64,000 nt of DNA, from positions 1 through 64,000 of the forward strand of contig JAKFWA010000022.1 of assembly GCA_021732995.1 (NCBI GenBank). The letters run 5' to 3'. Under the pieces are notes generated by a model. That model was not told the DNA's origin, ran no database searches, and was given only the letters and a program-made list of their open reading frames with translations. Source of the DNA: Planctomycetaceae bacterium (lineage in GTDB: Bacteria > Planctomycetota > Planctomycetia > Planctomycetales > Planctomycetaceae). The translations under genes and the position numbers were made by a program. Shown here one piece after another: positions 1 through 64,000 of this stretch. Numbering within the stretch: position 1 is the stretch's first letter; every line of letters begins with the position of its first letter.

Positions 1-39
1 CCCCCCAGCCCCTCTCCCCGGCAGGACCGGGGCGAGGGG
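1..39. repeat. GC-rich inverted repeat at window edge
   Basis: Bases 9-21 and 27-39 form a 13-bp stem with one mismatch and a 5-nt loop (CAGGA). It lies downstream of the minus-strand M81 gene that ends at 112. There is no T-tract, so it could be an interspersed palindromic repeat or a Rho-independent-like structure without poly-U. The left flank is cut by the window. Confidence 0.5.
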
Positions 40-111
40 AGCGATCGGGGATGAGACGAGAGCTCGATTGAGGACGCTCGAGCTTAGCGACTGTCACAGG
101 GGCGCTGTCCC

Positions 112-1623
112 TTAACCCATCGACGCGTTGCGGCACCACTCGACATCGGGTGATGCGACGTTGTCGAATGGGAAGAGCGGCCGGTTCACCTGCTCAAACT
201 TGAGCGATGCCCAGTGCGCAGCCGCCGGGCCGGGACAATCGGCGAGGATGATGTCGGCGGCAAAGGGGCTATAGTCGGCTCGGAAGCCAGCCGGAGATTT
301 GGCGACGACGATCTTGAAGTTGCGCGGGTCGAGACCGGCACACTCATAGAGTTTCGGTGAACTACCCGGTCCGCTGCGTTCGCAGAGCACGAGTGTCACA
401 TCGCCCGACCGGACAACGGCACCGCGCCCCATGTCGATGGGCAGGTTGTTGCAGATGTGGCCGCTGAGAATCCATTTCATGTCCAGCAGCTTTTCGACGC
501 GCCCCTGAAAACGAACCGGCGGAGAATACGCCGCCAACCGGCCGCCGATCTGAGCATCGAAAGTATTGCCCTCTCCCGCTGCGTAGGCGGCCGCGACCGC
601 GTTGCGGTCGATCATGAAAGACAACGCACCCCCCGGAATGGGCTGCTTCAGGAACTCGATTACCAGCGACGTTGAGTCGCCGGTCGAACCGCTATTCGTC
701 GCATCGGCACCGTCGCCCACCACGACAGGCTTTCCGCTGACCGTGAGCGCCCGTGCGACAACTTTGTCCGGCGCGAAGCGTTCGACATCTTCCATCACGT
801 GTCGCAGGTTCCACGCATCTTTGGCAATGTCGTCGATGACCTTCTGCCATTCGGGCGAACCAGACTTCGTTGTGAGCGTGTAGGTCCAGCCGAGTTCCGG
901 TTGGTCATACCATGGCATCGCCATGTAGAGGCAGGCACTCAACACATCGGGATGTCGCTCGAGTTCTTCGAGTCGTCGATAGAGCGGCGCCGGTGGTCCG
1001 ACGAACGTGTTGTGACTTTCGGCAGCGGTGATCATCGGCAGCTTGCGAACGAGCGTCGTCGGCTTCTTTCCGGAACTCAGCAACCAGTTCAGTGCCCGCG
1101 CAGCGCGAGCAGCTGTTTGAGGTCCATCCACGTGCGGACTGGTGTGATAACCGGACAGCACGTCCGCACTCTGCATCATCTGAAGCGTGATGTTGGCATG
1201 CAGGTCGAGCGATCCGACAACAGGAATGTCAGGCCCGACAACATCGCGTGTGAGCTTCAACAATGTGCCCGTGACATCGGGATCATCTTCCGCACACAGC
1301 GCCCCGTGCAACGTGAGGTAAACGCCGTCCACCTTGCCGACGGCCTGCAGTCGTTCCACGAAGGTCTCTTTGATGCGCTTCCAAGTTCCCGCTTCGATTG
1401 AACCCGAAGGCCAGCACCCGAAACGTGCCAAGCCCGGATATTCCGCTTGAGGTTGCAGCTTGCGGAACTCTTCGAGGAACCCGGAAAGCTCTCCGGTTTG
1501 ACCGTACCGTTCGACGACCTCATCTCCGTACGCGATCCCCATCGCTTCGAAATCGGACCAACGCGTGACTTGTGGATTGAATGTATTCGTCTCCTGCCAA
1601 CACTGTCCGACCGCGATACGCAT
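112..1623 (-). CDS. M81 family metallopeptidase (MlrC-like)
   Basis: The 503-residue product matches the M81/microcystinase C (MlrC) family over its full length. Visible family motifs are GVYLTLHGAL near residue 100, DLHAN near 140 (candidate zinc site), TSPHVDGPQ near 162 and the C-terminal-domain motif DGADATNSGSTGDST near 302. Known members are zinc-dependent peptidases; MlrC cleaves linearised microcystin, but most environmental homologues have no known substrate. No signal peptide is seen, so it is probably cytoplasmic. The ATG start has a GGAG about 6 nt upstream. It follows the M24 peptidase on the same strand with a 46-bp gap, so the two are probably co-transcribed and may act in peptide or amide turnover. 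The family call is firm; the substrate is not. Confidence 0.88.
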   Translation of the reverse strand: MRIAVGQCWQETNTFNPQVTRWSDFEAMGIAYGDEVVERYGQTGELSGFLEEFRKLQPQAEYPGLARFGCWPSGSIEAGTWKRIKETFVERLQAVGKVDGVYLTLHGALCAEDDPDVTGTLLKLTRDVVGPDIPVVGSLDLHANITLQMMQSADVLSGYHTSPHVDGPQTAARAARALNWLLSSGKKPTTLVRKLPMITAAESHNTFVGPPAPLYRRLEELERHPDVLSACLYMAMPWYDQPELGWTYTLTTKSGSPEWQKVIDDIAKDAWNLRHVMEDVERFAPDKVVARALTVSGKPVVVGDGADATNSGSTGDSTSLVIEFLKQPIPGGALSFMIDRNAVAAAYAAGEGNTFDAQIGGRLAAYSPPVRFQGRVEKLLDMKWILSGHICNNLPIDMGRGAVVRSGDVTLVLCERSGPGSSPKLYECAGLDPRNFKIVVAKSPAGFRADYSPFAADIILADCPGPAAAHWASLKFEQVNRPLFPFDNVASPDVEWCRNASMG

Positions 1624-1669
1624 GGTGTGCTCCGAGTTGAGTGAGAGGCCGCAATGGATGACTTAGGAC

Positions 1670-2860
1670 TCAATACTTCGCCAAGATCGGAACGATCTCC
1701 GTCTGCAATTCACCACCGGTTACGTGCACTTTGCCCGTCGAATCGATGAAGACGTCGATCTCGCTGCGGACGCCGAACTCGGGCAGATAAATGCCGGGCT
1801 CGACGGAGAAGCAGGTGTTGCGCATCACCAGCCGCTCTTCGCGCGTTTCCAGGTTGTCCATGTTAGCGCCGTTGCCATGCACCTCCTGGCCAATGCTGTG
1901 CCCCGTGCGGTGCACGAAGTATTCACCATAGCCAGCATCTTCGATCACCTGACGGCAGGCATTATCGACTTCCCAGCCGCGCAACGGACGATTCGCGGCG
2001 TAAGCATCCTGTACGGTCTTGATCGCCGCATCGCGCGCTGCCGCGACGATTTTGAAGATCTTCGCGTAGGTGTCGGGCACGGTCTTACCCACGAAGCCGG
2101 TCCGTGTGAGGTCGCTGTAGACGGCTCGCGGTCGATCGCATTTGGCCCATAGATCCACCAGCACGAAGTCACCTTCGCGAATCTGAGTATCTCCGTTGGC
2201 GCCGGTTTCAAAGTGAGGGTCTCCGCTATGGGAGCCGACTCCCACGATCGGCGGGTGGTAGGTCGTCAGGCCGTTGCGATGGAAGTGGTCCATGATCGCC
2301 TGCTGGACTGCGACTTCGCTGCTGTAGCCTTGCGAACGCACCTGATCGGCGATCAGCTTCCAGGCGACCTCATACGCTGAGTTCGTATGCACGGCAGCTT
2401 CCTGATGCGAACGCCACTGGTCGTCGTCCCAAGTCGCTTCGAAGGACTGAATCAGGTCACCTGACGGAACCACTTCAATGCCACAACTGCGCACGAATTC
2501 AATCGTGCCGCCGTCGACTCGCGAGATGTATGGATTCGAAACGCCGGGCGCGTACTCCATCGCCACGCGTTTGTGCCCCTTCAAGATGGCGCGAATGCTC
2601 TCTTCAAGAACTTGCCACTTGAGATACACAACCTTGCTGCCGGGCAGATGGTCGAGGGCTCCCGATTCAATGCGATGCACCAGCTTGATGGGCTGGCCTT
2701 CGCGCGGGATGCAGTAGAAGAAGCGGCGCGATCCCATTTGATCCGGCGCCAGATCGAGAACCCGTCGCGCGAGGATATTGCTGCCGCGAAAATCATAGAG
2801 CAGCCAGGCGTCTAGTTTCTGTTCCCCGAGGGCCGCTTGAATGCGAGCGAGATCAAACAT
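1670..2860 (-). CDS. M24 family metallopeptidase (Xaa-Pro aminopeptidase-like)
   Basis: A 396-residue protein with the creatinase/aminopeptidase P (pita-bread) fold. Metal ligands of M24 enzymes are recognisable: Asp residues in VDLWAKCDRPRAVYSDLTR, His in HRTGHSIGQEVHGNG, and Glu residues in FSVEPGIYLPEFGVRSEID near the C-terminus. The N-terminal ~150 residues form the non-catalytic creatinase-like domain. I chose the ATG at 2860 because a GGAG lies about 8 nt before it; an upstream GTG at 2869 sits on top of that site. Likely role: removal of N-terminal residues from proline-containing peptides, or a related amidohydrolase reaction. It is the first gene of a two-gene unit with the M81 peptidase. 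Confidence 0.88.
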   Translation of the reverse strand: MFDLARIQAALGEQKLDAWLLYDFRGSNILARRVLDLAPDQMGSRRFFYCIPREGQPIKLVHRIESGALDHLPGSKVVYLKWQVLEESIRAILKGHKRVAMEYAPGVSNPYISRVDGGTIEFVRSCGIEVVPSGDLIQSFEATWDDDQWRSHQEAAVHTNSAYEVAWKLIADQVRSQGYSSEVAVQQAIMDHFHRNGLTTYHPPIVGVGSHSGDPHFETGANGDTQIREGDFVLVDLWAKCDRPRAVYSDLTRTGFVGKTVPDTYAKIFKIVAAARDAAIKTVQDAYAANRPLRGWEVDNACRQVIEDAGYGEYFVHRTGHSIGQEVHGNGANMDNLETREERLVMRNTCFSVEPGIYLPEFGVRSEIDVFIDSTGKVHVTGGELQTEIVPILAKY

Positions 2861-3014
2861 GGTGTCCACTCCGATTGGTCAGGTTGCAGCGTGACTGCGA
2901 ACAATGTTGTGGATCTTGGCTCCAAGCTCCAGCTTACGAGCGGGACAGCCGCGTCGGGCTCGCCTATGTTATGGCTTCGCTGCGTGTTGTCTGGTCTGTT
3001 GATGGAGTTTCGGC

Positions 3015-4418
3015 ATGTCGTTGCCCGCGTTTCATCCGAGCCGTCGCGGCTTCCTGCGTTCGTCTGTTGCGGCATCTGCCCTGATGTCGGGACTGGTGAG
3101 CGAACTGCTGGCGGAATCTTCTTCCAATGACCCGCTGGCTCCGAAGCAACCGCACTTCCCCGCCAAGGCCAAGCACCTGATCGTGCTGTTTATGAGCGGT
3201 GGCGTGTCGCACGTGGACTCGTTCGACCATAAGCCGCTGTTATGGAAGGATCACGGCAAGCAAGTCACGCTCGACCATCCGGAAACCAAGAACCGGCCCG
3301 GTTATGAAAAGCTGTTCCTGAAGCAGCCTCAATGGGAATTCAAGCCGCGCGGCGAAAGCGGCGTGATGGTCAGCGACCTGTTTCCTCACATGGCGAACCG
3401 TATGGACGACATCGCGCTCATCCGCTCGATGCATACGTCGCATTCCAATCACTACAACGCCACGCTGGGGATGCACACAGGTTCGTTCACGTTTGGCCGA
3501 CCCAGCATTGGCTCATGGGTGAGCTACGGGCTCGGCACTGAGAATCGCAACCTGCCGTCGTTCGTGGCGATCTCACCGTTCACGCCCTACGCGGGCACTC
3601 AAGTCTGGGCTTCCGACTTCTTGCCTCCCGAGCATCAGGGCACGCGCATTATGCCTGGGCCTGAACCAATGCCAAACCTGGCGCGACGCGTGCCCGAGCA
3701 ACGTCAGCAGATGGAGTTGGCAGCGCTGGACCGACTCAATCGCAAGCACCTCACGGCCACGGGCGCTGACGCGGGACTCGCCGCCCGGATGCGATCTTTT
3801 GAGACAGCGTTCGGCATGCAGATGGAGATGCCGGAAGTCTTCGATCTCTCACGCGAGACGGCCAGCACGCTGAGCCTCTACGGCATGCAGCCCGGCCAGA
3901 ATTCCGGCTTCGGCTGGCAGTGCCTCGTAGCCCGCCGCCTGATTGAACGCGGTGTGCGGATCGTGGAACTGATCGACGTCGGCTCGTCAGGAAACTGGGA
4001 CGCGCACGGTGACATGCTCACTCACAACCCGCTGGCCAGGAATGTCGATCAACCCATGGCGGGCTTGCTGCAGGACCTCAAGCAGCGTGGCTTGTTCGAC
4101 GAAACACTCGTCGTGTGGACGACCGAATTCGGACGCACTCCGTTCAATAATTCCGCCGATGCTAAAGGCCGAGAGCATCATTCCTGGGCTTTTTCGTCCT
4201 GGTTGGCCGGAGCCGGTGTGAAACGCGGCGTGGCCTACGGCAATACCGACGAGCACGGCATGCGCGCTGCCGAGAACCCGGTGCACGTGCATGACTTCCA
4301 TGCCACGATTCTGCATCTGCTCGGCATGAATCATGAGCAACTCACCTACCGTCACAGCGGCCGCGACTACCGCCTGACAGATGTGGCCGGTCACGTTGTG
4401 AACGACGTACTCGCATGA
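3015..4418 (+). CDS. DUF1501 domain-containing protein, Tat-exported
   Basis: A 467-residue DUF1501 protein, a family strongly expanded in planctomycetes and related to the alkaline phosphatase/sulfatase fold. The N-terminus carries a twin-arginine signal (SRRGFLRSS followed by an Ala/Leu-rich stretch, residues 7-32), predicting folded export. Typical family elements are LIVLFMSGGVSHVDSFDHK near residue 55, IRSMHTSHSNHYNA near 137, and VVWTTEFGRTPF and GREHHSWAFSSW near the C-terminus, where His/Asp residues could bind metal. The ATG has a GGAG 8 nt upstream. It stands alone, divergent from the M24 gene. DUF1501 genes are usually paired with DUF1549/DUF1553 cytochrome genes, and no such partner is next to this one. 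The molecular function of the family is unknown. Confidence 0.9.
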   Translation: MSLPAFHPSRRGFLRSSVAASALMSGLVSELLAESSSNDPLAPKQPHFPAKAKHLIVLFMSGGVSHVDSFDHKPLLWKDHGKQVTLDHPETKNRPGYEKLFLKQPQWEFKPRGESGVMVSDLFPHMANRMDDIALIRSMHTSHSNHYNATLGMHTGSFTFGRPSIGSWVSYGLGTENRNLPSFVAISPFTPYAGTQVWASDFLPPEHQGTRIMPGPEPMPNLARRVPEQRQQMELAALDRLNRKHLTATGADAGLAARMRSFETAFGMQMEMPEVFDLSRETASTLSLYGMQPGQNSGFGWQCLVARRLIERGVRIVELIDVGSSGNWDAHGDMLTHNPLARNVDQPMAGLLQDLKQRGLFDETLVVWTTEFGRTPFNNSADAKGREHHSWAFSSWLAGAGVKRGVAYGNTDEHGMRAAENPVHVHDFHATILHLLGMNHEQLTYRHSGRDYRLTDVAGHVVNDVLA

Positions 4419-4426
4419 TGCTCCTG

Positions 4427-4490
4427 TAGCCTGGACGCCTCGTCCGGGCATGCATCGACAGGGAATAGCCCGGACGGGGCGTGCAGGCTA
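4427..4490. repeat. Imperfect palindrome directly after the DUF1501 stop codon
   Basis: Arms 4427-4449 and 4468-4490 (23 nt each) are reverse complements with two mismatches around an 18-nt loop. It begins 8 nt after the stop codon. There is no poly-T tail, so it is more likely a REP-like interspersed palindrome than a canonical terminator, although it could stabilise the mRNA 3' end. Confidence 0.75.
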
Positions 4491-4645
4491 TGGAGTCTGT
4501 TGAACTCGATTGATTCGGCCGTTGCGGAATCGCTCTCTGACTCGGCTTCGCTTTGGCTTCGACGGCGGACTGCTTATCGTCGCGGTTTTAAGCGGTGAAG
4601 TTACTGCTTCAACACTCGACGAACTTTGCATTGAGGAACTTGCTG

Positions 4646-5941
4646 ATGAAGTTGCGCAGATCATTGCGGACGTGGGCCGTCGTTGCGGCGTTGGCGGTGT
4701 GTGGTCGCATGGCCGAGGGCCTGCAGGCGGCGGACTCGGTGCTCACTCCGGGATCGCGCGTCGGCATTGTGGGTGACTCGATCACCGAGCAGAAGCTCTA
4801 CAGCAAATACATGGAGTGCTACCTGCTGGCCTGCTCGGGCGTCTCGGACGTCAAAGTCTTTCAGTATGGCTGGAGCGGCGAGCGTGCTCCCGGCTTCGCG
4901 GCTCGCGCAGAGAACGATCTGGCTGGCTTCAAGCCAACGCTGGTCACGCTGTGCTACGGCATGAACGATGGCAGCTATGTGCCCTTTAATGACAACATCG
5001 GCAACACCTATGAAGCCGGCATGCGGGACATCCTAAAACGTCTCGAAAATGTGGGAGTGAAGACGGTCGTGCTCGGTTCGCCGGGAGCGGTCGACACCAA
5101 ATTCTTTGGACCTCGTCCAGCATTCGGCGAAAAGAATTCGGCCGAGGGTTACAACGATAACCTCGCCCACCTGCGCGATATCGACAAGAAGCTGGCGGCT
5201 GAAAAGAAGCAGCCGTTTGCCAACGTGCACGATGCGATGATCGACGCCATGAAGAAGGCCAAAGCCGGTCTCGGCGATGACTATGACGTCTGTGGTCGTG
5301 ATGGCTTCCATCCCGGTCCGAATGGTCAGCTCATCATGGCCTATGCCTTCCTGAAGGGCATCGGAGTGGATGGCAACATCGGCGAGATCTCGGTGGATCT
5401 GTCAGGCAAGGCGACCGTGACCGAAGGTCACAAAGTGCTCTCCGCTGCGGGCGGCAAAGTCGAACTGGAAAGCACCCGCTGGCCGTTCTGCTTTGAAGGC
5501 GATGCCAAGAGCTCCGGCGGGACACGCAGCATCGTGCCGTTCCTGCCCTTCAATGAAGACCTCAATCGGCTGGTGTTGAAGGTGAAAGGCGTGACTGCCG
5601 CCAAGGCGAAAGTCACGTGGGGCAACGAAACCAAAGAGTTCTCGAAAGAACAACTCGAGAAGGGCATCAACCTCACCGCTGAGTTTCCTCAGACGCCGTT
5701 CGACGGTGCCTTCAGCAAGCTCAGCGGAGCTGTCGGCAACAAGCAGAACTTCGAGACCTACATCATCAAGAGCATGATCACGAACTTCCGCTTCCTGCCG
5801 GGTGAAGTGAAGAGCGACAAGGAAGCCGCCGACGCTGTGGCGACGCTGACCAGCCGCCTGCACGCGCGTCAGCAGCAACTCGACGCGGAAGCTCGTGCGA
5901 CACTTGGTCCCGTGAAGCACACCGTGACCATTTCGCAGTAA
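4646..5941 (+). CDS. Secreted SGNH/GDSL hydrolase family protein
   Basis: A 431-residue protein. After a signal peptide (residues 1-30, RRSLRTWAVVAALAVCG and a cleavage region near LQAADS), the SGNH block I motif GIVGDSITEQ gives the nucleophilic Ser. Block III appears as TLCYGMNDG (Asn), and the Asp/His pair is in CGRDGFHPGPNGQ near residue 215, a typical DGxHP end motif. The C-terminal ~200 residues are a separate region of unknown role (MITNFRFLPG near the end) common in planctomycete homologues. I chose the ATG at 4646, which has GAGGA about 9 nt upstream, over the upstream in-frame ATG at 4595. Likely role: extracytoplasmic esterase or deacetylase on polysaccharide. The substrate is unknown. 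Confidence 0.85.
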   Translation: MKLRRSLRTWAVVAALAVCGRMAEGLQAADSVLTPGSRVGIVGDSITEQKLYSKYMECYLLACSGVSDVKVFQYGWSGERAPGFAARAENDLAGFKPTLVTLCYGMNDGSYVPFNDNIGNTYEAGMRDILKRLENVGVKTVVLGSPGAVDTKFFGPRPAFGEKNSAEGYNDNLAHLRDIDKKLAAEKKQPFANVHDAMIDAMKKAKAGLGDDYDVCGRDGFHPGPNGQLIMAYAFLKGIGVDGNIGEISVDLSGKATVTEGHKVLSAAGGKVELESTRWPFCFEGDAKSSGGTRSIVPFLPFNEDLNRLVLKVKGVTAAKAKVTWGNETKEFSKEQLEKGINLTAEFPQTPFDGAFSKLSGAVGNKQNFETYIIKSMITNFRFLPGEVKSDKEAADAVATLTSRLHARQQQLDAEARATLGPVKHTVTISQ

Positions 5942-5964
5942 CCGGTCGAAGTTGATGCGTGAGT

Positions 5965-6026
5965 GATACCGTGACCGCTAAGCGGCGAGTTCTCTTCGCG
6001 AGGATCTCCCTTGGCGGTCCCGGTAC
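5965..6026. terminator. Inverted repeat between convergent genes
   Basis: The segment between the convergent SGNH and propeller genes folds on itself: 5965-5989 pairs imperfectly with 6001-6026 around TTCTCTTCGC. It lies where a bidirectional terminator is expected, but there is no clear T-tract. It may equally be an interspersed palindromic repeat. Confidence 0.45.
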
Positions 6027-6058
6027 ACGGCTTCGTACAGCAACGAAGCACACTGACA

Positions 6059-7345
<1,287 letters not shown>

Positions 7346-7519
7346 GAAACTGCCTTTGTGGTTCGATTGGGGACCGTCGGCTGCCCGTTGAATTTTTCAG
7401 CCGACCGAATCGCGCAGGCGATGCTATTGCTCGCAGGATTTCTTGCCAGTGTCGTCGGCGGGAAGTGGTCGGCTCCTCGAAAGCACACGTATGCTCAGAG
7501 CCTCGGCGGAGATCGCGGC

Positions 7520-8863
7520 CTATAAGGCTCGCACGATGGCTACCGCCTGGCGGCAGAGTTCGGTGGCTTGAGCGGCGTCAGGGGCTTCGGAGATGACCCG
7601 GATGATCGGTTCGGTGTTGCTCGCGCGGACTTGGACCCAGCGGTTGGACCAGTCGAGGCGCAGGCCGTCGCCTTCGGTGGCGGTGGCGTCCTTGAAGGTT
7701 TTTCGCAGGGCTGCACAAGCAGCGTCAACGCGATCGCGAGGACATTCGATCTTGTCTTTGATGATCGCGTAGGCCGGCAGTGCATCGGCCCATTCGGCCA
7801 GTGTTCGCGTGCCGTGTGCCAAGCCGTCCAGGACATAGGCCATCGAGACGAAGCTGTCGCGGACGTAACCCACTCTCGGCTCGATGACTCCGCCGTTGCC
7901 CTCGCCGCCGAGGATCGCGTTCTTCTCGCGCATCATCGCCGTGACGTTCGCTTCCCCAACCCACGAACGATGGAATTCGCAACCGTGTTTCGCGGCGATG
8001 TCCGCATTCACGCGGCTGGTGGAACCGTTCACGACAAACGGTCCCGGCGTGCGTGACAGCACCCAATCCGCACACAGCGCGAGCGTCAATTCCTCGCCAA
8101 TGTAACGCCCCGTGTTGTCCACAATGGCGAGGCGGTCAGCATCCGGGTCTTGAGCAAAGCCTGCATCCGCGCCGAGCTTCCGCACCGCGTCGGACAGCCC
8201 GGTCAGGTTTTCCTTGATAGGTTCAGGAACGTGCTCGAAACGTCCATCGGCCACGCCGCCGAGGACCTTGACTTCGCAACCCAGTTGCTCCAGCAGGCGC
8301 GGCGTCGCCACTGCTCCCGATCCATGATTGCAGTCGAGCACGACTTTGAACTTGCGGGCTTTGATACGGTCCACATCCACCAACCTGAGGGCTCGGTCGA
8401 TGTGCGGTCCCGCGGCATCAGACAGTGTTTCGACGGAACCGAGCTTGTCCCAGGTGACATAGCCGAAGTTCTGAGAATCCAGCAGCGAAAGCAGTCGCTC
8501 GCCTGTCGGCTTATCAAACACCGAACCAGCGGGAGAAAACGGCTTCAGGCCATTCCACTGGACCGGATTGTGACTCGCCGTGATCTGCAGGCCACCCGCC
8601 GCGCCGTGATGCTGGACAAGTACGCCGCAAGTAGGAGTCGTCGCAATGCCCGCGTCCAGGACCTTGCAGCCGGTCGCCATCAGGCCGGAGACCACCGCAT
8701 GTTGAATCATTGGACCGGTCGATCGGCCATCGCGGCTCAAGACAACAGTGCCGCCGTTGAACATTGTTCCCAGTGCCGCCGCGAACCGCGTGAGGTACTC
8801 AGGGTCCAGCCCGTTGCCGATCACTCCCCGCAAACCTGAAATGCTCAGAATCCGTTCCGTCAT
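7520..8863 (-). CDS. glmM: Phosphoglucosamine mutase / phosphohexomutase family
   Basis: A 447-residue alpha-D-phosphohexomutase. The N-terminus has SGLRGVIGNGLDPEYL, the phosphoserine loop is TASHNPVQWNG near residue 97, the metal-binding loop is DPDADRLAIVD, the sugar-specificity loop is GGEGNGGVI, and the C-terminal phosphate loop is RASNTEPIIRVI. The GEGNGG loop is seen in phosphoglucosamine mutases of several phyla, so GlmM (glucosamine-6-P to glucosamine-1-P, leading to UDP-GlcNAc) is the likely assignment; a phosphomannomutase cannot be excluded. I chose the ATG at 8863, with AAAGGA about 10 nt upstream. UDP-GlcNAc feeds the lpxC/lpxA pathway encoded at 50-52 kb. Confidence 0.85.
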   Translation of the reverse strand: MTERILSISGLRGVIGNGLDPEYLTRFAAALGTMFNGGTVVLSRDGRSTGPMIQHAVVSGLMATGCKVLDAGIATTPTCGVLVQHHGAAGGLQITASHNPVQWNGLKPFSPAGSVFDKPTGERLLSLLDSQNFGYVTWDKLGSVETLSDAAGPHIDRALRLVDVDRIKARKFKVVLDCNHGSGAVATPRLLEQLGCEVKVLGGVADGRFEHVPEPIKENLTGLSDAVRKLGADAGFAQDPDADRLAIVDNTGRYIGEELTLALCADWVLSRTPGPFVVNGSTSRVNADIAAKHGCEFHRSWVGEANVTAMMREKNAILGGEGNGGVIEPRVGYVRDSFVSMAYVLDGLAHGTRTLAEWADALPAYAIIKDKIECPRDRVDAACAALRKTFKDATATEGDGLRLDWSNRWVQVRASNTEPIIRVISEAPDAAQATELCRQAVAIVRAL

Positions 8864-8990
8864 GCGAATCATCCTTTGAAACTGCAACTGGCCAGCCCGC
8901 GTGTCGGGAGCCTAGCGCAGAAGAAAAAACTCTGTCTACAGGCAGTCCGAAACTCTGTGCCGTCGTTCAAAATTAAAAGCTCAATGCAAT

Positions 8991-9071
8991 CAAACGAATG
9001 GTGACAAACGAATGTTACTTTTCAGAACACGATTGCGGTTCAGATGATTCATTCGCACCCTTCGTCCGATG
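8991..9071. repeat. Degenerate copy of the CAAACGAAT direct/inverted repeat
   Basis: The left arm 8991-9013 holds two CAAACGAAT units separated by GGTGA. The right arm (about 9051-9071) is a decayed reverse complement. It is the same family as 25619-25702 and 36920-37013. It lies in the gap between glmM and the DUF2071 gene. Confidence 0.65.
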
Positions 9072-9090
9072 AGTCCCATTGAGACAGCCC

Positions 9091-9864
9091 ATGACCGATA
9101 CCATTGACCGCATCTCACCCATGCAACGACCGGCGGGATCTCCGATCGGGTATCAGACGTGGTCCAGCCTGCTGTTTCTGCATTGGCGAGTTCCGGTCTC
9201 GACGCTGCGTCCGCTGGTACCGCGCGAGCTGGAGATCGACACCTTCGACGGCAGCGCCTGGCTTGGACTTGTGCCGTTTCTGATGAGCAATGTGCGGCCG
9301 TGGTGGTCTCCGGCGGTGCCCGGGGTCTCGAACTTTCCCGAGACCAACGTGCGGACTTATGTGCATCGGCGGGGCCAGGATCCGGCGGTCTGGTTTTTCT
9401 CGCTGGATGCCGCCAAAGCGATTGCGGTCTGGATCGCTCGCACCGTCTGGCATTTGAACTACCACTACGCACGGATGTCCGTCCAACATGACGGTGATGT
9501 CGTGCGTTACGACAGTTGCCGTCGTAACAGTTCGGCAGAAGTTTCCATTGAGGCACGCATTCTGGGACCACTTTGCCCCGATCGCTCGTATGCTGATAGC
9601 ACCGGTTCAACTGCGGAACCGGGGTCGCTCGAACACTTCTTAGCTGAGCGTTATCTCCTGTTTTCGACGGATCGTTCCGGGCGGCTGCATCGCGGACAAG
9701 TGCACCATCGGGCATATCCGTTACGACAGGCACAACTGGTTCGCTGCCGGCAAACTCTGGCTCAGGCGAACCAGATCGAAATCACCTCTGATCCCGAACA
9801 CGTCCTTTTCAGTCCCGGCGTCACCGTCGACATTTTCCCGTTGCGGCCCGTGACGGGAGTTTAA
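9091..9864 (+). CDS. DUF2071 domain-containing protein (YqjF-like)
   Basis: A 257-residue protein of the DUF2071/YqjF family. Its N-terminal region has WSSLLFLHWRVPVSTLRPLVP and FDGSAWLGLVPFLM, followed by NFPETNVRTYV and WFFSLDAAKAIAVWIAR, which are diagnostic for the family. The fold is related to acetoacetate decarboxylase-like proteins, but no function is established. The ATG at 9091 is preferred; an upstream TTG at 9079 would add four residues. There is no clear Shine-Dalgarno. It is monocistronic, preceded by a degenerate interspersed repeat. Family call firm, function unknown. Confidence 0.85.
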   Translation: MTDTIDRISPMQRPAGSPIGYQTWSSLLFLHWRVPVSTLRPLVPRELEIDTFDGSAWLGLVPFLMSNVRPWWSPAVPGVSNFPETNVRTYVHRRGQDPAVWFFSLDAAKAIAVWIARTVWHLNYHYARMSVQHDGDVVRYDSCRRNSSAEVSIEARILGPLCPDRSYADSTGSTAEPGSLEHFLAERYLLFSTDRSGRLHRGQVHHRAYPLRQAQLVRCRQTLAQANQIEITSDPEHVLFSPGVTVDIFPLRPVTGV

Positions 9865-9945
9865 GTTTTCGTCACTGATCTTGAATGCGAGTTGGCCGTT
9901 TCGTTCTCAGGTCGGATGCAGTGAAGCGGCGACTTCGATGGTTTG

Positions 9946-9985
9946 AATTTCCCGCAGAGGCGCGGAGTTCGCAGAGAAAACAACG
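9946..9985. repeat. CCCGCAGAGGCGCGGAG-type interspersed repeat fragment
   Basis: This fragment, rich in CGCAGAG and GCGGAG words, resembles the arms of the inverted repeat at 28693-28834. It sits alone in the 285-bp gap before the DGSK-repeat gene. I see no gene in the rest of that gap (9865-10149). Confidence 0.5.
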
Positions 9986-10149
9986 AGTCTTAACTAAGAA
10001 ATCTGCTGGTTGGCCGTCGAGAAACGGGTATTCCCGCCGCTCGCTCAGCCGTGAATAACAGCTTCCGCGCATTGATTCCTCTGAGCCTTCACATCCATAC
10101 TCAGTAGCCGTCAGTCCACAGCCTGAAAACTTCCCTCAGGACGACCAAC

Positions 10150-13100
10150 GTGAGTTCCACAACGCAATATGCTGAACTCGATGAGTTCATCGATTTCCAA
10201 CTGCAGAAGACGCGGCAGGGCATCAAGACGGTCGACATCGCAACGGCCATCTGCGGAGCCGTCGTTTTCGTGCTGGGTTACCTGCTGGTCTTCGTCGTCT
10301 GCGACCACTGGCTGATCACCGACGGTTTCGGCCCGGCGTCCCGCATTGGTCTGCTCAGCTTGCTCACGTTGGCCACGCTCGGCTGGCTGACCTGGAGAAT
10401 TGTGCTCCCGGCCATCCGTCAGGTGAACCGGCTGTATGCAGCTCGCACGCTGGAGGGTCACTCGCCCGAACTGCACAGCAATCTGTTGAACTGGGTCGAT
10501 CTCAAGTCTGCCGGCCGCGAAGTTTCGCCGCTGATCCTGCGTTCCATTGAAAAGCGAGCCGCTGTCGCGCTGTCACACGCAGACGTTGACGAAGCGGTTG
10601 ATCGCCGCCCGCTGCTGTACTGGCTGTACGCCATGCTGGCGGTTGTCACTGTGTTCTGCGGCTATGCCGTGTTCTCACCCAAGAAGGTCGGCCCGTCGAT
10701 CTGGCGTGCTTTGATGCCAGCCTCGGACGTGCAGGTCGCCACGCAGACTCAGATCCTCAAGGTGGAGCCGGGCACCACCGAGGTGATGGCCAGAACTCAG
10801 CTCGAAGTCATGGTGGAGCTAGCCGGCGACGAACCCGACCGCGTCGACCTGTTCTTCACTTCAGACGACCAGCGCCAGGTCGATCAAGTCGTCGAACTGC
10901 GCGCTTCCGAAGAGGGCTTGAAGCGGTATCGCGGGCTGATCCTCGGCGAGAACGGCGATGGGCTGCTGCAGAGCATTGAATACTACGTGCGCGCCGGCGA
11001 TGCCCGCTCGGAAACGTATCGCGTGACGGTCATTCAACCGCCGTCGGCCACGATCACGGAATTGGAGTATCAATTCCCGAAATACATGAAGCGTTCGAAG
11101 GAAAGCGGCCCGGGGCCGAATGTTGAAACGTATGAGGGCACTCAGGTCACATTCCGCGCAACAACCAACATGCCGATCGAATCGGCCGTGCTGCAGTTCT
11201 CGGACACCGAGAAGTTTACGTCCAAGGGCGAAGAGCAGCGGATGGACGTCAAGGAAGGCACGCAACTGTCGACTCGCTGGGCAGCCAAGTTCCGTTCGGA
11301 CGGTACCTATCCGAAGTTCTATCGCATGCAGGTAAAGACGAAGGCCGGGCAGGTCGATCCCGCCCCCAGCGTGCATGCCATCACTCTGAAGCCGGACATG
11401 CCGCCAGAGATCGAAATCGTCGCGCCGAAGGGCGATCTGGAAGTTCCTGCAAACGCCATCATCCCGATTGTCCTGAAGGCTCGTGATCAGGATTTTTCGC
11501 TCAGCGTTGTCGAAATGCATGTGCAGCGTGCGGGTCAGCCGTTCGACAAGAATGACCTGTATCGCGGTGACAGTCCGGAAACCGAAGTGCAGCATGACTG
11601 GCGCCTCGGCAACCTGGATCTGAAGGTCGATGACGTGCTGACTTACTGGTTCGTGGTGCGTGACAACAAAGAGCCCACTCCGAACTACAAGGACTCGCCG
11701 CGCCGCAAGATCACCATCAAGGATCGCATCCCCGAAGAAGACGCCAAGAAGCAGAACGAACAGGACAAAGAGAAGATCAAGTTCGAGCAGCAACAACAGC
11801 GTGAGGCTCAAAACGGAGATCAACCGCAACAGCCTCAGCCCAACGAGAACGGTGCACAGAACGAGAATCCCTCGGACGACGCGAACAACGAGAATCAGAC
11901 ACCCGACGCTGACAAGCCGCCGCGCGACGACAAGAAGAACGACGCGAACAAAAACAACGGCGATGGTCAGGACGGGAACAAGGGCGACAACAAGAACGCT
12001 GACTCGAAGAACGACGGCGGCAAGACCGGCGAAAAGCCGTCACCGACTGATAAGGGCAACGACAACAAAAATCAGGATGCCGGGAAGACTGGCAACAACG
12101 GCGACAAGAAAAGCGAGAAGCCGCTCGACAAGAGTGGTCGCGATGATGACGAAGTGCTGCGCCGAGCCCTTGAGCGTCAGCGCGACAAGAACAAGCAGGA
12201 CGGCGCGTCTGGTGAACAATCCAAAGACCCCATGGCGAATGATGGTACCAAGCCTGATACCACCAAACCGAACGGTGATAAGCAGGACGGTACTAAACCC
12301 GATGGTTCGAAACCGGACGGAACAAAACCTGAGGGCAGCAAGCCAGAAGGTACTAAGCCTGATGGCATGAACTCGGACGGATCGAAACCCGATGGCTCAA
12401 AGCCGGAAGGCACTAAGCCCGAGGGAACTAAACCGGATGGCGGCAAGCAAGAAGGGACCAAGCCCGAAGGCCAGAACGCCGATGGCTCGAAGCAAGACGG
12501 CACCAAGCAAGAGGGCTCGAAGCAGGAAGGAGCCAAGCAAGACGGCTCAAAGTCCGACGGGTCCAAGCCCGAGAAGTCTAAGTCGGACGGCTCGAAACAG
12601 GACGGTTCCAAGTCGGATGGCAGTAAATCTGACAGCTCGAAGCAGGATGGTTCAAAGAGCGACGGGTCTAAGCAGGACGGTTCGAAAGCTGATGGTTCGA
12701 AAGCTGATGGTTCGAAAGCTGATGGTTCGAAAGCTGATGGTTCGAAAGCTGATGGTTCGAAAGCTGATGGTTCGAAAGCTGATGGTTCGAAGCAGGACGG
12801 ATCTAAGTCAGACGGATCGAAGCAGGACGGATCTAAGTCGGACGGATCGAAGTCGGACGGATCGAAGTCTGATGGTTCCAAGCAAGATGGATCCAAGAGC
12901 GACAGTTCAAAACAAGACGGCTCTAAATTCGATGGGTCGAAAGCCGACGGTTCGAAATCGGATGGATCCAAGCAGGAGGGATCGAAGCAAGACGGAAGTA
13001 AGTCCGACGGAGCAAAGCCGGATGGATCCAAGCAAGATGGCAGCAAGCAGGACGGCTCCAAGCCCGATGGCGGGAAACAAGAAGGTTCCAAGCAAGAAGG

Positions 13101-13770
13101 CGGAAAACAGGAGGGCTCGAAGCAGGAAGGTGGGAAGCCAGAAGGCTCCCAGCAGAGTGGGTCTGAGAAAGACGGCGCGAAGTCTGACGGCGGTAAGCCC
13201 TCAGAGAATGCATCCGGTAAACCCGGCAAGCAGTCCCAGGAAGGGCCGCGCAAGAATTTGCCTCAAGGTACCAAACGCGAAGGCGGCGAGGCTGATCCTC
13301 TGGATTCCGAGAACCGCAACCAACCCGGCGAAGGCGCCGGCAAAACTGCCAACGATGCTGAACCCGCCAACCTGGAAGACAAACTTAAGGCGACGAACCT
13401 CGTACTCGATCGGTTGAAGAAGGACCTCGAACGTGGCGAAGTTGATGACGAGTTCCTGAAAGAACTCGGCTGGACCAAAGAGGACATGCAGCGCTTCGTC
13501 GATCGGCTCGACAAGCAGATGAAGTCCGGGAAAGACGACACTCCGGCCGAACAGGTCCGCCGTCGTCAGTTCGAGGAGATGCTGAAGTCCCTCGATCTGA
13601 ACGCGAAGGGCGACAAGCGTCAGGACAGCAACACCACGAAGCGTTCCACCAGCGACTTCAGCGACCGCCGAGCTCCCGTGCCCGTCGAGTACAACAAAGC
13701 CGTCGAGGAATACACCAAACGCCTCGCCAAGCAAAAGAAACCGGCTGCTCCTGCGAGTAACAAGAAGTAG
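10150..13770 (+). CDS. Giant DUF4175-like membrane protein with DGSK pentapeptide repeats
   Basis: A 1206-residue protein starting at a GTG. Hydrophobic segments near residues 35-60, 72-92 and 154-176 give an N-terminal membrane domain. A periplasmic beta-rich region follows (about 200-530), resembling the DUF4175-type proteins seen with MoxR/Bat operons. Residues ~530-700 are Gln/Asn/Lys/Asp-rich. Residues ~700-1015 are a long array of five-residue repeats of the form x-D/E-G-S/T-K (x = K, P, Q, S or A). The final ~190 residues (NLEDKLKATNLVLDRLKKDLERGEVD onward) return to an ordered helical domain. The repeats are lysine/aspartate alternating and probably disordered and polyampholytic. No Bat/MoxR partners are next to it. 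Function unknown; an envelope or cell-surface spacer role is plausible. Confidence 0.8.
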   Translation: MSSTTQYAELDEFIDFQLQKTRQGIKTVDIATAICGAVVFVLGYLLVFVVCDHWLITDGFGPASRIGLLSLLTLATLGWLTWRIVLPAIRQVNRLYAARTLEGHSPELHSNLLNWVDLKSAGREVSPLILRSIEKRAAVALSHADVDEAVDRRPLLYWLYAMLAVVTVFCGYAVFSPKKVGPSIWRALMPASDVQVATQTQILKVEPGTTEVMARTQLEVMVELAGDEPDRVDLFFTSDDQRQVDQVVELRASEEGLKRYRGLILGENGDGLLQSIEYYVRAGDARSETYRVTVIQPPSATITELEYQFPKYMKRSKESGPGPNVETYEGTQVTFRATTNMPIESAVLQFSDTEKFTSKGEEQRMDVKEGTQLSTRWAAKFRSDGTYPKFYRMQVKTKAGQVDPAPSVHAITLKPDMPPEIEIVAPKGDLEVPANAIIPIVLKARDQDFSLSVVEMHVQRAGQPFDKNDLYRGDSPETEVQHDWRLGNLDLKVDDVLTYWFVVRDNKEPTPNYKDSPRRKITIKDRIPEEDAKKQNEQDKEKIKFEQQQQREAQNGDQPQQPQPNENGAQNENPSDDANNENQTPDADKPPRDDKKNDANKNNGDGQDGNKGDNKNADSKNDGGKTGEKPSPTDKGNDNKNQDAGKTGNNGDKKSEKPLDKSGRDDDEVLRRALERQRDKNKQDGASGEQSKDPMANDGTKPDTTKPNGDKQDGTKPDGSKPDGTKPEGSKPEGTKPDGMNSDGSKPDGSKPEGTKPEGTKPDGGKQEGTKPEGQNADGSKQDGTKQEGSKQEGAKQDGSKSDGSKPEKSKSDGSKQDGSKSDGSKSDSSKQDGSKSDGSKQDGSKADGSKADGSKADGSKADGSKADGSKADGSKADGSKQDGSKSDGSKQDGSKSDGSKSDGSKSDGSKQDGSKSDSSKQDGSKFDGSKADGSKSDGSKQEGSKQDGSKSDGAKPDGSKQDGSKQDGSKPDGGKQEGSKQEGGKQEGSKQEGGKPEGSQQSGSEKDGAKSDGGKPSENASGKPGKQSQEGPRKNLPQGTKREGGEADPLDSENRNQPGEGAGKTANDAEPANLEDKLKATNLVLDRLKKDLERGEVDDEFLKELGWTKEDMQRFVDRLDKQMKSGKDDTPAEQVRRRQFEEMLKSLDLNAKGDKRQDSNTTKRSTSDFSDRRAPVPVEYNKAVEEYTKRLAKQKKPAAPASNKK
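12688..12792 (+). repeat. Seven tandem 15-bp units inside the DGSK gene
   Basis: Seven consecutive 15-bp units encoding ADGSK are identical at the DNA level, except that the last unit ends AAG instead of AAA. The surrounding pentapeptide codons vary at synonymous sites. The local identity implies recent slippage or unequal recombination within an older diverged array. Confidence 0.93.
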
Positions 13771-13835
13771 CCGAGGCTGGGAAGTTCACGGGTGAAGTCT
13801 GTTTTTCTCCGTGAAACGCCACTGGCCCGCGCTCG

Positions 13836-14375
13836 TCAGGTTTTGTTGTTGGCTCTCCGTCTTATTTGCATTCGTACTGCGAATAGATAGGCCGAGCCTG
13901 TAATGACTCCAATCGCGCCGCCCGCGTAGCTGAAGTTGTGCATGTTTCCCGCCCGCGCGAATGCGATGCGGTCTGAAACGTCGTACGGCCGCCAGTCGTC
14001 CGGCAGCGTACTTTCCGAGATTGTCAGATACCCATAAGCGAGCGCTCCCAGACCAACCACAAGCGTTGTCACGACAACCACAGCGAACGCGGTCAACGCG
14101 TGCCTCCGATATGAATCTGCGTCTGGCAGAATCAATCCCACGAGCAACACGGGTGCGCCCACAATCAGTCCCATCCACCATGATGCCAACCAGCCGACAA
14201 GCGATGCACCCAGGCGACTCTGGAGTACTTCAGGCACATGGAACTGGTGGAACTTGAAGGCGTGGAAGTAGTCGGGAGAAACGGTGTAAGAAATCTGGTT
14301 GTGAATTGAGCCGTAGGTTCCGGCAACAACGCAGGCCAACATCAGCAGGATGGGGAATTGTGCGAGCTTCGACAT
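13836..14375 (-). CDS. Conserved hypothetical membrane protein
   Basis: A 179-residue protein with about four transmembrane helices (residues 5-25, 57-80, 90-115 and 148-170). The conserved-looking segment FHAFKFHQFHVPEVLQSRLGASLVGWLASWWMG sits between helices one and two and is rich in His and aromatic residues. I recognise no named family. The ATG follows an upstream TTTCTCC stretch rather than a good Shine-Dalgarno. The gene converges with the DGSK-repeat gene (65-bp gap) and is followed upstream by the HAD-like gene on the same strand. Confidence 0.7.
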   Translation of the reverse strand: MSKLAQFPILLMLACVVAGTYGSIHNQISYTVSPDYFHAFKFHQFHVPEVLQSRLGASLVGWLASWWMGLIVGAPVLLVGLILPDADSYRRHALTAFAVVVVTTLVVGLGALAYGYLTISESTLPDDWRPYDVSDRIAFARAGNMHNFSYAGGAIGVITGSAYLFAVRMQIRRRANNKT

Positions 14376-14440
14376 GGAGAAACTTGCGGCTTGACTACAC
14401 CGGCAGGCACCAAGGACTGCGGTGTTGGTCTATCAGATTC

Positions 14441-15406
14441 TCAATTTCCCGGTGCGACGATCTGGCTGATCTGAGTGAGGTCGGTCACCAGGCGCTTGGG
14501 CTTCAGGTCGGGGTGGTTCAGCTCAACGACTGAGGCTTTGAGGCTGGTCTTGTCGCCAGCGAAGAGGACCGTGCGGAAACCGAATTCTCGAGCGACGGCG
14601 AGATCGCCCGCGAGTCGCGTGCTAACATACAGTGTCTCACGCGGGCTGATTCTCAAGTCGGCCAGTTTGCGCACGGCGGTCTCATAGAGAATCCGCGACG
14701 GCTTACGGACTCCGAACTGATGCGACAGCACGCGGCAGTTGGGGGCGAACAGGCTGTCGAGCGAGAGCGAAGGGTCCTGCTTCTGGAAGCAGCGTTCGAG
14801 TTCTAGCAGTGAGAACTCCTGAGCCTCCGCCAGCAGGCCTTGCACGAAGCCGGCGTTGGACAGCATGCCGATCGCGCGTTGAGCTCGATGCACGGCCTGC
14901 ACTCCCTGGAAGCAGGAGTGGAAGTAATACGCCACTTTGCTGGCGAAGGCCGACAGGTCACCGAAGCGAGCTTCTTCGTAAGCGTAGCCGCGTTCGATCA
15001 TCTGATTGATCAGGAGGCGCCAGATCTCGGCGGAAGAAATTTGGGGGAACTCAGTGTCAGTGGCGGGGTTGGCCTGCTCAAGATGTTCGAACACCCGCTT
15101 GTATTGCTGGTAGAGCAGCGCGGCCGCAGCGGCGGGATCACCACCAATGGCGGACTGCATGCGGAATTCGGCAATGGTGCGTTCGAGGGGCGGTTGCATG
15201 CGGGACGGCTTGAAATGGAACTGCATCAGGTCGCCGTCGCTGATTCGCAGCAACGTGCCGTACAGATTCCACATCACGGCTCGAATGCCCTCAATGTGCT
15301 TGAGGTGCGGACGCGCGGCGATGTCGACGAGCTTTGGTGGCTCAGGCCAGTCAAAGTCGGATCGCTTGTTGAGGGAAGCAGCGTATTCGTGGAGTGAGAG
15401 AGGCAT
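14441..15406 (-). CDS. HAD-superfamily-like protein with altered catalytic motif
   Basis: A 321-residue protein with a haloacid-dehalogenase-like layout: motif I as VMWNLYGTLL (residues 44-53), a helical cap (~80-200), a Lys region FGVRKPSRILYETAV, and a motif IV-like VSTRLAGDLAVAREFGFRTVLF. In active HADs motif I begins with the nucleophilic Asp (DLYGTL). Here residue 47 is Asn, encoded AAT. Motif IV also lacks the usual GDxxxxD pattern. The protein may therefore be a non-catalytic or divergent member, possibly a binding or regulatory protein. It stands between an unknown membrane protein and a pilin-like gene. The fold call is moderate, the activity doubtful. Confidence 0.7.
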   Translation of the reverse strand: MPLSLHEYAASLNKRSDFDWPEPPKLVDIAARPHLKHIEGIRAVMWNLYGTLLRISDGDLMQFHFKPSRMQPPLERTIAEFRMQSAIGGDPAAAAALLYQQYKRVFEHLEQANPATDTEFPQISSAEIWRLLINQMIERGYAYEEARFGDLSAFASKVAYYFHSCFQGVQAVHRAQRAIGMLSNAGFVQGLLAEAQEFSLLELERCFQKQDPSLSLDSLFAPNCRVLSHQFGVRKPSRILYETAVRKLADLRISPRETLYVSTRLAGDLAVAREFGFRTVLFAGDKTSLKASVVELNHPDLKPKRLVTDLTQISQIVAPGN

Positions 15407-15649
15407 CGCAGCGGCAGAAGAAATGAGGGTTCAAAATCATCTCCCAGTTGTGACTCACGGCCCCGAGAGCCAGCAGGAGATGTATCCTAGAGAAACGTGC
15501 GTGCTCGGCGTCCCTTGTTCGCGTGACTCGCGGCAATTCGGGGACAGTTGGTAGTTGCTCGCGGCAAGTCGTGGTTTGATGCTCGTGGCGAGGCGGCCGG
15601 TCGCTGCCAACAACCGGCCACCCAGTGCCACAACCAAACCTAAGCTGCT

Positions 15650-15955
15650 TTATTCTTCAGACTCAGCACCCGAGCCTTGGATATCGAACTGGCTGTCGCA
15701 GGCATCGCGTTCATCGCTGAAGCTGCTGCCAACCTTGGAACCTTTTCCACAGGAACGAGATCCGTTGACTGAGAACGATTGATTCATAGAGCCAAAGGCC
15801 GAGGCGACGTCTTCGAGTTCGTTGTTGACGCTGGCCGAGATTTCAGCGAGGCCGACGACCAGACCGAGAACCGCGATGGTGGCGATGAGGATCAGTTCGG
15901 CGGAGATCAGGAAGCCAGTTTCGTCGTTGAGCAGTTTGGTGAAGAGTGTCTTCAT
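15650..15955 (-). CDS. Small Flp/type IVb pilin-like protein
   Basis: A 101-residue protein starting at the ATG at 15955; a longer in-frame extension upstream has no support. The N-terminus KLLNDETGFLISAELILIA, followed by about 22 hydrophobic residues, resembles a prepilin cleaved after Gly with a class III signal. The Glu is at +6 rather than the usual +5. The tail (residues 60-101) is Ser/Gly/Asp-rich with two Cys residues (C69, C86) that could form a disulfide. It resembles Flp/TadE-like minor pilins. No pilus genes are adjacent; an ATPase and a secretin lie elsewhere in the window. An alternative is a simple membrane-anchored small protein. Confidence 0.65.
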   Translation of the reverse strand: MKTLFTKLLNDETGFLISAELILIATIAVLGLVVGLAEISASVNNELEDVASAFGSMNQSFSVNGSRSCGKGSKVGSSFSDERDACDSQFDIQGSGAESEE

Positions 15956-16499
15956 GTGTCGGATCCTGTTGCGAAATGTTTGGTTGGTTTGAGGCTCAGC
16001 TTGGCAGGCTGTTGTTTGTTGCCTCGTGTGTTGGATGTGAGGGTGTAAAGCAGGGTGAGTGCCAGACCGCGAAACCGCGTTCAAGAATCTTTGCAGTCGC
16101 GTTATTGAGTCGACGCAAACGACTACAGCTAAAGGCATTAGAGATTTCAGGATCGCCGCACGCATTTCGGGCGACTGTAAAGCGACCGTCGAACGCGTGG
16201 CGGATCGGCAACGTGACAAATCAGAAGCGAGCCTGCGTTGCCGAGCGGAAGTGCTGGTGGCTCAATCACTTCCGCCAGTGTTGCTATCAATGATGCCGCT
16301 GAGGCCACTGAGCAACGTCACCTCGTAGGAAGTAAGTGCGCGACGCAGTTTGGGAGGGCGAGGCTCCTGCCGAGCCGTTTCATGTTGCTAACGCGGCTCG
16401 GCAGGAGCCTCGCCCTCCCAGGCATTCTTCGCGACCCCGTCAAGCCGCATTACCCGCCGCGACGGCACCCGGACGCGCGGTTACTTCCCGGGACTCGCC
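15956..16499. other. 544-bp gap without a supported gene
   Basis: No reading frame here has a convincing start or protein-like composition. The gap contains the pilin gene upstream region and the perfect 27-bp palindrome at 16351-16420. The rest shows nothing I can name. Confidence 0.55.
16351..16420. repeat. Perfect 27-bp inverted repeat (WEGEAPAEP-type element)
   Basis: Arms 16351-16377 and 16394-16420 are exact reverse complements with a 16-nt loop. The left arm read forward encodes the peptide WEGEAPAEP, a hallmark of a widespread intergenic palindromic repeat in planctomycetes and some other bacteria. No transposase is present; it is a REP/MITE-like element. A strong cruciform or mRNA hairpin is expected. 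Confidence 0.92.
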
Positions 16500-17357
16500 T
16501 CATTCGCTCTTGGGCAATCCCGATGAATCATCGCTCTTCACATAGAACTGGCTGAGGTCGACGCCGCCCTTCTGTTCCTGTTCGATCACCTGCATGCGTT
16601 TCTCGATGAGCTGGAAGCGTTGCTCGATCACCGGATGAATGATGCGCTCTTCATTCTTGTTCTTCGGTCGCGGCACGGCGGGGTAGCCCAGTTGCCGCTG
16701 CAGCGCGGCGAACATGTAGAGCGGGTCTTTGCCGCGATTGGCTTTCGCGATGCGACCTTCTCGAGTTCCGAACAGCAGCGGCACCGGCGATTGCCAGTTC
16801 GGATCGCGTGTGGCTCGTCGCTTCTCCTCGACGGCGAACTCAGACCGCAGATAGAGCAGGTCGCTGAGCTCTGTCATGCCGAGCTGCTTCTGTGCCATGG
16901 AGATCCAGGTGCGCCAATCTGCGGAATACATCGTGTCGGCCGCGATGGCTCGCATACCGTCGTCGTAGCCGAGTCGATTGCGGGCAATGCATTCAAACTG
17001 GAACAGAAACAGCCCGGCCGGAGTTGCCTTGTCAGAGCCGCGATATGCGGCTTCGAACTCCAGAATCTGCAGCCCGATTAGGCCATCGAACCGGGTCTTG
17101 TCATCTTCGGCGTTGGTCATGACCATCGCTTGAAACGGCGTGAAGTAGTGCGACACCGTCCGCATGCCGTCGCTGAGTCTGCCCTTGTGCTTGATCTCAC
17201 CGAGCAGAAAGTCGATGGCCATCGGCAGTTTGGTGGTGCTCAGCAACTCTTCCTGCACTTGTGCGAGGACCTCTTGAACAGGCACACCATCGATCTGCCG
17301 CTCGCGCATGATCTGCCAGAAGTATGCCTGTTCGATGTACTCTTCACGTTCGAGCAT
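16500..17357 (-). CDS. Conserved hypothetical protein, 285 aa
   Basis: A soluble-looking 285-residue protein without signal peptide or membrane segment. It is mostly helical by composition, with segments such as LEREEYIEQAYFWQIMRERQIDG at the start, GMRTVSHYFTPFQAMVM near residue 62, and a C-terminal helix IEQRFQLIEKRMQVIEQEQKGG. I recognise no domain. Codon use and GC content match its neighbours, so it is probably a native core or lineage gene. It is isolated between a repeat-bearing gap and the aldehyde dehydrogenase gene. Confidence 0.7.
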   Translation of the reverse strand: MLEREEYIEQAYFWQIMRERQIDGVPVQEVLAQVQEELLSTTKLPMAIDFLLGEIKHKGRLSDGMRTVSHYFTPFQAMVMTNAEDDKTRFDGLIGLQILEFEAAYRGSDKATPAGLFLFQFECIARNRLGYDDGMRAIAADTMYSADWRTWISMAQKQLGMTELSDLLYLRSEFAVEEKRRATRDPNWQSPVPLLFGTREGRIAKANRGKDPLYMFAALQRQLGYPAVPRPKNKNEERIIHPVIEQRFQLIEKRMQVIEQEQKGGVDLSQFYVKSDDSSGLPKSE

Positions 17358-17530
17358 GAAAGCCCAATCCCTTGCAGCCCGACGGCCGGACCCGAGAACA
17401 GGTGATGCAGCAGCGCCTGGCGAAAGTTTTGAATCCGCGCAGCAGCTTGTGCTCGGGTTACCGAGTCAGGGTGATTGAAGTCAGGAGTAAGCTTCGCTCA
17501 GATCTTGTTGCCTCACCTGAAACTCAGGTG

Positions 17531-19108
17531 CTAAGTGACAACATCGCCCTGAGTCCACTTGCCGTCCACAAGTCGCCAGGCGCCGGTGCTGTTGCTGTTC
17601 TGCAGGACGGGTGGCAGCCGGTGCAGCCGGACGGCGTCATAGCATTGCAGCATTCCGAAGCGGCGAATTCCCGCAGGAATACCGACGGCCGTGAAGCCGG
17701 GGTGTCCAGTTGCGGGGAATGGGCCACCGTGATTCATGGCGGGTGAAACCGCAACGCCCGTCGGGGCCTTGTCGTTCAGCAGGCGCCCAACCTTCGTTCG
17801 CAGGGCAGGGGCCACGCGGTCGTAGAGCCCGTCATCACTGCCTTGAGTATCGCTATAGATGCAGCCGGTGAGATTTCCTTCGAAGTGATCCAGCACCGCG
17901 AGCAGCTCAGCTTCATCCTGAGCAACGATCATCAGCGAGCTGTTGCCGAAAGCTTCCGTCTGCAAATCGGCGGAGTTGTTGATGAACGTCTTGGCGTCGA
18001 CTCGGAGCAGGGTGTTGCGGTGTGAGAAGCCCTTACCGCCGCCCGGTTGTCCGCCAGTGACGACAGTCGCTCCGGCTTTCTGCAAAGCCTGAATGCCCGC
18101 GATGAAATTCTTCTGCACACCTTCCCCGAGGAACGTGCCGACGGCAGCGGCTTCGAACTTTTGTGCAACCACGGAGATGAATTGCTCCGCCGCGGAGTTC
18201 TTCAAGAGAACAACGATTCCGGGATTGGTGCAGAACTGGCCGTTGCCCATCAGGCAGCTTGAGCTGAAGTCGGCAGCCAGAGCATCGAGTCGTTCGGTCA
18301 GCGCACCGGGCAGAATGATGACGGGGTTGATACTCGACAGTTCGAGATAGATCGGCTTACCGACCTTGTCAGCCGCTTCCTTGAGTACGAGCCCAGTGTG
18401 TCGCGCGCCGGTGTAACCAATCGCTCCAATCGACGGATGGCTGACGAGTTTGCAGCCATCCTGATGACTGGTGCGATAGATCAACTGCACAAAGCCGGGA
18501 GGCATATCAGTTTCCCGCGCGGCTTCGCGAGCTGCTTCCGCGAACAGCCGAGTCGTTCCCGGATGCGAAGAGTGGCCCTTGGCGATGACCGGGTTACCGG
18601 CGGCAACAGCGGCTGCGAAGTCGCCGCCAGATGCGCCGTTGAATGCGAACGGAAAATTGTTCGGACCGAAGACCACTACCGGGCCGATCGGGCCAAGCAC
18701 CGAGCGGATGTTGGCTTTCGAGTCGATCGTCGGCAGAGCCCAACTGCCTTCGCGTGCGGCGGCGGCGGCCTGGCGGAGCTGGCTCACTGTGCGTGGCAGT
18801 TCGGCGACCTTCAGCCGGGGTTCTACAGGCAGGGCGGTTTCTTGATTGGCGGTTTGAATCAAGGCATCGGCACGCTGTTCGATTTTCGCAGCGTATGCTT
18901 CGAGGAACTTGGCGAAGCGTTCGCCCGGCCAGCCGCGCGTGGCTTTGGATGCGGCAGCGGCAGCGTTGATGGCCGCTTCGACTTCGCTCCAGGGGCTGAC
19001 TGGATAGTCGCCTGCGATGGCTTCGGTGGTGGCGGGGTTGACCGCCTGAAACGTGGTCGTGCCTGTGGACACGCGCCATTCGCCGTTAATCAGAACTGGG
19101 TATGTCAT
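17531..19108 (-). CDS. Aldehyde dehydrogenase, 2,5-dioxovalerate (ketoglutarate semialdehyde) type
   Basis: A 525-residue NAD(P)+-dependent aldehyde dehydrogenase. The N-terminus YPVLINGEWR, the cofactor region VVVFGPNNFPFAFNGASGGDFAAA, the catalytic Glu in YLELSSINPVII and the nucleophilic Cys in GNGQFCTNPGIVV are clear. The pattern ELSSINPV and the insertion pattern match the alpha-ketoglutaric semialdehyde dehydrogenase (2,5-dioxovalerate dehydrogenase) subgroup, which ends non-phosphorylative pentose and hexuronate pathways and hydroxyproline degradation. I chose the ATG at 19108; a GTG-type extension to 19192 has no support. It is monocistronic. It could act with sugar catabolism genes elsewhere, but no dehydratase partner is in view. 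Confidence 0.85.
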   Translation of the reverse strand: MTYPVLINGEWRVSTGTTTFQAVNPATTEAIAGDYPVSPWSEVEAAINAAAAASKATRGWPGERFAKFLEAYAAKIEQRADALIQTANQETALPVEPRLKVAELPRTVSQLRQAAAAAREGSWALPTIDSKANIRSVLGPIGPVVVFGPNNFPFAFNGASGGDFAAAVAAGNPVIAKGHSSHPGTTRLFAEAAREAARETDMPPGFVQLIYRTSHQDGCKLVSHPSIGAIGYTGARHTGLVLKEAADKVGKPIYLELSSINPVIILPGALTERLDALAADFSSSCLMGNGQFCTNPGIVVLLKNSAAEQFISVVAQKFEAAAVGTFLGEGVQKNFIAGIQALQKAGATVVTGGQPGGGKGFSHRNTLLRVDAKTFINNSADLQTEAFGNSSLMIVAQDEAELLAVLDHFEGNLTGCIYSDTQGSDDGLYDRVAPALRTKVGRLLNDKAPTGVAVSPAMNHGGPFPATGHPGFTAVGIPAGIRRFGMLQCYDAVRLHRLPPVLQNSNSTGAWRLVDGKWTQGDVVT

Positions 19109-19234
19109 GGAGTGAGTTTCGTAGAATGGAATAAATTGAATCGTCGCGATTGGTGAGTGCGACGCAGGGTTCAGAAAGACCACCCAAAGCATACGCAGGA
19201 TCGCGCCTGCGGAGTACCGACGACGGGCAGCGGG

Positions 19235-22200
19235 CTACTTGCGTGGCTTCGCACCGACGAACGATTGAGTCCGCAGCATGGCACTTTGATTCGGTACGTC
19301 GCCCGCTGGCGCGCCGGCTGCCAGCATCAGGAAGTCAGGGCTCTTGATATCCGTCGAGGCGAAGCTGATTGCGCCCTCGCGACGCTTGGGGTCTGTAATC
19401 AGTTCAAACTCGCCCTTGGCTTCAGCGGCGGGCTCCTTGCGATCCGACCAGTTCTCGGAAAGACCTTTCTCGCTACCTTTGTTGAAGAGATAGGTTTCCA
19501 GCGCGGATTGCTGCAGGTCTTTCTCGACCAGCATTTCGGGACCGGCAACTTGCGCGAATAGATTGCGGTGAAAGACCAGATTGTTGGACTTCGTCGACGG
19601 CATGCCTGCAAATCGAATTCCAGCGCGGCTTTGACCGAAGAACGTGTTGTTGGCGAGCAGGACATACTCCCAGTCGCCGCCGGCCGTGAAGCTGACGCCG
19701 ACCTCGCCGTGATCAAAGATATTCTCGCGAAACTGCATCTGCTTGGCGCTGGCTGTGAATTCGACGCCCGCTTTGTGTGGTCCGATAAAGCGACAGTTTC
19801 TCACCGCGACAAACCGCGTGCTGGTCACGCTCTTGTTGAACTGGATGCCGACGGCGGAGGTTCCACTGCCGTGGAAATCGACCTCCTGAATGTAAGTGTC
19901 ATCGCCTTGGGCAGCGAAGCCCTCTGCGCGAATGCCGGCCTTCGTGTAGCCGCTAAGAGACAACTTGGTCCACACACCGGTCGAGTAGCCGACGATCTCC
20001 ATGGCGGCGTCTTTGCCGGGAGCATCGAGGTCGAAATTCTCGAGCCGGAAGTTCTCGACACTGATCAGCCGCACGCACAGGCCATCTTCGCGCGGCTTGA
20101 TTTTCGCGCGACCTCCGCGAGCGATGATGTGAATACCGCTGGGATAGTTTTGCCCGCCGTGGTTATCAAGCCCGAAGGCCTCGTAGGTCTGCCCGGCGGT
20201 AACCGCGAGCGTTACGTTCGGACGACCGACTTTTGCTCCGCCTGCATACTTGTTGCGCTCTTTGTTCAAGTACGACAGTGCTTGCCAGATTTCCTTGAAG
20301 TGGCCGTCAGGACCAACATCAATGACTTTGCTGTTGATGGGCTTGGAAGGTTCAGGCGCCGGCTTTGGTTTGGGTTCGCGAGCTGGCGATCCCGCAACGG
20401 ACGTTTGGGCCGGCTCCTTCTTCTTGTCTTTCTTATCGTTGGTCGCAGTCGTCGGGGGTTTCTTGGATGGTTTCTTGTCGTCCCCGGCGTTCATCACCAT
20501 GAAACCGCCGACACCTGCGATGAGTAGCACCGCTGCGAGCACTCCAATCAACTTGACCGGGGCTCGCTTGGCTAGTGATGGAGTCGGCGGAGCCACTACG
20601 GGCGCAGAACCGACCGGATAGGCGACCTGTGCCACTGGTGGCGCGCCGGGAATCGAAGCAACCGGAACCGCTTGAGCGACTACCGGTGCTGCAACTGCCG
20701 GCGGCGCGGCAGGAGATTCGCTTGCCCAACTGAAGGGCGAAGAATCTTCCTCAGTGTCCTCTGTAGTCGAGAAGAACGGTGGCGGCGACTCAACGACGGC
20801 CGGGGTTGCAGGCATGGCCACAGCGATCGGAGTGACGGACACAGGGGCAGGGGTGGGAACTGCCGGCACCGGCAGGGCTGGAACGGGTTGAGCAGCGATC
20901 GGTTGCGCAATGGTCGGCTGAGCCGTCGTGGGCATTATGGTTCCACTGACGACCGGTGCTGCCGCGACTGGCATCGCCACTGCGGGCCTCGGAACTGGCG
21001 TTGCTGCGACGGGCATTGCCGCCAGGGGTGCGGCAACAGCAACGGGAGCCACTGCGACCGCTACTGCGGGGGCCGCGACGGGTGTTGCTGGTACTATTTG
21101 AGGCACGGCTGAAGCTGGGACCGCTATAGCTGGTCTAGCGACAATCGGAGCTACGGGGGCGGGGGCGGCAACCGGCGCCGGAACAACAGTGGCTGCGACT
21201 GCCGGGAATGATGGAACCGGGGAACTCGGCAGTGCGACTGGCTGAGCGGCGCGTGGGGCTGGAACTGGTGGCACAGCCACAGGTGGCTGTTGTTCGATCT
21301 GGCGAGCATCAGCCATCGGCATCGGAGCCACAGGCGCGGGTGCCGCAAAGCTTGACGTGTCGCTCATGTTCTCCGGGGCACCAGGTGCCGCATCCGGGAA
21401 GTCAAAGACTCCTGAAGAACTCTCTGCTGCGGTGTCGTTGGCGCTCTCGCTCGGAAGCTCCCACGGCATCGCTTCGGCGGGGGCGGGAGACGGAGGTGGT
21501 GCCACAGCCGCGACTGGTTGCGGAGCTGGTATCACTGGCGTCGGCGGCACGACTACGGCTGGGGCCGCTTGAGGTGGTGGCGCTAGTGGTGCGGCGGCGG
21601 ATTGCTGCTGTAACTGCTGAAAGAAGTCACCGAAGCCGCTGTCCTCTGTGGATGGTTCCACAGAAGCGAAGGGCAGGGCTGCGACTTCGACCGGCTGTTG
21701 TTCTGGAACTGTGGGAATCGGTTCTGGTGGCGGTGCGGAAAATTCTGGTGCTGGCGTTGCTCGTGCCAATGAAGTGCCCGAGCCTGAGCCCATCAGATTG
21801 CCCCACTGCTGACGAAACTCGGGGCTCGCGTTGCTATGCAGCCAGCCGATCAACGCATCAGCGACCTGGGCCATCGACTGATATCGCTCATCCGGCTTCT
21901 TGGCCATCATCAGTTTGACGATCGCCAGGAAATTGGCGGGTACGTCGGGGCGGTCCTCCGCAATAGACGGCGGTTCTTTCGTCTGATGCCACATCAGACG
22001 TTGAGCCAGCGTGCCGTCCTTGAACGGCGGATGCCCCGTCAGGCAGTAATAGATCGTGCAGCCGAGGCTGTAGATGTCCGCCCGCAGGTCCACCAGATGA
22101 CTGTCGAGAGCTTGCTCAGGCGAAAGATAATCCGCTGTGCCCAGCACTTTCTCGTCGTAGGTTACCGTGAGCGGGTTTTCCTCGGCGCGTTCTGCAAACA

Positions 22201-22873
22201 GTGCGAGTCCGAGATCCAGCAACTTCACGATTCCGTTGGGATCAATCAGCAGGTTGCCCGGCTTGACGTCGCGATGCACCAGCCCCGCCTTATGAGCGTG
22301 ATCCAGTCCCAAGGCCGCCTGAGAGATATAAGCCGCAGTGGACTCGACACTGAGCACCCCGGCGTCTTTGACAACCTCCTGCAGGCTGCGTCCGTTGACG
22401 TACTCCATGACGAGAAAGTGAATCTCCGTGTCTTTCTCGACTTCGTGGTCGATGTCGTACGCCCGCACGATATTCGGGTGATCCAGCGAGGCCACGGCTT
22501 GAGCTTCGCGATGGAACCGCGCCAGGTACGACGTATCGTTCACTCGCTTGATCGGCAGCACTTTGATGGCGCAGCGGCGGCGCATCAGCACGTGTTCGGC
22601 AAGGTAAACAGAACTCATGCCGCCTTTGCCCAACAGCCTGAGCAGCCGATACTTACCGAGCGTAAACCCCTTGTGCCTGCCCTGCTGCAGCTTGTCGACT
22701 TGCCACTGCGTGAGCTGTTCACGCTGTACGAAGTAAGCCGCCAGTGTGTCCGAGTCCTGGATGTTGACTCCCGCCTGCTGCGCTTCCGCCACCAGGCGTT
22801 TGATTTGATCCTTGTGGATCAGGCCGCTCTGTTTGAGTACGGACAAGAACGATTCAGCGGTGAGCTTCGGCAT
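19235..22873 (-). CDS. Ser/Thr protein kinase with Pro/Ala linker, one TM segment and extracytoplasmic beta-helix
   Basis: A 1212-residue protein. Residues ~1-50 form a helical pre-domain (LTAESFLSVLKQSGLIHKDQIKRL) common before planctomycete kinases. Residues ~60-320 are a Hanks-type kinase with GKGGMSSVY glycine loop, AIKVLP lysine, HRDVKPGN catalytic loop, DLG in place of DFG, and a GTADYLSPEQ activation segment. A long Ala/Pro/Val-rich linker (~370-760) precedes a single transmembrane helix (KLIGVLAAVLLIAGVGGFMVM near 775). Beyond it comes a right-handed beta-helix/pectate-lyase-like region (~880-1150). The layout suggests a membrane kinase sensing an extracytoplasmic carbohydrate. The ATG at 22873 is chosen over an upstream GTG at 22930. 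Confidence 0.88.
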   Translation of the reverse strand: MPKLTAESFLSVLKQSGLIHKDQIKRLVAEAQQAGVNIQDSDTLAAYFVQREQLTQWQVDKLQQGRHKGFTLGKYRLLRLLGKGGMSSVYLAEHVLMRRRCAIKVLPIKRVNDTSYLARFHREAQAVASLDHPNIVRAYDIDHEVEKDTEIHFLVMEYVNGRSLQEVVKDAGVLSVESTAAYISQAALGLDHAHKAGLVHRDVKPGNLLIDPNGIVKLLDLGLALFAERAEENPLTVTYDEKVLGTADYLSPEQALDSHLVDLRADIYSLGCTIYYCLTGHPPFKDGTLAQRLMWHQTKEPPSIAEDRPDVPANFLAIVKLMMAKKPDERYQSMAQVADALIGWLHSNASPEFRQQWGNLMGSGSGTSLARATPAPEFSAPPPEPIPTVPEQQPVEVAALPFASVEPSTEDSGFGDFFQQLQQQSAAAPLAPPPQAAPAVVVPPTPVIPAPQPVAAVAPPPSPAPAEAMPWELPSESANDTAAESSSGVFDFPDAAPGAPENMSDTSSFAAPAPVAPMPMADARQIEQQPPVAVPPVPAPRAAQPVALPSSPVPSFPAVAATVVPAPVAAPAPVAPIVARPAIAVPASAVPQIVPATPVAAPAVAVAVAPVAVAAPLAAMPVAATPVPRPAVAMPVAAAPVVSGTIMPTTAQPTIAQPIAAQPVPALPVPAVPTPAPVSVTPIAVAMPATPAVVESPPPFFSTTEDTEEDSSPFSWASESPAAPPAVAAPVVAQAVPVASIPGAPPVAQVAYPVGSAPVVAPPTPSLAKRAPVKLIGVLAAVLLIAGVGGFMVMNAGDDKKPSKKPPTTATNDKKDKKKEPAQTSVAGSPAREPKPKPAPEPSKPINSKVIDVGPDGHFKEIWQALSYLNKERNKYAGGAKVGRPNVTLAVTAGQTYEAFGLDNHGGQNYPSGIHIIARGGRAKIKPREDGLCVRLISVENFRLENFDLDAPGKDAAMEIVGYSTGVWTKLSLSGYTKAGIRAEGFAAQGDDTYIQEVDFHGSGTSAVGIQFNKSVTSTRFVAVRNCRFIGPHKAGVEFTASAKQMQFRENIFDHGEVGVSFTAGGDWEYVLLANNTFFGQSRAGIRFAGMPSTKSNNLVFHRNLFAQVAGPEMLVEKDLQQSALETYLFNKGSEKGLSENWSDRKEPAAEAKGEFELITDPKRREGAISFASTDIKSPDFLMLAAGAPAGDVPNQSAMLRTQSFVGAKPRK

Positions 22874-23097
22874 AGGACTTCGGGAGTGAGATTTCGGGCC
22901 CGTCAACGAACGTGCGATCGCACAACACACATCGAACCAGGCCGTCTGATCGCAACGCTACGTATTGATGGCCTGAGCCTCCCAGCAGAGGGGAACGGTA
23001 TCAGCCGCGCGCACCCCATTCAAACGGCCGTCGAACTTACTGGCGGTAATTGCCAACTGCCGAGGGCCACGCCGCCTCACATCCGCACCCTTGGTTC

Positions 23098-24342
23098 TTA
23101 CGGAGTCTGGCCGGCGTCGTATCGCGGCTTGATCAGCAGGACGATCACGACCGACAACAGCGCGATGCCTGCGAAGACTCCAAAGATCACGTTCAGGGGC
23201 ACATGATTGTCTTGCAGCTTGCCAAAGCCCCAGTCCGCGAAGCCTCCGCAGCTGATACTGACCAGGTTCATGAAGCCGTAGCCGGTCGCTCGGAGTTCAG
23301 GACGCACCAACTGGCACAGGATCGGCATGTTATTGCAATCAAAAAAGCCCCAGCCGAGACCGAACAGGATCAAGAACCCAATCGCCACGTTCAACGTTCC
23401 CGCGTTTCCCACACCGAACAGCGCCGGCAGGAAGAATGTCATTCCAACGGCGCTCACATAGATGCGTCCGCGATTGGTGTGCTTCATCCAGGCATCGGCG
23501 AAGAAGCCACCCATACCGACGCCGACGAGCGACGCCAATTGCACATAGAGCACCGCCGAGATACCTGCCTGACCCTGCCCCAGACCAAACTGTTCTTTGA
23601 GGATGGAGGGCATCCAGTCCTTCACCACCCAACCGGCCAAAGCCGGCAGCGTGAAGTACAGCACCAGCAATACAAAGCCGGGATTAGTAAATAGTTCGCC
23701 GACGGCGGAAAGCGGTGACGGCGAACGCGAAGTACTTTCGCCGTCGCCGCCACCAGGAACATCCAAGCGTGGCGGATTGCTCAAGAGGGCGAACAGCGGC
23801 AGGGCGTAGATCACCCCGATGACGCCGCACGCACTGAATGCCCAGCGCCAGCCGAGTTCCGGGTTGTCAGCGACATACCCCGAAAACCCACCAACGATGA
23901 TGCCTGCGTAGATGCCCATCTGGTGAAAACCAACGGCGCGCGAACGGGTCTCTCCGTAATGAAAATCAGTGATGAACGCCAGAGCGGCCGGGATGTAGAA
24001 CGCTTCGCTGATGCCCATCACCGCGCGGGCGATGACCAGTTGCTGGAAAGTTTCCACATGCCCCGTCAGCCATGTGACCGCCGACCAGATGAACAAGCTG
24101 GCCGCGATGACATGTCGGCGGCTGACTCGATCAGCCACATAACCACCGACCGGGCTCAACAAGGCATAGACCCACTTGAAAGAGCCCAGCACAAACCCCC
24201 AGTTAGCCTTCGTCGCAATATCCGGAATGTCGTCCATCATCGACGACTTCATGGCCGCCAGCATCTGCCGATCCAGATAGTTCAACAGCGCGACTGGCAC
24301 GAGCAGCGCTACCACCAGCCACGCAGTACGAGCGTTCTTCAT
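23098..24342 (-). CDS. MFS transporter (ACS-like)
   Basis: A 414-residue major facilitator with about 12 transmembrane helices. The first helix region VALLNYLDRQMLAAMKSSM is typical of the anion:cation symporter branch (hexuronate, glucarate and related organic anions). The A-motif-like loop GGYVADRVSRRHVI lies between helices 2 and 3. I chose the ATG at 24342, preceded by AAAGG. The substrate is unknown; sugar acids are a fair guess from the subfamily and from the nearby semialdehyde dehydrogenase, but this is inference. It is divergent from the DMT transporter gene. Confidence 0.85.
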   Translation of the reverse strand: MKNARTAWLVVALLVPVALLNYLDRQMLAAMKSSMMDDIPDIATKANWGFVLGSFKWVYALLSPVGGYVADRVSRRHVIAASLFIWSAVTWLTGHVETFQQLVIARAVMGISEAFYIPAALAFITDFHYGETRSRAVGFHQMGIYAGIIVGGFSGYVADNPELGWRWAFSACGVIGVIYALPLFALLSNPPRLDVPGGGDGESTSRSPSPLSAVGELFTNPGFVLLVLYFTLPALAGWVVKDWMPSILKEQFGLGQGQAGISAVLYVQLASLVGVGMGGFFADAWMKHTNRGRIYVSAVGMTFFLPALFGVGNAGTLNVAIGFLILFGLGWGFFDCNNMPILCQLVRPELRATGYGFMNLVSISCGGFADWGFGKLQDNHVPLNVIFGVFAGIALLSVVIVLLIKPRYDAGQTP

Positions 24343-24580
24343 AGTGCCTTTCTGCGGAAGATCATTCCGTGAAGACCGATCTCGTGAATCGAGCGCACCC
24401 GGCGGCACGATTCCGTGTCCGATCTCCAGCGAACAGCGTGACGGGTCAAACCACGTCTCACAACAAAACGGCAGCTTCGCCGTTGACGGCTGTGGCCACG
24501 TTCATCAAGGAGTTTCGTCGCTTGCTGTTTACGCCGAGGCGTGTGTGCCGTTAGATCGCGTGACTTCTGCGTGTCCGCTC

Positions 24581-24613
24581 CGAATGTGACTGGCGATGGA
24601 ATCGCCACATTCG
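24581..24613. promoter_or_regulatory. Hairpin in the leader of the DMT transporter gene
   Basis: CGAATGTG at 24581-24588 pairs with CACATTCG at 24606-24613, and GGCGAT pairs with ATCGCC inside it. This forms an almost continuous stem 31 nt before the start codon of the DMT transporter gene. It could be a palindromic operator in DNA or an RNA leader hairpin. Confidence 0.4.
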
Positions 24614-24644
24614 AACGAGACGTATTCCTCAATTCGGCTGGGTG

Positions 24645-25532
24645 ATGTCGCCTTATCTCTGGATGTTGTGTGGTTCGTTAGCGTTTGCGGTGATGGCCAC
24701 ATTGGCCTCGTCGCTGAGTCGCACATTCCCCTGGCAATGGTTAGCCGTCGGGCGATCAACTGTCCCCTTTTTCGTTTGCGGCCTGATCGCGTTGATCTGG
24801 CACATCAAGCTGCCGATTTGGAACCCGAGGATTCTGTGGCTGCGCAGCATCGCCGGCAGCCTCAGTCTGGTCTTCACGTTCTTTTCGCTGACTCGACTGC
24901 CGTCGTCCGATGTCATGACGCTGACCAACATCTTTCCGGTGTGGGTCGCGATCGCCTCGTGGCCGCTACTAGGCCAGCGACCATCACTGACCGTCTGGGG
25001 CTGCATCGGAGTCGCATTAGCAGGAGTGGTACTCGTCCTGCAGCCTCACTTTGACGAGGGCAACTTCGCCACTCTGGTAGCCTTGGCGGCGTCAGTCACA
25101 ACAACGGTCGCGATGCTCGGCCTGCACAGGCTGCACGACGTTGACCCGCGCGCGATCGTGTGGCATTTCTCGGGCGTGTCGTTCCTGTTTTCATTCGGGT
25201 CCATGTGGCTGTTTGACGTCTCGGCGCGTGGGACTGAACCAGCGACAGTGTTGAGCTATGCCAAACTGCTGGGAGTCGGCGTCGCAGCGCTCGCCGGGCA
25301 GTTCTGTCTGACGAAAGCCTTCACGACGGGAACGCCTTCGCGTGTCTCCGTCGTCGGGCTGACTCAAGTTGGCTTCACTATGCTGCTGGAGATTCTGCTC
25401 GTCGGCCGGGCGTACAACACTCAAACCTTGTGGGGTATGGCCCTCGTGCTAGCACCAACGGCGTGGCTACTCTCGCATCCAATTCGAGCGAAACAGACGC
25501 CGCAGGATGAATCCGTAGCAGAGGGTATTTGA
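24645..25532 (+). CDS. DMT-superfamily transporter (EamA repeats)
   Basis: A 295-residue inner-membrane protein with about ten transmembrane helices arranged as two EamA repeats. Typical features are WLRSIAGSLSLVFTFFSLTRLP and SDVMTLTNIFPVWVAIASWPLLGQRPS in the first half, and LAGQFCLTKAFTTGTPSRVSVVGL in the second. The usual substrates of the family are amino acids, nucleotide-sugars or other metabolites; none can be assigned. The ATG at 24645 is preceded in frame by a GTG at 24642. It lies divergent from the MFS gene, with a hairpin just upstream. Confidence 0.85.
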   Translation: MSPYLWMLCGSLAFAVMATLASSLSRTFPWQWLAVGRSTVPFFVCGLIALIWHIKLPIWNPRILWLRSIAGSLSLVFTFFSLTRLPSSDVMTLTNIFPVWVAIASWPLLGQRPSLTVWGCIGVALAGVVLVLQPHFDEGNFATLVALAASVTTTVAMLGLHRLHDVDPRAIVWHFSGVSFLFSFGSMWLFDVSARGTEPATVLSYAKLLGVGVAALAGQFCLTKAFTTGTPSRVSVVGLTQVGFTMLLEILLVGRAYNTQTLWGMALVLAPTAWLLSHPIRAKQTPQDESVAEGI

Positions 25533-25941
25533 CCCTTCAACTCGTTCCCAAGCTCCACCTGTGAGTGATGTCTTTCAATGGCACTCGAGAAGCAGTTGTG
25601 CCGACCAGAGAAGTGTGACAAACGAATGGGGACAAACGAATTTCAGAGAATCAACTGGCTCAGTCTGCATCGCATCTTCATTCGTCTGTCCCCATTCGTT
25701 TGATATTCGTCTTGGGAGTGCACGCTCGGAAACTTCGCTGCGTACTCAGCTGATGAATGACACCGTTCAAACGCACTCGGGAAGCAGAGCTTCCATTAAC
25801 CCGTCCCCAAGCAGATCCTGGGAACGAGTGGATTTGCCTCTGTTTAGACACTGGCCGAAGGTGGCGGTGTTGATTCGCAGATGACTAACAATACGCCGTC
25901 GCCTTTGGCTTGCCGTTAAACAATTGGTGGGCTGCTCGCGT
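25533..25941. other. 409-bp gap carrying an interspersed repeat
   Basis: No gene is supported in this gap between the DMT and UbiB genes. It holds the best-preserved CAAACGAAT direct/inverted repeat (25619-25702). Confidence 0.6.
25619..25702. repeat. CAAACGAAT direct-plus-inverted repeat, copy A
   Basis: The left arm 25619-25641 carries CAAACGAAT twice, spaced by GGGGA. The right arm 25680-25702 is its reverse complement with one mismatch. The same unit occurs at 36920-37013 and, decayed, at 8991-9071. The 38-nt centre differs between copies. There is no internal gene. Confidence 0.9.
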
Positions 25942-27606
25942 CTATAAGCGGCCACTACGGAAGATGCCCCAGATCAGCCACGCACCGAGTAAGCTGGACA
26001 GCACATAGACCGGCACGCTGAGCCAGTACGAATCGTTAGCACTCCGCAGAATCAGAGCCGAGGCGACAATCAGCGCTGCCAGAATGAGGCTGATGACCAC
26101 ACGATTGCTGGAGCGATCGATCTCAGTGATCAGCCGGTCGATGCGCTTCATTTCAAATTGAATGCGCAACTGGTCCTTGCTGATCTTGTCCAACGTGCGA
26201 CTGGCAGCACCCGGAATCATCGCGCAGGCATCCAGCAGGCTGCTGGTCTCTTCAATGATGCGGCTCGCCAGGCGCTTCGGTGAATAGCGCTGCCGGATGA
26301 GTTGCTCAATGGTCGGCTGCAAGACTTCCGCAATGCTGAAAGTCGGACTGAGCGTCTTACCGACACCTTCCAGAGTGATCATGGCTCGAATGAGCAGCAG
26401 CAAGTCGCCGGGGCACTTGATCCCGTGACTGGCAACGATCCGGATGAAGTCCTGCAGCATCTGACCGACGTTCAGCTCTTCCAGCCGCAGACCGTAGTAT
26501 GTCTCAATGAAATCCCGCACATCCACACGCAGGACAGGAACGTCGAGTTCTGTCTGAAAGCGGTTGAACGATTGAATCACCCGCACGGCTGTGGTGACGT
26601 CACGTCGTGCGACGGCTTGCAGCAGGCTGACCAGTTGGTCGCGAAGCTGGTCGTCCAGCACGCCGATCATGCCGTAGTCGAGTAAACACAACGATCCGTC
26701 AGTCAAGACGCGGATGTTGCCGGGGTGAGGGTCCCCGTGGAACACACCAAACTCGAAGGCCTGCTTGAGGAAGATCCGCGCGCCATTGGCGGCAACAGCT
26801 TCGGGATTGATGCCGTTGCGGAGCAGATCATCCGGACAATCAATGCGCCAGCCTTCGATGAATTCCTGAGTCAGCACGGCCTGCGTGGTCAGATCTTCGT
26901 AGACCAACGGTACTTTGAGCGAAGCATCCGAGCGGAACAGACGCCGGAACTGCAGCAGCGTGCGGCCTTCGCGCAGCAGGTTGACTTCGCGACGAATCGA
27001 ACGCGCGAAATGTTGCACCAGTCCCAGCGGATCGAAGACATCGGCTTCGGGGATGTAGCGCTGCACCAGCGTCGCCAGTTCCGTCATCAGCGCCAGATCG
27101 CGTTCGATGTCCAATCCGATTCCCGGTCGGAGAATCTTGATGGCCAGCGGCATGCCGTTCTGATGCCGGGCACGGTGGACCTGAGCCAGCGATCCCGCCG
27201 CCAGCGGATGCTCGTCAAACTCGATGAAGCTGGTGCCGATCACCGGGCCGAGTTCTCGTTCGACAATCTCTTTGGCCACGCGTGAATCAAACGGCGGAAC
27301 GTGTTCACGCAGCCGCTTCAATTCCTCGACGACATCAGCCGGAACGAGGTCCGGCCGCGTACTGAGCACTTGACCGAACTTGATAAAAGTGGGTCCGAGG
27401 CTTTCCAGAGCCAGTCGAATTCTTTGAGCGCGTGACAGCGGAGAAGCGACTTCACGTCGCAAGATGACTCGCTGCCCCCAGCGCAGGTATGGCCCCAGAT
27501 GCAACTGCTCGATCAGGTCGCCAAAGCCGTGATTCAGCAGCACGCTGACGATTTGTCGCATGCGACCGAGATTACGCAAAAATCGAATTGGACTGGGATC
27601 AACCAT
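25942..27606 (-). CDS. ABC1/UbiB family kinase-like protein
   Basis: A 554-residue UbiB/ADCK-family atypical kinase. The KxGQ motif (FIKFGQVLSTRPDLVP near residue 73), the Ala-rich loop AAGSLAQVHRA in place of the glycine loop, the ALAIKILRP-type lysine and the HGDPHPGN catalytic segment are all present. The C-terminus has two hydrophobic stretches (about 495-515 and 525-545) that should anchor it in the inner membrane. Bacterial UbiB supports ubiquinone synthesis; planctomycetes mostly use menaquinone, so a general isoprenoid-lipid role is more likely. It is monocistronic. The name ubiB is not used because orthology is not shown. Confidence 0.88.
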   Translation of the reverse strand: MVDPSPIRFLRNLGRMRQIVSVLLNHGFGDLIEQLHLGPYLRWGQRVILRREVASPLSRAQRIRLALESLGPTFIKFGQVLSTRPDLVPADVVEELKRLREHVPPFDSRVAKEIVERELGPVIGTSFIEFDEHPLAAGSLAQVHRARHQNGMPLAIKILRPGIGLDIERDLALMTELATLVQRYIPEADVFDPLGLVQHFARSIRREVNLLREGRTLLQFRRLFRSDASLKVPLVYEDLTTQAVLTQEFIEGWRIDCPDDLLRNGINPEAVAANGARIFLKQAFEFGVFHGDPHPGNIRVLTDGSLCLLDYGMIGVLDDQLRDQLVSLLQAVARRDVTTAVRVIQSFNRFQTELDVPVLRVDVRDFIETYYGLRLEELNVGQMLQDFIRIVASHGIKCPGDLLLLIRAMITLEGVGKTLSPTFSIAEVLQPTIEQLIRQRYSPKRLASRIIEETSSLLDACAMIPGAASRTLDKISKDQLRIQFEMKRIDRLITEIDRSSNRVVISLILAALIVASALILRSANDSYWLSVPVYVLSSLLGAWLIWGIFRSGRL

Positions 27607-27849
27607 CAGTGTCTTCGTTTCGCGTAAGTTTCCGAGTGCAACGATCCAAGAGAAACGGCTGCTGAGCGGGCTGCATCATCGCAAGAAGCCGAAGCCAGAC
27701 AACACTGTTTACGATCGGTGCGAGTTTATGGATGGCTTCGCTACAACTTCCTCAGCGTTTCCTGTCGAGAAGTCGGTATCGGCGCCCAAAGCCGTACCAC
27801 CAACCGGCTGTCTCGCGTCACCGATCGTCCATCGCTCGAGGATTCACCG

Positions 27850-28683
27850 ATGCCATTCACCCGCGAAGCTATCTTGTCACGTCTGCGCAGCCTGATCGAT
27901 CAGGGCGTGCCGATTATTGGCGGCGGGGCGGGTACCGGCATCAGCGCGAAGTTCGAGGAAGCGGGCGGCATTGACCTCATCGTCATCTACAACTCAGGCC
28001 GCTATCGCATGGCGGGTCGTGGGTCGCTCTCGGGCTTGATGCCTTACGGTGACGCGAATGCAGTCGTGATGGAAATGGCCGGTGAAGTCCTGACGGTCGT
28101 TGACCGCGTTCCGGTGCTGGCCGGCGTCTGCGCGAGCGATCCGTTCCGCCAGATGAAACTGTTTCTCAAGCAGGTGCAGGACATCGGCTTCTCGGGAGTT
28201 CAAAATTTTCCGACGGTCGGCCTCATCGACGGCTCGTTCCGTCAGAACCTTGAAGAAACCGACATGGGCTACAACCGCGAAGTGGACATGATCAAACTTG
28301 CCCGCGAGATGGACCTTTTCACAACGCCCTACTGCTTCAATACCACCGAGGCCGAGCAGATGGCTTCTGCCGGTGCGGACGTCATCGTGGCTCATATGGG
28401 ACTGACGACAAAGGGCTCGATCGGCGCATCCACTGCGAAGTCGCTCGATGACAGCGTGCGTGAAGTGCAGGCGATTGCTGATGCCGCTCGCGGAGTTCGC
28501 AGCGACATCATCGTCTTGTGCCACGGTGGTCCGATCGCCAATCCGGAAGACGCCGAGTACGTACTGCATCGCACGCGCCATGTGCATGGCTTCTATGGAG
28601 CCTCTTCGATGGAACGACTGCCCGTGGAAATCGCGATCACTGAGCAAACTCGGCGGTTCAAAGCGGTGCGGTTCAAGCAATAA
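27850..28683 (+). CDS. Phosphoenolpyruvate hydrolase-like TIM-barrel protein
   Basis: A 277-residue TIM-barrel protein of the PEP-hydrolase-like family (PF09370), which is related to the PEP mutase/isocitrate lyase superfamily and to the C-terminal part of the plant Tm-1 protein. Visible motifs are [66 protein letters not shown] and [15 protein letters not shown]. The ATG at 27850 has GAGGAT upstream; the longer frame from 27718 does not look like protein. Its usual partner, a UPF0261 (Tm-1 N-terminal) protein, is absent from this window. Function is unproven; phosphoenolpyruvate or a related 2-oxoacid is the likely ligand class. Confidence 0.82.
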
Positions 28684-28692
28684 TACAAATCC

Positions 28693-28834
28693 TTTCCCCG
28701 CAGAGTGGCGGAGCACGCAGAGATTGGGAGAGCGGAAGCCACTAGCTGTACCGCGATTCGGCAGAGATTGGCTTATCAGATTGCAGTACTGCTTGGTCTT
28801 TTCTTCGCGACCTCTGCGCCTCTGCGGGAAAATT
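28693..28834. repeat. CGCAGAG-type inverted repeat pair
   Basis: The segments 28693-28728 and 28803-28834 are imperfect reverse complements built of CCGCAGAG/CTCTGCGG words. They flank about 75 bp of unique DNA in the gap before the cpaF-like gene. A related single arm is at 9946-9985. No transposase is present. Confidence 0.6.
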
Positions 28835-28918
28835 TAGAAGCATTCTTCAGGCGACCCAGGACGGGCTGAAAACTGCCGGGTTCGATTGACGAGACACCCT
28901 TAGGCTCTAGGCGATTCC

Positions 28919-30865
28919 ATGAAAGTCTGGTTCAACAAGGTTCACGAGAGTCGTCGACAGAGCATCGAAACGGACTCGACGGAAATCACCGTGGGGCGGG
29001 ACCGGGCCAATGTGCTGGTCTTGCAGAGCCCGATGGTGTCGAAGCGGCAGGCGCTGATTCGCCGCGAGGACGGCAAGCTGATCTTTCAGAACCTCGGCAT
29101 CAACAGTTGCATGGTCGGCGATACCGAAGTCATGGGCAGTGACTCGGTGCAGTTCAGCGCGGGCGAGACCGTGCGCGTCGGACCGTTCTCGCTCACTTTT
29201 GAAACAGACGAAGCGGCGCCGATCAGCCGCGCGGAACTGGAAACTCACCTGCGGTCGATCATGGCCGATCTGGAACTGCGGGTGCATCGCAAGCTGCTCT
29301 CGCGGTTTGATCTGTATGAACTCGAAACCAACCGGCTGGGCGACACCAACAGCATTCTGCTGCTGGAACGGCACATCGAAGACGTCTGCCGTGAATTGAA
29401 TCTGTTCGGTACCGAGAACGATCCGCTGCTGGATGAAATCATCGGACTGGTGCTGCGCGATCTGTTGGTGAATCAGCTCATTCTGGAATCCGATCGCGAG
29501 CAACATGACAGTCTCGCGAAGCTGACTTACAACGAATACGACGTTCCTCAGACGCTGGTCCCCGAGCGTGAAACGGAACTCCGCAGCCTGATTCAGTTCG
29601 GCACGGAACGACTGGAACTTGCTCAACAGCCGGACCTGAGCAGCCAGATTCAGCGCGTCGAATACAAGTTCGCCGAGATCTTCCCGCTGATCCGACCGCA
29701 CCTGCACAAGGAGTTTCGGCGGTATCTGGTCTTGCGCCGTCTGAAGAAGGACTTGAAGGACACCGTGTTCGGATTCGGTCCTCTGCAGGACCTGCTGCGG
29801 GCGCCGACCATCACGGAAATCATGGTCGTCAAAAGCGACCAGATTTATGTCGAACGCGAGGGTGTGCTCGAGCTGTCCGGACGCCGCTTTCTTTCCGACA
29901 AGGTCACCGAATCGATCATCGAACGCATCGTTGCGGGTGTTGGTCGGCGCATTGATAAAAGTCAGCCGCTGGTCGATGCACGGTTGCCCGATGGCTCGCG
30001 CGTAAATGCGATCATTCCGCCACTCGCGGTGCGCGGACCGTGTCTGACAATTCGTAAGTTTCCAGCGTTTCGCTTCACGATGGACGACCTCATCGAGCGT
30101 CGCAGCATCACGTCGGCGGCGGCGATGTTCCTCAGAGCGTGCGTGGTCGATCGTCGCAACATTCTGGTCAGCGGCGGAACCGGCACCGGTAAGACGACCA
30201 TGCTGAATGTGTTGTCGAGTTTCATTCCGCAGCGCGATCGCATCGTCACGATTGAAGACACGACCGAACTGCAACTGCACCAGGATCACGTCGTCACACT
30301 GGAATCCAAGCACAAGAACGTCGAAGGCACCGGCGAGTACACCATTCGCGATCTGGTGAAGAACGCTCTGCGAATGCGGCCCGACCGTATCATCGTCGGT
30401 GAGTGTCGCGGCTCCGAGGCACTCGACATGCTGCAGGCCATGAACACTGGCCATGACGGTTCGATGACGACCGTGCACGCCAACAGCACGGAAGACGTTT
30501 TGAAGCGACTCGAAGTGCTCGTCTTGATGGCTGTTGAACTGCCCGTGGTCTCGATCCAACGGCAGATCTCGTCTGCTGTCGACATCGTTGTGCAGATTAC
30601 GCGCAAGCCTGGCGGTCGCCGTATCGTGACGCAGATTTCAGAGATCGCTGGCTACGACCAGGAACGCAACGAACTGATCGTGCACGATATTTTCAACGAG
30701 CGCGACGGCACTTCACTGCAGCCGACGGGATACATGCCAACGTTCGTGGAATCGCTGATGGAGAAGAATCTGCTGAAGCTGGAATTCCTCTACGGCCAGC
30801 AAGACCGCTTCGTTTCGGAAGAAGAGGCGGCCCAGCCCGCTCGGCCGGCGACCTGGTCGCGATAG
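28919..30865 (+). CDS. FHA-domain CpaF/TadA-type secretion ATPase
   Basis: A 648-residue ATPase of the type II/IV secretion CpaF/TadA family with an extra N-terminal forkhead-associated domain. The FHA part (about residues 15-90) contains [27 protein letters not shown] and [10 protein letters not shown], the expected Gly-Arg, Ser and Asn positions for phosphothreonine binding. The CpaF part has the Walker [10 protein letters not shown] near residue 420, the Asp-box/Walker B region [14 protein letters not shown] near 486 and the His box MTTVHANS near 518. It should power a Tad-like pilus or secretion apparatus at the inner membrane, with phospho-dependent control through the FHA domain. No tadB/tadC genes follow, so it is detached from a tad cluster. 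Confidence 0.92.
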
Positions 30866-31023
30866 ACGTTTCGGAAGAACTCTACGACTGTGAATATCGC
30901 GGATGGGCATCCTCGCGCACGGTCTCTTCTGTCATGATTTGAATTGAAGAGTTGAACACGACACTCCATCTCACGCGGGTCCAATTCTAATTCTTCGCAT
31001 GTTGCGAAGAAGGAATGTATTCA

Positions 31024-31335
31024 ATGACCGACCAAGAGCGACAACGCATTGTGGGCATCGTTGAGGACTACCTGGCGCGCCACGGCGGCGCGGCCGATTT
31101 GGTGGTATCGGACATCTCTCCTGCAATAGACGGCTATCTTTCCGCAACTCCCGAATTTGTGGTGCGGGTGGCGTTCAAGATTCCTCAAAGCAAAAGAGAG
31201 AGCATTCTGTCGAACACCCCTCCCACCGATCGGAATTCGCTCGCTGAATTCATGGATGCAGAGCTTGATGCCACGATCTTGGTGAGGGCAGATGAAGTGA
31301 CTGAATTCCGCTATGACCACATTCAGTTGTCGTGA
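31024..31335 (+). CDS. Small hypothetical protein, 103 aa
   Basis: A 103-residue acidic protein (MTDQERQRIVGIVEDYLARHG...). It has no signal peptide or membrane segment. I chose the ATG at 31024, which has AAGAAGGA 10 nt upstream; the ATG at 31015 sits directly on that site. It shows a mixed alpha/beta pattern (VVRVAFKIPQ, ATILVRADEV) and no family I recognise. It lies between the cpaF-like gene and rnpA, on the opposite strand to the latter. Confidence 0.6.
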   Translation: MTDQERQRIVGIVEDYLARHGGAADLVVSDISPAIDGYLSATPEFVVRVAFKIPQSKRESILSNTPPTDRNSLAEFMDAELDATILVRADEVTEFRYDHIQLS

Positions 31336-31428
31336 TCGCTCGGGATGAGCTTCTGATCAAACGAACGGAAATTCCAAGACACCTTGTGCGTGCATCCCGC
31401 CAGCATTCATAGCGACGACATGGGTCGT

Positions 31429-31818
31429 CTACGTTTTCGGTGAGCCGGATTCGACGTCTGTAGGAGATAGCAGCTTCTTAGCGAGCCGTTTGGCCAAGCC
31501 GCGCACTGATGTTTGATACTCGGCCTGCGTGCCGACTTCTTTGATCGGAATGAGAATCAGATCGAGCCCCGCAGGCAGTTCATGCTGCGTCAGTCGAAAT
31601 GCTTCGCGCAGTAGCCGTTTCAATCGGTTGCGTTGCACGGCACAACCATGCTTCTTGGAGACACTCAAACCGCAACGAGTCTTCGCCCGACCGTTCGCGA
31701 GACCGAACATCAGCAATCGCTGATCGGCGGCTTTGCATTGCCGGTCGTAGATCGCCCGGAACTCGGCGCCCGATTTGATGTGCAACTGCTTCGGGAAAGT
31801 AAGACGTTGAGAAGTCAC
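31429..31818 (-). CDS. rnpA: Ribonuclease P protein component
   Basis: A 129-residue basic protein with the RnpA fold. The N-terminal segment RLTFPKQLHIKSGAEFRAIYD and the RNR signature region SVSKKHGCAVQRNRLKRLLREAF (Arg-rich, near residues 52-75) are clear. It binds the RNase P RNA for tRNA 5'-end maturation. In most bacteria rnpA directly follows rpmH and precedes yidC. Here the upstream neighbour, 35 bp away on the same strand, is a secreted hypothetical protein, and neither rpmH nor yidC is in the window. The ~15 C-terminal residues are a non-conserved tail. Confidence 0.93.
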   Translation of the reverse strand: MTSQRLTFPKQLHIKSGAEFRAIYDRQCKAADQRLLMFGLANGRAKTRCGLSVSKKHGCAVQRNRLKRLLREAFRLTQHELPAGLDLILIPIKEVGTQAEYQTSVRGLAKRLAKKLLSPTDVESGSPKT

Positions 31819-31853
31819 GCTGGCGGCAATCGAAGCTGGAGAGCTGTCTGAAA

Positions 31854-32609
31854 CTACTTCGCACCACGAACCACATGGCCGCTCAGCAGGATATCAATCT
31901 TGCCGGTCGACTTGTGTCCGGGTGGCGCATTGACGTTGATAAAGAGCAAGCCGCTTTCCTGGGGCCGAATGTCCTTGCTGTCGCCGACTTCGATGGGGTC
32001 CAGCGGCTTGCCCGGCTTGCCCTTCGCGTCGATAGGAACGATTAGCGCCACCACGGCTCCACATCGCACGCCGTTAGACATCTCTTTCACGGGGTCTTCG
32101 TTGCCGAAACCCTTCGGGCTGACGGTGAGCTGAGTTGTGAACTTGTAGCTGCCAGTCGCTTCGATGCGGAACGGTTTGCCTTTCTCGACGCGAGCGATCG
32201 CATCGCCCCAGCCCTTGGCGACATCCAGTTCGATCGTGCTCTTGTTGGTCGACAGCATCGAGTTGTTGAGGTCCTCAATCTTCTCTTTCAGATTGGGAAC
32301 GTCGTCGTTCACTTTGCGAACGGTCTCCAGCACCTTCTTGGCGTCTTCAAAGAGGCCAGCCTTTTCCAGGTCCTTGGAAAGGTCGATCGACTCCTTGATG
32401 AAGTCTTCCTGAGTCTTCTTGGCGCGCTGTTCGAGTTCCCGAGCCTCCGCTGGCGTGATCGGTGTTGTCGTCGTGGTTTTACCGCCAGTGGTCGGCTTGC
32501 GAACCGGCGGGCGCGTGACCTGCGCGGCGGAGTAGTCCGCGACCAAAGCGATCGTCAGTGCCGAAATCCCGGCCACGGTCAGACAACCAGCGAAGAGAGA
32601 TCGACGCAC
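31854..32609 (-). CDS. Secreted hypothetical protein with coiled coil and beta domain
   Basis: A 251-residue protein from a GTG start at 32609, chosen because AAGGAG lies 6-7 nt upstream; the longer frame to 32690 lacks such a site. A signal peptide (RRSLFAGCLTVAGISALTIALVADYSAAQ) is followed by a Thr/Pro linker. A helical segment with coiled-coil character runs over residues ~45-115 (AEARELEQRAKKTQEDFIKESIDLSKDLEKAG). A beta-rich C-terminal half contains KGKPFRIEATGSYKF and a GHKSTGKIDILLSGHVV ending. The C-terminal part resembles galactose-binding-like/PA-IL-type beta-sandwiches by pattern only. It precedes rnpA by 35 bp. Confidence 0.7.
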   Translation of the reverse strand: MRRSLFAGCLTVAGISALTIALVADYSAAQVTRPPVRKPTTGGKTTTTTPITPAEARELEQRAKKTQEDFIKESIDLSKDLEKAGLFEDAKKVLETVRKVNDDVPNLKEKIEDLNNSMLSTNKSTIELDVAKGWGDAIARVEKGKPFRIEATGSYKFTTQLTVSPKGFGNEDPVKEMSNGVRCGAVVALIVPIDAKGKPGKPLDPIEVGDSKDIRPQESGLLFINVNAPPGHKSTGKIDILLSGHVVRGAK

Positions 32610-32700
32610 GATGAACTCCTTCTGCGGCCGCGCTGCCGCAAGACGTGAGTGTGTTAGAGGACGAGTGATGACCGGATACTCATTTAACACGTCAGGCGGG

Positions 32701-34236
32701 CTAACCGTTCGCCAAATTCACGATCGTGGGGAAACTTGGCTTCAATGCTGAGTAGAGCTGCCCGTACATCGGATAGTTGCGGTTGTAGACGGCCTTGTTG
32801 GCCTTGTTCGTAGTTGTTTTGTTCTCAACTTTGATGGTCGCCGCACAGGCTTCCACAACGTCCTTGAAGGCTCCCGTACCCGTCGCGGCCAGCAATGCCA
32901 CGCCGTAAGCCGGACCTTCGACCGAGTTCGTCACGGAAACATTCTGACCGTAGATGTCCGCCTGCAACTGACGCCAGAACGCAGATCGGGCACCGCCGCC
33001 GGAGACTCGGATGTCTGAGACCGGAATCTTCATGCCTTTGATGATCTCCAGGCAATCGCGCATCGCGTAGGTGCCACCTTCGAGCACGGAACGGATCAGG
33101 TGCGCCCGGCCGTGACGCAGCGATAGACCAACCCAGGCGCCGCGCGCATTCGAGTCACAGTGCGGAGTGCGTTCCCCCGTCAGGTACGGCAGGAAGAACA
33201 AACCTTCTGAACCGGCCGGAGCCTTCGCAGCGGCAGAGGTCATGAGTTCGTAGGCTTCGGTATCCAATCCCTTCGCCAGCGCGGCTTCCATTTCGCCGAA
33301 GTTGTTGCGGTACCACTGCAGGCTGCCGCCGGCTGAGAGCACCACGCCCATCACGTGCCACTTGCCGTTCACCGCGTGGCAGAAGGTGTGCACTCGGCCC
33401 AGAGGGTCAGTCTGCACTTGATCGCTGTGAGCGAAGACCACACCGCTGGTGCCCATCGTCGCCGAGATCACGCCCGACTTCACAATGCCGTTGCCGACCG
33501 CACCAGCCGCCTGATCGCCGCCACCGCCGACCACACCGACTCCCGCCGGAAGGCCAAGCAGCTTCGCTGCGATGGAACTCAGCTTGCCGCTGACGACTTC
33601 CGATTCGTAGACGTCCGGCAGCAGCGACTTCGACAGCTTCAGTTTGTCGAGTAGCGGCTTGCACCAGACCCGGTTCTTGACGTCGAGCAGCAGTGTGCCA
33701 GATGCGTCGCTGACTTCCGTCGCGAACTCGCCCGTCAGGCGGAAGCGAACGTAGTCCTTCGGTAACAGGACCTTGGTGGTCTTCTCGAAGTTCTGCGGCT
33801 CGTACTGTCGCAACCACAGGATCTTCGGAGCCGTAAAACCGGTCAGTGCGGGATTGGACACCATCTCGATCAAAGCGGCGCGGCCACCGACTGCGGCTTC
33901 GATCTGGTCGCATTGTTCTTGAGTACGCTGATCGTTCCACAGCAGTGCCGGGCGGATGACGTTCTTGCCCTTGTCCAGAAACACGCTGCCGTGCATCTGG
34001 CCGCTGAGACCGATGCCCTTCACGTCCGCCGGGGCGATCTTGCCCTTCTCCAGGACGGCTCGAACGCTCTGCACCGTCGCGTTCCACCAGTCTTCGGGAT
34101 TCTGCTCCGACCAGCCCGGCTTGGGCGTGTAGAGCGGGTATTCGACGGTGTCTTTGGCCAGAATGGTGCCATCACGACGCATGGCAAGGGTCTTGGTGCC
34201 GCTGGTGCCGACGTCAATACCGAGGAACACGCTCAT
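32701..34236 (-). CDS. xylB: Xylulokinase
   Basis: A 511-residue FGGY-family carbohydrate kinase, of normal xylulokinase length. The N-terminal phosphate loop is [43 protein letters not shown] and [17 protein letters not shown] carry the family's substrate motifs (MHG and the WxDxR-type segment are characteristic of XylB). [18 protein letters not shown] and the C-terminal signature [21 protein letters not shown] follow. It phosphorylates D-xylulose to xylulose-5-phosphate, feeding the pentose phosphate pathway. No xylose isomerase gene is adjacent. The start ATG at 34236 matches the family N-terminus. Confidence 0.93.
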
Positions 34237-34488
34237 TCATGGACTCCGTGTGAGAAAGCAAGACTTCACAGATTGCTGTGGGCTGCGGGTGACCGCTGAG
34301 GTGTGACGAGGATAATCAGAACGGACCCGGCTTGCGAACGCTGCTCGCAAGTGGCCCTCTGTTTGGCTAACCTGATGAGGCACAGCCAATTTCGTGCGGT
34401 TACAAACTTCGCAATTTGCGATTCCACATCGCCAACCTCAGTTTGAAATGACCGTTTCGAATGGAGTTCGAACAGACCGGAGCAATGA

Positions 34489-35187
34489 ATGAGTGCGGCA
34501 AACGGCGAGATCGCGAAACTACACCTGCTTCACCAGCAGCTCGATAAATATGTGACGCAGCTAACCGACGGCCCCAAGCGAATCAGTTCCGGTGAGCTGG
34601 CGATCAAGAAGAAGGAAGAGGCCATCGCCGCGCAGAAGCAGGAAATGATCACGCTGCAGAAGGCTGCCGATCACATGAACCTGCAGTTCAAGACAACTGA
34701 GAACAAGATTGCCGACCTCAAGACGAAGATGAATGCGTGCGCGACGAATGTTGAATACCAGATCCTGAAAAACCAGATCGCGAATGAGACGGCGGCCAAT
34801 GTCGTTTTGGAAGGCCAGTATCTCGAGCAGACCGAATTAATCGACGCCGGTAAGGCAAAGACGGTGACCCTCGGTCAGGAACTGGAAACGGCCAAGGCAC
34901 ACCTCAAGAAGGTGCGCGAAGAGGTTGCCGCTACCGAAGCTGGCTTGAAGCAGAGCATTGCTGAGTACCGAGAGAAGGTGAAGCAGGCTTCATCCTGCGT
35001 GCCGGAAGAACTCCGCGGCTACTACCAGCGTCTCACTGACCGGAACGGTGCCAGCGGTTTCGCGACAGTGGAAGACGGCTGCTGCAACGAGTGTTCGACG
35101 GAGGTCACGCCGCAGGCGCGCGTCGAACTCAAAGGCGGTCGCGTCTTTGTCTGCTCTACTTGCGGTCGCTTTCAGTACATGGCCTAG
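34489..35187 (+). CDS. Coiled-coil protein with C4 zinc ribbon
   Basis: A 232-residue protein whose residues ~1-180 are a long antiparallel coiled coil (KKKEEAIAAQKQEMITLQKAADHMN and similar heptads). The C-terminus is a C4 zinc ribbon (CNECSTEVTPQ ... VFVCSTCGRFQY). This is the arrangement of the zf-RING_7 family, which includes chlamydial CdsZ and proteins linked to secretion and flagellar assembly. The ATG at 34489 has GGAG 6 nt upstream. It precedes fhcA by 73 bp on the same strand. The true partner is unknown; nucleic-acid or protein binding is possible. Confidence 0.85.
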   Translation: MSAANGEIAKLHLLHQQLDKYVTQLTDGPKRISSGELAIKKKEEAIAAQKQEMITLQKAADHMNLQFKTTENKIADLKTKMNACATNVEYQILKNQIANETAANVVLEGQYLEQTELIDAGKAKTVTLGQELETAKAHLKKVREEVAATEAGLKQSIAEYREKVKQASSCVPEELRGYYQRLTDRNGASGFATVEDGCCNECSTEVTPQARVELKGGRVFVCSTCGRFQYMA

Positions 35188-35260
35188 TATCCGTTCGGCG
35201 CACATCGCGGACACATACCCCGCAACGGAGTTGCCGCTCTCAGAAGAGGCTTTGGGTAAC

Positions 35261-36919
35261 ATGCCATCCCTGCTGATCACGGGCGGCACGGTCTACGACC
35301 CGATCAACAACATCAACGGCGAGATCCGTGATGTCTGGATTCAGGATGACCGCATCATCGCGGCTCCGACCGATCTCGGGGTGAAGGCTGATAAGACGAT
35401 CGATGCCAGCGGCCGCATCGTGATGCCGGGCGGCATCGACATGCATTGCCATATCGCCGGGCCGAAGGTCAACGTCGGGCGCAAGATGAGGCCCGAGGAG
35501 AAACGCTACTCGGAACCCGTCAAACGCACCGCCCTGACTCGGTCGGGCACAACAGGCAGCGTGCCGAGCACCTACGCGACAGGCTACCTCTACGCCGGAT
35601 TGGGCTACACTACCGCCTTCGATGCTGCAGTTCCGCCGCTGACGGCCCGGCACGCGCATGAAGAGTTCGAGGATACGCCGATCATCGACAAAGGCTTCTA
35701 CGTGATGATGGGCAACAACCATTACATCATGCGGCAGCTCGCGAAGAACGAACCCGAGCGGTTGAAGGCTTATGTCGGCTGGCTGATCAACGCCACGAAA
35801 GGCTACGCGACGAAGCTCGTGAATCCCGGCGGCGTTGAAGCCTGGAAGGACAACGATCGCTCCGTGAATCATCTGGATGATGAGGTCTGCAACTTCGGAG
35901 TCAGCCCGCGACAGATTCTGCGAGGCGTCGCGCAAGCGGTCGATGAACTGGGTCTGCCGCATTCCGTGCACGTGCATTGCAACAACCTCGGCATGCCGGG
36001 CAACTGGACCACCACGCTGGACACGATGCAGGCGCTGGAAGGTCATCGCGGGCATCTCACGCACATCCAGTTTCACAGCTACGGCGGCAGCGCGGACGAT
36101 CAATCGACGTTTCGATCCGAAGTCCCCAAGCTGGCTGACTACGTGAACTCGCATCGCAACCTGACGGTGGATGTCGGGCAGGTCATGTTCAACAAGACCA
36201 CATCCATGACCGGTGACGGTCCGCTGGGCTACTTCCTGCATCAGGTCACGGGGAACAAGTGGTTCAGCGGCGATATCGAGATGGAAGCCGGCTGTGGCAT
36301 CGTCCCGATCACTTACAAGAACAAGAGCCTGGTGCATTCGTTGCAGTGGGCGATTGGACTGGAGTGGTACCTGCTGATCAACGACCCGTGGCGAATCGCG
36401 ATGAGCACCGATCATCCGAATGGCGGTTCGTTTATGGCTTACCCGGAGATCATCGCGCTGTTGATGGACCGCACCCGTCGGCAGGATCTGCTGGCGAAGG
36501 CCCCACCGGGAGTCAAAGAACGCTGCACGCTGGCAGAGCTTGATCGCGAATACTCGCTGTTTGAAATCGCGATCATCACTCGAGCTGCGCCGGCGAAGTT
36601 GCTTGGTCTAACCAACAAGGGCCATCTGGGTGTCGGGGCGGATGCCGACATCACGATCTACAGTCGGAACGACGACGTGCAGCGCATGTTCGAACTTCCG
36701 CGCTGGGTGATTCATCGAGGTGAAATTGTCGTGGATGATGGAGACATTCGGTCAAACAAAGTCGGCCATCTGATGCATGTCGCACCGAGCTACGACGAAG
36801 AAGTGGTGCCGGATATTCAAGCGTGGTTCGAGGATCATTACTCGATCCAGTTCCGCAACTATCCTGTGAGCGATGCTTACCTGCACAAGCACCAGGTTGT
36901 GCCGACTCGAGATGTCTGA
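35261..36919 (+). CDS. fhcA: Formylmethanofuran dehydrogenase/hydrolase subunit A homologue
   Basis: A 552-residue amidohydrolase of the FwdA/FhcA family. The diagnostic N-terminal motif GGIDMHCHIAGPKVN (metal-binding H62 and H64), the later RKMRPEEKRYSEP segment, HVHCNNLG, THIQFHSYGG and the C-terminal TDHPNGGSFMAYPEI match FhcA rather than dihydropyrimidinases. FhcA is part of the formyltransferase/hydrolase complex that releases formate from formyl-methanofuran in H4MPT-linked C1 oxidation, known in methylotrophs and planctomycetes. No fhcB, fhcC, fhcD, mch or fae lies in this window, so it is detached from its partners. I chose the ATG at 35261; the frame continues upstream into the zinc-ribbon gene without sense. 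Confidence 0.88.
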   Translation: MPSLLITGGTVYDPINNINGEIRDVWIQDDRIIAAPTDLGVKADKTIDASGRIVMPGGIDMHCHIAGPKVNVGRKMRPEEKRYSEPVKRTALTRSGTTGSVPSTYATGYLYAGLGYTTAFDAAVPPLTARHAHEEFEDTPIIDKGFYVMMGNNHYIMRQLAKNEPERLKAYVGWLINATKGYATKLVNPGGVEAWKDNDRSVNHLDDEVCNFGVSPRQILRGVAQAVDELGLPHSVHVHCNNLGMPGNWTTTLDTMQALEGHRGHLTHIQFHSYGGSADDQSTFRSEVPKLADYVNSHRNLTVDVGQVMFNKTTSMTGDGPLGYFLHQVTGNKWFSGDIEMEAGCGIVPITYKNKSLVHSLQWAIGLEWYLLINDPWRIAMSTDHPNGGSFMAYPEIIALLMDRTRRQDLLAKAPPGVKERCTLAELDREYSLFEIAIITRAAPAKLLGLTNKGHLGVGADADITIYSRNDDVQRMFELPRWVIHRGEIVVDDGDIRSNKVGHLMHVAPSYDEEVVPDIQAWFEDHYSIQFRNYPVSDAYLHKHQVVPTRDV

Positions 36920-37013
36920 CAAACGAATGGGGACAAACGAATTTCAGAGGATCAAACCAATCAGAAAGACTGCGGCTGAGCCTTGCCCGCATTCGCCTGT
37001 CCCCATGCGTTTG
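36920..37013. repeat. CAAACGAAT direct-plus-inverted repeat, copy B
   Basis: The left arm 36920-36942 is identical to that of copy A (25619-25641). The right arm 36991-37013 is its reverse complement with two or three changes. It starts at the base after the fhcA stop codon and ends 24 nt before the SecA-like start codon, so it fills the intergenic gap. Confidence 0.9.
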
Positions 37014-37037
37014 ATGTTTGCTTGAGGATGAAGATTC

Positions 37038-38990
37038 ATGAACTGGGGCCGTGTCACCGATTTCTGGACTTCCGCCGTGCGTTCGCCGCGCAGAGCGTCT
37101 GGACGTTGGACGCGGCTGGCCAGGCAAATCAGTGCGGCCGCGAATCGCCTCGAAAGTCAGTCCGACGCAGAGCTGCGCCGACTGGCGACTGAGTTGCGAT
37201 TTCGAGCTTATGAGGGTGAGTCGCTCGAATCGCTGTTGCCGACGGCGTACTCGCTGGTGGTTGAGTCCGCTCGGCGGCACATCGGCTTGCGGCACTTTCA
37301 GACGCAGATTCTCGGTGGCATCGCACTGCATCACGGCTGCATTGCCGAGATCCAGACGGGCGAAGGCAAGACCCTGACCGCCACGCTGCCGTTGTTCCTC
37401 AATGCTCTGCGCGGTGAACCCGTGCATCTGGCGACGGCAAATGACTATCTCGCTGAACGCGATGCCCGCTGGATGCAGCCCGTCTTTGAAGCCTTGGGGC
37501 TAACGGTGGGAGCGGTCACAGGTGCACTGTCTCCCGCACAGCGGCAGGCGGCCTACGCCTGTGACATCACCTACGGAACTGCACGCGAGTTTGGCTTCGA
37601 CTTTCTGCGCGACCGACTGAGCGCAGCCTCGAATGGTTCAAGCAGCGGGCCGTTGTTCGCCGAATCACTCGGGCAACAAACCTCGTTGCGCGGTGCCAAT
37701 CGTCAGATCGCCACGGTGCAACGCCTGCCGCTGGGCTTCGCGTTGATCGACGAAGCTGACAGCCTGCTGATCGACGAAGCACGCACGCCGCTCATCATCA
37801 GCACGCAGTCTTCCGACCAGACCCAAATGGAGGCGCTACTGACCTGGGCCTCTCGTATGGCGCCCGAATTCGCGCAGAACCAGTTGGTCGAAACGGGAGC
37901 CGAAGCGCACGAGCGGTTCATCACGGAAGCGGGCCTGCGTCACTTGCGGGCCGTGCCGAAACCCGAAGGCATCAATTCGGTTCCCTTGTCGGAGATTGCG
38001 GATGCGGTCGTGCAGAGCGTCTACGTCGCGGAAGCCTTTCGGCGGGACGAGCACTACGTCGTGCGTGACGGCGAAGTGGTGATCATTGATGAGTACACCG
38101 GCCGCGCTGCTGAAGGACGCAAGTGGCGAAATGGCATTCATCAGGCGGTCGAAGCTCGTGAAGGAGTACCGTTGAGTCCGCTGACTCAACACTCAGCGCG
38201 CGTCACCGTGCAGGACTTCTTCGCTCGCTACACCCGCATCACAGGCATGACCGGCACGGCGGCCTCGGCGGCTCGCGAATTCTGGACGGCGTACCGCTTA
38301 CCCGTGATTCAGATTCCGACGTATCGCGCCGTCCGTCGAGAAGTCTGGCCGGCACGAGTGTACTCATCGGCGGCAGCTCGCTGGGAAGCGGTTACGCGGG
38401 AAGTCGTCGAGATGCGCAATCTGGGTCGTCCTGTGCTGATCGGCACTCGCACCATCGACCAGTCCGAACGGCTGTCGGGACTACTCCAATCAGCCGGGAT
38501 TGAGCATCAGGTTTTGAATGCCCGCAATCCCGCGCTGGAAGCCGAGATCGTGGCTGACGCCGGGCAACCTCGACGCGTGACTGTGGCGACCAACATGGCT
38601 GGCCGCGGTACAGATATAAAGTTGTCAGCGGAAACAGAGGCGTGCGGCGGGCTGCATGTGATCTGTTCCGAGCCCTACCCCTCCGCCCGGATCGATCGCC
38701 AGTTAGCCGGGCGGTGCGGGCGCCAGGGCGATCCCGGCTCCGTCCGACACTACATGTCTTATGACGACGACATCCTGGTGGCCGCCTACGGCAAACAGCG
38801 AACAGATGAACTCAAAGCCGCCCAGGCCGGACGTAGCCAACTCGACGGGCAAGCTCCCCAGTTTGCCAAAGCGCAAGTGACGGTTGAGCGACAACACGTC
38901 GACGAAAGACAGCTCGTCGTGACCCAGTCGCGGCTTCAAATGCGGCAACTTGAGCAACTGGGGCTAGACCCATTTCTCGACTCGCTCTGA
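37038..38990 (+). CDS. SecA-like translocase ATPase lacking the C-terminal half
   Basis: A 650-residue SecA-family ATPase, well short of the usual 800-950. NBD1 has the Walker A GEGKTLTA near residue 108 and LATANDYLAERDA. The Walker B/DEAD region LIDEADSLLIDEARTPLII is near 236. A preprotein-crosslinking-like segment follows (VIIDEYTGRAAEGRKW). NBD2 has TGMTGTAASAAREF, LIGTRTIDQSERLS, VATNMAGRGTDIKL and DRQLAGRCGRQGDPGS. Soon after NBD2 the protein ends; the helical scaffold, helical wing and zinc-binding tail of canonical SecA are absent. This pattern suits an accessory SecA (planctomycetes carry several). GAGGATGAAG lies before the ATG. It follows copy B of the interspersed repeat. Confidence 0.87.
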   Translation: MNWGRVTDFWTSAVRSPRRASGRWTRLARQISAAANRLESQSDAELRRLATELRFRAYEGESLESLLPTAYSLVVESARRHIGLRHFQTQILGGIALHHGCIAEIQTGEGKTLTATLPLFLNALRGEPVHLATANDYLAERDARWMQPVFEALGLTVGAVTGALSPAQRQAAYACDITYGTAREFGFDFLRDRLSAASNGSSSGPLFAESLGQQTSLRGANRQIATVQRLPLGFALIDEADSLLIDEARTPLIISTQSSDQTQMEALLTWASRMAPEFAQNQLVETGAEAHERFITEAGLRHLRAVPKPEGINSVPLSEIADAVVQSVYVAEAFRRDEHYVVRDGEVVIIDEYTGRAAEGRKWRNGIHQAVEAREGVPLSPLTQHSARVTVQDFFARYTRITGMTGTAASAAREFWTAYRLPVIQIPTYRAVRREVWPARVYSSAAARWEAVTREVVEMRNLGRPVLIGTRTIDQSERLSGLLQSAGIEHQVLNARNPALEAEIVADAGQPRRVTVATNMAGRGTDIKLSAETEACGGLHVICSEPYPSARIDRQLAGRCGRQGDPGSVRHYMSYDDDILVAAYGKQRTDELKAAQAGRSQLDGQAPQFAKAQVTVERQHVDERQLVVTQSRLQMRQLEQLGLDPFLDSL

Positions 38991-39329
38991 TCAGCTTTTG
39001 GCCAATAACTCCGCTCACGGAGTCGTTCTGGCAAGCATTTGAGTGACGCAATTCACTCTGCTTCAAGAACTTGCGTCCTGACGTGGCGGACTTTGTGCCC
39101 GTTATTCTGACCCCAAAACGGCTCGTCGCTAAATACGTTAAACCTTGGGAAGTTGGAGTTTCCCCTTCAACCGTTTCAAGCGGCATAACCGATACAGATT
39201 ACACCACGTCGAACTTTTGCGCGGGCAAAGTGTGTGTATCTAGCAAAACTCGACGTGGCTCCAGGAAGCAAGACGCTCAGTCGATTCACTCCGAATCAAC
39301 GAGCAACCGAGCATCAGGAGCAGGTTCCC
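38991..39329. promoter_or_regulatory. 339-bp leader region of the secretin gene with a hairpin
   Basis: No gene is supported here. CCACGTCGA-containing arms at 39204-39220 and 39243-39258 are near-perfect reverse complements around 22 nt, about 70 nt upstream of the secretin start. This could be an operator or a structured 5' leader. Clear -35/-10 boxes are not evident. Confidence 0.5.
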
Positions 39330-41465
39330 ATGCGGCGGAATCTCACGATGAAGACCAACACCATCAGTCAGCCCCTCTGGCAGATCGCTCTGAGTTTGCT
39401 GCTTTGCAGCCTCAGCTGGCCGTCTGTAGCTCGGGCTCAGAACTTCTATCAGCCGGGGGGCGCTGCGCCTTATGCACAGCCACAAGCGCAAGTGCAAGTG
39501 CCGGCCCAGGGGCAAATCCAGCAGGTAGCAGTCTCGAACAGCTCGACCGGCAAGCCGAAGAAGGCTCATCCCTACCAGATTGTGAAGATGCCGGAATCCA
39601 CCGAGAAGCTGGATGTCATTCATCAACGCAGTCAGTTGATTGTCACTCGCTCGAAGGTTCTGCGGATTGCGATCGACGCCCCTGAGATTGTCGAAGTCGT
39701 GCAATACAGCCCGACAGAATTGGGTGTGATCGGCGCGAATCTCGGTACGGCGACTGTCAGTTTCTGGTTCGAATCCGACGCCGATCCGCTGATTTACCTC
39801 GTAGAAGTCATTCGCGATCCGTCGCTCGAAGACCGGCTCAAAACGGACTTCGGCAAGCTTGAGAAGCAGCTCCAGGTGCTCTTTCCGAACAGCAAGGTCT
39901 ACCTGATTCCGTTGCAGCAGCGACTGGTTGTCAAAGGCCAGGCGGCGAACGAACAGGAAGCCGCGCACATCCTGCAGATTGTTCGCTCGGCCATGTTCAA
40001 CGAATACGCCCTCGCCGGATACGGCTACGGATATGGATACGGCGGAGCTGGCTACGGTGGACGAGGCGGCGACAACAACTTCGGTGATAATGATGACGAC
40101 GAAGATGATGATGACATCGTCAACATGCTCGAAGTCCCCGGTAACCACCAGGTCATGCTGCATGTGAAGATCGCGGAAATCAGCCGCGGTCACCTGCGGC
40201 GTCTGGGTGTGGACCTCAGCGCGACGGTTGGTAACGTGACGGCAGCAACTCAAGGTCTGGCACAACTCGCCGGACAAAGTTCCGGCCTCGGCCTGGGTGG
40301 CCTGGGTCTCGCTGGTGCAGCCGCCAGTGCCGGCGGTGGCTCGGCGGGGAACACAACCTTCTCGATTACGAGCTCAGAAGCCACGCTGCTGCTGAACTTC
40401 CTCGCGACGAACCACTCGGCCAAAGTTTTGGCAGCTCCAACTCTGACAGTTCTGAGTGGCCACGAGGCAACCTTCCTGGCGGGTGGTGAATTCCCGGTTC
40501 AGACCGTTGTCGGTTTGGGAACGAACGGTGCATCGAACTCAACTTCCTTCCGCCGTTACGGCACGCAACTCAGTGTGCGACCGGAAGTCATCGACCGCGA
40601 CTGGATCAAGCTGGAGATCACTCCATCGTTGAGTAACCTCGACGGCACGGTCGGGGCGAACGCGACTCCTGGCATCAGCAACCGCACAGTTTCAACGACT
40701 GTAAAGCTGCGTGAAGGTCAAACCATCGTGCTGGCGGGTTTGTATGGCCACACGGGTTCGACGAACTCCTCGCGAGTTCCGATGCTCGGCGAACTGCCCC
40801 TGATCGGAAAGCTGTTCAACAACCGCAACGCGTCGATGGGCGAGAACGAACTGCTCATCATCGTGACGCCGGAACTCGTACGAGCGATGGAGCCCGACGA
40901 AGTACCTCCAATGCCCGGCTTCTACGTCACCTGGCCGAACGACATCGAGCTGTATCACTACTCGAAGACGGAAGGTTATCCGGATCAGGGCGTGTATCAG
41001 TTGAGCCCTCTTGGCTGGGGACCCGGCTACGCATCTGAGGTTGGCTACCGACCTTTCAATGCCGCTCCAGCACAGAGTGCCTTTGGCTCGGGTGGTGGTT
41101 CGATCGGAGCTGGGGGTTACGGCGGACCGATGACCGGACCGACGATGCCTGCTCCGACACCAGCAGCAATCTATCCTGGCGGTCCTGTTCCGGCACAGAA
41201 CCCGAACGGTCAGCCACAAACGCAGATGGCTCCGGCTCCGATTCAACCGACTCCAGACCCGAACATGGGAATGCAGTTGCGGAACGGCGGAGTGCAGCAG
41301 GTTGGTTACGAAGCGCCTCCAAAACGGTCATGGATCTCGTGGCCTCGCGGCCAGCAGACTCCAGCGGCCACCAGTACTCCTCAGGGTCCGAACGGGCGTC
41401 AGCCCGCTCAGTATCCTCAGCAACAGATGACACAACCCCCGCAGCAGATGCGTGGTCGATACTAG
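39330..41465 (+). CDS. Secretin, CpaC/RcpA-like type II/III secretion outer-membrane protein
   Basis: A 711-residue secretin. A signal peptide (residues ~10-36, ending SWPSVARAQ) precedes an N-terminal CpaC-like domain (RSQLIVTRSKVLRIAIDAPEIVEVVQYSPTELGVIG) and a BON-like/N1 segment (LQQRLVVKGQAANEQEAAHILQIV). A Gly/Tyr- and Asp-rich insert lies near 230-265. The secretin core follows (MLHVKIAEISRGHLRRLGVDL, FLATNHSAKVLAAPTLTVLSGHEATFLAGGEFP, VRPEVIDRDWIKLEITPS, REGQTIVLAGL, LGELPLIGKLFNN, ELLIIVTPELV). A Pro/Gly/Gln-rich tail follows. It should form the outer-membrane pore of a Tad-like system. The ATG at 39330 has GGAG 9 nt upstream. It is paired with the lipoprotein gene 124 bp downstream. 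Confidence 0.92.
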   Translation: MRRNLTMKTNTISQPLWQIALSLLLCSLSWPSVARAQNFYQPGGAAPYAQPQAQVQVPAQGQIQQVAVSNSSTGKPKKAHPYQIVKMPESTEKLDVIHQRSQLIVTRSKVLRIAIDAPEIVEVVQYSPTELGVIGANLGTATVSFWFESDADPLIYLVEVIRDPSLEDRLKTDFGKLEKQLQVLFPNSKVYLIPLQQRLVVKGQAANEQEAAHILQIVRSAMFNEYALAGYGYGYGYGGAGYGGRGGDNNFGDNDDDEDDDDIVNMLEVPGNHQVMLHVKIAEISRGHLRRLGVDLSATVGNVTAATQGLAQLAGQSSGLGLGGLGLAGAAASAGGGSAGNTTFSITSSEATLLLNFLATNHSAKVLAAPTLTVLSGHEATFLAGGEFPVQTVVGLGTNGASNSTSFRRYGTQLSVRPEVIDRDWIKLEITPSLSNLDGTVGANATPGISNRTVSTTVKLREGQTIVLAGLYGHTGSTNSSRVPMLGELPLIGKLFNNRNASMGENELLIIVTPELVRAMEPDEVPPMPGFYVTWPNDIELYHYSKTEGYPDQGVYQLSPLGWGPGYASEVGYRPFNAAPAQSAFGSGGGSIGAGGYGGPMTGPTMPAPTPAAIYPGGPVPAQNPNGQPQTQMAPAPIQPTPDPNMGMQLRNGGVQQVGYEAPPKRSWISWPRGQQTPAATSTPQGPNGRQPAQYPQQQMTQPPQQMRGRY

Positions 41466-41589
41466 AGCGTGCCCCAGCGAAGAGATCAGTCTGGTCAGCC
41501 GATGTCGCCGACATCACCGGGAGAAGCTCACCGCGATTGACTGGTTTGTTCGAGGCTTCGACTCAGCACGGACGCAAGAGAGGGAAGAC

Positions 41590-42195
41590 ATGTTTGGCTT
41601 CAACACGAAACGATTCGCACTGCTGATGGGCATGGTGGCCGCTTGCCAGCTCACTGGCTGCGGTTGCTGCAGTGGATTTGGCTTGTTTAACAAAACTCAC
41701 TCCATGAAGCGTTCGCTCGCGATTCCGGATACCTATCCGTTGGGTAGCACGGTCCGGAACCACTATCACCAGATGGAGACGAACGGTGAAGCTGAAGACT
41801 TCGTCATGCATCGGCACGAATTCATTGGCGCGTCCGGCGAGCTGAATTCGTTTGGCCTGGACCACCTGCTGGAAATCGCGGCGCGAATGCGGACCGCTCC
41901 GTACCCGGTGCTCATCGAACGATCAGAAAACAACTCCGATCCGGAACTGGATCAGTTCCGACGCCGACAAGTCGCGGACCTGCTGACAGCTCTGGGCAAC
42001 CCTGCTGCCAATTCGCGAGTGGTTGTCTCTCAAGACTACGACCCCGGCATTGCCGGTCAGACTGCGGCCAGCAACTACCGGCAGTTCATCGAACTGGATG
42101 ACGATGACGGTCGCGGCGGCGGTCGAGGGGGCGGCGGTCGAGGCGGCGGATTCGGCGGCGGCGGTGGCTTCGGTGGTGGTGGCGGATTCCGCTAA
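41590..42195 (+). CDS. Putative CpaD-like lipoprotein with glycine-rich tail
   Basis: A 201-residue protein with a lipobox-like signal (ALLMGMVAACQLTGCGCC), suggesting acylation at a Cys near residue 22. The middle region (FGLDHLLEIAARMRTAPYPVLIERSENNSDPELDQFRRRQVADLL) resembles the OmpA/CpaD-like beta-alpha-beta pattern used by pilus-associated outer-membrane lipoproteins. VVVSQDYDPGIAGQTAA follows, then a Gly-rich tail of about 35 residues. Its position after the secretin fits a CpaD-type pilotin or accessory role, which is inference. A good RBS (GAGAGGGAAG) precedes the ATG at 41590. A strong terminator follows 30 nt after the stop. Confidence 0.72.
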   Translation: MFGFNTKRFALLMGMVAACQLTGCGCCSGFGLFNKTHSMKRSLAIPDTYPLGSTVRNHYHQMETNGEAEDFVMHRHEFIGASGELNSFGLDHLLEIAARMRTAPYPVLIERSENNSDPELDQFRRRQVADLLTALGNPAANSRVVVSQDYDPGIAGQTAASNYRQFIELDDDDGRGGGRGGGGRGGGFGGGGGFGGGGGFR

Positions 42196-42227
42196 TCGCA
42201 AAGTCAATGCGACCATTTCAGACATTT

Positions 42228-42266
42228 AAAGCCCGCGCGGGATTTACTCGCGTGGGCTTTGTCTTT
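42228..42266 (+). terminator. Rho-independent terminator after the secretin operon
   Basis: The arms 42228-42239 and 42249-42260 (AAAGCCCGCGCG / CGCGTGGGCTTT) form a 12-bp stem with one mismatch and a 9-nt loop, followed by GTCTTTT. The AAA on the left and TTT on the right make it usable in both directions for the convergent GH18 gene. Confidence 0.85.
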
Positions 42267-42315
42267 TCCGGGCGTATGCCACAGGACGGGCATCGACTTT
42301 TGGGGGCCGGCAAGA

Positions 42316-43305
42316 TCAACGCGGCTCGATTGCCACTCGACGAACGATTCTGAGCAGCGACTGCTGGCCGGTGGAGTCTTGACCCAGTTCCCAGATCATG
42401 ACTCCCTGCAAGCCAGCTTGGCGGGCGTACTCGACCTTGAGAGTGAGCGTCTCTGGCCCGTTGAAGTAGATGCCGTCCACTTCGTCCTTGTCCGGCGCGG
42501 GGGCGTACTTTTGCTGGATCTCAGCATATGTGAGGACTCGATCCGGCTTCGTGACTCCCCGGCCATAAAACGGCAGGCCAAGCACGAGTTTGTCGGCTGG
42601 TACGCCGCGATCTCGCAGCGACTGCACGTCCCGCTTGGCACCATCGAATGTCGAATGCCGACCTTGATGGTCGTAGGCCATGATGTGCACCGCATCGACG
42701 GCCTTGAACCCTGCCTCCGGAAGTTGCTGCCACGCAGCCATCGTCACAGAGAGTGATAAACCGTGCTCCTGAAATCCCGCCTTCAGATCCTGTAGCAATA
42801 ACGCATAGTTCTGTTGTTCGGTGGCGTTGGCGGGATGCTCCCAGTCGAGGTCGATGCCATCGAAGCGTTGATCGAGGCAGAAGCGAATTACTTCTTGCGC
42901 GAAGCGTTGTCGTGTTGCTGCTGCAGCAGCGAGTTCAGGAAAGCTCTTTGATCGTTCCCATCCACCCACACACAGCAGCAAACCGACGCGCGTGCGCTGC
43001 TTGATCTGCTTCAGACGCTTGAGTTGTTCGGCGGGCAGGCGTTGAGTGTTCAGTTTGCCGGACGCTTCCGGTTCCGCTGAGAACACGATGATGTCTGTCA
43101 CGAGGCTCGCGGCGTTATCCTCGAAAGTCGCGAGCCGGTAGTCGGGCAGATAACCAATCACGCGCAGGGGCCGCGGGGCTTCTCCGGCGGTTCGCATTCT
43201 GGGTTCATCCGCAAGCGCGCCAGCTACGAGTCGCAGCACGAGCAGCGCGACGATTCCGAAAGAACATGTTGATGCCGCACATCTACGAGTCAAGGGGCAC
43301 CTCAC
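42316..43305 (-). CDS. GH18 family glycosyl hydrolase (chitinase-like), secreted
   Basis: A 329-residue protein with a GTG start (AAGG upstream) and signal peptide (SFGIVALLVLRLVAGALA). The GH18 catalytic motif DGIDLDWEHP, with the acid/base Glu, lies near residue 155. Other family elements are VIGYLPDYR at the start of the barrel, LLLCVGGWERS, VDAVHIMAYDHQG with the usual Met-Ala-Tyr-Asp, and LPFYGRGV. The GVMIWELGQD end strand completes the TIM barrel. It should hydrolyse beta-1,4-GlcNAc polymers or peptidoglycan-like chains, with a substrate-assisted mechanism. It converges with the secretin operon. Confidence 0.9.
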   Translation of the reverse strand: MRCPLTRRCAASTCSFGIVALLVLRLVAGALADEPRMRTAGEAPRPLRVIGYLPDYRLATFEDNAASLVTDIIVFSAEPEASGKLNTQRLPAEQLKRLKQIKQRTRVGLLLCVGGWERSKSFPELAAAAATRQRFAQEVIRFCLDQRFDGIDLDWEHPANATEQQNYALLLQDLKAGFQEHGLSLSVTMAAWQQLPEAGFKAVDAVHIMAYDHQGRHSTFDGAKRDVQSLRDRGVPADKLVLGLPFYGRGVTKPDRVLTYAEIQQKYAPAPDKDEVDGIYFNGPETLTLKVEYARQAGLQGVMIWELGQDSTGQQSLLRIVRRVAIEPR

Positions 43306-43335
43306 GAACCTTGATCAGATCAATCAGCCATTCCC

Positions 43336-44742
43336 CTAGAACAGTTCGTCGATCGGTTTGCCGAAGGGCAGCACTGGATGCGGACGTCCCGAGTGGTCGT
43401 TGTATTGAACTGACGTGTCGACCCCCAGATGCCGATAAATCGTGGCGTGTACATCCTGCGGGTGCTTGGGGTTGTCCTTGGCGACTGCCGCTTGCGAATC
43501 GGTTGACCCGATTGCGCGACCGCCGCGAACACCACCTCCAGCCAGAGCCGCGCTGAAGGCGCTCATCCAGTGATCGCGACCGGCTGTGCCGTTCACGCGT
43601 GGCGTACGACCATGCTCGCCCCAGGCCAGCACCATCGTGGTGTCCAGCAAACCGCGCTGATCGAGGTCTTCAATCAAGGCCGAATACGCTTGATCGAATG
43701 GAGGCAAGAAGCCGTTCTTCAGAGCCCAGAAGTTGTCGTCGTGAGTATCCCACCAGCGCAAGTCGACCGTCACCAATCGCACACCCGCTTCGACCAACCT
43801 TCGAGCGAGCAGCAGTCGTTGATTCCAGCCGGGGTTATCGCCACCGGCTCGCATGCGGGGTGTGTATTGAGCCGGGTAGCCATAGCGGTCGCGAACGGAT
43901 TGAGGTTCGGAATCGAGATTGAACGCGTGCCGCACGCGAGGGCCGGTGAGGATGTCCCAAGCCTGCCGCTGATAGCTGTCAACAGCATCCATCACCCCAC
44001 TGCGATCGACGTCGCGGCGAATCTGATCGAGCCCGCCCAGCAACTGCCGTCGGTTTTCAATCTGATCAACCGAGACGCCCGGTGGAGTGGCCAAGTTCGG
44101 CACTTCAAACTTCTGACCGCCTTTCGCTGCGGGATCAGCCAGAGTTTCGAACGGCTGACACTTTGGGCCCAGGTAGGCCGATCCTGTGCCCGGGATCATG
44201 CGGGGCACCATGACGTAAGCCAGCATCGCCGGGTCGAGATGCTGCAGTTGCCGGGCTACCACCGAGCCCATGCTGGGATGCACGTTCTCGCCTTCATTCA
44301 CGCCCGGCCCGTAGCCCGTGAAGACGACTTGATCGCCGCGGGAATGGCTGACGTCACCGTATTCGGGCGGATGCTGCAGGCTCCGCACAATCGACCACTT
44401 ATCCATGATTTTGGCGGTCTGCGGCAGCAGTTCGCAGATCTGAATGTCAGGTACCGAGGTCGGGATCGGCTTGAACTCACCGCGGATTTCCAGCGGGGCG
44501 TTCGGTTTCATATCCCAGGTTTCCAACTGGCTCGGGCCGCCGCGCATGTGGAGCACGATCACTGACGTCTTCCGCTTCTGTTGCTGAGGTTCGGGTGAGA
44601 CCTGGGCTTCCGCTCTCAATAAGTGTGAGAGCATCAGTCCACCTGCCCCCAGGGTGCCGAATTGAAGCACACCACGGCGATTGGTTCGCGGTCCGCAGGG
44701 GTTTCGCAGGAGGTCCGATTCAGCCACGTTTCGATCGGTCAT
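43336..44742 (-). CDS. DUF1501 domain-containing protein, Tat-exported (second copy)
   Basis: A 468-residue DUF1501 protein with a twin-arginine leader (TNRRGVLQFGTLGAGGLML). Family motifs are SVIVLHMRGGPSQLETWDMKP near residue 60, IVRSLQHPPEYGDVSHSRG with conserved His, MVLAWGEHGRTPRVNGTAGRDHWMSAF, and DVHATIYRHLGVD near the end. It is clearly diverged from the copy at 3015-4418 (for example GEHGRTPR against TEFGRTPF). The ATG at 44742 is used; the frame continues 16 residues upstream without support. It lies 30 bp upstream of the GH18 gene on the same strand, so the two may be co-transcribed. Function unknown. Confidence 0.9.
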   Translation of the reverse strand: MTDRNVAESDLLRNPCGPRTNRRGVLQFGTLGAGGLMLSHLLRAEAQVSPEPQQQKRKTSVIVLHMRGGPSQLETWDMKPNAPLEIRGEFKPIPTSVPDIQICELLPQTAKIMDKWSIVRSLQHPPEYGDVSHSRGDQVVFTGYGPGVNEGENVHPSMGSVVARQLQHLDPAMLAYVMVPRMIPGTGSAYLGPKCQPFETLADPAAKGGQKFEVPNLATPPGVSVDQIENRRQLLGGLDQIRRDVDRSGVMDAVDSYQRQAWDILTGPRVRHAFNLDSEPQSVRDRYGYPAQYTPRMRAGGDNPGWNQRLLLARRLVEAGVRLVTVDLRWWDTHDDNFWALKNGFLPPFDQAYSALIEDLDQRGLLDTTMVLAWGEHGRTPRVNGTAGRDHWMSAFSAALAGGGVRGGRAIGSTDSQAAVAKDNPKHPQDVHATIYRHLGVDTSVQYNDHSGRPHPVLPFGKPIDELF

Positions 44743-45045
44743 GGAGGCAGGCCCTTGGCAGGCGGGAATCAGTGTCGGTGGGGGCCGCACTAAGGCGGCT
44801 CAGACGAGGAAAGTCAATGCGTCTATCGACCTTAGAGCGAATCTGCCCCGCTGTGAAACTGAAGTCGTCCGAAAGTCGCTGATTGCTCCGCAGTCAGAGT
44901 TCCTCATAACCCGACTTCGGCGAGGGATGCGACACTCGTCTGGACGAAATCGTCCGCCGCAACTCCAATGAGATCCTCTCTCGGCACAGGGCGGAGCCTG
45001 CTGCGGCGAGAGTCTTGCTATGACACCACCGCAGGGAGGCGGAGA

Positions 45046-47103
45046 GTGAACGCTTACGCTCGAATTTTGCCGTATCTTTGGCCGTACCGTCGCGCGCTGG
45101 TGCTATCCGCGTTTTGTGCGCTGGCGATCTCATTCTTTTGGGCGGCCAATCTGTCCGCGACGCTGCCCGTTGTGGAATTGCTCTTCAAGGGCAAGAGCCT
45201 GCATACCTATGTCGACGACAAGATCACTGAGTATCAAGGTGAAGTCGACGAGCAGCAGCGCGTGGCCGATGCCGAGCGCGACGATCCTCACAAGCTGGAC
45301 AGGGCGCTCCGAAAAGGACACGCCGCCGCCTATCGAGTCAGCCTGCTGACGATGGTGCGTGACCAGTTGATGCCGTGGGTGCCGCAGGACAACTTCCGCA
45401 CGATGTGTCTGGTATTGTTGGGACTTGTCATTGGAACGGTGTTTAAGGGTACGTTTATATACTTGGAAGACATTCTGGTCGGTGATGCGATCAATCATGT
45501 GATCATCGACGTGCGCAAGGATTGCTTCCGGCACGCGCTGAACATGGACTACCAGTCATTGAGCGCGAATGGGTCGGCGCATTTTACATCGCGACTGGTG
45601 AATGACATTGAAGTGCTGGGCGCGGGTTTGCACGCCATGCTGATTCGTGTCGTCCGCGAACCTCTGAAAGCCGGCGGCTGCATCCTGTTCGCCTTTATGG
45701 TCAACTGGCGGCTGACTCTGCTGTCGATTCTGGTGATGCCGTGCCTGGGTTGGATGTTGCATCGCTTTGGACGCTCGCTGAAAAAGGCCTCGCACGGCAC
45801 GCTGGAAAGCATCACTGCTCTTCAGAAGGCACTCACCGAGACATTTGACTCGGCGAAAGCGGTCATCGCGTTCGGTAATGGTCGCAAGCACCGCAACCAG
45901 TTTCATCACGCCAACAAGTTCTATTGGAGCAAGGCTCGCCGCGTGCTGCGGTTGTCTTCGCTGTCACGGCAACTCTCGGAATTGATAGGCGTGGCCGCGG
46001 TGCTGGCAGCAGTTTTTCCCGGTTCATATTTGCTGCTCAACCAGACGGATACGTTTCTGGGCATTCAGCTTTCTGAAGGCGTGCCCGATGAAGCTCAACT
46101 CGCGCTGCTCTATGGCTTGCTGGCAGGCACGCTGGACTCGATTCGCAAGATGTCATCTGTGAATCGCGAACTGCGTCGAGGTTCCGCAGCCTGTGAACGC
46201 GTGCTGGAGATCATCGATCAGAAGACGCAGGTGCCGGAACCTGCCGAGCCGCGTCCGATGCCTCGCTTGTCGTCCAGAGCCTGTGGAGTGCAAGAGGCTG
46301 GTGGCGAGGGTGCCGTCGAGTCAGGCGTAGTGCCGCGTAGCTTCGAGATCCGTTTCGAAGGCGTAGTGTTCCGCTATTTCTCACACACCAAAGACGGTGT
46401 CACTCGCCCGCCCGCATTGAACAATGTCGACCTCACGGTCCGTCAAGGTGAAGTCGTGGCGGTCGTTGGCGCGAATGGTTCCGGCAAGTCGACGCTCATC
46501 AACCTCATCCCGCGTTTCTTCGACCCGGATACCGGACGGGTCCTGATTGATGGCGTCAACATTCGCGAAGTCAGCAGTCGTGAACTGCGCAGCCGCATTG
46601 GCATCGTGTCACAGGAAACGCTGCTGTTCGATGACACCATCTTCAACAATATTCGCTACGGCAAGATGGACGCATCGAACGAAGAGATTGAACAAGCCGC
46701 ACAGCAGGCGCACGTGATGCCGTTTGTGGCTCAACTCCCGGATGGCTTTGACACGATGATTGGCGAGAAGGGCATGAAGCTCTCCGGCGGTCAGCGGCAA
46801 CGCCTGGCGCTGGCGCGCGCGATCATTCGCGATCCGGATATCCTGATCCTCGACGAAGCCACTTCGGCAATTGATGCGCAGAGCGAACAGATCATTCACA
46901 ACGTGCTGAAGTCGTTCGTTAAAGATCGAACAGTGTTCATCATTTCACACGTCTTCAACGAGACGTTCCTCGATCTGGTGACGCGCATCGTGGTGATGGA
47001 CAACGGCCGAGTCGTCGCGACGGGCACGCATGTTGAACTGCTGGCGTCGTGCCCAACCTATCAACGGCTCAATCAGGCCAACGGAATTACTAAGGCGGCC
47101 TGA
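45046..47103 (+). CDS. ABC exporter, MsbA-like
   Basis: A 685-residue fused TM-NBD exporter from a GTG at 45046, preceded by GGGAGGCGGAG. About six transmembrane helices span residues ~15-370, with a hydrophilic insertion of ~70 residues between helices 1 and 2 that is larger than in MsbA. The NBD (about 425-680) has the Walker A GANGSGKST, the Q-loop GIVSQETLLFDD, the signature LSGGQRQRLALARA, the Walker B ILILDEATS and the H-loop FIISHVF. A charged linker precedes it. Likely role: export of a lipid, polysaccharide precursor or peptide. Orthology to msbA is not proven, so no symbol is given. The APC permease gene follows by 97 bp. Confidence 0.88.
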   Translation: MNAYARILPYLWPYRRALVLSAFCALAISFFWAANLSATLPVVELLFKGKSLHTYVDDKITEYQGEVDEQQRVADAERDDPHKLDRALRKGHAAAYRVSLLTMVRDQLMPWVPQDNFRTMCLVLLGLVIGTVFKGTFIYLEDILVGDAINHVIIDVRKDCFRHALNMDYQSLSANGSAHFTSRLVNDIEVLGAGLHAMLIRVVREPLKAGGCILFAFMVNWRLTLLSILVMPCLGWMLHRFGRSLKKASHGTLESITALQKALTETFDSAKAVIAFGNGRKHRNQFHHANKFYWSKARRVLRLSSLSRQLSELIGVAAVLAAVFPGSYLLLNQTDTFLGIQLSEGVPDEAQLALLYGLLAGTLDSIRKMSSVNRELRRGSAACERVLEIIDQKTQVPEPAEPRPMPRLSSRACGVQEAGGEGAVESGVVPRSFEIRFEGVVFRYFSHTKDGVTRPPALNNVDLTVRQGEVVAVVGANGSGKSTLINLIPRFFDPDTGRVLIDGVNIREVSSRELRSRIGIVSQETLLFDDTIFNNIRYGKMDASNEEIEQAAQQAHVMPFVAQLPDGFDTMIGEKGMKLSGGQRQRLALARAIIRDPDILILDEATSAIDAQSEQIIHNVLKSFVKDRTVFIISHVFNETFLDLVTRIVVMDNGRVVATGTHVELLASCPTYQRLNQANGITKAA

Positions 47104-47200
47104 CGCCGCGAATTTGAACCGCGCTCGGTTTTCATCCTGCTGATTGATCGCTCCACTGACGTCTGGAAGCTGTTTCGAACCGCCAGCAGAAGGGCTTCGC

Positions 47201-48619
47201 ATGTCAGAGCAACCTCAATCGCCGCCCACTCTCGCTCGCGCGATGGGGCTGGGTATGGCGATCGCCGTCGTCGTGGGCAACGTCATCGGCTCAGGCATCT
47301 TCGCCAAGCCCGGCGGAATTGCCGCAGATGCCGGAGATCTGCGCGTCATCATGACCGCTTGGGTGGTTGGTGGCGTGCTGTCGCTGATGGGAGCTCTGTG
47401 CGTAGCCGAACTTGCTGCCATGTTGCCGCAAGCTGGGGGACTCTACGTCTACTTGCGAGAAGCCTACGGCAAACTGCCTGCGTTTCTGTTCGGCTGGAGC
47501 GAGTTTCTGTTCCACCGCCCCGCGTCTACCGGCGCTCTGTCGATCATGTGCGTCATCAACTTCGGCAAAGCTCTGAACTGGGGTGTGTCGCCTGTTGAGC
47601 AGGTGATGATGGCCTCAGTCGTCATCACGGCGTTGTGCGTGGTAAACGTGGTCGGCGTGTTGTGGGGCGGGTGGCTGCAGGCGGTGACCACACTCTTCAA
47701 GTGCGGCTTCATTGTGCTGATCATCGTCCTGCCGTTCCTGATGGGAGCAACCGGCCAGCATCCGATTGAATGGTCGAATCTCAGCACTTCCACAACGCCC
47801 GCGCAGCCGGATCTGGCCACGCAGTTCGCGGCTGTCCTGCTGGCGGTGAGTTGGGCTTACGACGGCTGGCATGGCATCACCCCCGTCGCTGAAGAAATCA
47901 AGGACCCGCAACGCAACGTGCCGTTGGCGTTGTTCATCGGAATCGGAATTCTGGCGTTTCTCTATATCAGTGCGAACGTCGCCTATCATCTCGTGATTCC
48001 GATGGCCGTCATGGCCGAGCCTGATAATCAGAAGCACGTTGCCACACTGACGCTCAAAGCGCTGCTGGGACCAATCGGCCAGACCATGATGGCCGTTGGT
48101 ATCATGGTCAGCACCTTGGGAGCCATTAACAGTAACCTGCTCTATGGTCCGCGCGTGTCATTCGCGATGGGACGCGATCAGGTGTTCTTTCCGCAACTGG
48201 GCCGCGTGCATCCGCGCTTCCGCACGCCAGCCATGGCCATTGCTGTGCAGGCCGCGATGAGCATCGTGATGGCCGTCGCGTCGCTCTTGCTGTCGCTGTT
48301 CGTGCCGTACTTTCAGGGCAAGTCACTGTTTGACATGCTGACGGACTACATCGTGTTCTCAGCCAGCATCTTCTACGTTTCAGCCGTGCTGGCTGTGATC
48401 GTGCTGCGAAAGACGCAGCCGCAATTGCAAAGGCCATACCGCACTCTGGGCTATCCCGTGGTGCCGGCTCTGTACGGCATCTTCTATGCGTGGTTCCTGT
48501 TCCAGATCTTCCGGGCCAAACCTGGAGAAGCCGTGATCGGCCTGGGACTCATCGCGATCGGTTGGCCCGCGTATCTCTGGTGGAGTCGCGTTACTCCAAT
48601 TCGTCAGCCTGGCCCGTGA
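47201..48619 (+). CDS. APC family amino acid permease
   Basis: A 472-residue inner-membrane transporter with about 12 helices. The first helix has the substrate-binding glycine-rich motif VVVGNVIGSGIFAKPGG, typical of APC/LAT permeases. AAMLPQAGGLYVYLREAYGKLPAFLFGW and YDGWHGITPVAEEIKDPQRNVP are further family marks. The substrate is an amino acid or polyamine by family, not further resolved. The ATG at 47201 has AAGGG upstream. It may be co-transcribed with the ABC exporter. Confidence 0.88.
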   Translation: MSEQPQSPPTLARAMGLGMAIAVVVGNVIGSGIFAKPGGIAADAGDLRVIMTAWVVGGVLSLMGALCVAELAAMLPQAGGLYVYLREAYGKLPAFLFGWSEFLFHRPASTGALSIMCVINFGKALNWGVSPVEQVMMASVVITALCVVNVVGVLWGGWLQAVTTLFKCGFIVLIIVLPFLMGATGQHPIEWSNLSTSTTPAQPDLATQFAAVLLAVSWAYDGWHGITPVAEEIKDPQRNVPLALFIGIGILAFLYISANVAYHLVIPMAVMAEPDNQKHVATLTLKALLGPIGQTMMAVGIMVSTLGAINSNLLYGPRVSFAMGRDQVFFPQLGRVHPRFRTPAMAIAVQAAMSIVMAVASLLLSLFVPYFQGKSLFDMLTDYIVFSASIFYVSAVLAVIVLRKTQPQLQRPYRTLGYPVVPALYGIFYAWFLFQIFRAKPGEAVIGLGLIAIGWPAYLWWSRVTPIRQPGP

Positions 48620-48688
48620 GTCGGATTGCCGACGAGTAGTCTTCAGCGCGGTGACGCTCTTCGCTTTCTAGAGTCGTGAGAAGAGCCG

Positions 48689-48862
48689 CTACGGCATCGC
48701 GTTCCTGGATGTCTCGAACAGAGTTTTGGCCTGACCGCCAATCAGGCGGATGCCAGCCATCGCCGCGAAGACCACCAGGGCCAGCATAAAGAGGTACTCG
48801 ACACACGTCGGACCGCTTTCGTCTTTGAGAAAGTTTTGCACGGATTGGATGAACTCGCGCAT
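48689..48862 (-). CDS. Flp-family type IVb pilin
   Basis: A 57-residue protein with the Flp pilin pattern. A short basic leader ends FLKDESG, and the mature start PTCVEY has Glu at +5 and Tyr at +6, followed by ~20 hydrophobic residues. In this class the prepilin peptidase cleaves after the Gly. A longer frame up to 48934 exists; the internal ATG at 48862 gives the right leader length. It is isolated from other tad genes and opposite in strand to the APC and ompH genes. It may form the pilus powered by the FHA-CpaF ATPase. Confidence 0.82.
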   Translation of the reverse strand: MREFIQSVQNFLKDESGPTCVEYLFMLALVVFAAMAGIRLIGGQAKTLFETSRNAMP

Positions 48863-49214
48863 GCTCAGACGACCGGTTGATGAGGAGTCTGTTGCCGGAT
48901 GGCAACGTTGCAAATAGCCCACGATTTGTTGCACTCACGCGACGAAAACCAGGTGTTGCGTGATTCTGTCGGTGCAGGGCAGGGGAATGCAGTCGTCGTG
49001 CCAATCAGGTGAACGCAACGCCCTGGTGCCCGCAAATCCGTATTGACCGGTTTGGCTCAATGTTGAGAATACGCGTCCAATCGACTCCGAGGGTGCGCGA
49101 TGAACTGCGGGTTCTCGGAGAATGTCACGATTAATAGAGCGAATGACGTCATGAGGGGCCAATCTCAGTCCCGCGTTGATTCGCAGGCCGGCTTTGCAAA
49201 GGAGTGCACACGCC
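48863..49214. promoter_or_regulatory. 352-bp divergent region between flp and ompH
   Basis: No gene is supported. A possible promoter for the ompH-lpxC-lpxA operon is TTGACC at 49043-49048, 17 nt spacer, AGAATA at 49066-49071. This would leave a leader of about 140 nt. Confidence 0.35.
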
Positions 49215-49904
49215 GTGAAGAAACTCATTCTGTCTCTCGCCGCGTTCGCAGCCGTTGGCGCGTATGTGGTTAACGCTCAAGGGCAAGCTCCCGCCACCGC
49301 CACAGCGGACAAGACTGCCAACCTGCCAGTGAAGATCGGCCTGGTCGACATGGCCCGCGTCTTCAAGGAATACGGCAAGTTCACGTCCCTGCGTGAAGAG
49401 CTGCAGGCCGAAATGGTCTCGATGCAGGATGAAGCCAAATCCATCAAGGCACAGGTCAACAAGTCGGCTGAGCAGATGAAGCAGCTCAATGCCGACAGCC
49501 CCGAATATCGCGCGATCGAAGAGAAGATTGCGAAGCAGACCTCTGAGTTCGAAGCCCGCATGCGTTTGAAGCAGCGAGATCTCGCCCGCCGCGAAGCGGA
49601 AATTTTCGAGACCGTTTACACGGAAGCTTCCGACGTCGTGAAGCAGTACGCCGAGTACTACAAGTTCACGATCGTCATGCGTTTCAACAGTGAGTCGATC
49701 GACTCGGACAATCCGCAGAAGCTCGCCAACGGCTTGAACAAGCTGGTGATCTATCATCGTCCGCAGGATGACATCACCGATCCGGTCATCGAGTATCTGA
49801 ACCGCAAGCAAGACAAGAAGAAGACACCGTCCGCGACCACCACGCCGGGTCCCGAACGCATTGGAAATGGAAACACGGGTTCGGGCGCGACTCGTACGAA
49901 GTAA
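49215..49904 (+). CDS. OmpH/Skp family periplasmic chaperone
   Basis: A 229-residue protein from a GTG at 49215 with AAAGGAG 10 nt upstream. A signal peptide (KKLILSLAAFAAVGAYVVNAQG) is followed by a short linker. The OmpH core has the entry strand VKIGLVDMARVFKEYGKF and a long helical tentacle region (MVSMQDEAKSIKAQVNKSAEQM ... AREA). The last ~40 residues are a Lys/Thr/Pro tail. Skp-type proteins hold outer-membrane proteins in the periplasm. It is the first gene before lpxC (87-bp gap), the usual skp-lpx neighbourhood of Gram-negatives. Confidence 0.9.
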   Translation: MKKLILSLAAFAAVGAYVVNAQGQAPATATADKTANLPVKIGLVDMARVFKEYGKFTSLREELQAEMVSMQDEAKSIKAQVNKSAEQMKQLNADSPEYRAIEEKIAKQTSEFEARMRLKQRDLARREAEIFETVYTEASDVVKQYAEYYKFTIVMRFNSESIDSDNPQKLANGLNKLVIYHRPQDDITDPVIEYLNRKQDKKKTPSATTTPGPERIGNGNTGSGATRTK

Positions 49905-49991
49905 TTGAGCCGGTGGTCTCAATTTCCACGTCTCACGTTTGAAGACAGACCGGTGCAGAAGGCTGCTCCGGTCTGTTTGCATGGATGCAGC

Positions 49992-50864
49992 ATGGCTCAA
50001 CGCAACCAACGCACGATCCGCCGTGAAGTGACTTCTCAGGGTATTGGCTTCGTCACCGGAGCGGATCTGCATCTGCGATTTCGTCCTGCTCCGCCGAATC
50101 ACGGCATCGTCTTTCAACGCATTGACCTGCCTGGTCAACCGCTGATACCCGCGCGGCTGGAGAACCTGATTCCCCGCTCGCGCCGCACCGGCATCGCTGC
50201 GAATGGTGCCAGTGTGGAACTCGTCGAGCATGTGCTGGCCGCATTGGCGGGACTGCAGATCGACAACTGCCTGGTGCAGGTTGATGGACCGGAAATGCCC
50301 GGTTTTGATGGTTCCTGCCGTCCCGTCGTGCAGTGCCTGCTGGACGGCGACATTGAAGAGCAACCTGCTTTGCGTCCGGTATTCACTGTCGGCGAGGCCC
50401 AGCAACTCTCTGCCGATGATGGCAGCCTGATCAAAGCTCAGCCCAGCACGCAGCCCGGACTGACGATCTCTTATCTGCTGGACTACGGACCGCGCTCGCC
50501 GATCTGGCCGCAGAGCTATACGGTCAACGTCACCCCCGAAACATTCATTCTGGAGATCGCGTTCGCTCGCACGTTTGTGCTGGAAAGCGAAGTCGCGGCC
50601 TTGCAGGCTCAAGGCATCGGCAAGCGATCAACTGCTCGCGATCTGCTGATCTTCGGTTCGCACGGAGTAGTCGACAACAAACTGCGAGCCAACGACGAAT
50701 GTGCGCGACACAAGCTGCTGGATTGCATCGGCGACTTCGCGCTCTGCGGCTGCGACATCGATGGCTACTTCCACGCCTGGCGCACCGGCCATCGACAGAA
50801 TCACGAAATCATCAGGAAAGTCCGCGACTCGGCGCTCCTGTCAGCGGATGGCAAAGCCGCGTGA
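49992..50864 (+). CDS. lpxC: UDP-3-O-acyl-N-acetylglucosamine deacetylase
   Basis: A 290-residue LpxC, close to the usual 300. Zinc ligands are H80 in VEHVLAALAG and H240/D244 in RHKLLDCIGD, matching the H-x3-D pattern of known LpxC. The first half has GIGFVTGADLHLRFRP and FDGSCRPVVQCL, and the second half FARTFVLESEVAALQAQG and GCDIDGYF. It carries out the committed step of lipid A synthesis. The ATG at 49992 is used. It follows ompH and precedes lpxA by 81 bp. Its presence, with lpxA and lptB, indicates an outer membrane with lipid A-type lipids. Confidence 0.93.
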   Translation: MAQRNQRTIRREVTSQGIGFVTGADLHLRFRPAPPNHGIVFQRIDLPGQPLIPARLENLIPRSRRTGIAANGASVELVEHVLAALAGLQIDNCLVQVDGPEMPGFDGSCRPVVQCLLDGDIEEQPALRPVFTVGEAQQLSADDGSLIKAQPSTQPGLTISYLLDYGPRSPIWPQSYTVNVTPETFILEIAFARTFVLESEVAALQAQGIGKRSTARDLLIFGSHGVVDNKLRANDECARHKLLDCIGDFALCGCDIDGYFHAWRTGHRQNHEIIRKVRDSALLSADGKAA

Positions 50865-50945
50865 ACCATTCCAGCTCACGTCGCCCAACGCCTAACCCAT
50901 CAGCGTTATACGTAGTTCAACATCACAGATCCTAAGGACGCCGAT

Positions 50946-51950
50946 ATGCAGACCCGCATCTCTCCGCTGGCTCACGTTGATCCTCGAGCTCAGATCGCGG
51001 CTAACGTGGAAATCGGTCCGTTTTGCGTGATCGGTCCGGATGTCACGATCGGCGAAGGCACGGTTCTCGAAAGCCACTGCGTTCTCAACGGGCGCGTTGA
51101 GATCGGCTCGCAGAATCGCATCGGTCCGCAGTGCTATCTGGGTTCAGACACACAGGGACCGGTGAGTTCTCAGACGCAGGCGACAACGCGTCTTGGTGAT
51201 CGCAATGTGCTGTTTCCGCGAGTCACCATTTGCGGGCGGACGACGATCGGTGATGGGAATCAGTTCTTCGACAACACGACCATCGGACGGGCTCCTCAAG
51301 ATGCCGGCTACAAAGGTGGCCCGACGGGCGTGCTGGTTGGTAACGACAATGTGTTTCGCGAGAACGTCACCATCCATCGCGGCGCCGAGAAAGAAGACGG
51401 TTGGACCCGTGTCGGACATCGCAACTACCTGATGGAAAACTCGCATGTGGCCCACAATTGCTGGGTGCATGACAACATCATGATGGCCAACAACGTCGCC
51501 CTGGCTGGGCACGTTCACGTTCATGATCGAGCCATCATTGGCGGCAATGCCGCAGTGCATCAGTTTGCATCCGTCGGCACGCTCGCATTTGTGGCTGGTA
51601 TCGCGCGAGTCACAGTCGATGCTCCTCCTTACATGATGTTCACGGGCATGGAAGACGTCACGATCGCAACGATCAACCTGATCGGGTTGCGTCGCAGTGG
51701 CGTGAGCGAAAGCACCATCAAGTTGTTGCGGAAGGCCCACCGCTTGCTGTTCCGCGAATTCAAGAAGCTCGCCGCTATTCGTGAGTCATTCAGCACCGAG
51801 CTGGACGGCATTATCCCGCTGGAACTGGCAACGTTATTGAACTCCATCGAGTATCAGCAGAAGGGCTCCAGCGGCCGCGGCCGCGAGCAGATTCGTGGCA
51901 CACCAGCATTCCACTACACACCTACTGAAGAGCTACGGCACGCAGCATGA
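50946..51950 (+). CDS. lpxA: UDP-N-acetylglucosamine O-acyltransferase
   Basis: A 334-residue left-handed beta-helix acyltransferase, longer than the usual ~262. Hexapeptide repeats run from about residue 10 to 205 (IAANVEIGPFCVIGPDVTIGEG and on). The catalytic His corresponds to H170 in SHVAHNCW (a His pair like H122/H125 of E. coli); it lies about 45 residues later than usual. GIARVTVDAPPYMMFTG and the C-terminal helices LIGLRRSGVSESTIKLLRKAHRLLF are standard for LpxA. The C-terminal ~40 residues are an extension. It adds the first acyl chain to UDP-GlcNAc. It overlaps the next gene by 4 bp (ATGA). Confidence 0.92.
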   Translation: MQTRISPLAHVDPRAQIAANVEIGPFCVIGPDVTIGEGTVLESHCVLNGRVEIGSQNRIGPQCYLGSDTQGPVSSQTQATTRLGDRNVLFPRVTICGRTTIGDGNQFFDNTTIGRAPQDAGYKGGPTGVLVGNDNVFRENVTIHRGAEKEDGWTRVGHRNYLMENSHVAHNCWVHDNIMMANNVALAGHVHVHDRAIIGGNAAVHQFASVGTLAFVAGIARVTVDAPPYMMFTGMEDVTIATINLIGLRRSGVSESTIKLLRKAHRLLFREFKKLAAIRESFSTELDGIIPLELATLLNSIEYQQKGSSGRGREQIRGTPAFHYTPTEELRHAA

Positions 51951-52981
51951 GCAAACTCAAAGTTATGGTTGTCGGCGCGGGAGCACTCGGCCGTCATCAC
52001 GCACGTATTCTTTCCACCCTGCCCGGTGTAGAACTCGTTGCTGTCGCAGATCCGCGTGAATCGATCGGTCGCGGTGTTGCGGAAGCTCACGGTTCGCAAT
52101 GGATTCCAGACTTTCAGGCGGCGATCGACACGGTCGATGCGGCCAGCATCGTTGTGCCGACATCGCTGCATCTGCCCGTTGCGCGCGAGTTCCTGCAGCG
52201 CGGCATTCCAGTGCTCGTCGAGAAGCCGTTAGCTGGAAACGTGACCGACGCCGAGCAACTCGTCGCGTTGGCTGATGCTCAAAACACGATTCTGCAGGTC
52301 GGCCACGTTGAACGATTCAATCCCGCGATGAAAGCCGCGCGGCGCGTTTACGGTCAGCCACGCTACATCCGAGCGGAACGCGTCAGTCCGTTCCCGTTTC
52401 GTTCGACGGATATCAGCGTGGTGCACGACGTCATGATTCATGACATCGACCTGGTGCTCGATCTGGTGAAGTCTCCAGTCACGCGCGTCGAATCGTTTGG
52501 CATCGGCATGATGGGCGCGGGCGCCGACATTGCCACTGCGCGGCTTTACTTTGAGAGCGGTTGCATCGCTGACCTCACCGCCAGCCGGCTGAATCCGACG
52601 TCGAGTCGCATGATGCATGTCTGGTCGCCGATCGGCTGCGTCGCGATCGACTTCCAGGCGCGCACCGTTACGAACTACTCACCGAGTGAAGCCTTGCTCT
52701 TCGGACCTAGTCCTGTCGAACAGGCTTCGCGGCCAGGTGCGGACGTCGAACGTCTTAAGCAGGATGTGTTCGGCAAGTTCCTGCATGTCAAACAACTGGA
52801 TGTCGTCCAGGAAGACGCGCTGACAGCGGAACTCTCTGAGTTCACCCACTGCGTCCAAGATGGTTCACAACCCAGTTGCGCTGGCCATGCGGCGTTGGCA
52901 GCCCTGAAGGTTGCCGATCAGGTCCTGCAGTCCATTAATGCGCATCAGTGGGCGCCTCAACCGGTTCATCGAGCCGCTTGA
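51947..52981 (+). CDS. Gfo/Idh/MocA family oxidoreductase, candidate GnnA-like
   Basis: A 344-residue NAD(P)-dependent oxidoreductase. The Rossmann N-terminus KVMVVGAGALGRHHARIL and the EKPLA catalytic-region motif (VEKPLAGNVTDAEQL) are clear. SPFPFRSTDISVVHDVMIHDIDLVLDLV carries the conserved His pair of the family. It overlaps lpxA by 4 bp, so the two are translationally coupled. In some bacteria GnnA, an oxidoreductase of this family, acts beside lpxA to make UDP-2,3-diamino sugar for amide-linked lipid A. This suggests GnnA here. The partner aminotransferase GnnB is not adjacent, so the assignment is a hypothesis. Confidence 0.82.
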   Translation: MSKLKVMVVGAGALGRHHARILSTLPGVELVAVADPRESIGRGVAEAHGSQWIPDFQAAIDTVDAASIVVPTSLHLPVAREFLQRGIPVLVEKPLAGNVTDAEQLVALADAQNTILQVGHVERFNPAMKAARRVYGQPRYIRAERVSPFPFRSTDISVVHDVMIHDIDLVLDLVKSPVTRVESFGIGMMGAGADIATARLYFESGCIADLTASRLNPTSSRMMHVWSPIGCVAIDFQARTVTNYSPSEALLFGPSPVEQASRPGADVERLKQDVFGKFLHVKQLDVVQEDALTAELSEFTHCVQDGSQPSCAGHAALAALKVADQVLQSINAHQWAPQPVHRAA

Positions 52982-53013
52982 AAGCAGCTTTTCCGAGGAC
53001 ACGCAAAGTGGAA

Positions 53014-53961
53014 CTACTTCACGCGACTGGCGGGTTCGAGCATTGGCAGATGCAACTGGACTTTGTCGTGCATGGTGTAGAGCCGAAAACCGCGCCCGTC
53101 GGGCACAAAGATCCCGCTCGATTTATTGGTCTCGATCGGGAACAGCGGATTACGGGCGTACTTCTTCCAGTGAATCAGATCGTCTGACACGGCGATGTTC
53201 GTGCCCCACAAGCTGCTGCCTTGTTTGGAGCCGTGATAGAGGGCGTAGTATTTGCCGCCGTGCTTGATGATCTGGTTCATGGCGATCAGGTTGAGTTCAT
53301 GCTCAGCGGGACCGGGGACCAGCACCGGTTCGTCCTGAACATTGCGCCAAACCTTCCGATCTTTGGATGTTGCCAGCCAGACGCCCGCGTCGCGTCGCTC
53401 GTAGAACAGATACCAAGTTCCCTCTTCAAACCAGATGGACGGGGTACCATACGGGCCAGGCTCAATCGGCTTGTCATTCTTCAAACGCACGTCGAGTTGT
53501 CCGATGCGTTTCCACGTGATGCCGTCGCGTGATTCCAATTGCTGAGCCTGGTCGTCGCGTCCTTCCGCGAACATGACGAACAGTTCGCCATGTTTGATAA
53601 CGGTGATGTCTTCGATCCAATGCTCAGCGTAAATCGGATTCTTGGGATAACGTTGCCATTGAATGCCATCGGACGACGTGGCGTAGCCCAGCGACTTCAC
53701 TCCTTCGCGAGTTCCGTCGTAGCCCGTGTACCAGAGACGATACAGCGGCTTGTCGTTCGGCTTAGTCGGAGGTTCGTAGAGGATCCAGCCACGTTCACGG
53801 ATCTTCACATCCCAGTGACCCGGACCAGCGGCCGTGAAGATCGGGTTGCCCGTATAAGGCTTGAACTCAACCAGCTCGCGTGGAAACTCGTCCGCGTTGG
53901 AAGATGCCGCTAGAAGGGAGAAGAGAACGGCAAACAGAATCCCTGATCGCAATCGTTGCAT
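53014..53961 (-). CDS. Secreted five-bladed propeller glycoside hydrolase-like protein
   Basis: A 315-residue protein with a signal peptide (GILFAVLFSLLAASSNADE). It has repeated propeller-type strands with aromatic pairs: WDVKIRERGWIL, LYRLWYTGYDG, IQWQRYPKNPIY, LFVMFAEGRDD, WYLFYERRD, YYALYHGSKQG and IHWKKYARNPLFP. The pattern matches the GH43/GH130/GH32-like clan seen in planctomycetes. The candidate catalytic acids are not certain. It converges with the lipid A operon (32-bp gap), so both transcripts end close together. The activity is not known. Confidence 0.8.
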   Translation of the reverse strand: MQRLRSGILFAVLFSLLAASSNADEFPRELVEFKPYTGNPIFTAAGPGHWDVKIRERGWILYEPPTKPNDKPLYRLWYTGYDGTREGVKSLGYATSSDGIQWQRYPKNPIYAEHWIEDITVIKHGELFVMFAEGRDDQAQQLESRDGITWKRIGQLDVRLKNDKPIEPGPYGTPSIWFEEGTWYLFYERRDAGVWLATSKDRKVWRNVQDEPVLVPGPAEHELNLIAMNQIIKHGGKYYALYHGSKQGSSLWGTNIAVSDDLIHWKKYARNPLFPIETNKSSGIFVPDGRGFRLYTMHDKVQLHLPMLEPASRVK

Positions 53962-54130
53962 GGTGCATTCCTGGCTGTGCGGCAGTCACATTTATCGCGC
54001 CGCGTCACAAGAGCTGGCAGTTCCATTCGGGCCTAAGTTCGCTTGCTCTATCGCGAACCGCAGCCCATTGTCAGAGACTATCGCAGGTTGGTGTTCTCCA
54101 CACTCCATGCCGATCGCAGGATGCTCAACG

Positions 54131-55210
54131 ATGACCTCTCATATTCGTATCCCGTCTGTCGTACTCGCAGATTTTTGTGCGACCCTCTTTGAAGCCGCCG
54201 GGGTCACTCGCGAGGAAGCCGCGCTCGTTTCGACGAGTCTTGTCGATTCCAATCTCTGCGGCCACGAATCGCACGGCGTGATGCGCATGGTCGAGTATCT
54301 GGCCGCGCTCAGGGATGGCGAACTGAAGGCGGGTGTGTCGCTCGAAGTCTTGAATCAAACCGGTTCAGTCCTGGTATGCGATGGGCAATTCGGTTTCGGT
54401 CAGGTGCAAATGCGGCGGCTGGTCGAACGCCTGGCGCCGATGGCCCGCGACCAAGGGGTGGCTTGCGGCACCCTGAAACACAGCGGGCACGTTGGTCGTC
54501 TGGGCGAATGGGTGGAACGCATCGCCGAGCAGCAACTCGCCAGCGTGATGTCAGTGAATGACAACGGCGTGCTGATGTGCGTGGCGCCGCCCGCTGGTAC
54601 TCAAGCGCGGTTGAGCACGAACCCGATCGCGGTCGGAGTCCCGACGACCACTGCTCCACTTGTGCTGGATATCTCCACCAGCATGGTGGCAAACGGCAAG
54701 GTGAGAGTTGCTCAAGTCGCTGGGCAAACGTGTCCGGAAGGCTGGTTGCTGGATTCCGCAGGCCAACCGACGACCGACCCCAACACGCGCTTCGCCGATC
54801 CCCCAGGCACCATTCGACCGATGGGTGGCTATAAGGGTTTCGGCCTTGGTCTGCTATTTGACGTGCTGGTCGGCGGCTTGAGCGGCGGCTTCTGTCCGCC
54901 CGCTCCGGCCGGCGAAGTGGAGTGCAACAACGTGCTCCTGATCATCTTCGATCCACGCCGGTTTCAGGGTTTCGAGCACTTTGTCGCTCAATCTCAGGAG
55001 TTGTGCGACTTCGTACGCGAGACACCGCCTCGGGACCCGCAGTCGGCAATCCGTCTACCGAACGATCGTGCGAGAACCCTGCGCAGCCAGCGACTCGTCG
55101 AGGGTATTCCTCTCGATTCCGGAACGTGGGCGGCTTTGCGGGAACGGGCTCGGCGCCTATCCGTCACGCCACCCGAAGTCGACAGCATCGAGGGCGAATC
55201 TCGCTCGTAG
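54131..55210 (+). CDS. Ldh family (malate/L-lactate dehydrogenase type 2) oxidoreductase
   Basis: A 359-residue NAD(P)-dependent dehydrogenase of the MDH2/L-sulfolactate/ureidoglycolate type. Recognisable parts are VDSNLCGHESHGVMRMVEYL (with the active-site His), GTLKHSGHVGRLGEWVERI, STNPIAVGVPT, LDISTSMVANGKVRVAQVAG and GGYKGFGLGLLFDVLVGGLSGG. It has no signal peptide. The ATG at 54131 is chosen; the longer frame upstream has no coding character. The substrate is a 2-hydroxyacid of unknown identity. It is followed by the cytochrome gene 139 bp downstream. Confidence 0.87.
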   Translation: MTSHIRIPSVVLADFCATLFEAAGVTREEAALVSTSLVDSNLCGHESHGVMRMVEYLAALRDGELKAGVSLEVLNQTGSVLVCDGQFGFGQVQMRRLVERLAPMARDQGVACGTLKHSGHVGRLGEWVERIAEQQLASVMSVNDNGVLMCVAPPAGTQARLSTNPIAVGVPTTTAPLVLDISTSMVANGKVRVAQVAGQTCPEGWLLDSAGQPTTDPNTRFADPPGTIRPMGGYKGFGLGLLFDVLVGGLSGGFCPPAPAGEVECNNVLLIIFDPRRFQGFEHFVAQSQELCDFVRETPPRDPQSAIRLPNDRARTLRSQRLVEGIPLDSGTWAALRERARRLSVTPPEVDSIEGESRS

Positions 55211-55349
55211 CACAATCATTGCCCGTCGTCTCTTCGCATCGATCGTGGCCTGCTTCACTGTCGCCGATCGTTCGTGGAATCGCGCTGGAAGAACTAACCT
55301 ACACTCCCCGTTGGTTTCCCTTCTCTCGTCCATCCTTTGAGAACCCGCT

Positions 55350-58300
55350 ATGCGTATGGCTTGGAGACGTGGCGTCGTTGCGCTGCTGGTGTGCCTGTTG
55401 AGTGTCATTGTTTCGCAGCCGGCGCTGGCTCAGAAATGTCTGGCTCCGGACTTCAAGGTTGAGCTGCTCTACAGCGTGCCGGAGGTCGAGCATCCCTCCG
55501 TTGTGACGTGCGATGACGATGGCAACCTGTTCGTCGGCGAAGATCCGATGGACATGCGCGGGCCGACTTCCAAGGAGTTCGACCGCGTCCTGTTCATTCA
55601 GTTTGGCCCGGACGGCAAGCCGATCAAGAAGACCGTTTTCTGCGACAAGCTAGCGGCAGTGTTCGGACTGATCTGGCACGATGGCGCGTTGTACGTCATG
55701 CACGCGCCGCACTACTCGGTCTTCCGAGATACCGATGGCGACGGCGTGGCCGACGAACGTAAGGATCTGGCAACCGGCTTTGGCCCGCCCGCAGGCGTGT
55801 ATGGCTTTAATGATCACATCGTGACGGGTACTCGGCTGGGGCTGGATGGTCGCGTGTATGTGAGTGTCGGGGATAAGGGTGTGCCGAAGGCGGTGGGCTC
55901 GGATGGTTCGGCGATCACGCTCGAAGGCGGCGGCGTCATCCGCATGAAGCTGGATGGTTCGGAGCTGGAGATCGTTTCGTCCGGCACGCGCAATCATCTC
56001 GACGTCGCGATGGACTCGCTGGATAACATTTTTAGTTACGACAATACCGACGATGGCCTGGGCTGGTGGACTCGCTTCACTCACCACGTGCCGACCGGTT
56101 ACTACGGCTATCCCTACGATTATCACCCGCACCCCGAACGTCACCTGCCGCGTATCACCGAGCATGGTGGAGGCTCGCCCGTTGGTGCCGCGTGCTATCG
56201 CGAAGCGGCGTGGCCTGCGACCTATGTCGACAGCCCATTCTTCTGCGAATGGGGTAAGCAGAAGGTGCAACGCTTCAAGCTCAAGAAAAAGGGCGCCAGC
56301 TTCGAAGCCGAGCTAGAAGATTTTTTGGTACCAGATGGCAGTGGTGAGCCCTTCCGTCCGCTCGACCTGACCTTCAGTCCGGACGGCAAGCATATGTATC
56401 TGGCCGACTGGAACTACAACGGCTGGGTGAACCCGGCCGTGAAGGGGCGGCTGTATCGCATCACCTACACCGGCAGTGAACCGGCGGTGAAAGATGAGCC
56501 TGCCCGCGCACCGAAGGACGCGAGTGTTGATCAACTCATCGCATCGCTGGGGCACCCATCGCATGCAGAACGAATGCGAGCCCAGTTCGCTCTGACAAAG
56601 AAACCAGCGGCTGATGTACTGCCCAAGCTTTCCGCTCTGACGGGTTCGAAAGACGCCGCGCCGTCGGCCAAGGTCCATGCGATCTGGTCGTTGTACGCCG
56701 TGGCGATGTCTGGAGCGAATCCGGAAGAACAACGGCAGCGCCTCTTTGGTCCTGCACTCGCTTGGGAAGCGGCCTTCAGCGACGCTGATCCATCCGTGCG
56801 AGCTCAAGCGGCCCGAGCGATCGGCCTGCATCGCGATGAGCATGCCAAGCTGGCCGAACTCTTGTTGCAAGATCCCGACGGGACGGTCCGCCTACAGGCC
56901 GCGGTTGCTCTGGGAAGACATGGCGATCCCCTGCCCGCCGCGAAGTGGAAGAGCACTGATGCGGGCCAGGCGGGAGTGATTCTGCCGCGAGAATCGGACA
57001 CGCAACTCGTGGACTTGAAGTCTGGCTGTTCGAGTTGTTCGGTAGATCTGGCCAAAGCACTCCGCGATCCCGATGACTACGTACGGCATGTCGTCATTCA
57101 AGCTCTGCGTGTTGTCAACAACTGGAGCGAGATTGGCGAAGCTCTGAAATCTGATAACCCGCGCGTGCGCACGGGCGCCATCATCGCGCTGACGGGTGTC
57201 TATGACGAGAACGCGATTCAAGCGCTGCAGGATGTCGCCTTGAATGGTCCGGCGACGGAAGACCGTGTGCGAGCCATCGAAGGCCTGACCGAGGTTCATC
57301 GGCGAGCGGCTCCGTACGTCAAAGGTTGGTGGGGAACACAGCCCGCGCGCGGCAAGCCTGCTCGACCGAAGACTCAGGATTGGTCCGGAACATCCAAGGT
57401 GGCGGCAGCGTTGCGAGCGGTCTTGGAAGGCAACGGACCGCATCAAGCGAAGTTGGCTGTGATCAAGGCTTGGCGAATTGTCGATGATCCCGCAGCACTC
57501 ATGATGCTCCGCAACATGGCGCACTCGCACTACAAGAGCGACGGCCCGATTGAAGCGATCATCACTCTGGCAGCATTGAAAGACAAAGAATCCGTGTCGC
57601 TGTTTGCGAAGATCGCGAGTGACGAAAAGTGCTGGGAAGAGCTGCGTCGCGAAGCCGTTAAGGGCATCACGGCGATTGGTTCGCCGGAAGCGGTGAAGCA
57701 ATTGGTTGATCTGATTTCTGCTGACAAGACCTCACCGGAACTGGTCGGCCTGACACTCGAAGCGCTGGGCAAGATCAAGAACGCAGACTCTGCTTCTGTT
57801 GTCGAGAAGCGTTTGACGGATGGCAACGCCGCTGTGCGTATCAAGGCCGCCGAAGCGTTCGGAGCGATTCGTGGCGCGGATGGCGCGGCTCAGATTGCCG
57901 AGTTGCTGAAGGATTCTGATATTGGCGTGAAGAAGGCGGCGCTGGGGGTGTTGGCCAAGAACTCTGGTGAAGCACCGAAGCCCGGCCGTCGCAACAAGGG
58001 GGAGAACAACGACCAGCAGGCGAGGCGTGCTGCATACGTGCCCGCCGTGATCGCTGCAGCAAACGATCCTGCGGTGAAGTTCGAAGCTCAGATGGCACTC
58101 GCTCAGATCATCGATCGGCGGGCTTTGGCTCTGTATCTCGATGGTCTTACAAGTCCCAATCAGGATCTGCGTAATGCGAGCCTCAACGCGCTGGTCACGC
58201 TGCGCAGTTCGATCAGCGACGACATCTTGAAACTGCACGAGTTGAATGAACTGCCCGCGAAGGCTCGCGGCCCGCTGCAGCAGGTGTTCTCGGCACCGGC

Positions 58301-59267
58301 ACCGGTCCTGAAGTGGCAAGTCCTGGGATCGTTCCCGAAGGAACCCAAGGACAAGCTGCCTGAGCTGGATCGCGCGGCGGCTCCGGACCTCAACCAGTTG
58401 CATCATGTCGGTGAACGAGCCTTGAAGTGGAAGTCGGTGGAGCTGACCGATAAGGACGGTCGACTTGATCCAGGTCGGCACGTCGATGGTTCGCGCGATG
58501 GCGTGTGGGTGTTCGCCTACACCGCCATTGAAGCCGAGACCGCCGGCCCGCGCAGCTTTGTGGTGGGCAGTGATGATCAGCTCATCGTGCATGTGAACGG
58601 CAAGAAAGTTTACGAGTTCATGGCCAATCGCGGTTGGGACAAAGCTCAGGGGCAGTTCAGCGCCGAACTGCAGGCCGGCACCAATCACATCTGGATCCAA
58701 TGCGGTAACGACGGTGGCCCCTGGGATTGTTCGCTCGCCATGAGTTCCCGCGATCCCAAGTTCGCATTCCTGTTTGAGAACGCCACTCCGATGCTGGATA
58801 TTTCAGCGTTCCGCGATTTCGCGATGAAGAACGCGGGTGACGCCCTCAACGGCCAAAAGATCTTTGAGAACCCCAAAGGCGTCGGCTGTGTGAAATGTCA
58901 TGCGGTGAGTGGCGTCGGCGGCAAAGTCGGCCCCGATCTGGTGGGCATCGGAGCCCGCTATCCGAAGGATGAATTGATCCGTTCCATCCTCGAACCCAGC
59001 GCCCGCATCGCCAACGGCTTCGATACCGCGATCATCGAAACCAAAGATGGTCGAGTCATCACCGGAGTCCTGAAGCTCGACAGCCCCGAAGCCGTTGAAC
59101 TGATGACCAACGAAGGCAAGACCATCCGCATTCCCGCCGACGAGATCGAAGACAAAGCCCGCAGCCCGGTCTCCACCATGCCCAACGGCATCAAAGACGG
59201 CCTCACCCTGCAGGATTTCGCTGATATCGTCGCCTACCTGGAAAGCCTGAAGCAGGCAGCGAAGTGA
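55350..59267 (+). CDS. PVC-type propeller/HEAT-repeat cytochrome c protein
   Basis: A 1305-residue secreted protein. A signal peptide (GVVALLVCLLSVIVSQPALAQ) leads a membrane-bound-dehydrogenase-like beta-propeller (~30-370; PDFKVELLYSVPEVEHPS, GNLFVGEDPMDMRGP, LTFSPDGKHMYLADWNYNGWVNP). Next come alpha-helical HEAT-like repeats (~390-900; several with DxxxxVRxxA). Then comes a ligand-binding-like beta domain (~1020-1150; DGVWVFAYTAIEAE, VVGSDDQLIVHVNGKKVYEF). Last is a heme domain with CVKCH at residues 1180-1184 and the tail motif KDGRVITGVLK. This architecture is typical of planctomycetes and is thought to oxidise sugars or alcohols in the periplasm. The ATG at 55350 opens the signal peptide. 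Confidence 0.92.
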   Translation: MRMAWRRGVVALLVCLLSVIVSQPALAQKCLAPDFKVELLYSVPEVEHPSVVTCDDDGNLFVGEDPMDMRGPTSKEFDRVLFIQFGPDGKPIKKTVFCDKLAAVFGLIWHDGALYVMHAPHYSVFRDTDGDGVADERKDLATGFGPPAGVYGFNDHIVTGTRLGLDGRVYVSVGDKGVPKAVGSDGSAITLEGGGVIRMKLDGSELEIVSSGTRNHLDVAMDSLDNIFSYDNTDDGLGWWTRFTHHVPTGYYGYPYDYHPHPERHLPRITEHGGGSPVGAACYREAAWPATYVDSPFFCEWGKQKVQRFKLKKKGASFEAELEDFLVPDGSGEPFRPLDLTFSPDGKHMYLADWNYNGWVNPAVKGRLYRITYTGSEPAVKDEPARAPKDASVDQLIASLGHPSHAERMRAQFALTKKPAADVLPKLSALTGSKDAAPSAKVHAIWSLYAVAMSGANPEEQRQRLFGPALAWEAAFSDADPSVRAQAARAIGLHRDEHAKLAELLLQDPDGTVRLQAAVALGRHGDPLPAAKWKSTDAGQAGVILPRESDTQLVDLKSGCSSCSVDLAKALRDPDDYVRHVVIQALRVVNNWSEIGEALKSDNPRVRTGAIIALTGVYDENAIQALQDVALNGPATEDRVRAIEGLTEVHRRAAPYVKGWWGTQPARGKPARPKTQDWSGTSKVAAALRAVLEGNGPHQAKLAVIKAWRIVDDPAALMMLRNMAHSHYKSDGPIEAIITLAALKDKESVSLFAKIASDEKCWEELRREAVKGITAIGSPEAVKQLVDLISADKTSPELVGLTLEALGKIKNADSASVVEKRLTDGNAAVRIKAAEAFGAIRGADGAAQIAELLKDSDIGVKKAALGVLAKNSGEAPKPGRRNKGENNDQQARRAAYVPAVIAAANDPAVKFEAQMALAQIIDRRALALYLDGLTSPNQDLRNASLNALVTLRSSISDDILKLHELNELPAKARGPLQQVFSAPAPVLKWQVLGSFPKEPKDKLPELDRAAAPDLNQLHHVGERALKWKSVELTDKDGRLDPGRHVDGSRDGVWVFAYTAIEAETAGPRSFVVGSDDQLIVHVNGKKVYEFMANRGWDKAQGQFSAELQAGTNHIWIQCGNDGGPWDCSLAMSSRDPKFAFLFENATPMLDISAFRDFAMKNAGDALNGQKIFENPKGVGCVKCHAVSGVGGKVGPDLVGIGARYPKDELIRSILEPSARIANGFDTAIIETKDGRVITGVLKLDSPEAVELMTNEGKTIRIPADEIEDKARSPVSTMPNGIKDGLTLQDFADIVAYLESLKQAAK

Positions 59268-59333
59268 GGCTGCGATTATGGCAGGGAGCGCCCATTTCTT
59301 GCTGTGGCATGCCCCCACTGCAGCCGAAACTCC

Positions 59334-59362
59334 TTGCTCTGTATTGAGCCGTTGCATATAAG
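59334..59362 (+). promoter_or_regulatory. Sigma-70-like promoter of the candidate small RNA
   Basis: TTGCTC at 59334-59339, a 17-nt spacer and TATAAG at 59357-59362 are a good fit to the housekeeping promoter consensus. They sit in the gap after the cytochrome gene. A transcript would start near 59369, just before a long run of hairpins, and no plus-strand gene follows within 1.3 kb. Confidence 0.6.
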
Positions 59363-59368
59363 TAGAAA

Positions 59369-59579
59369 AGAGGTCGTGAGCGACTGCCGGGGTCCCATAC
59401 TAAGGGACTTGCCGGTGTCCACTCACGAGAGTCAATAGTTGTGCCCCGTTACGAATGGGGCCTTACCTTGATCCCGTTCGCTCTAGAACTTCGAACGGGG
59501 GACTTCGGGACTATCGACACAATCCTCTTCGTTGAATTGAATGCCGCCGACGCTTAGCCGCGTTGGCGGCTTTCTTTTT
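59369..59579 (+). ncRNA. Candidate structured small RNA, about 205-210 nt
   Basis: Promoter, fold and terminator are all visible. The 5' end AAGAGG (59368-59373) pairs with CCTCTT (59524-59529), closing a multibranch structure; TCG 59374-59376 can pair with CGA 59515-59517. Inside are three hairpins. First is a long one at 59375-59427 (CGTGAG/CTCACG, GAC/GTC, CCGG/CCGG, GTCCC/GGGAC). The second is GCCCC/GGGGC at 59443-59461. The third is CCCGTTCG/CGAACGGG at 59473-59499. A terminator follows at 59543-59579. No reading frame of note lies inside. I find no motifs of tmRNA, RNase P RNA or 4.5S RNA. The three-hairpin form differs from the single rod of classic 6S RNA. The minus-strand neighbour makes a riboswitch unlikely. 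Confidence 0.65.
59543..59579 (+). terminator. Rho-independent terminator of the small RNA
   Basis: The stem 59543-59553 with 59560-59570 (11 bp, one G-T pair, loop TTAGCC) is followed by TTTCTTTTT. The T-tract overlaps the stop codon of the minus-strand gene by two bases. The tract is on the plus strand only, so it serves the plus-strand RNA. Confidence 0.88.
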
Positions 59580-60153
59580 AACTCCTTGATGCAGGCGCCT
59601 CTTTGGGCGGTGTTAACAGCGATCCAATAGGGTCTCCAGCAAGTGGTCCCTCTATTCTTAAAGAGTTTCCCGGTAACTTCGCGCCGATTTCCATCGCTCG
59701 ACTAACAAACGCAGTCCACCATTCGCCGGGCACCTTTGCGGGGTGGTTTTGATGCAACTCCCAGCAAACAAGAATGGGGTTGATCAGAAGGACATGCGCA
59801 ATTTTCCTGCTCCCTGACGACTTAACCGCGATGAATCCCAGTTGCTCAAGTGACTGAATGCGTTCCGCCCACGTGCGCACTGCACGACCGCCTGAGTATC
59901 CCGAGCTATATGCGGCGGCTTCTTCGTCGTTGATGGAAACAATGCCCTCGTCAAAACAACGCACCCATAAGTCTAGGTAGACAACACTTGGGTCACCCTT
60001 CTTCGACAACAGCTTTATCAAGTGCATAACCAGAGGCAGAAGTCGAGGGATGCTCGCAAATCCGTCATTGGTTCTTCTATCCCAAATCTTCGCCGCCGAC
60101 CCCGGCCAAAGCGTATCTCTGAGTTCTCTTCGCCGCTCTGTTGCTGTCGCCAT
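59578..60153 (-). CDS. Hypothetical protein with winged-helix-like segment
   Basis: A 191-residue protein of uncertain family. The N-terminus is basic (ATATERRRELRDTLWPGSAAKIWDRRTNDGFASIPRLL). The middle GGRAVRTWAERIQSLEQLGFIAVKSSGSRKIAHVLLINP reads like a recognition helix followed by a beta wing, as in replication initiators and transcription regulators. The C-terminal ~40 residues are Pro/Ser-rich. Lower GC than the core genes and the neighbouring AT-rich gap suggest acquired DNA. No integrase or plasmid gene is nearby. I cannot name it. Confidence 0.6.
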   Translation of the reverse strand: MATATERRRELRDTLWPGSAAKIWDRRTNDGFASIPRLLPLVMHLIKLLSKKGDPSVVYLDLWVRCFDEGIVSINDEEAAAYSSGYSGGRAVRTWAERIQSLEQLGFIAVKSSGSRKIAHVLLINPILVCWELHQNHPAKVPGEWWTAFVSRAMEIGAKLPGNSLRIEGPLAGDPIGSLLTPPKEAPASRS

Positions 60154-60942
60154 TGCCAGCCTCTCCTCTCGACCTGAACCTTAACGAGCTTCGGCACTCT
60201 GACAATGGCGAAATGGTCTTGGTTCGCGTTTTTGATGAGATCAGGTCTGGCGGCACTGGCGATCATCGCGAGTGGGAATGTAGGCTAGTCTGATCAGTAA
60301 TCCAAGCATTTTTTGTCTGATCGATGAGGCCTTGGTGTGATGACTGCCTTTTTCTTCGCGGTTTCGACGCGTTTTTTGTACTTGAATGTGCTTTCATTCA
60401 ACTTTTCGTTGTCTGTTTGTGCGAATAATCGCCTATTTTTATAGTTTTTTCCAGTATTTATTTGCTTTTCCGTGCTCCCGGTGATCCCGTAATCGCTAGT
60501 TAGCGCAGCTTCTGTGATCCAGTGATCCATGTTTGTGGCTTTGACTTTTTATTTTGAGCTGAGAATCGCGGCGTCTGCAGGCTGCAGAATGATTCGAGCC
60601 TAGGTATTCAGAGGTGGCACGGATCCAGACGTAAATTGATCGTTCTGAATTCGTGCTAAGAGGACCTCAACAGCCCTATGCCGTGGCTTGGAGCGAAGTG
60701 GGGAGTCGAAGAGTTGGGCATGCTTGCCCGTGGTCGGGCTTGCAGTAACTGCCTGCCGGGAGAGCTGATGGGCCAGCTCGTGGGGAAGCCTGTTTGAGCT
60801 GCGATCTGTACGGCGTGGCGCAGTCACGAGAGTCAGTTCGGCTGTGCCCGCTGGGCATTCCGATAGCCCGAATATGCGTGACTAGTACCGCCGCGTGTTG
60901 AGCGGCACTGGACTCTTCGACCATCAGCGGTAGTGTTGCCTC
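60154..60942. other. 789-bp gap, partly AT-rich, no supported gene
   Basis: The segment 60290-60560 is clearly more AT-rich than the rest of the window, with T-runs and several GGATCAC/GATC words near 60480-60530. A 78-codon minus-strand frame (60294-60530) is not supported by composition. The segment 60560-60942 returns to normal GC and holds nothing I can identify. The whole gap is probably remnant accessory DNA upstream of the winged-helix-like gene. Confidence 0.5.
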
Positions 60943-61487
60943 ATGAGCCCTCTTCGATATTCCATCAACCTCACGTTGTACGGGGCTGTGATCCTCGGGC
61001 AATTCCTGCAGATGAAGAATTGCATCGTCAGGCGGTTGAGAACCTCAACCGGGCGGATGCTCTGCTGTTTGGGCGGGTGACTTATGAAATGATGGAGTCA
61101 GCGTTTCGGTCGGCGGCGTGGGAAGCACCGCTCGATTGGAAGCACTCCTTCGGCCGGACGATCGATGCGGCCAGGAAGTACGTCGTGTCGAGCACCTTGA
61201 ACCAGGTCGAGTGGAACGCGGAACTCGTGCGCGGGGATCTGGCGAAGACCGTTCAACAGCTCAAGCAGGAGCCGGGTAAGGGAGTGTTCCAGAGAGGCGT
61301 GAAGCTCCCGCTGGCGTTGGCGGAACTGGGATTGATCGGCGAGTACGAGCTCATCGTGCAGCCCACGCTTGCGGGTCACGGCCCCACGTTGTTCGCGGGG
61401 CTCTCGAAGCCTGTGGAGTTGAAGCTTGTGGATCGGCTGCAGTTCAGGTCAGGGGCAGTAGCTTTGCGGTATGAGCCGAGACGGTAG
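60943..61487 (+). pseudogene. RibD/DHFR-like reductase gene, frameshifted
   Basis: The frame from the ATG at 60943 begins MSPLRYSINLTLYG, the standard start of the RibD C-terminal/DHFR-like family. The rest (CDPRAIPADEELHRQAVENLNRADALLFGRVTYEMMESAF ... LPLALAELGLIGEYELIVQPTLAGHGPTLFAG) continues in another frame. One base appears lost near 60985, where related proteins have two Cys codons after the Gly. The C-terminal part is intact to 61487. Either the gene is recently inactivated or this is a sequencing error. The family includes uncharacterised NADPH-dependent reductases. A terminator-like hairpin lies 100 bp downstream. Confidence 0.75.
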
Positions 61488-61838
61488 GCAGTCGCTGCAG
61501 CGGGACGGGTAGAGCGACAAGAGATCGCGACCGCAGCCGGTGTCGGACGGACACAATCCTGCCCGCCCTACAAAAAGGTTACACCGCAAGCCAGATGACC
61601 TCCCGGTCGCCGGGCTTGTTTCTTTTTCAATTCTGAGTTCTGACCGGATTTCGGCTCAGGTTTCGGTCTAGACACGTTTTTGAAGCGTCCCGAAACTGCC
61701 GCTGGACTTGGGAGAGTCCGGGGAACTTGCGCGCCCGATGGGCGAACGAGTTCTTCTCAACGAACGCGGCTGAGCCGTTGTTCGCATCAGAGCGCGGTCT
61801 AACCGACCGCCACGCCGAGACTAGCAAGGGATGGCACA
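61488..61838. other. 351-bp gap before the lipoprotein gene
   Basis: It holds the terminator at 61587-61627 and no supported gene. The promoter of the following lipoprotein gene should lie in 61630-61830, but I cannot mark clear boxes. Confidence 0.5.
61587..61627 (+). terminator. Rho-independent terminator downstream of the RibD-like pseudogene
   Basis: CAAGCC at 61587-61592 pairs with GGCTTG at 61613-61618, and GACC pairs with GGTC inside, separated by a symmetric internal loop. TTTCTTTTT follows. It is oriented on the plus strand. Confidence 0.75.
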
Positions 61839-62645
61839 ATGTCTTGGAAATCAACTCCATGGCTATTGTTGGCGGGCCTGTCGCTGACAGGCTGTTATTC
61901 GATGCACCCGTACGGCATGCATCCGGGCATGTATAGCCCGGGCGTGCCGGCTCAACGCGTGCCGCTGCCGCCACGCCAGACGATCATCATGCCGAGCCAA
62001 CCGTCGACGGCTCCGATCATCACGACGCCGACGATGGTCCCCAATTCGACGTTCGCGCCTGGCAACACGTCGATTCAGGCGCCGGCACCCCGACAGAACC
62101 CCACGACGCTCGGGCCATCGTCTGCCGACAAGGCCGTGCCTGAACCACGTGACCCCAGTGCTGAAACCACTCCGGAAGGCAGCGCTCCTGACCGCACGTC
62201 AGACGCCCGTAAGGAAATGGGTTTCGTCGCCCCAATTCGCACTCAGCATCAGTTCGGCCTGCAGGACTTCGGCCGCTCAATGCCTGAGACCACTCGCAGC
62301 CGCTCAACGCCCACGCTGACTCGAGCAGGTGCCGTGAGTCTGCAGCCGATCGATCAGGTCGGTTACGACAATACGAGTTCGCATCATCCCGAGTTCGCCT
62401 GGATTCAAGGCCGATTGCAGTATGACGCAGCTCGCCAGTCGTGGCACCTGATGTACGACGACAACCCCGGCCGCGACCAGTGGGGCGGCGAGGTCCAGTT
62501 GATCGGCAACCTGCCGTTCCGGCCCAGCGATCACAACAAGCTGTTCCGCGTCTACGGCCAGGCTCATCCGAAGCTGACGGACCGCCTCAACAAGCCGCAG
62601 TACGAAGTGACTGACGTCGAGCCCCTCGCCAGCATCGAACGCTGA
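61839..62645 (+). CDS. Putative lipoprotein, 268 aa
   Basis: A secreted lipoprotein with a clear lipobox, LSLTGC, so Cys-19 should be acylated. Residues ~20-170 are low-complexity, Pro/Thr/Met-rich (MHPYGMHPGMYSPGVPAQRVPLPPRQ). Residues ~178-268 look folded (VGYDNTSSHHPEFAWIQGRLQYDAARQSWHLMYDD ... NKLFRVYGQAHPKLTDRLNKPQYEVTDVEPL), possibly an OB-like beta barrel. AAGGGAT precedes the ATG. I recognise no family. It stands upstream of lptB on the same strand, so an envelope role fits. Confidence 0.75.
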   Translation: MSWKSTPWLLLAGLSLTGCYSMHPYGMHPGMYSPGVPAQRVPLPPRQTIIMPSQPSTAPIITTPTMVPNSTFAPGNTSIQAPAPRQNPTTLGPSSADKAVPEPRDPSAETTPEGSAPDRTSDARKEMGFVAPIRTQHQFGLQDFGRSMPETTRSRSTPTLTRAGAVSLQPIDQVGYDNTSSHHPEFAWIQGRLQYDAARQSWHLMYDDNPGRDQWGGEVQLIGNLPFRPSDHNKLFRVYGQAHPKLTDRLNKPQYEVTDVEPLASIER

Positions 62646-62713
62646 TATTTCTCGCTCTCTACGCGAGAGAAGATGGCCGCAGGCCTGATAATGGGATGGT
62701 CTTCGCTTCGGCC

Positions 62714-62816
62714 GTAGGGTGGGGCAACCGCAGGGCGACCCACCACGAGGGTCATGGGGCTATTGCAGAGATTGGCCGATGGCTGACCGGTGGGTTCGTC
62801 CCTCAACCCACCCTAC
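62714..62816. repeat. GTAGGGTGGG / CCCACCCTAC inverted repeat
   Basis: GTAGGGTGGG at 62714-62723 and CCCACCCTAC at 62807-62816 are exact reverse complements. The similarity extends inwards as imperfect arms (62714-62744 and 62789-62816). It is a common type of intergenic palindromic element. It lies between the lipoprotein and lptB genes, just before the lptB RBS. Confidence 0.75.
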
Positions 62817-62859
62817 AGCAAGCACCACAGCCTCAGAGCTGACAGCAAGGACCGAACTC

Positions 62860-63702
62860 ATGGGCCTACTCGACTTCTTCAGCAAGCCCGAATCCGAGGC
62901 TGCGCCAATGCCCGGCCCGCGAATCAGCCGCACCGAGCGTCTGCTGGAATGTATTGACCTCGTCAAAGACTACCCCGGCAAGCGGGCTGTCGACGGCGTG
63001 GACTTTCACGTCATGCCCGGCGAGATCGTTGGACTGCTGGGGCCCAACGGTGCAGGCAAGACGACCTCGTTCCGCATGGCTTGCGGCATGATCTCGCCCA
63101 CTGAGGGTGAGGTGCTGCTCAACGGCACCAACGTCACGACGTGGCCGATGTATAAGCGAGCCCAGCAAGGCATGGGCTACCTGCCGCAGGACCACAGCAT
63201 CTTCACCAAGCTCAGCGTGGAGCAGAACATTCACGCGGTGCTCGAATACCTGCCACTGAAACGCGGCGAACGCAACGACAAGGTCGACTTCCTGCTCAAG
63301 CAGTTCGGCCTGGTTGAGAAACGCAAGCAGATTTCTTCCACCATGTCCGGCGGTGAGAAGCGTCGCCTGGAAATCGCCCGGTGTCTGGCAACGGACCCGG
63401 TGCTGATCCTCCTGGACGAACCGTTCACGGGTATTGACCCCGTCACGATTCACAGCATTCAGGACATTATCGGCGAGCTGCGCGACCGCGGTATCTCCAT
63501 CCTGCTGACCGACCACCGCGAACGCGAAACGCTGACCATCACGGATCGCAACTACATCATCTTCAAAGGTAAGGTGCTGGTGAACGGTGACGCCGCCACG
63601 GTGCTCAACGACCCCGAAGCTCAACGCTGCTACTTCGGCGACCGCTTCGACAAGGAGTCGATCATCAACTCCCGCCAATCCTTCGCCCAGGACGCCGCCT
63701 GA
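62860..63702 (+). CDS. lptB: LPS export ABC transporter ATP-binding protein LptB-like
   Basis: A 280-residue soluble ABC ATPase. The Walker A GPNGAGKTT, the Q-loop GMGYLPQDHSIFTKLSV, the signature MSGGEKRRLEIARCL, the Walker B ILLDEPFTGIDP and the H-loop LLTDHRERETL are all present. The short C-terminal region (KVLVNGDAATVLNDPEAQRCYFGDRF) is characteristic of LptB. It works with LptF/LptG to pull lipopolysaccharide from the inner membrane; those genes are not in the window. The N-terminus has an extra ~25 residues. The ATG at 62860 has AAGGA upstream. It fits with lpxC/lpxA in a lipid A pathway. Confidence 0.9.
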   Translation: MGLLDFFSKPESEAAPMPGPRISRTERLLECIDLVKDYPGKRAVDGVDFHVMPGEIVGLLGPNGAGKTTSFRMACGMISPTEGEVLLNGTNVTTWPMYKRAQQGMGYLPQDHSIFTKLSVEQNIHAVLEYLPLKRGERNDKVDFLLKQFGLVEKRKQISSTMSGGEKRRLEIARCLATDPVLILLDEPFTGIDPVTIHSIQDIIGELRDRGISILLTDHRERETLTITDRNYIIFKGKVLVNGDAATVLNDPEAQRCYFGDRFDKESIINSRQSFAQDAA

Positions 63703-63942
63703 CCCGAACCGCCGCCACTGGCGACGTGTCCCCCGGGTAGATCGAAACACCTGCGTTTCTTGCCTTCAGAGGAGCCTAACCTCAGCGCCGTCCTGACAAT
63801 CCGCACCACATCCGTGCTCTGCGAGTTCCAGCGACCGGCGGTTGCCCGAAGTCTTCATGACCGACCTTGCCCCCTCTGAGGCACCACCATACCATCCGCC
63901 CGAATTCACCGGGCACGTAAGTCGCCCTGCGAAATTCATCGC
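63703..63942. other. 240-bp gap before tRNA-Thr
   Basis: I see no gene here. Small minus-strand frames overlap the tRNA and are not credible. Confidence 0.5.
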
Positions 63943-64000
63943 GCCAGTGTAGCTCAATTGGCAGAGCACCGGTTTTGTAAACCGGGGGTTGCGGGTTCAA
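63943..64000 (+). tRNA. tRNA-Thr (anticodon TGT), truncated by the window end
   Basis: The acceptor 5' strand GCCAGTG (63943-63949), the D-arm GCTC...GAGC, the anticodon stem CCGGT/ACCGG and the loop TTTGTAA give anticodon TGT (63976-63978), reading ACA Thr. The T-arm begins GCGGGTTCAA, where the window stops. The 3' part of the T-arm and the acceptor 3' strand lie outside the window. Confidence 0.93.

Follow-up and report, generated by a model that had tools for sequence, protein, structure and literature searches.

A candidate stand-alone small RNA gene between a cytochrome gene and a plasmid-type gene in a planctomycete genome

Results

Architecture of the intergenic gap

The gap between the stop codon of a cytochrome gene and a convergent gene of 191 codons may contain a stand-alone intergenic small RNA (sRNA) gene on the plus strand, particular to the species or its closest kin. 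We propose this tentatively, as a candidate. The window (the whole stretch of DNA that was analysed, 64,000 nt) represents bases 1-64000 of contig C8 in a 9.39-Mb draft genome (G000). An earlier note had described here a new small RNA that was either a conserved planctomycete regulator or part of an accessory patch. The RNA stands as a candidate belonging to no known family; of the two origins offered, the first was not supported and the second was half right, and the fold does not settle the strand. The parts of the locus are as follows.

55350-59267, plus strand: upstream gene, DUF7133/HEAT/cytochrome c protein of 1305 aa (open reading frame and domain match)
59334-59362, plus strand: promoter-like site TTGCTC-17-TATAAG (sequence reading; 8/12 consensus positions)
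59368-59373, plus strand: 5' half of the closing stem, AAGAGG, with the predicted transcript start about here (pair probabilities 0.59-1.0)
59374-59428, plus strand: long hairpin arm with loop ATACTAA (pair probabilities 0.8-1.0)
59431-59518, plus strand: second domain with the helix GTC/GAC and ATAGTT/GACTAT around an ambiguous interior of either one branched hairpin or two small ones (fold prediction)
59524-59529, plus strand: 3' half of the closing stem, CCTCTT (sequence reading, pair probabilities)
59366-59531, minus strand: reverse complement of the core, the alternative RNA strand, with a better fold than the plus strand (z -4.46 for the stretch 59368-59532)
59543-59580, plus strand: intrinsic terminator, 11-bp stem (59543-59570) and tail TTTCTTTTT (terminator search and reading)
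59578-60153, minus strand: convergent gene, 191 aa, plasmid-type, no function assigned (relatives in plasmid records and contigs)

Only short open reading frames (at most 44 aa) were found on the plus strand of the gap (59201-59640), which together with the intergenic position argues for an sRNA gene. A 184-aa open reading frame, antisense to the cytochrome gene, starts at 59357 on the minus strand. The T tail of the terminator reaches into the convergent gene's stop codon.

The promoter described in the earlier note is in place, with the -35 element TTGCTC at 59334-59339, a spacer of 17 nt and the -10 element TATAAG at 59357-59362. It is weak: it agrees with the sigma-70-like consensus at 8 of 12 positions, and at only three of six in the -35 element, which counts against the sRNA gene. 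Because the promoter search used a cut-off of nine matching positions, the site is absent from the automatic list. The window contains 19 promoter matches of equal quality (13 on the plus and six on the minus strand), that is 0.15 per kb of strand, so that a 300-nt gap would carry one on a given strand in 4-5% of cases. The terminator was likewise found as described: nine of its 11 stem pairs are G-C, and the T-rich tail follows. The surrounding 4 kb contain four terminator-like sites, no more than shuffled sequence (mean 4.1), a point against the sRNA gene; the candidate's terminator, with 11 pairs, is the best of the four.

An intrinsic terminator is thus present at the 3' end of the candidate, though it may serve the cytochrome gene instead. 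The stretch would then be the 3' untranslated region of that gene, the terminator ending the mRNA, the promoter arising by chance, and the repeats being incidental or structuring the mRNA end. Judged by eye, a similar terminator stands 30 nt past the stop codon of an ortholog of the cytochrome gene in genome G040 (59% identity), which suggests that the terminator may be the cytochrome gene's own. The low promoter score agrees with such a 3' end, as does the lack of core conservation in the relatives' genomes searched. However, the distance of 275 nt from the stop codon to the terminator stem is long, and the intervening sequence folds better than shuffled sequence. We consider a 3' untranslated region rather unlikely.

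The arrangement of the parts was compared with chance expectation. A promoter-like site followed 120-300 nt downstream by a strong terminator occurred once in 128 kb of strand, at the candidate. The same order appeared 0.025 times per shuffled window (40 shuffles); promoter-like sites were more numerous in the shuffles than in the real window (18.7 vs 10), and terminators were fewer (1.5 vs 4). Random placement of the real numbers of promoter-like sites and terminators (7 and 3 on the plus, 3 and 1 on the minus strand) gave about 0.07 expected cases by an arithmetic estimate. The earlier note had called the chance of finding all elements in order low. The arrangement is indeed unusual, yet not decisive, the grammar having been defined post hoc, after the site was seen. 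In favour of an sRNA gene, the promoter-like site would place the start at the closing stem, about 205 nt ahead of the strong terminator, in an order that is unique in the window.

Folding of the two strands

The closing stem AAGAGG/CCTCTT, already noticed in the first reading of the sequence, is present and encloses a folded core of about 165 nt. The three well-paired hairpins said to lie within it were recovered only in part. The long arm is well defined on the plus strand. In the second domain the base is firm (59431-59440 pairs with 59509-59518), whereas the interior is ambiguous, with pair probabilities of about 0.3-0.6 and two near-equal forms, only one of which yields three hairpins. 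Folding this domain into two hairpins costs 1 kcal/mol relative to the minimum.

The whole plus-strand transcript (59363-59580) had a predicted folding energy of -97.4 kcal/mol and a z-score of -6.24, and none of 200 shuffles was as good. For the plus-strand core alone the z-score was only -3.36 and one of 200 shuffles did as well; the whole-transcript value therefore owes much to the terminator. Among 2322 overlapping windows of 165 nt (64 kb, both strands), 12 were at or below the plus-strand core in GC-corrected energy, six of them, by position, inside long open reading frames. The scarcity of such windows and both z-scores argue for an sRNA. The reverse complement of the core, however, folded better than the core itself: none of 200 shuffles was as good, and the minimum free energy structure coincided with the centroid. 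The fold thus leaves the strand unsettled, and the stronger fold of the opposite strand counts against a plus-strand sRNA.

Two other repeats were seen elsewhere in the window. A perfect 27-bp inverted repeat (16351-16377 / 16394-16420) has, on either strand, a lower GC-corrected fold energy than any other place in the window. The sequence AACGAATGGGGACA occurs five times with at most one mismatch, against 0.02 expected (25540-25760, 36922-37011, also 8993), and forms inverted pairs twice; the copies resemble REP-type elements or small mobile elements.

Comparison with known RNA families

At the gathering threshold, Rfam 15 gave no match in the whole window save a tRNA at its edge. (This tRNA gene, 63943-64000, is cut by the window edge and was matched by Rfam but not by ARAGORN.) At loose E-values nothing credible was found on either strand of the candidate region; the best match, 19.2 bits to a microRNA family whose cut-off is 93, fell on the terminator. 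The claim that no known RNA family fits therefore held in the Rfam scan, and similarity to 6S RNA was confined to the terminator hairpin.

6S RNA (RF00013) resembles the candidate in length and in having a closing stem; it differs in being a rod with a central bubble, whereas the candidate is branched. Several observations led us to reject identity with 6S RNA. No match to RF00013 appeared even at E-values up to 10. A planctomycete covariance model (R2), built from ten 6S sequences of relatives and run with filters off, matched only the terminator hairpin (9.6 bits), the rest scoring at most 2.9 bits. The predicted structure is a branched multiloop with high pair probabilities in the closing stem and the long arm, and lacks the rod shape of 6S RNA and its central bubble. 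Nor does the candidate lie upstream of rarA, the place of 6S in many relatives: rarA is on contig C50 and the candidate on C8. The gene rarA was near 6S in ten of the 18 6S loci examined (flanks of at most 1.5 kb).

At E <= 1, RF00013 had a match in 21 of 30 relatives, and in 15 of the 30, nine of these in the window's family, the score was over the cut-off. The same search detected no 6S RNA in the candidate's own genome or in G001, the other genome of the genus. R2, also at E <= 1, matched ten of 14 chosen genomes, and in eight of these E was 1e-5 or lower; one of the matched genomes, G002, had supplied a training sequence. No R2 match was obtained in G000, G001, G015 and G018, and the 0.5 kb upstream of rarA in both genus genomes (L053, L054) gave no Rfam match. 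One article reports 6S RNA to be absent in Thermogutta terrifontis, citing Wehner et al., and absent from some Pirellulales (PMC5673643).

The absence of a 6S match from the two genus genomes, together with the 6S-like size and closing stem, raises the thought that a new structured RNA has taken over the 6S role in a genus that lost 6S RNA. We regard this as very improbable: nothing positive links the candidate to RNA polymerase, and searches of the sister species did not detect it.

Homologues in other genomes

BLASTN with the 218-nt stretch detected a single copy in the own genome, where the other matches spanned only 27 and 19 nt. Among 59 genomes including the own, 13 had matches at E <= 0.1, which in the 12 others were stretches of 20-39 nt. 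The best foreign match (E 0.005) was 23 nt inside the terminator region, in G001, and no credible homologue was recognized by BLASTN in the 58 other relatives. As a yardstick, BLASTN reached 38 bits in 14 of 90 directed cross-genus pairs of 6S RNAs from ten genera, so an RNA drifting like 6S could be missed. The plasmid collection gave no BLASTN match to the candidate and the phage collection a single one of 26 nt (E 0.8); exact-pattern scans of viral contigs with two hairpins found none.

Single-sequence covariance models of the plus strand (R1) and the minus strand (R3), both without a benchmark on a known RNA, were used on overlapping samples of family, class and phylum genomes. R1 found only the own genome among 170 family genomes (E <= 0.05) and among 392 phylum genomes. 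In 397 class genomes it found the own genome and nothing else credible, the one further match (L062) having 20.7 bits and E 0.2. Of 170 genomes from the order, R3 at E <= 0.5 detected the own genome and, with nothing credible, L107 (16.3 bits, E 0.22) and L108 (16.7 bits, E 0.26). These three matches and one at 20025-20114 of the window (12.1 bits, E 0.38) were taken as chance; the L108 match overlaps an open reading frame of 719 aa.

A possible second copy at 60821, alike at 14 of 15 nt, was rejected: 75 of 300 mononucleotide shuffles aligned as well, its fold was ordinary, and R1 with filters off scored at most 3.1 bits at 60100-61000.

G001 carries an orthologous cytochrome gene (73% identity). 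It is followed by an open reading frame of 693 aa unlike the 191-aa gene, so synteny is of no help. The stretch 3' of this ortholog contains AAGAG...CTCTT and a similar 3' end; as a homologue it was rejected, though not firmly. It folds with z -2.30 on the minus strand (3/200 shuffles as good) and z -0.58 on the plus strand. The site had been chosen by eye. In global minus-strand alignment with the candidate, 32 of 2000 mononucleotide shuffles and 1.1% of 12,772 real windows did as well, and in local alignment 100 of 2000 shuffles and 4.3% of the real windows. With filters off, R1 had no match within 461-590 and R3 reached 3.1 bits at 470-541; such low scores after the G001 ortholog count against the sRNA gene. 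The CTCTT of G001 lies between the two elements of a promoter-like site. Elsewhere in G001, the best R3 match in a 5.6-kb stretch (L045, 3185-3321; 12.8 bits) overlaps open reading frames and is probably chance, its E-value of 0.0026 for 5.6 kb becoming greater than 1 for the whole genome.

The idea of a conserved planctomycete regulator was thus not borne out: no credible homologue was detected in G001 or in the samples from family, class and phylum by these searches, which are insensitive. With no credible homologue in anything searched there is no covariation to support the fold, and this argues against the sRNA gene. Among the titles listed on planctomycete small RNAs and orphan sRNAs, none names such an RNA.

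The convergent gene and its surroundings

The 191-aa protein has relatives in 164 plasmid records, with 43% identity at the best place; of the 20 records listed, 17 are plasmids of 3.9-5.5 kb. No match to it was obtained in Pfam, PHROGs, PADLOC or NCBIfam, and no significant relative of solved structure (best E 0.37). When 59 genomes were searched for the gene, the own genome was its sole holder. The many plasmid relatives and this restricted occurrence make the gene look acquired. In five of six plasmid regions examined a gene on the same strand stands close behind the relative, coding for a short protein in four cases and for an AbiJ-type abortive-infection protein in one; in the sixth, the gene about 200 nt behind carries the annotation of a TraM recognition domain protein. 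Here, unlike in those five, the gene is on a 189-kb contig and has no partner gene behind it.

Near the gene the G+C content is lower, with a minimum of 45% at 60200-60599. Farther on, just upstream of a RibD_C-domain open reading frame at 60933 (window 60900-61487), the N-terminus-like residues INLTL occur in a different frame, so that this reading frame may be a frameshifted pseudogene.

A search of genome contigs with the single 191-aa protein found no relative; with alignment A2, 24 genome-contig loci and one viral-contig locus were obtained. In none of 31 loci with relatives (six plasmid, 25 contig; flanks of about 3-5 kb or less) was the candidate RNA detected with R1 and R3, all scores being at most 7.3 bits. 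The accessory-patch idea is thus half right: it fits the gene, which is of plasmid type, but found no support for the RNA at these 31 loci.

These scores also bear on a folded RNA of the minus strand, which would be the 3' untranslated end of the 59578-60153 gene or an RNA processed from its transcript. The better fold of the reverse complement, with its coinciding centroid, is consistent with such an RNA, as is its higher number of G-U pairs (6/53 vs 4/58 on the plus strand); moreover, the minus strand passes directly from the plasmid-type gene into the fold, ending in CCTCTTTTCT. Against it stand the low scores at the 31 loci, the terminator tail, which faces the opposite way, and the result that no minus-strand promoter-like site of equal quality occurs within 59200-60000. 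We judge a minus-strand RNA quite improbable.

The inverted repeats, which fold on either strand and adjoin both the plasmid-type gene and the stretch of lower G+C content, could also be a DNA-level palindromic remnant without RNA function, left by a mobile element or plasmid from its origin or from a site of transfer or recombination. The single copy in the genome and the results with the plasmid and phage collections make this improbable. In integron attC sites R'' (RYYYAAC) and R' (GTTRRRY) are about 57-141 nt apart. The candidate shares with them imperfect inverted repeats just past the stop of a foreign-looking gene; attC was rejected because the gene's strand has one RYYYAAC past the stop and no GTTRRRY beyond (59201-60200), which also speaks against a remnant. 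Plasmid antisense copy-number RNAs of the ColE1 RNAI type have several hairpins and their own promoter. The candidate is similar in its several hairpins, with a putative promoter of its own, and in its position next to a plasmid-type gene; it differs in that BLASTN found nothing like it in the plasmid collection.

Discussion

A stand-alone sRNA gene on the plus strand is our preferred, if tentative, reading. Like other intergenic bacterial sRNA genes the candidate has a putative promoter of its own, a fold and an intrinsic terminator, is in the same length range and lies in an intergenic gap; it differs in the weakness of its promoter and in being recognized here from sequence alone, with no known homologue or target. 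The parts, the fold energy and the lack of a family match were computed; transcription, the strand and the stability of the RNA we infer.

RNA polymerase would start near 59369 from the weak sigma-70-like promoter and stop at the terminator (59543-59580). The resulting RNA of about 210 nt would fold into a domain closed by AAGAGG/CCTCTT that has two arms, one long and one branched. Pairing with mRNAs in trans might involve its exposed loops and the single-stranded linker at 59530-59540, a guess drawn from the general behaviour of sRNAs. The terminator might also shield the convergent plasmid-type gene from plus-strand transcription.

Since no credible relative was found, the candidate is at best one more unproven, lineage-specific bacterial sRNA, and no open question is settled by it alone. 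For the PVC group, a table in one review lists eight distinct sRNAs (PMC9029176). If the candidate is transcribed in the planctomycete, it would add one more lineage-specific sRNA to a group in which few have been described.
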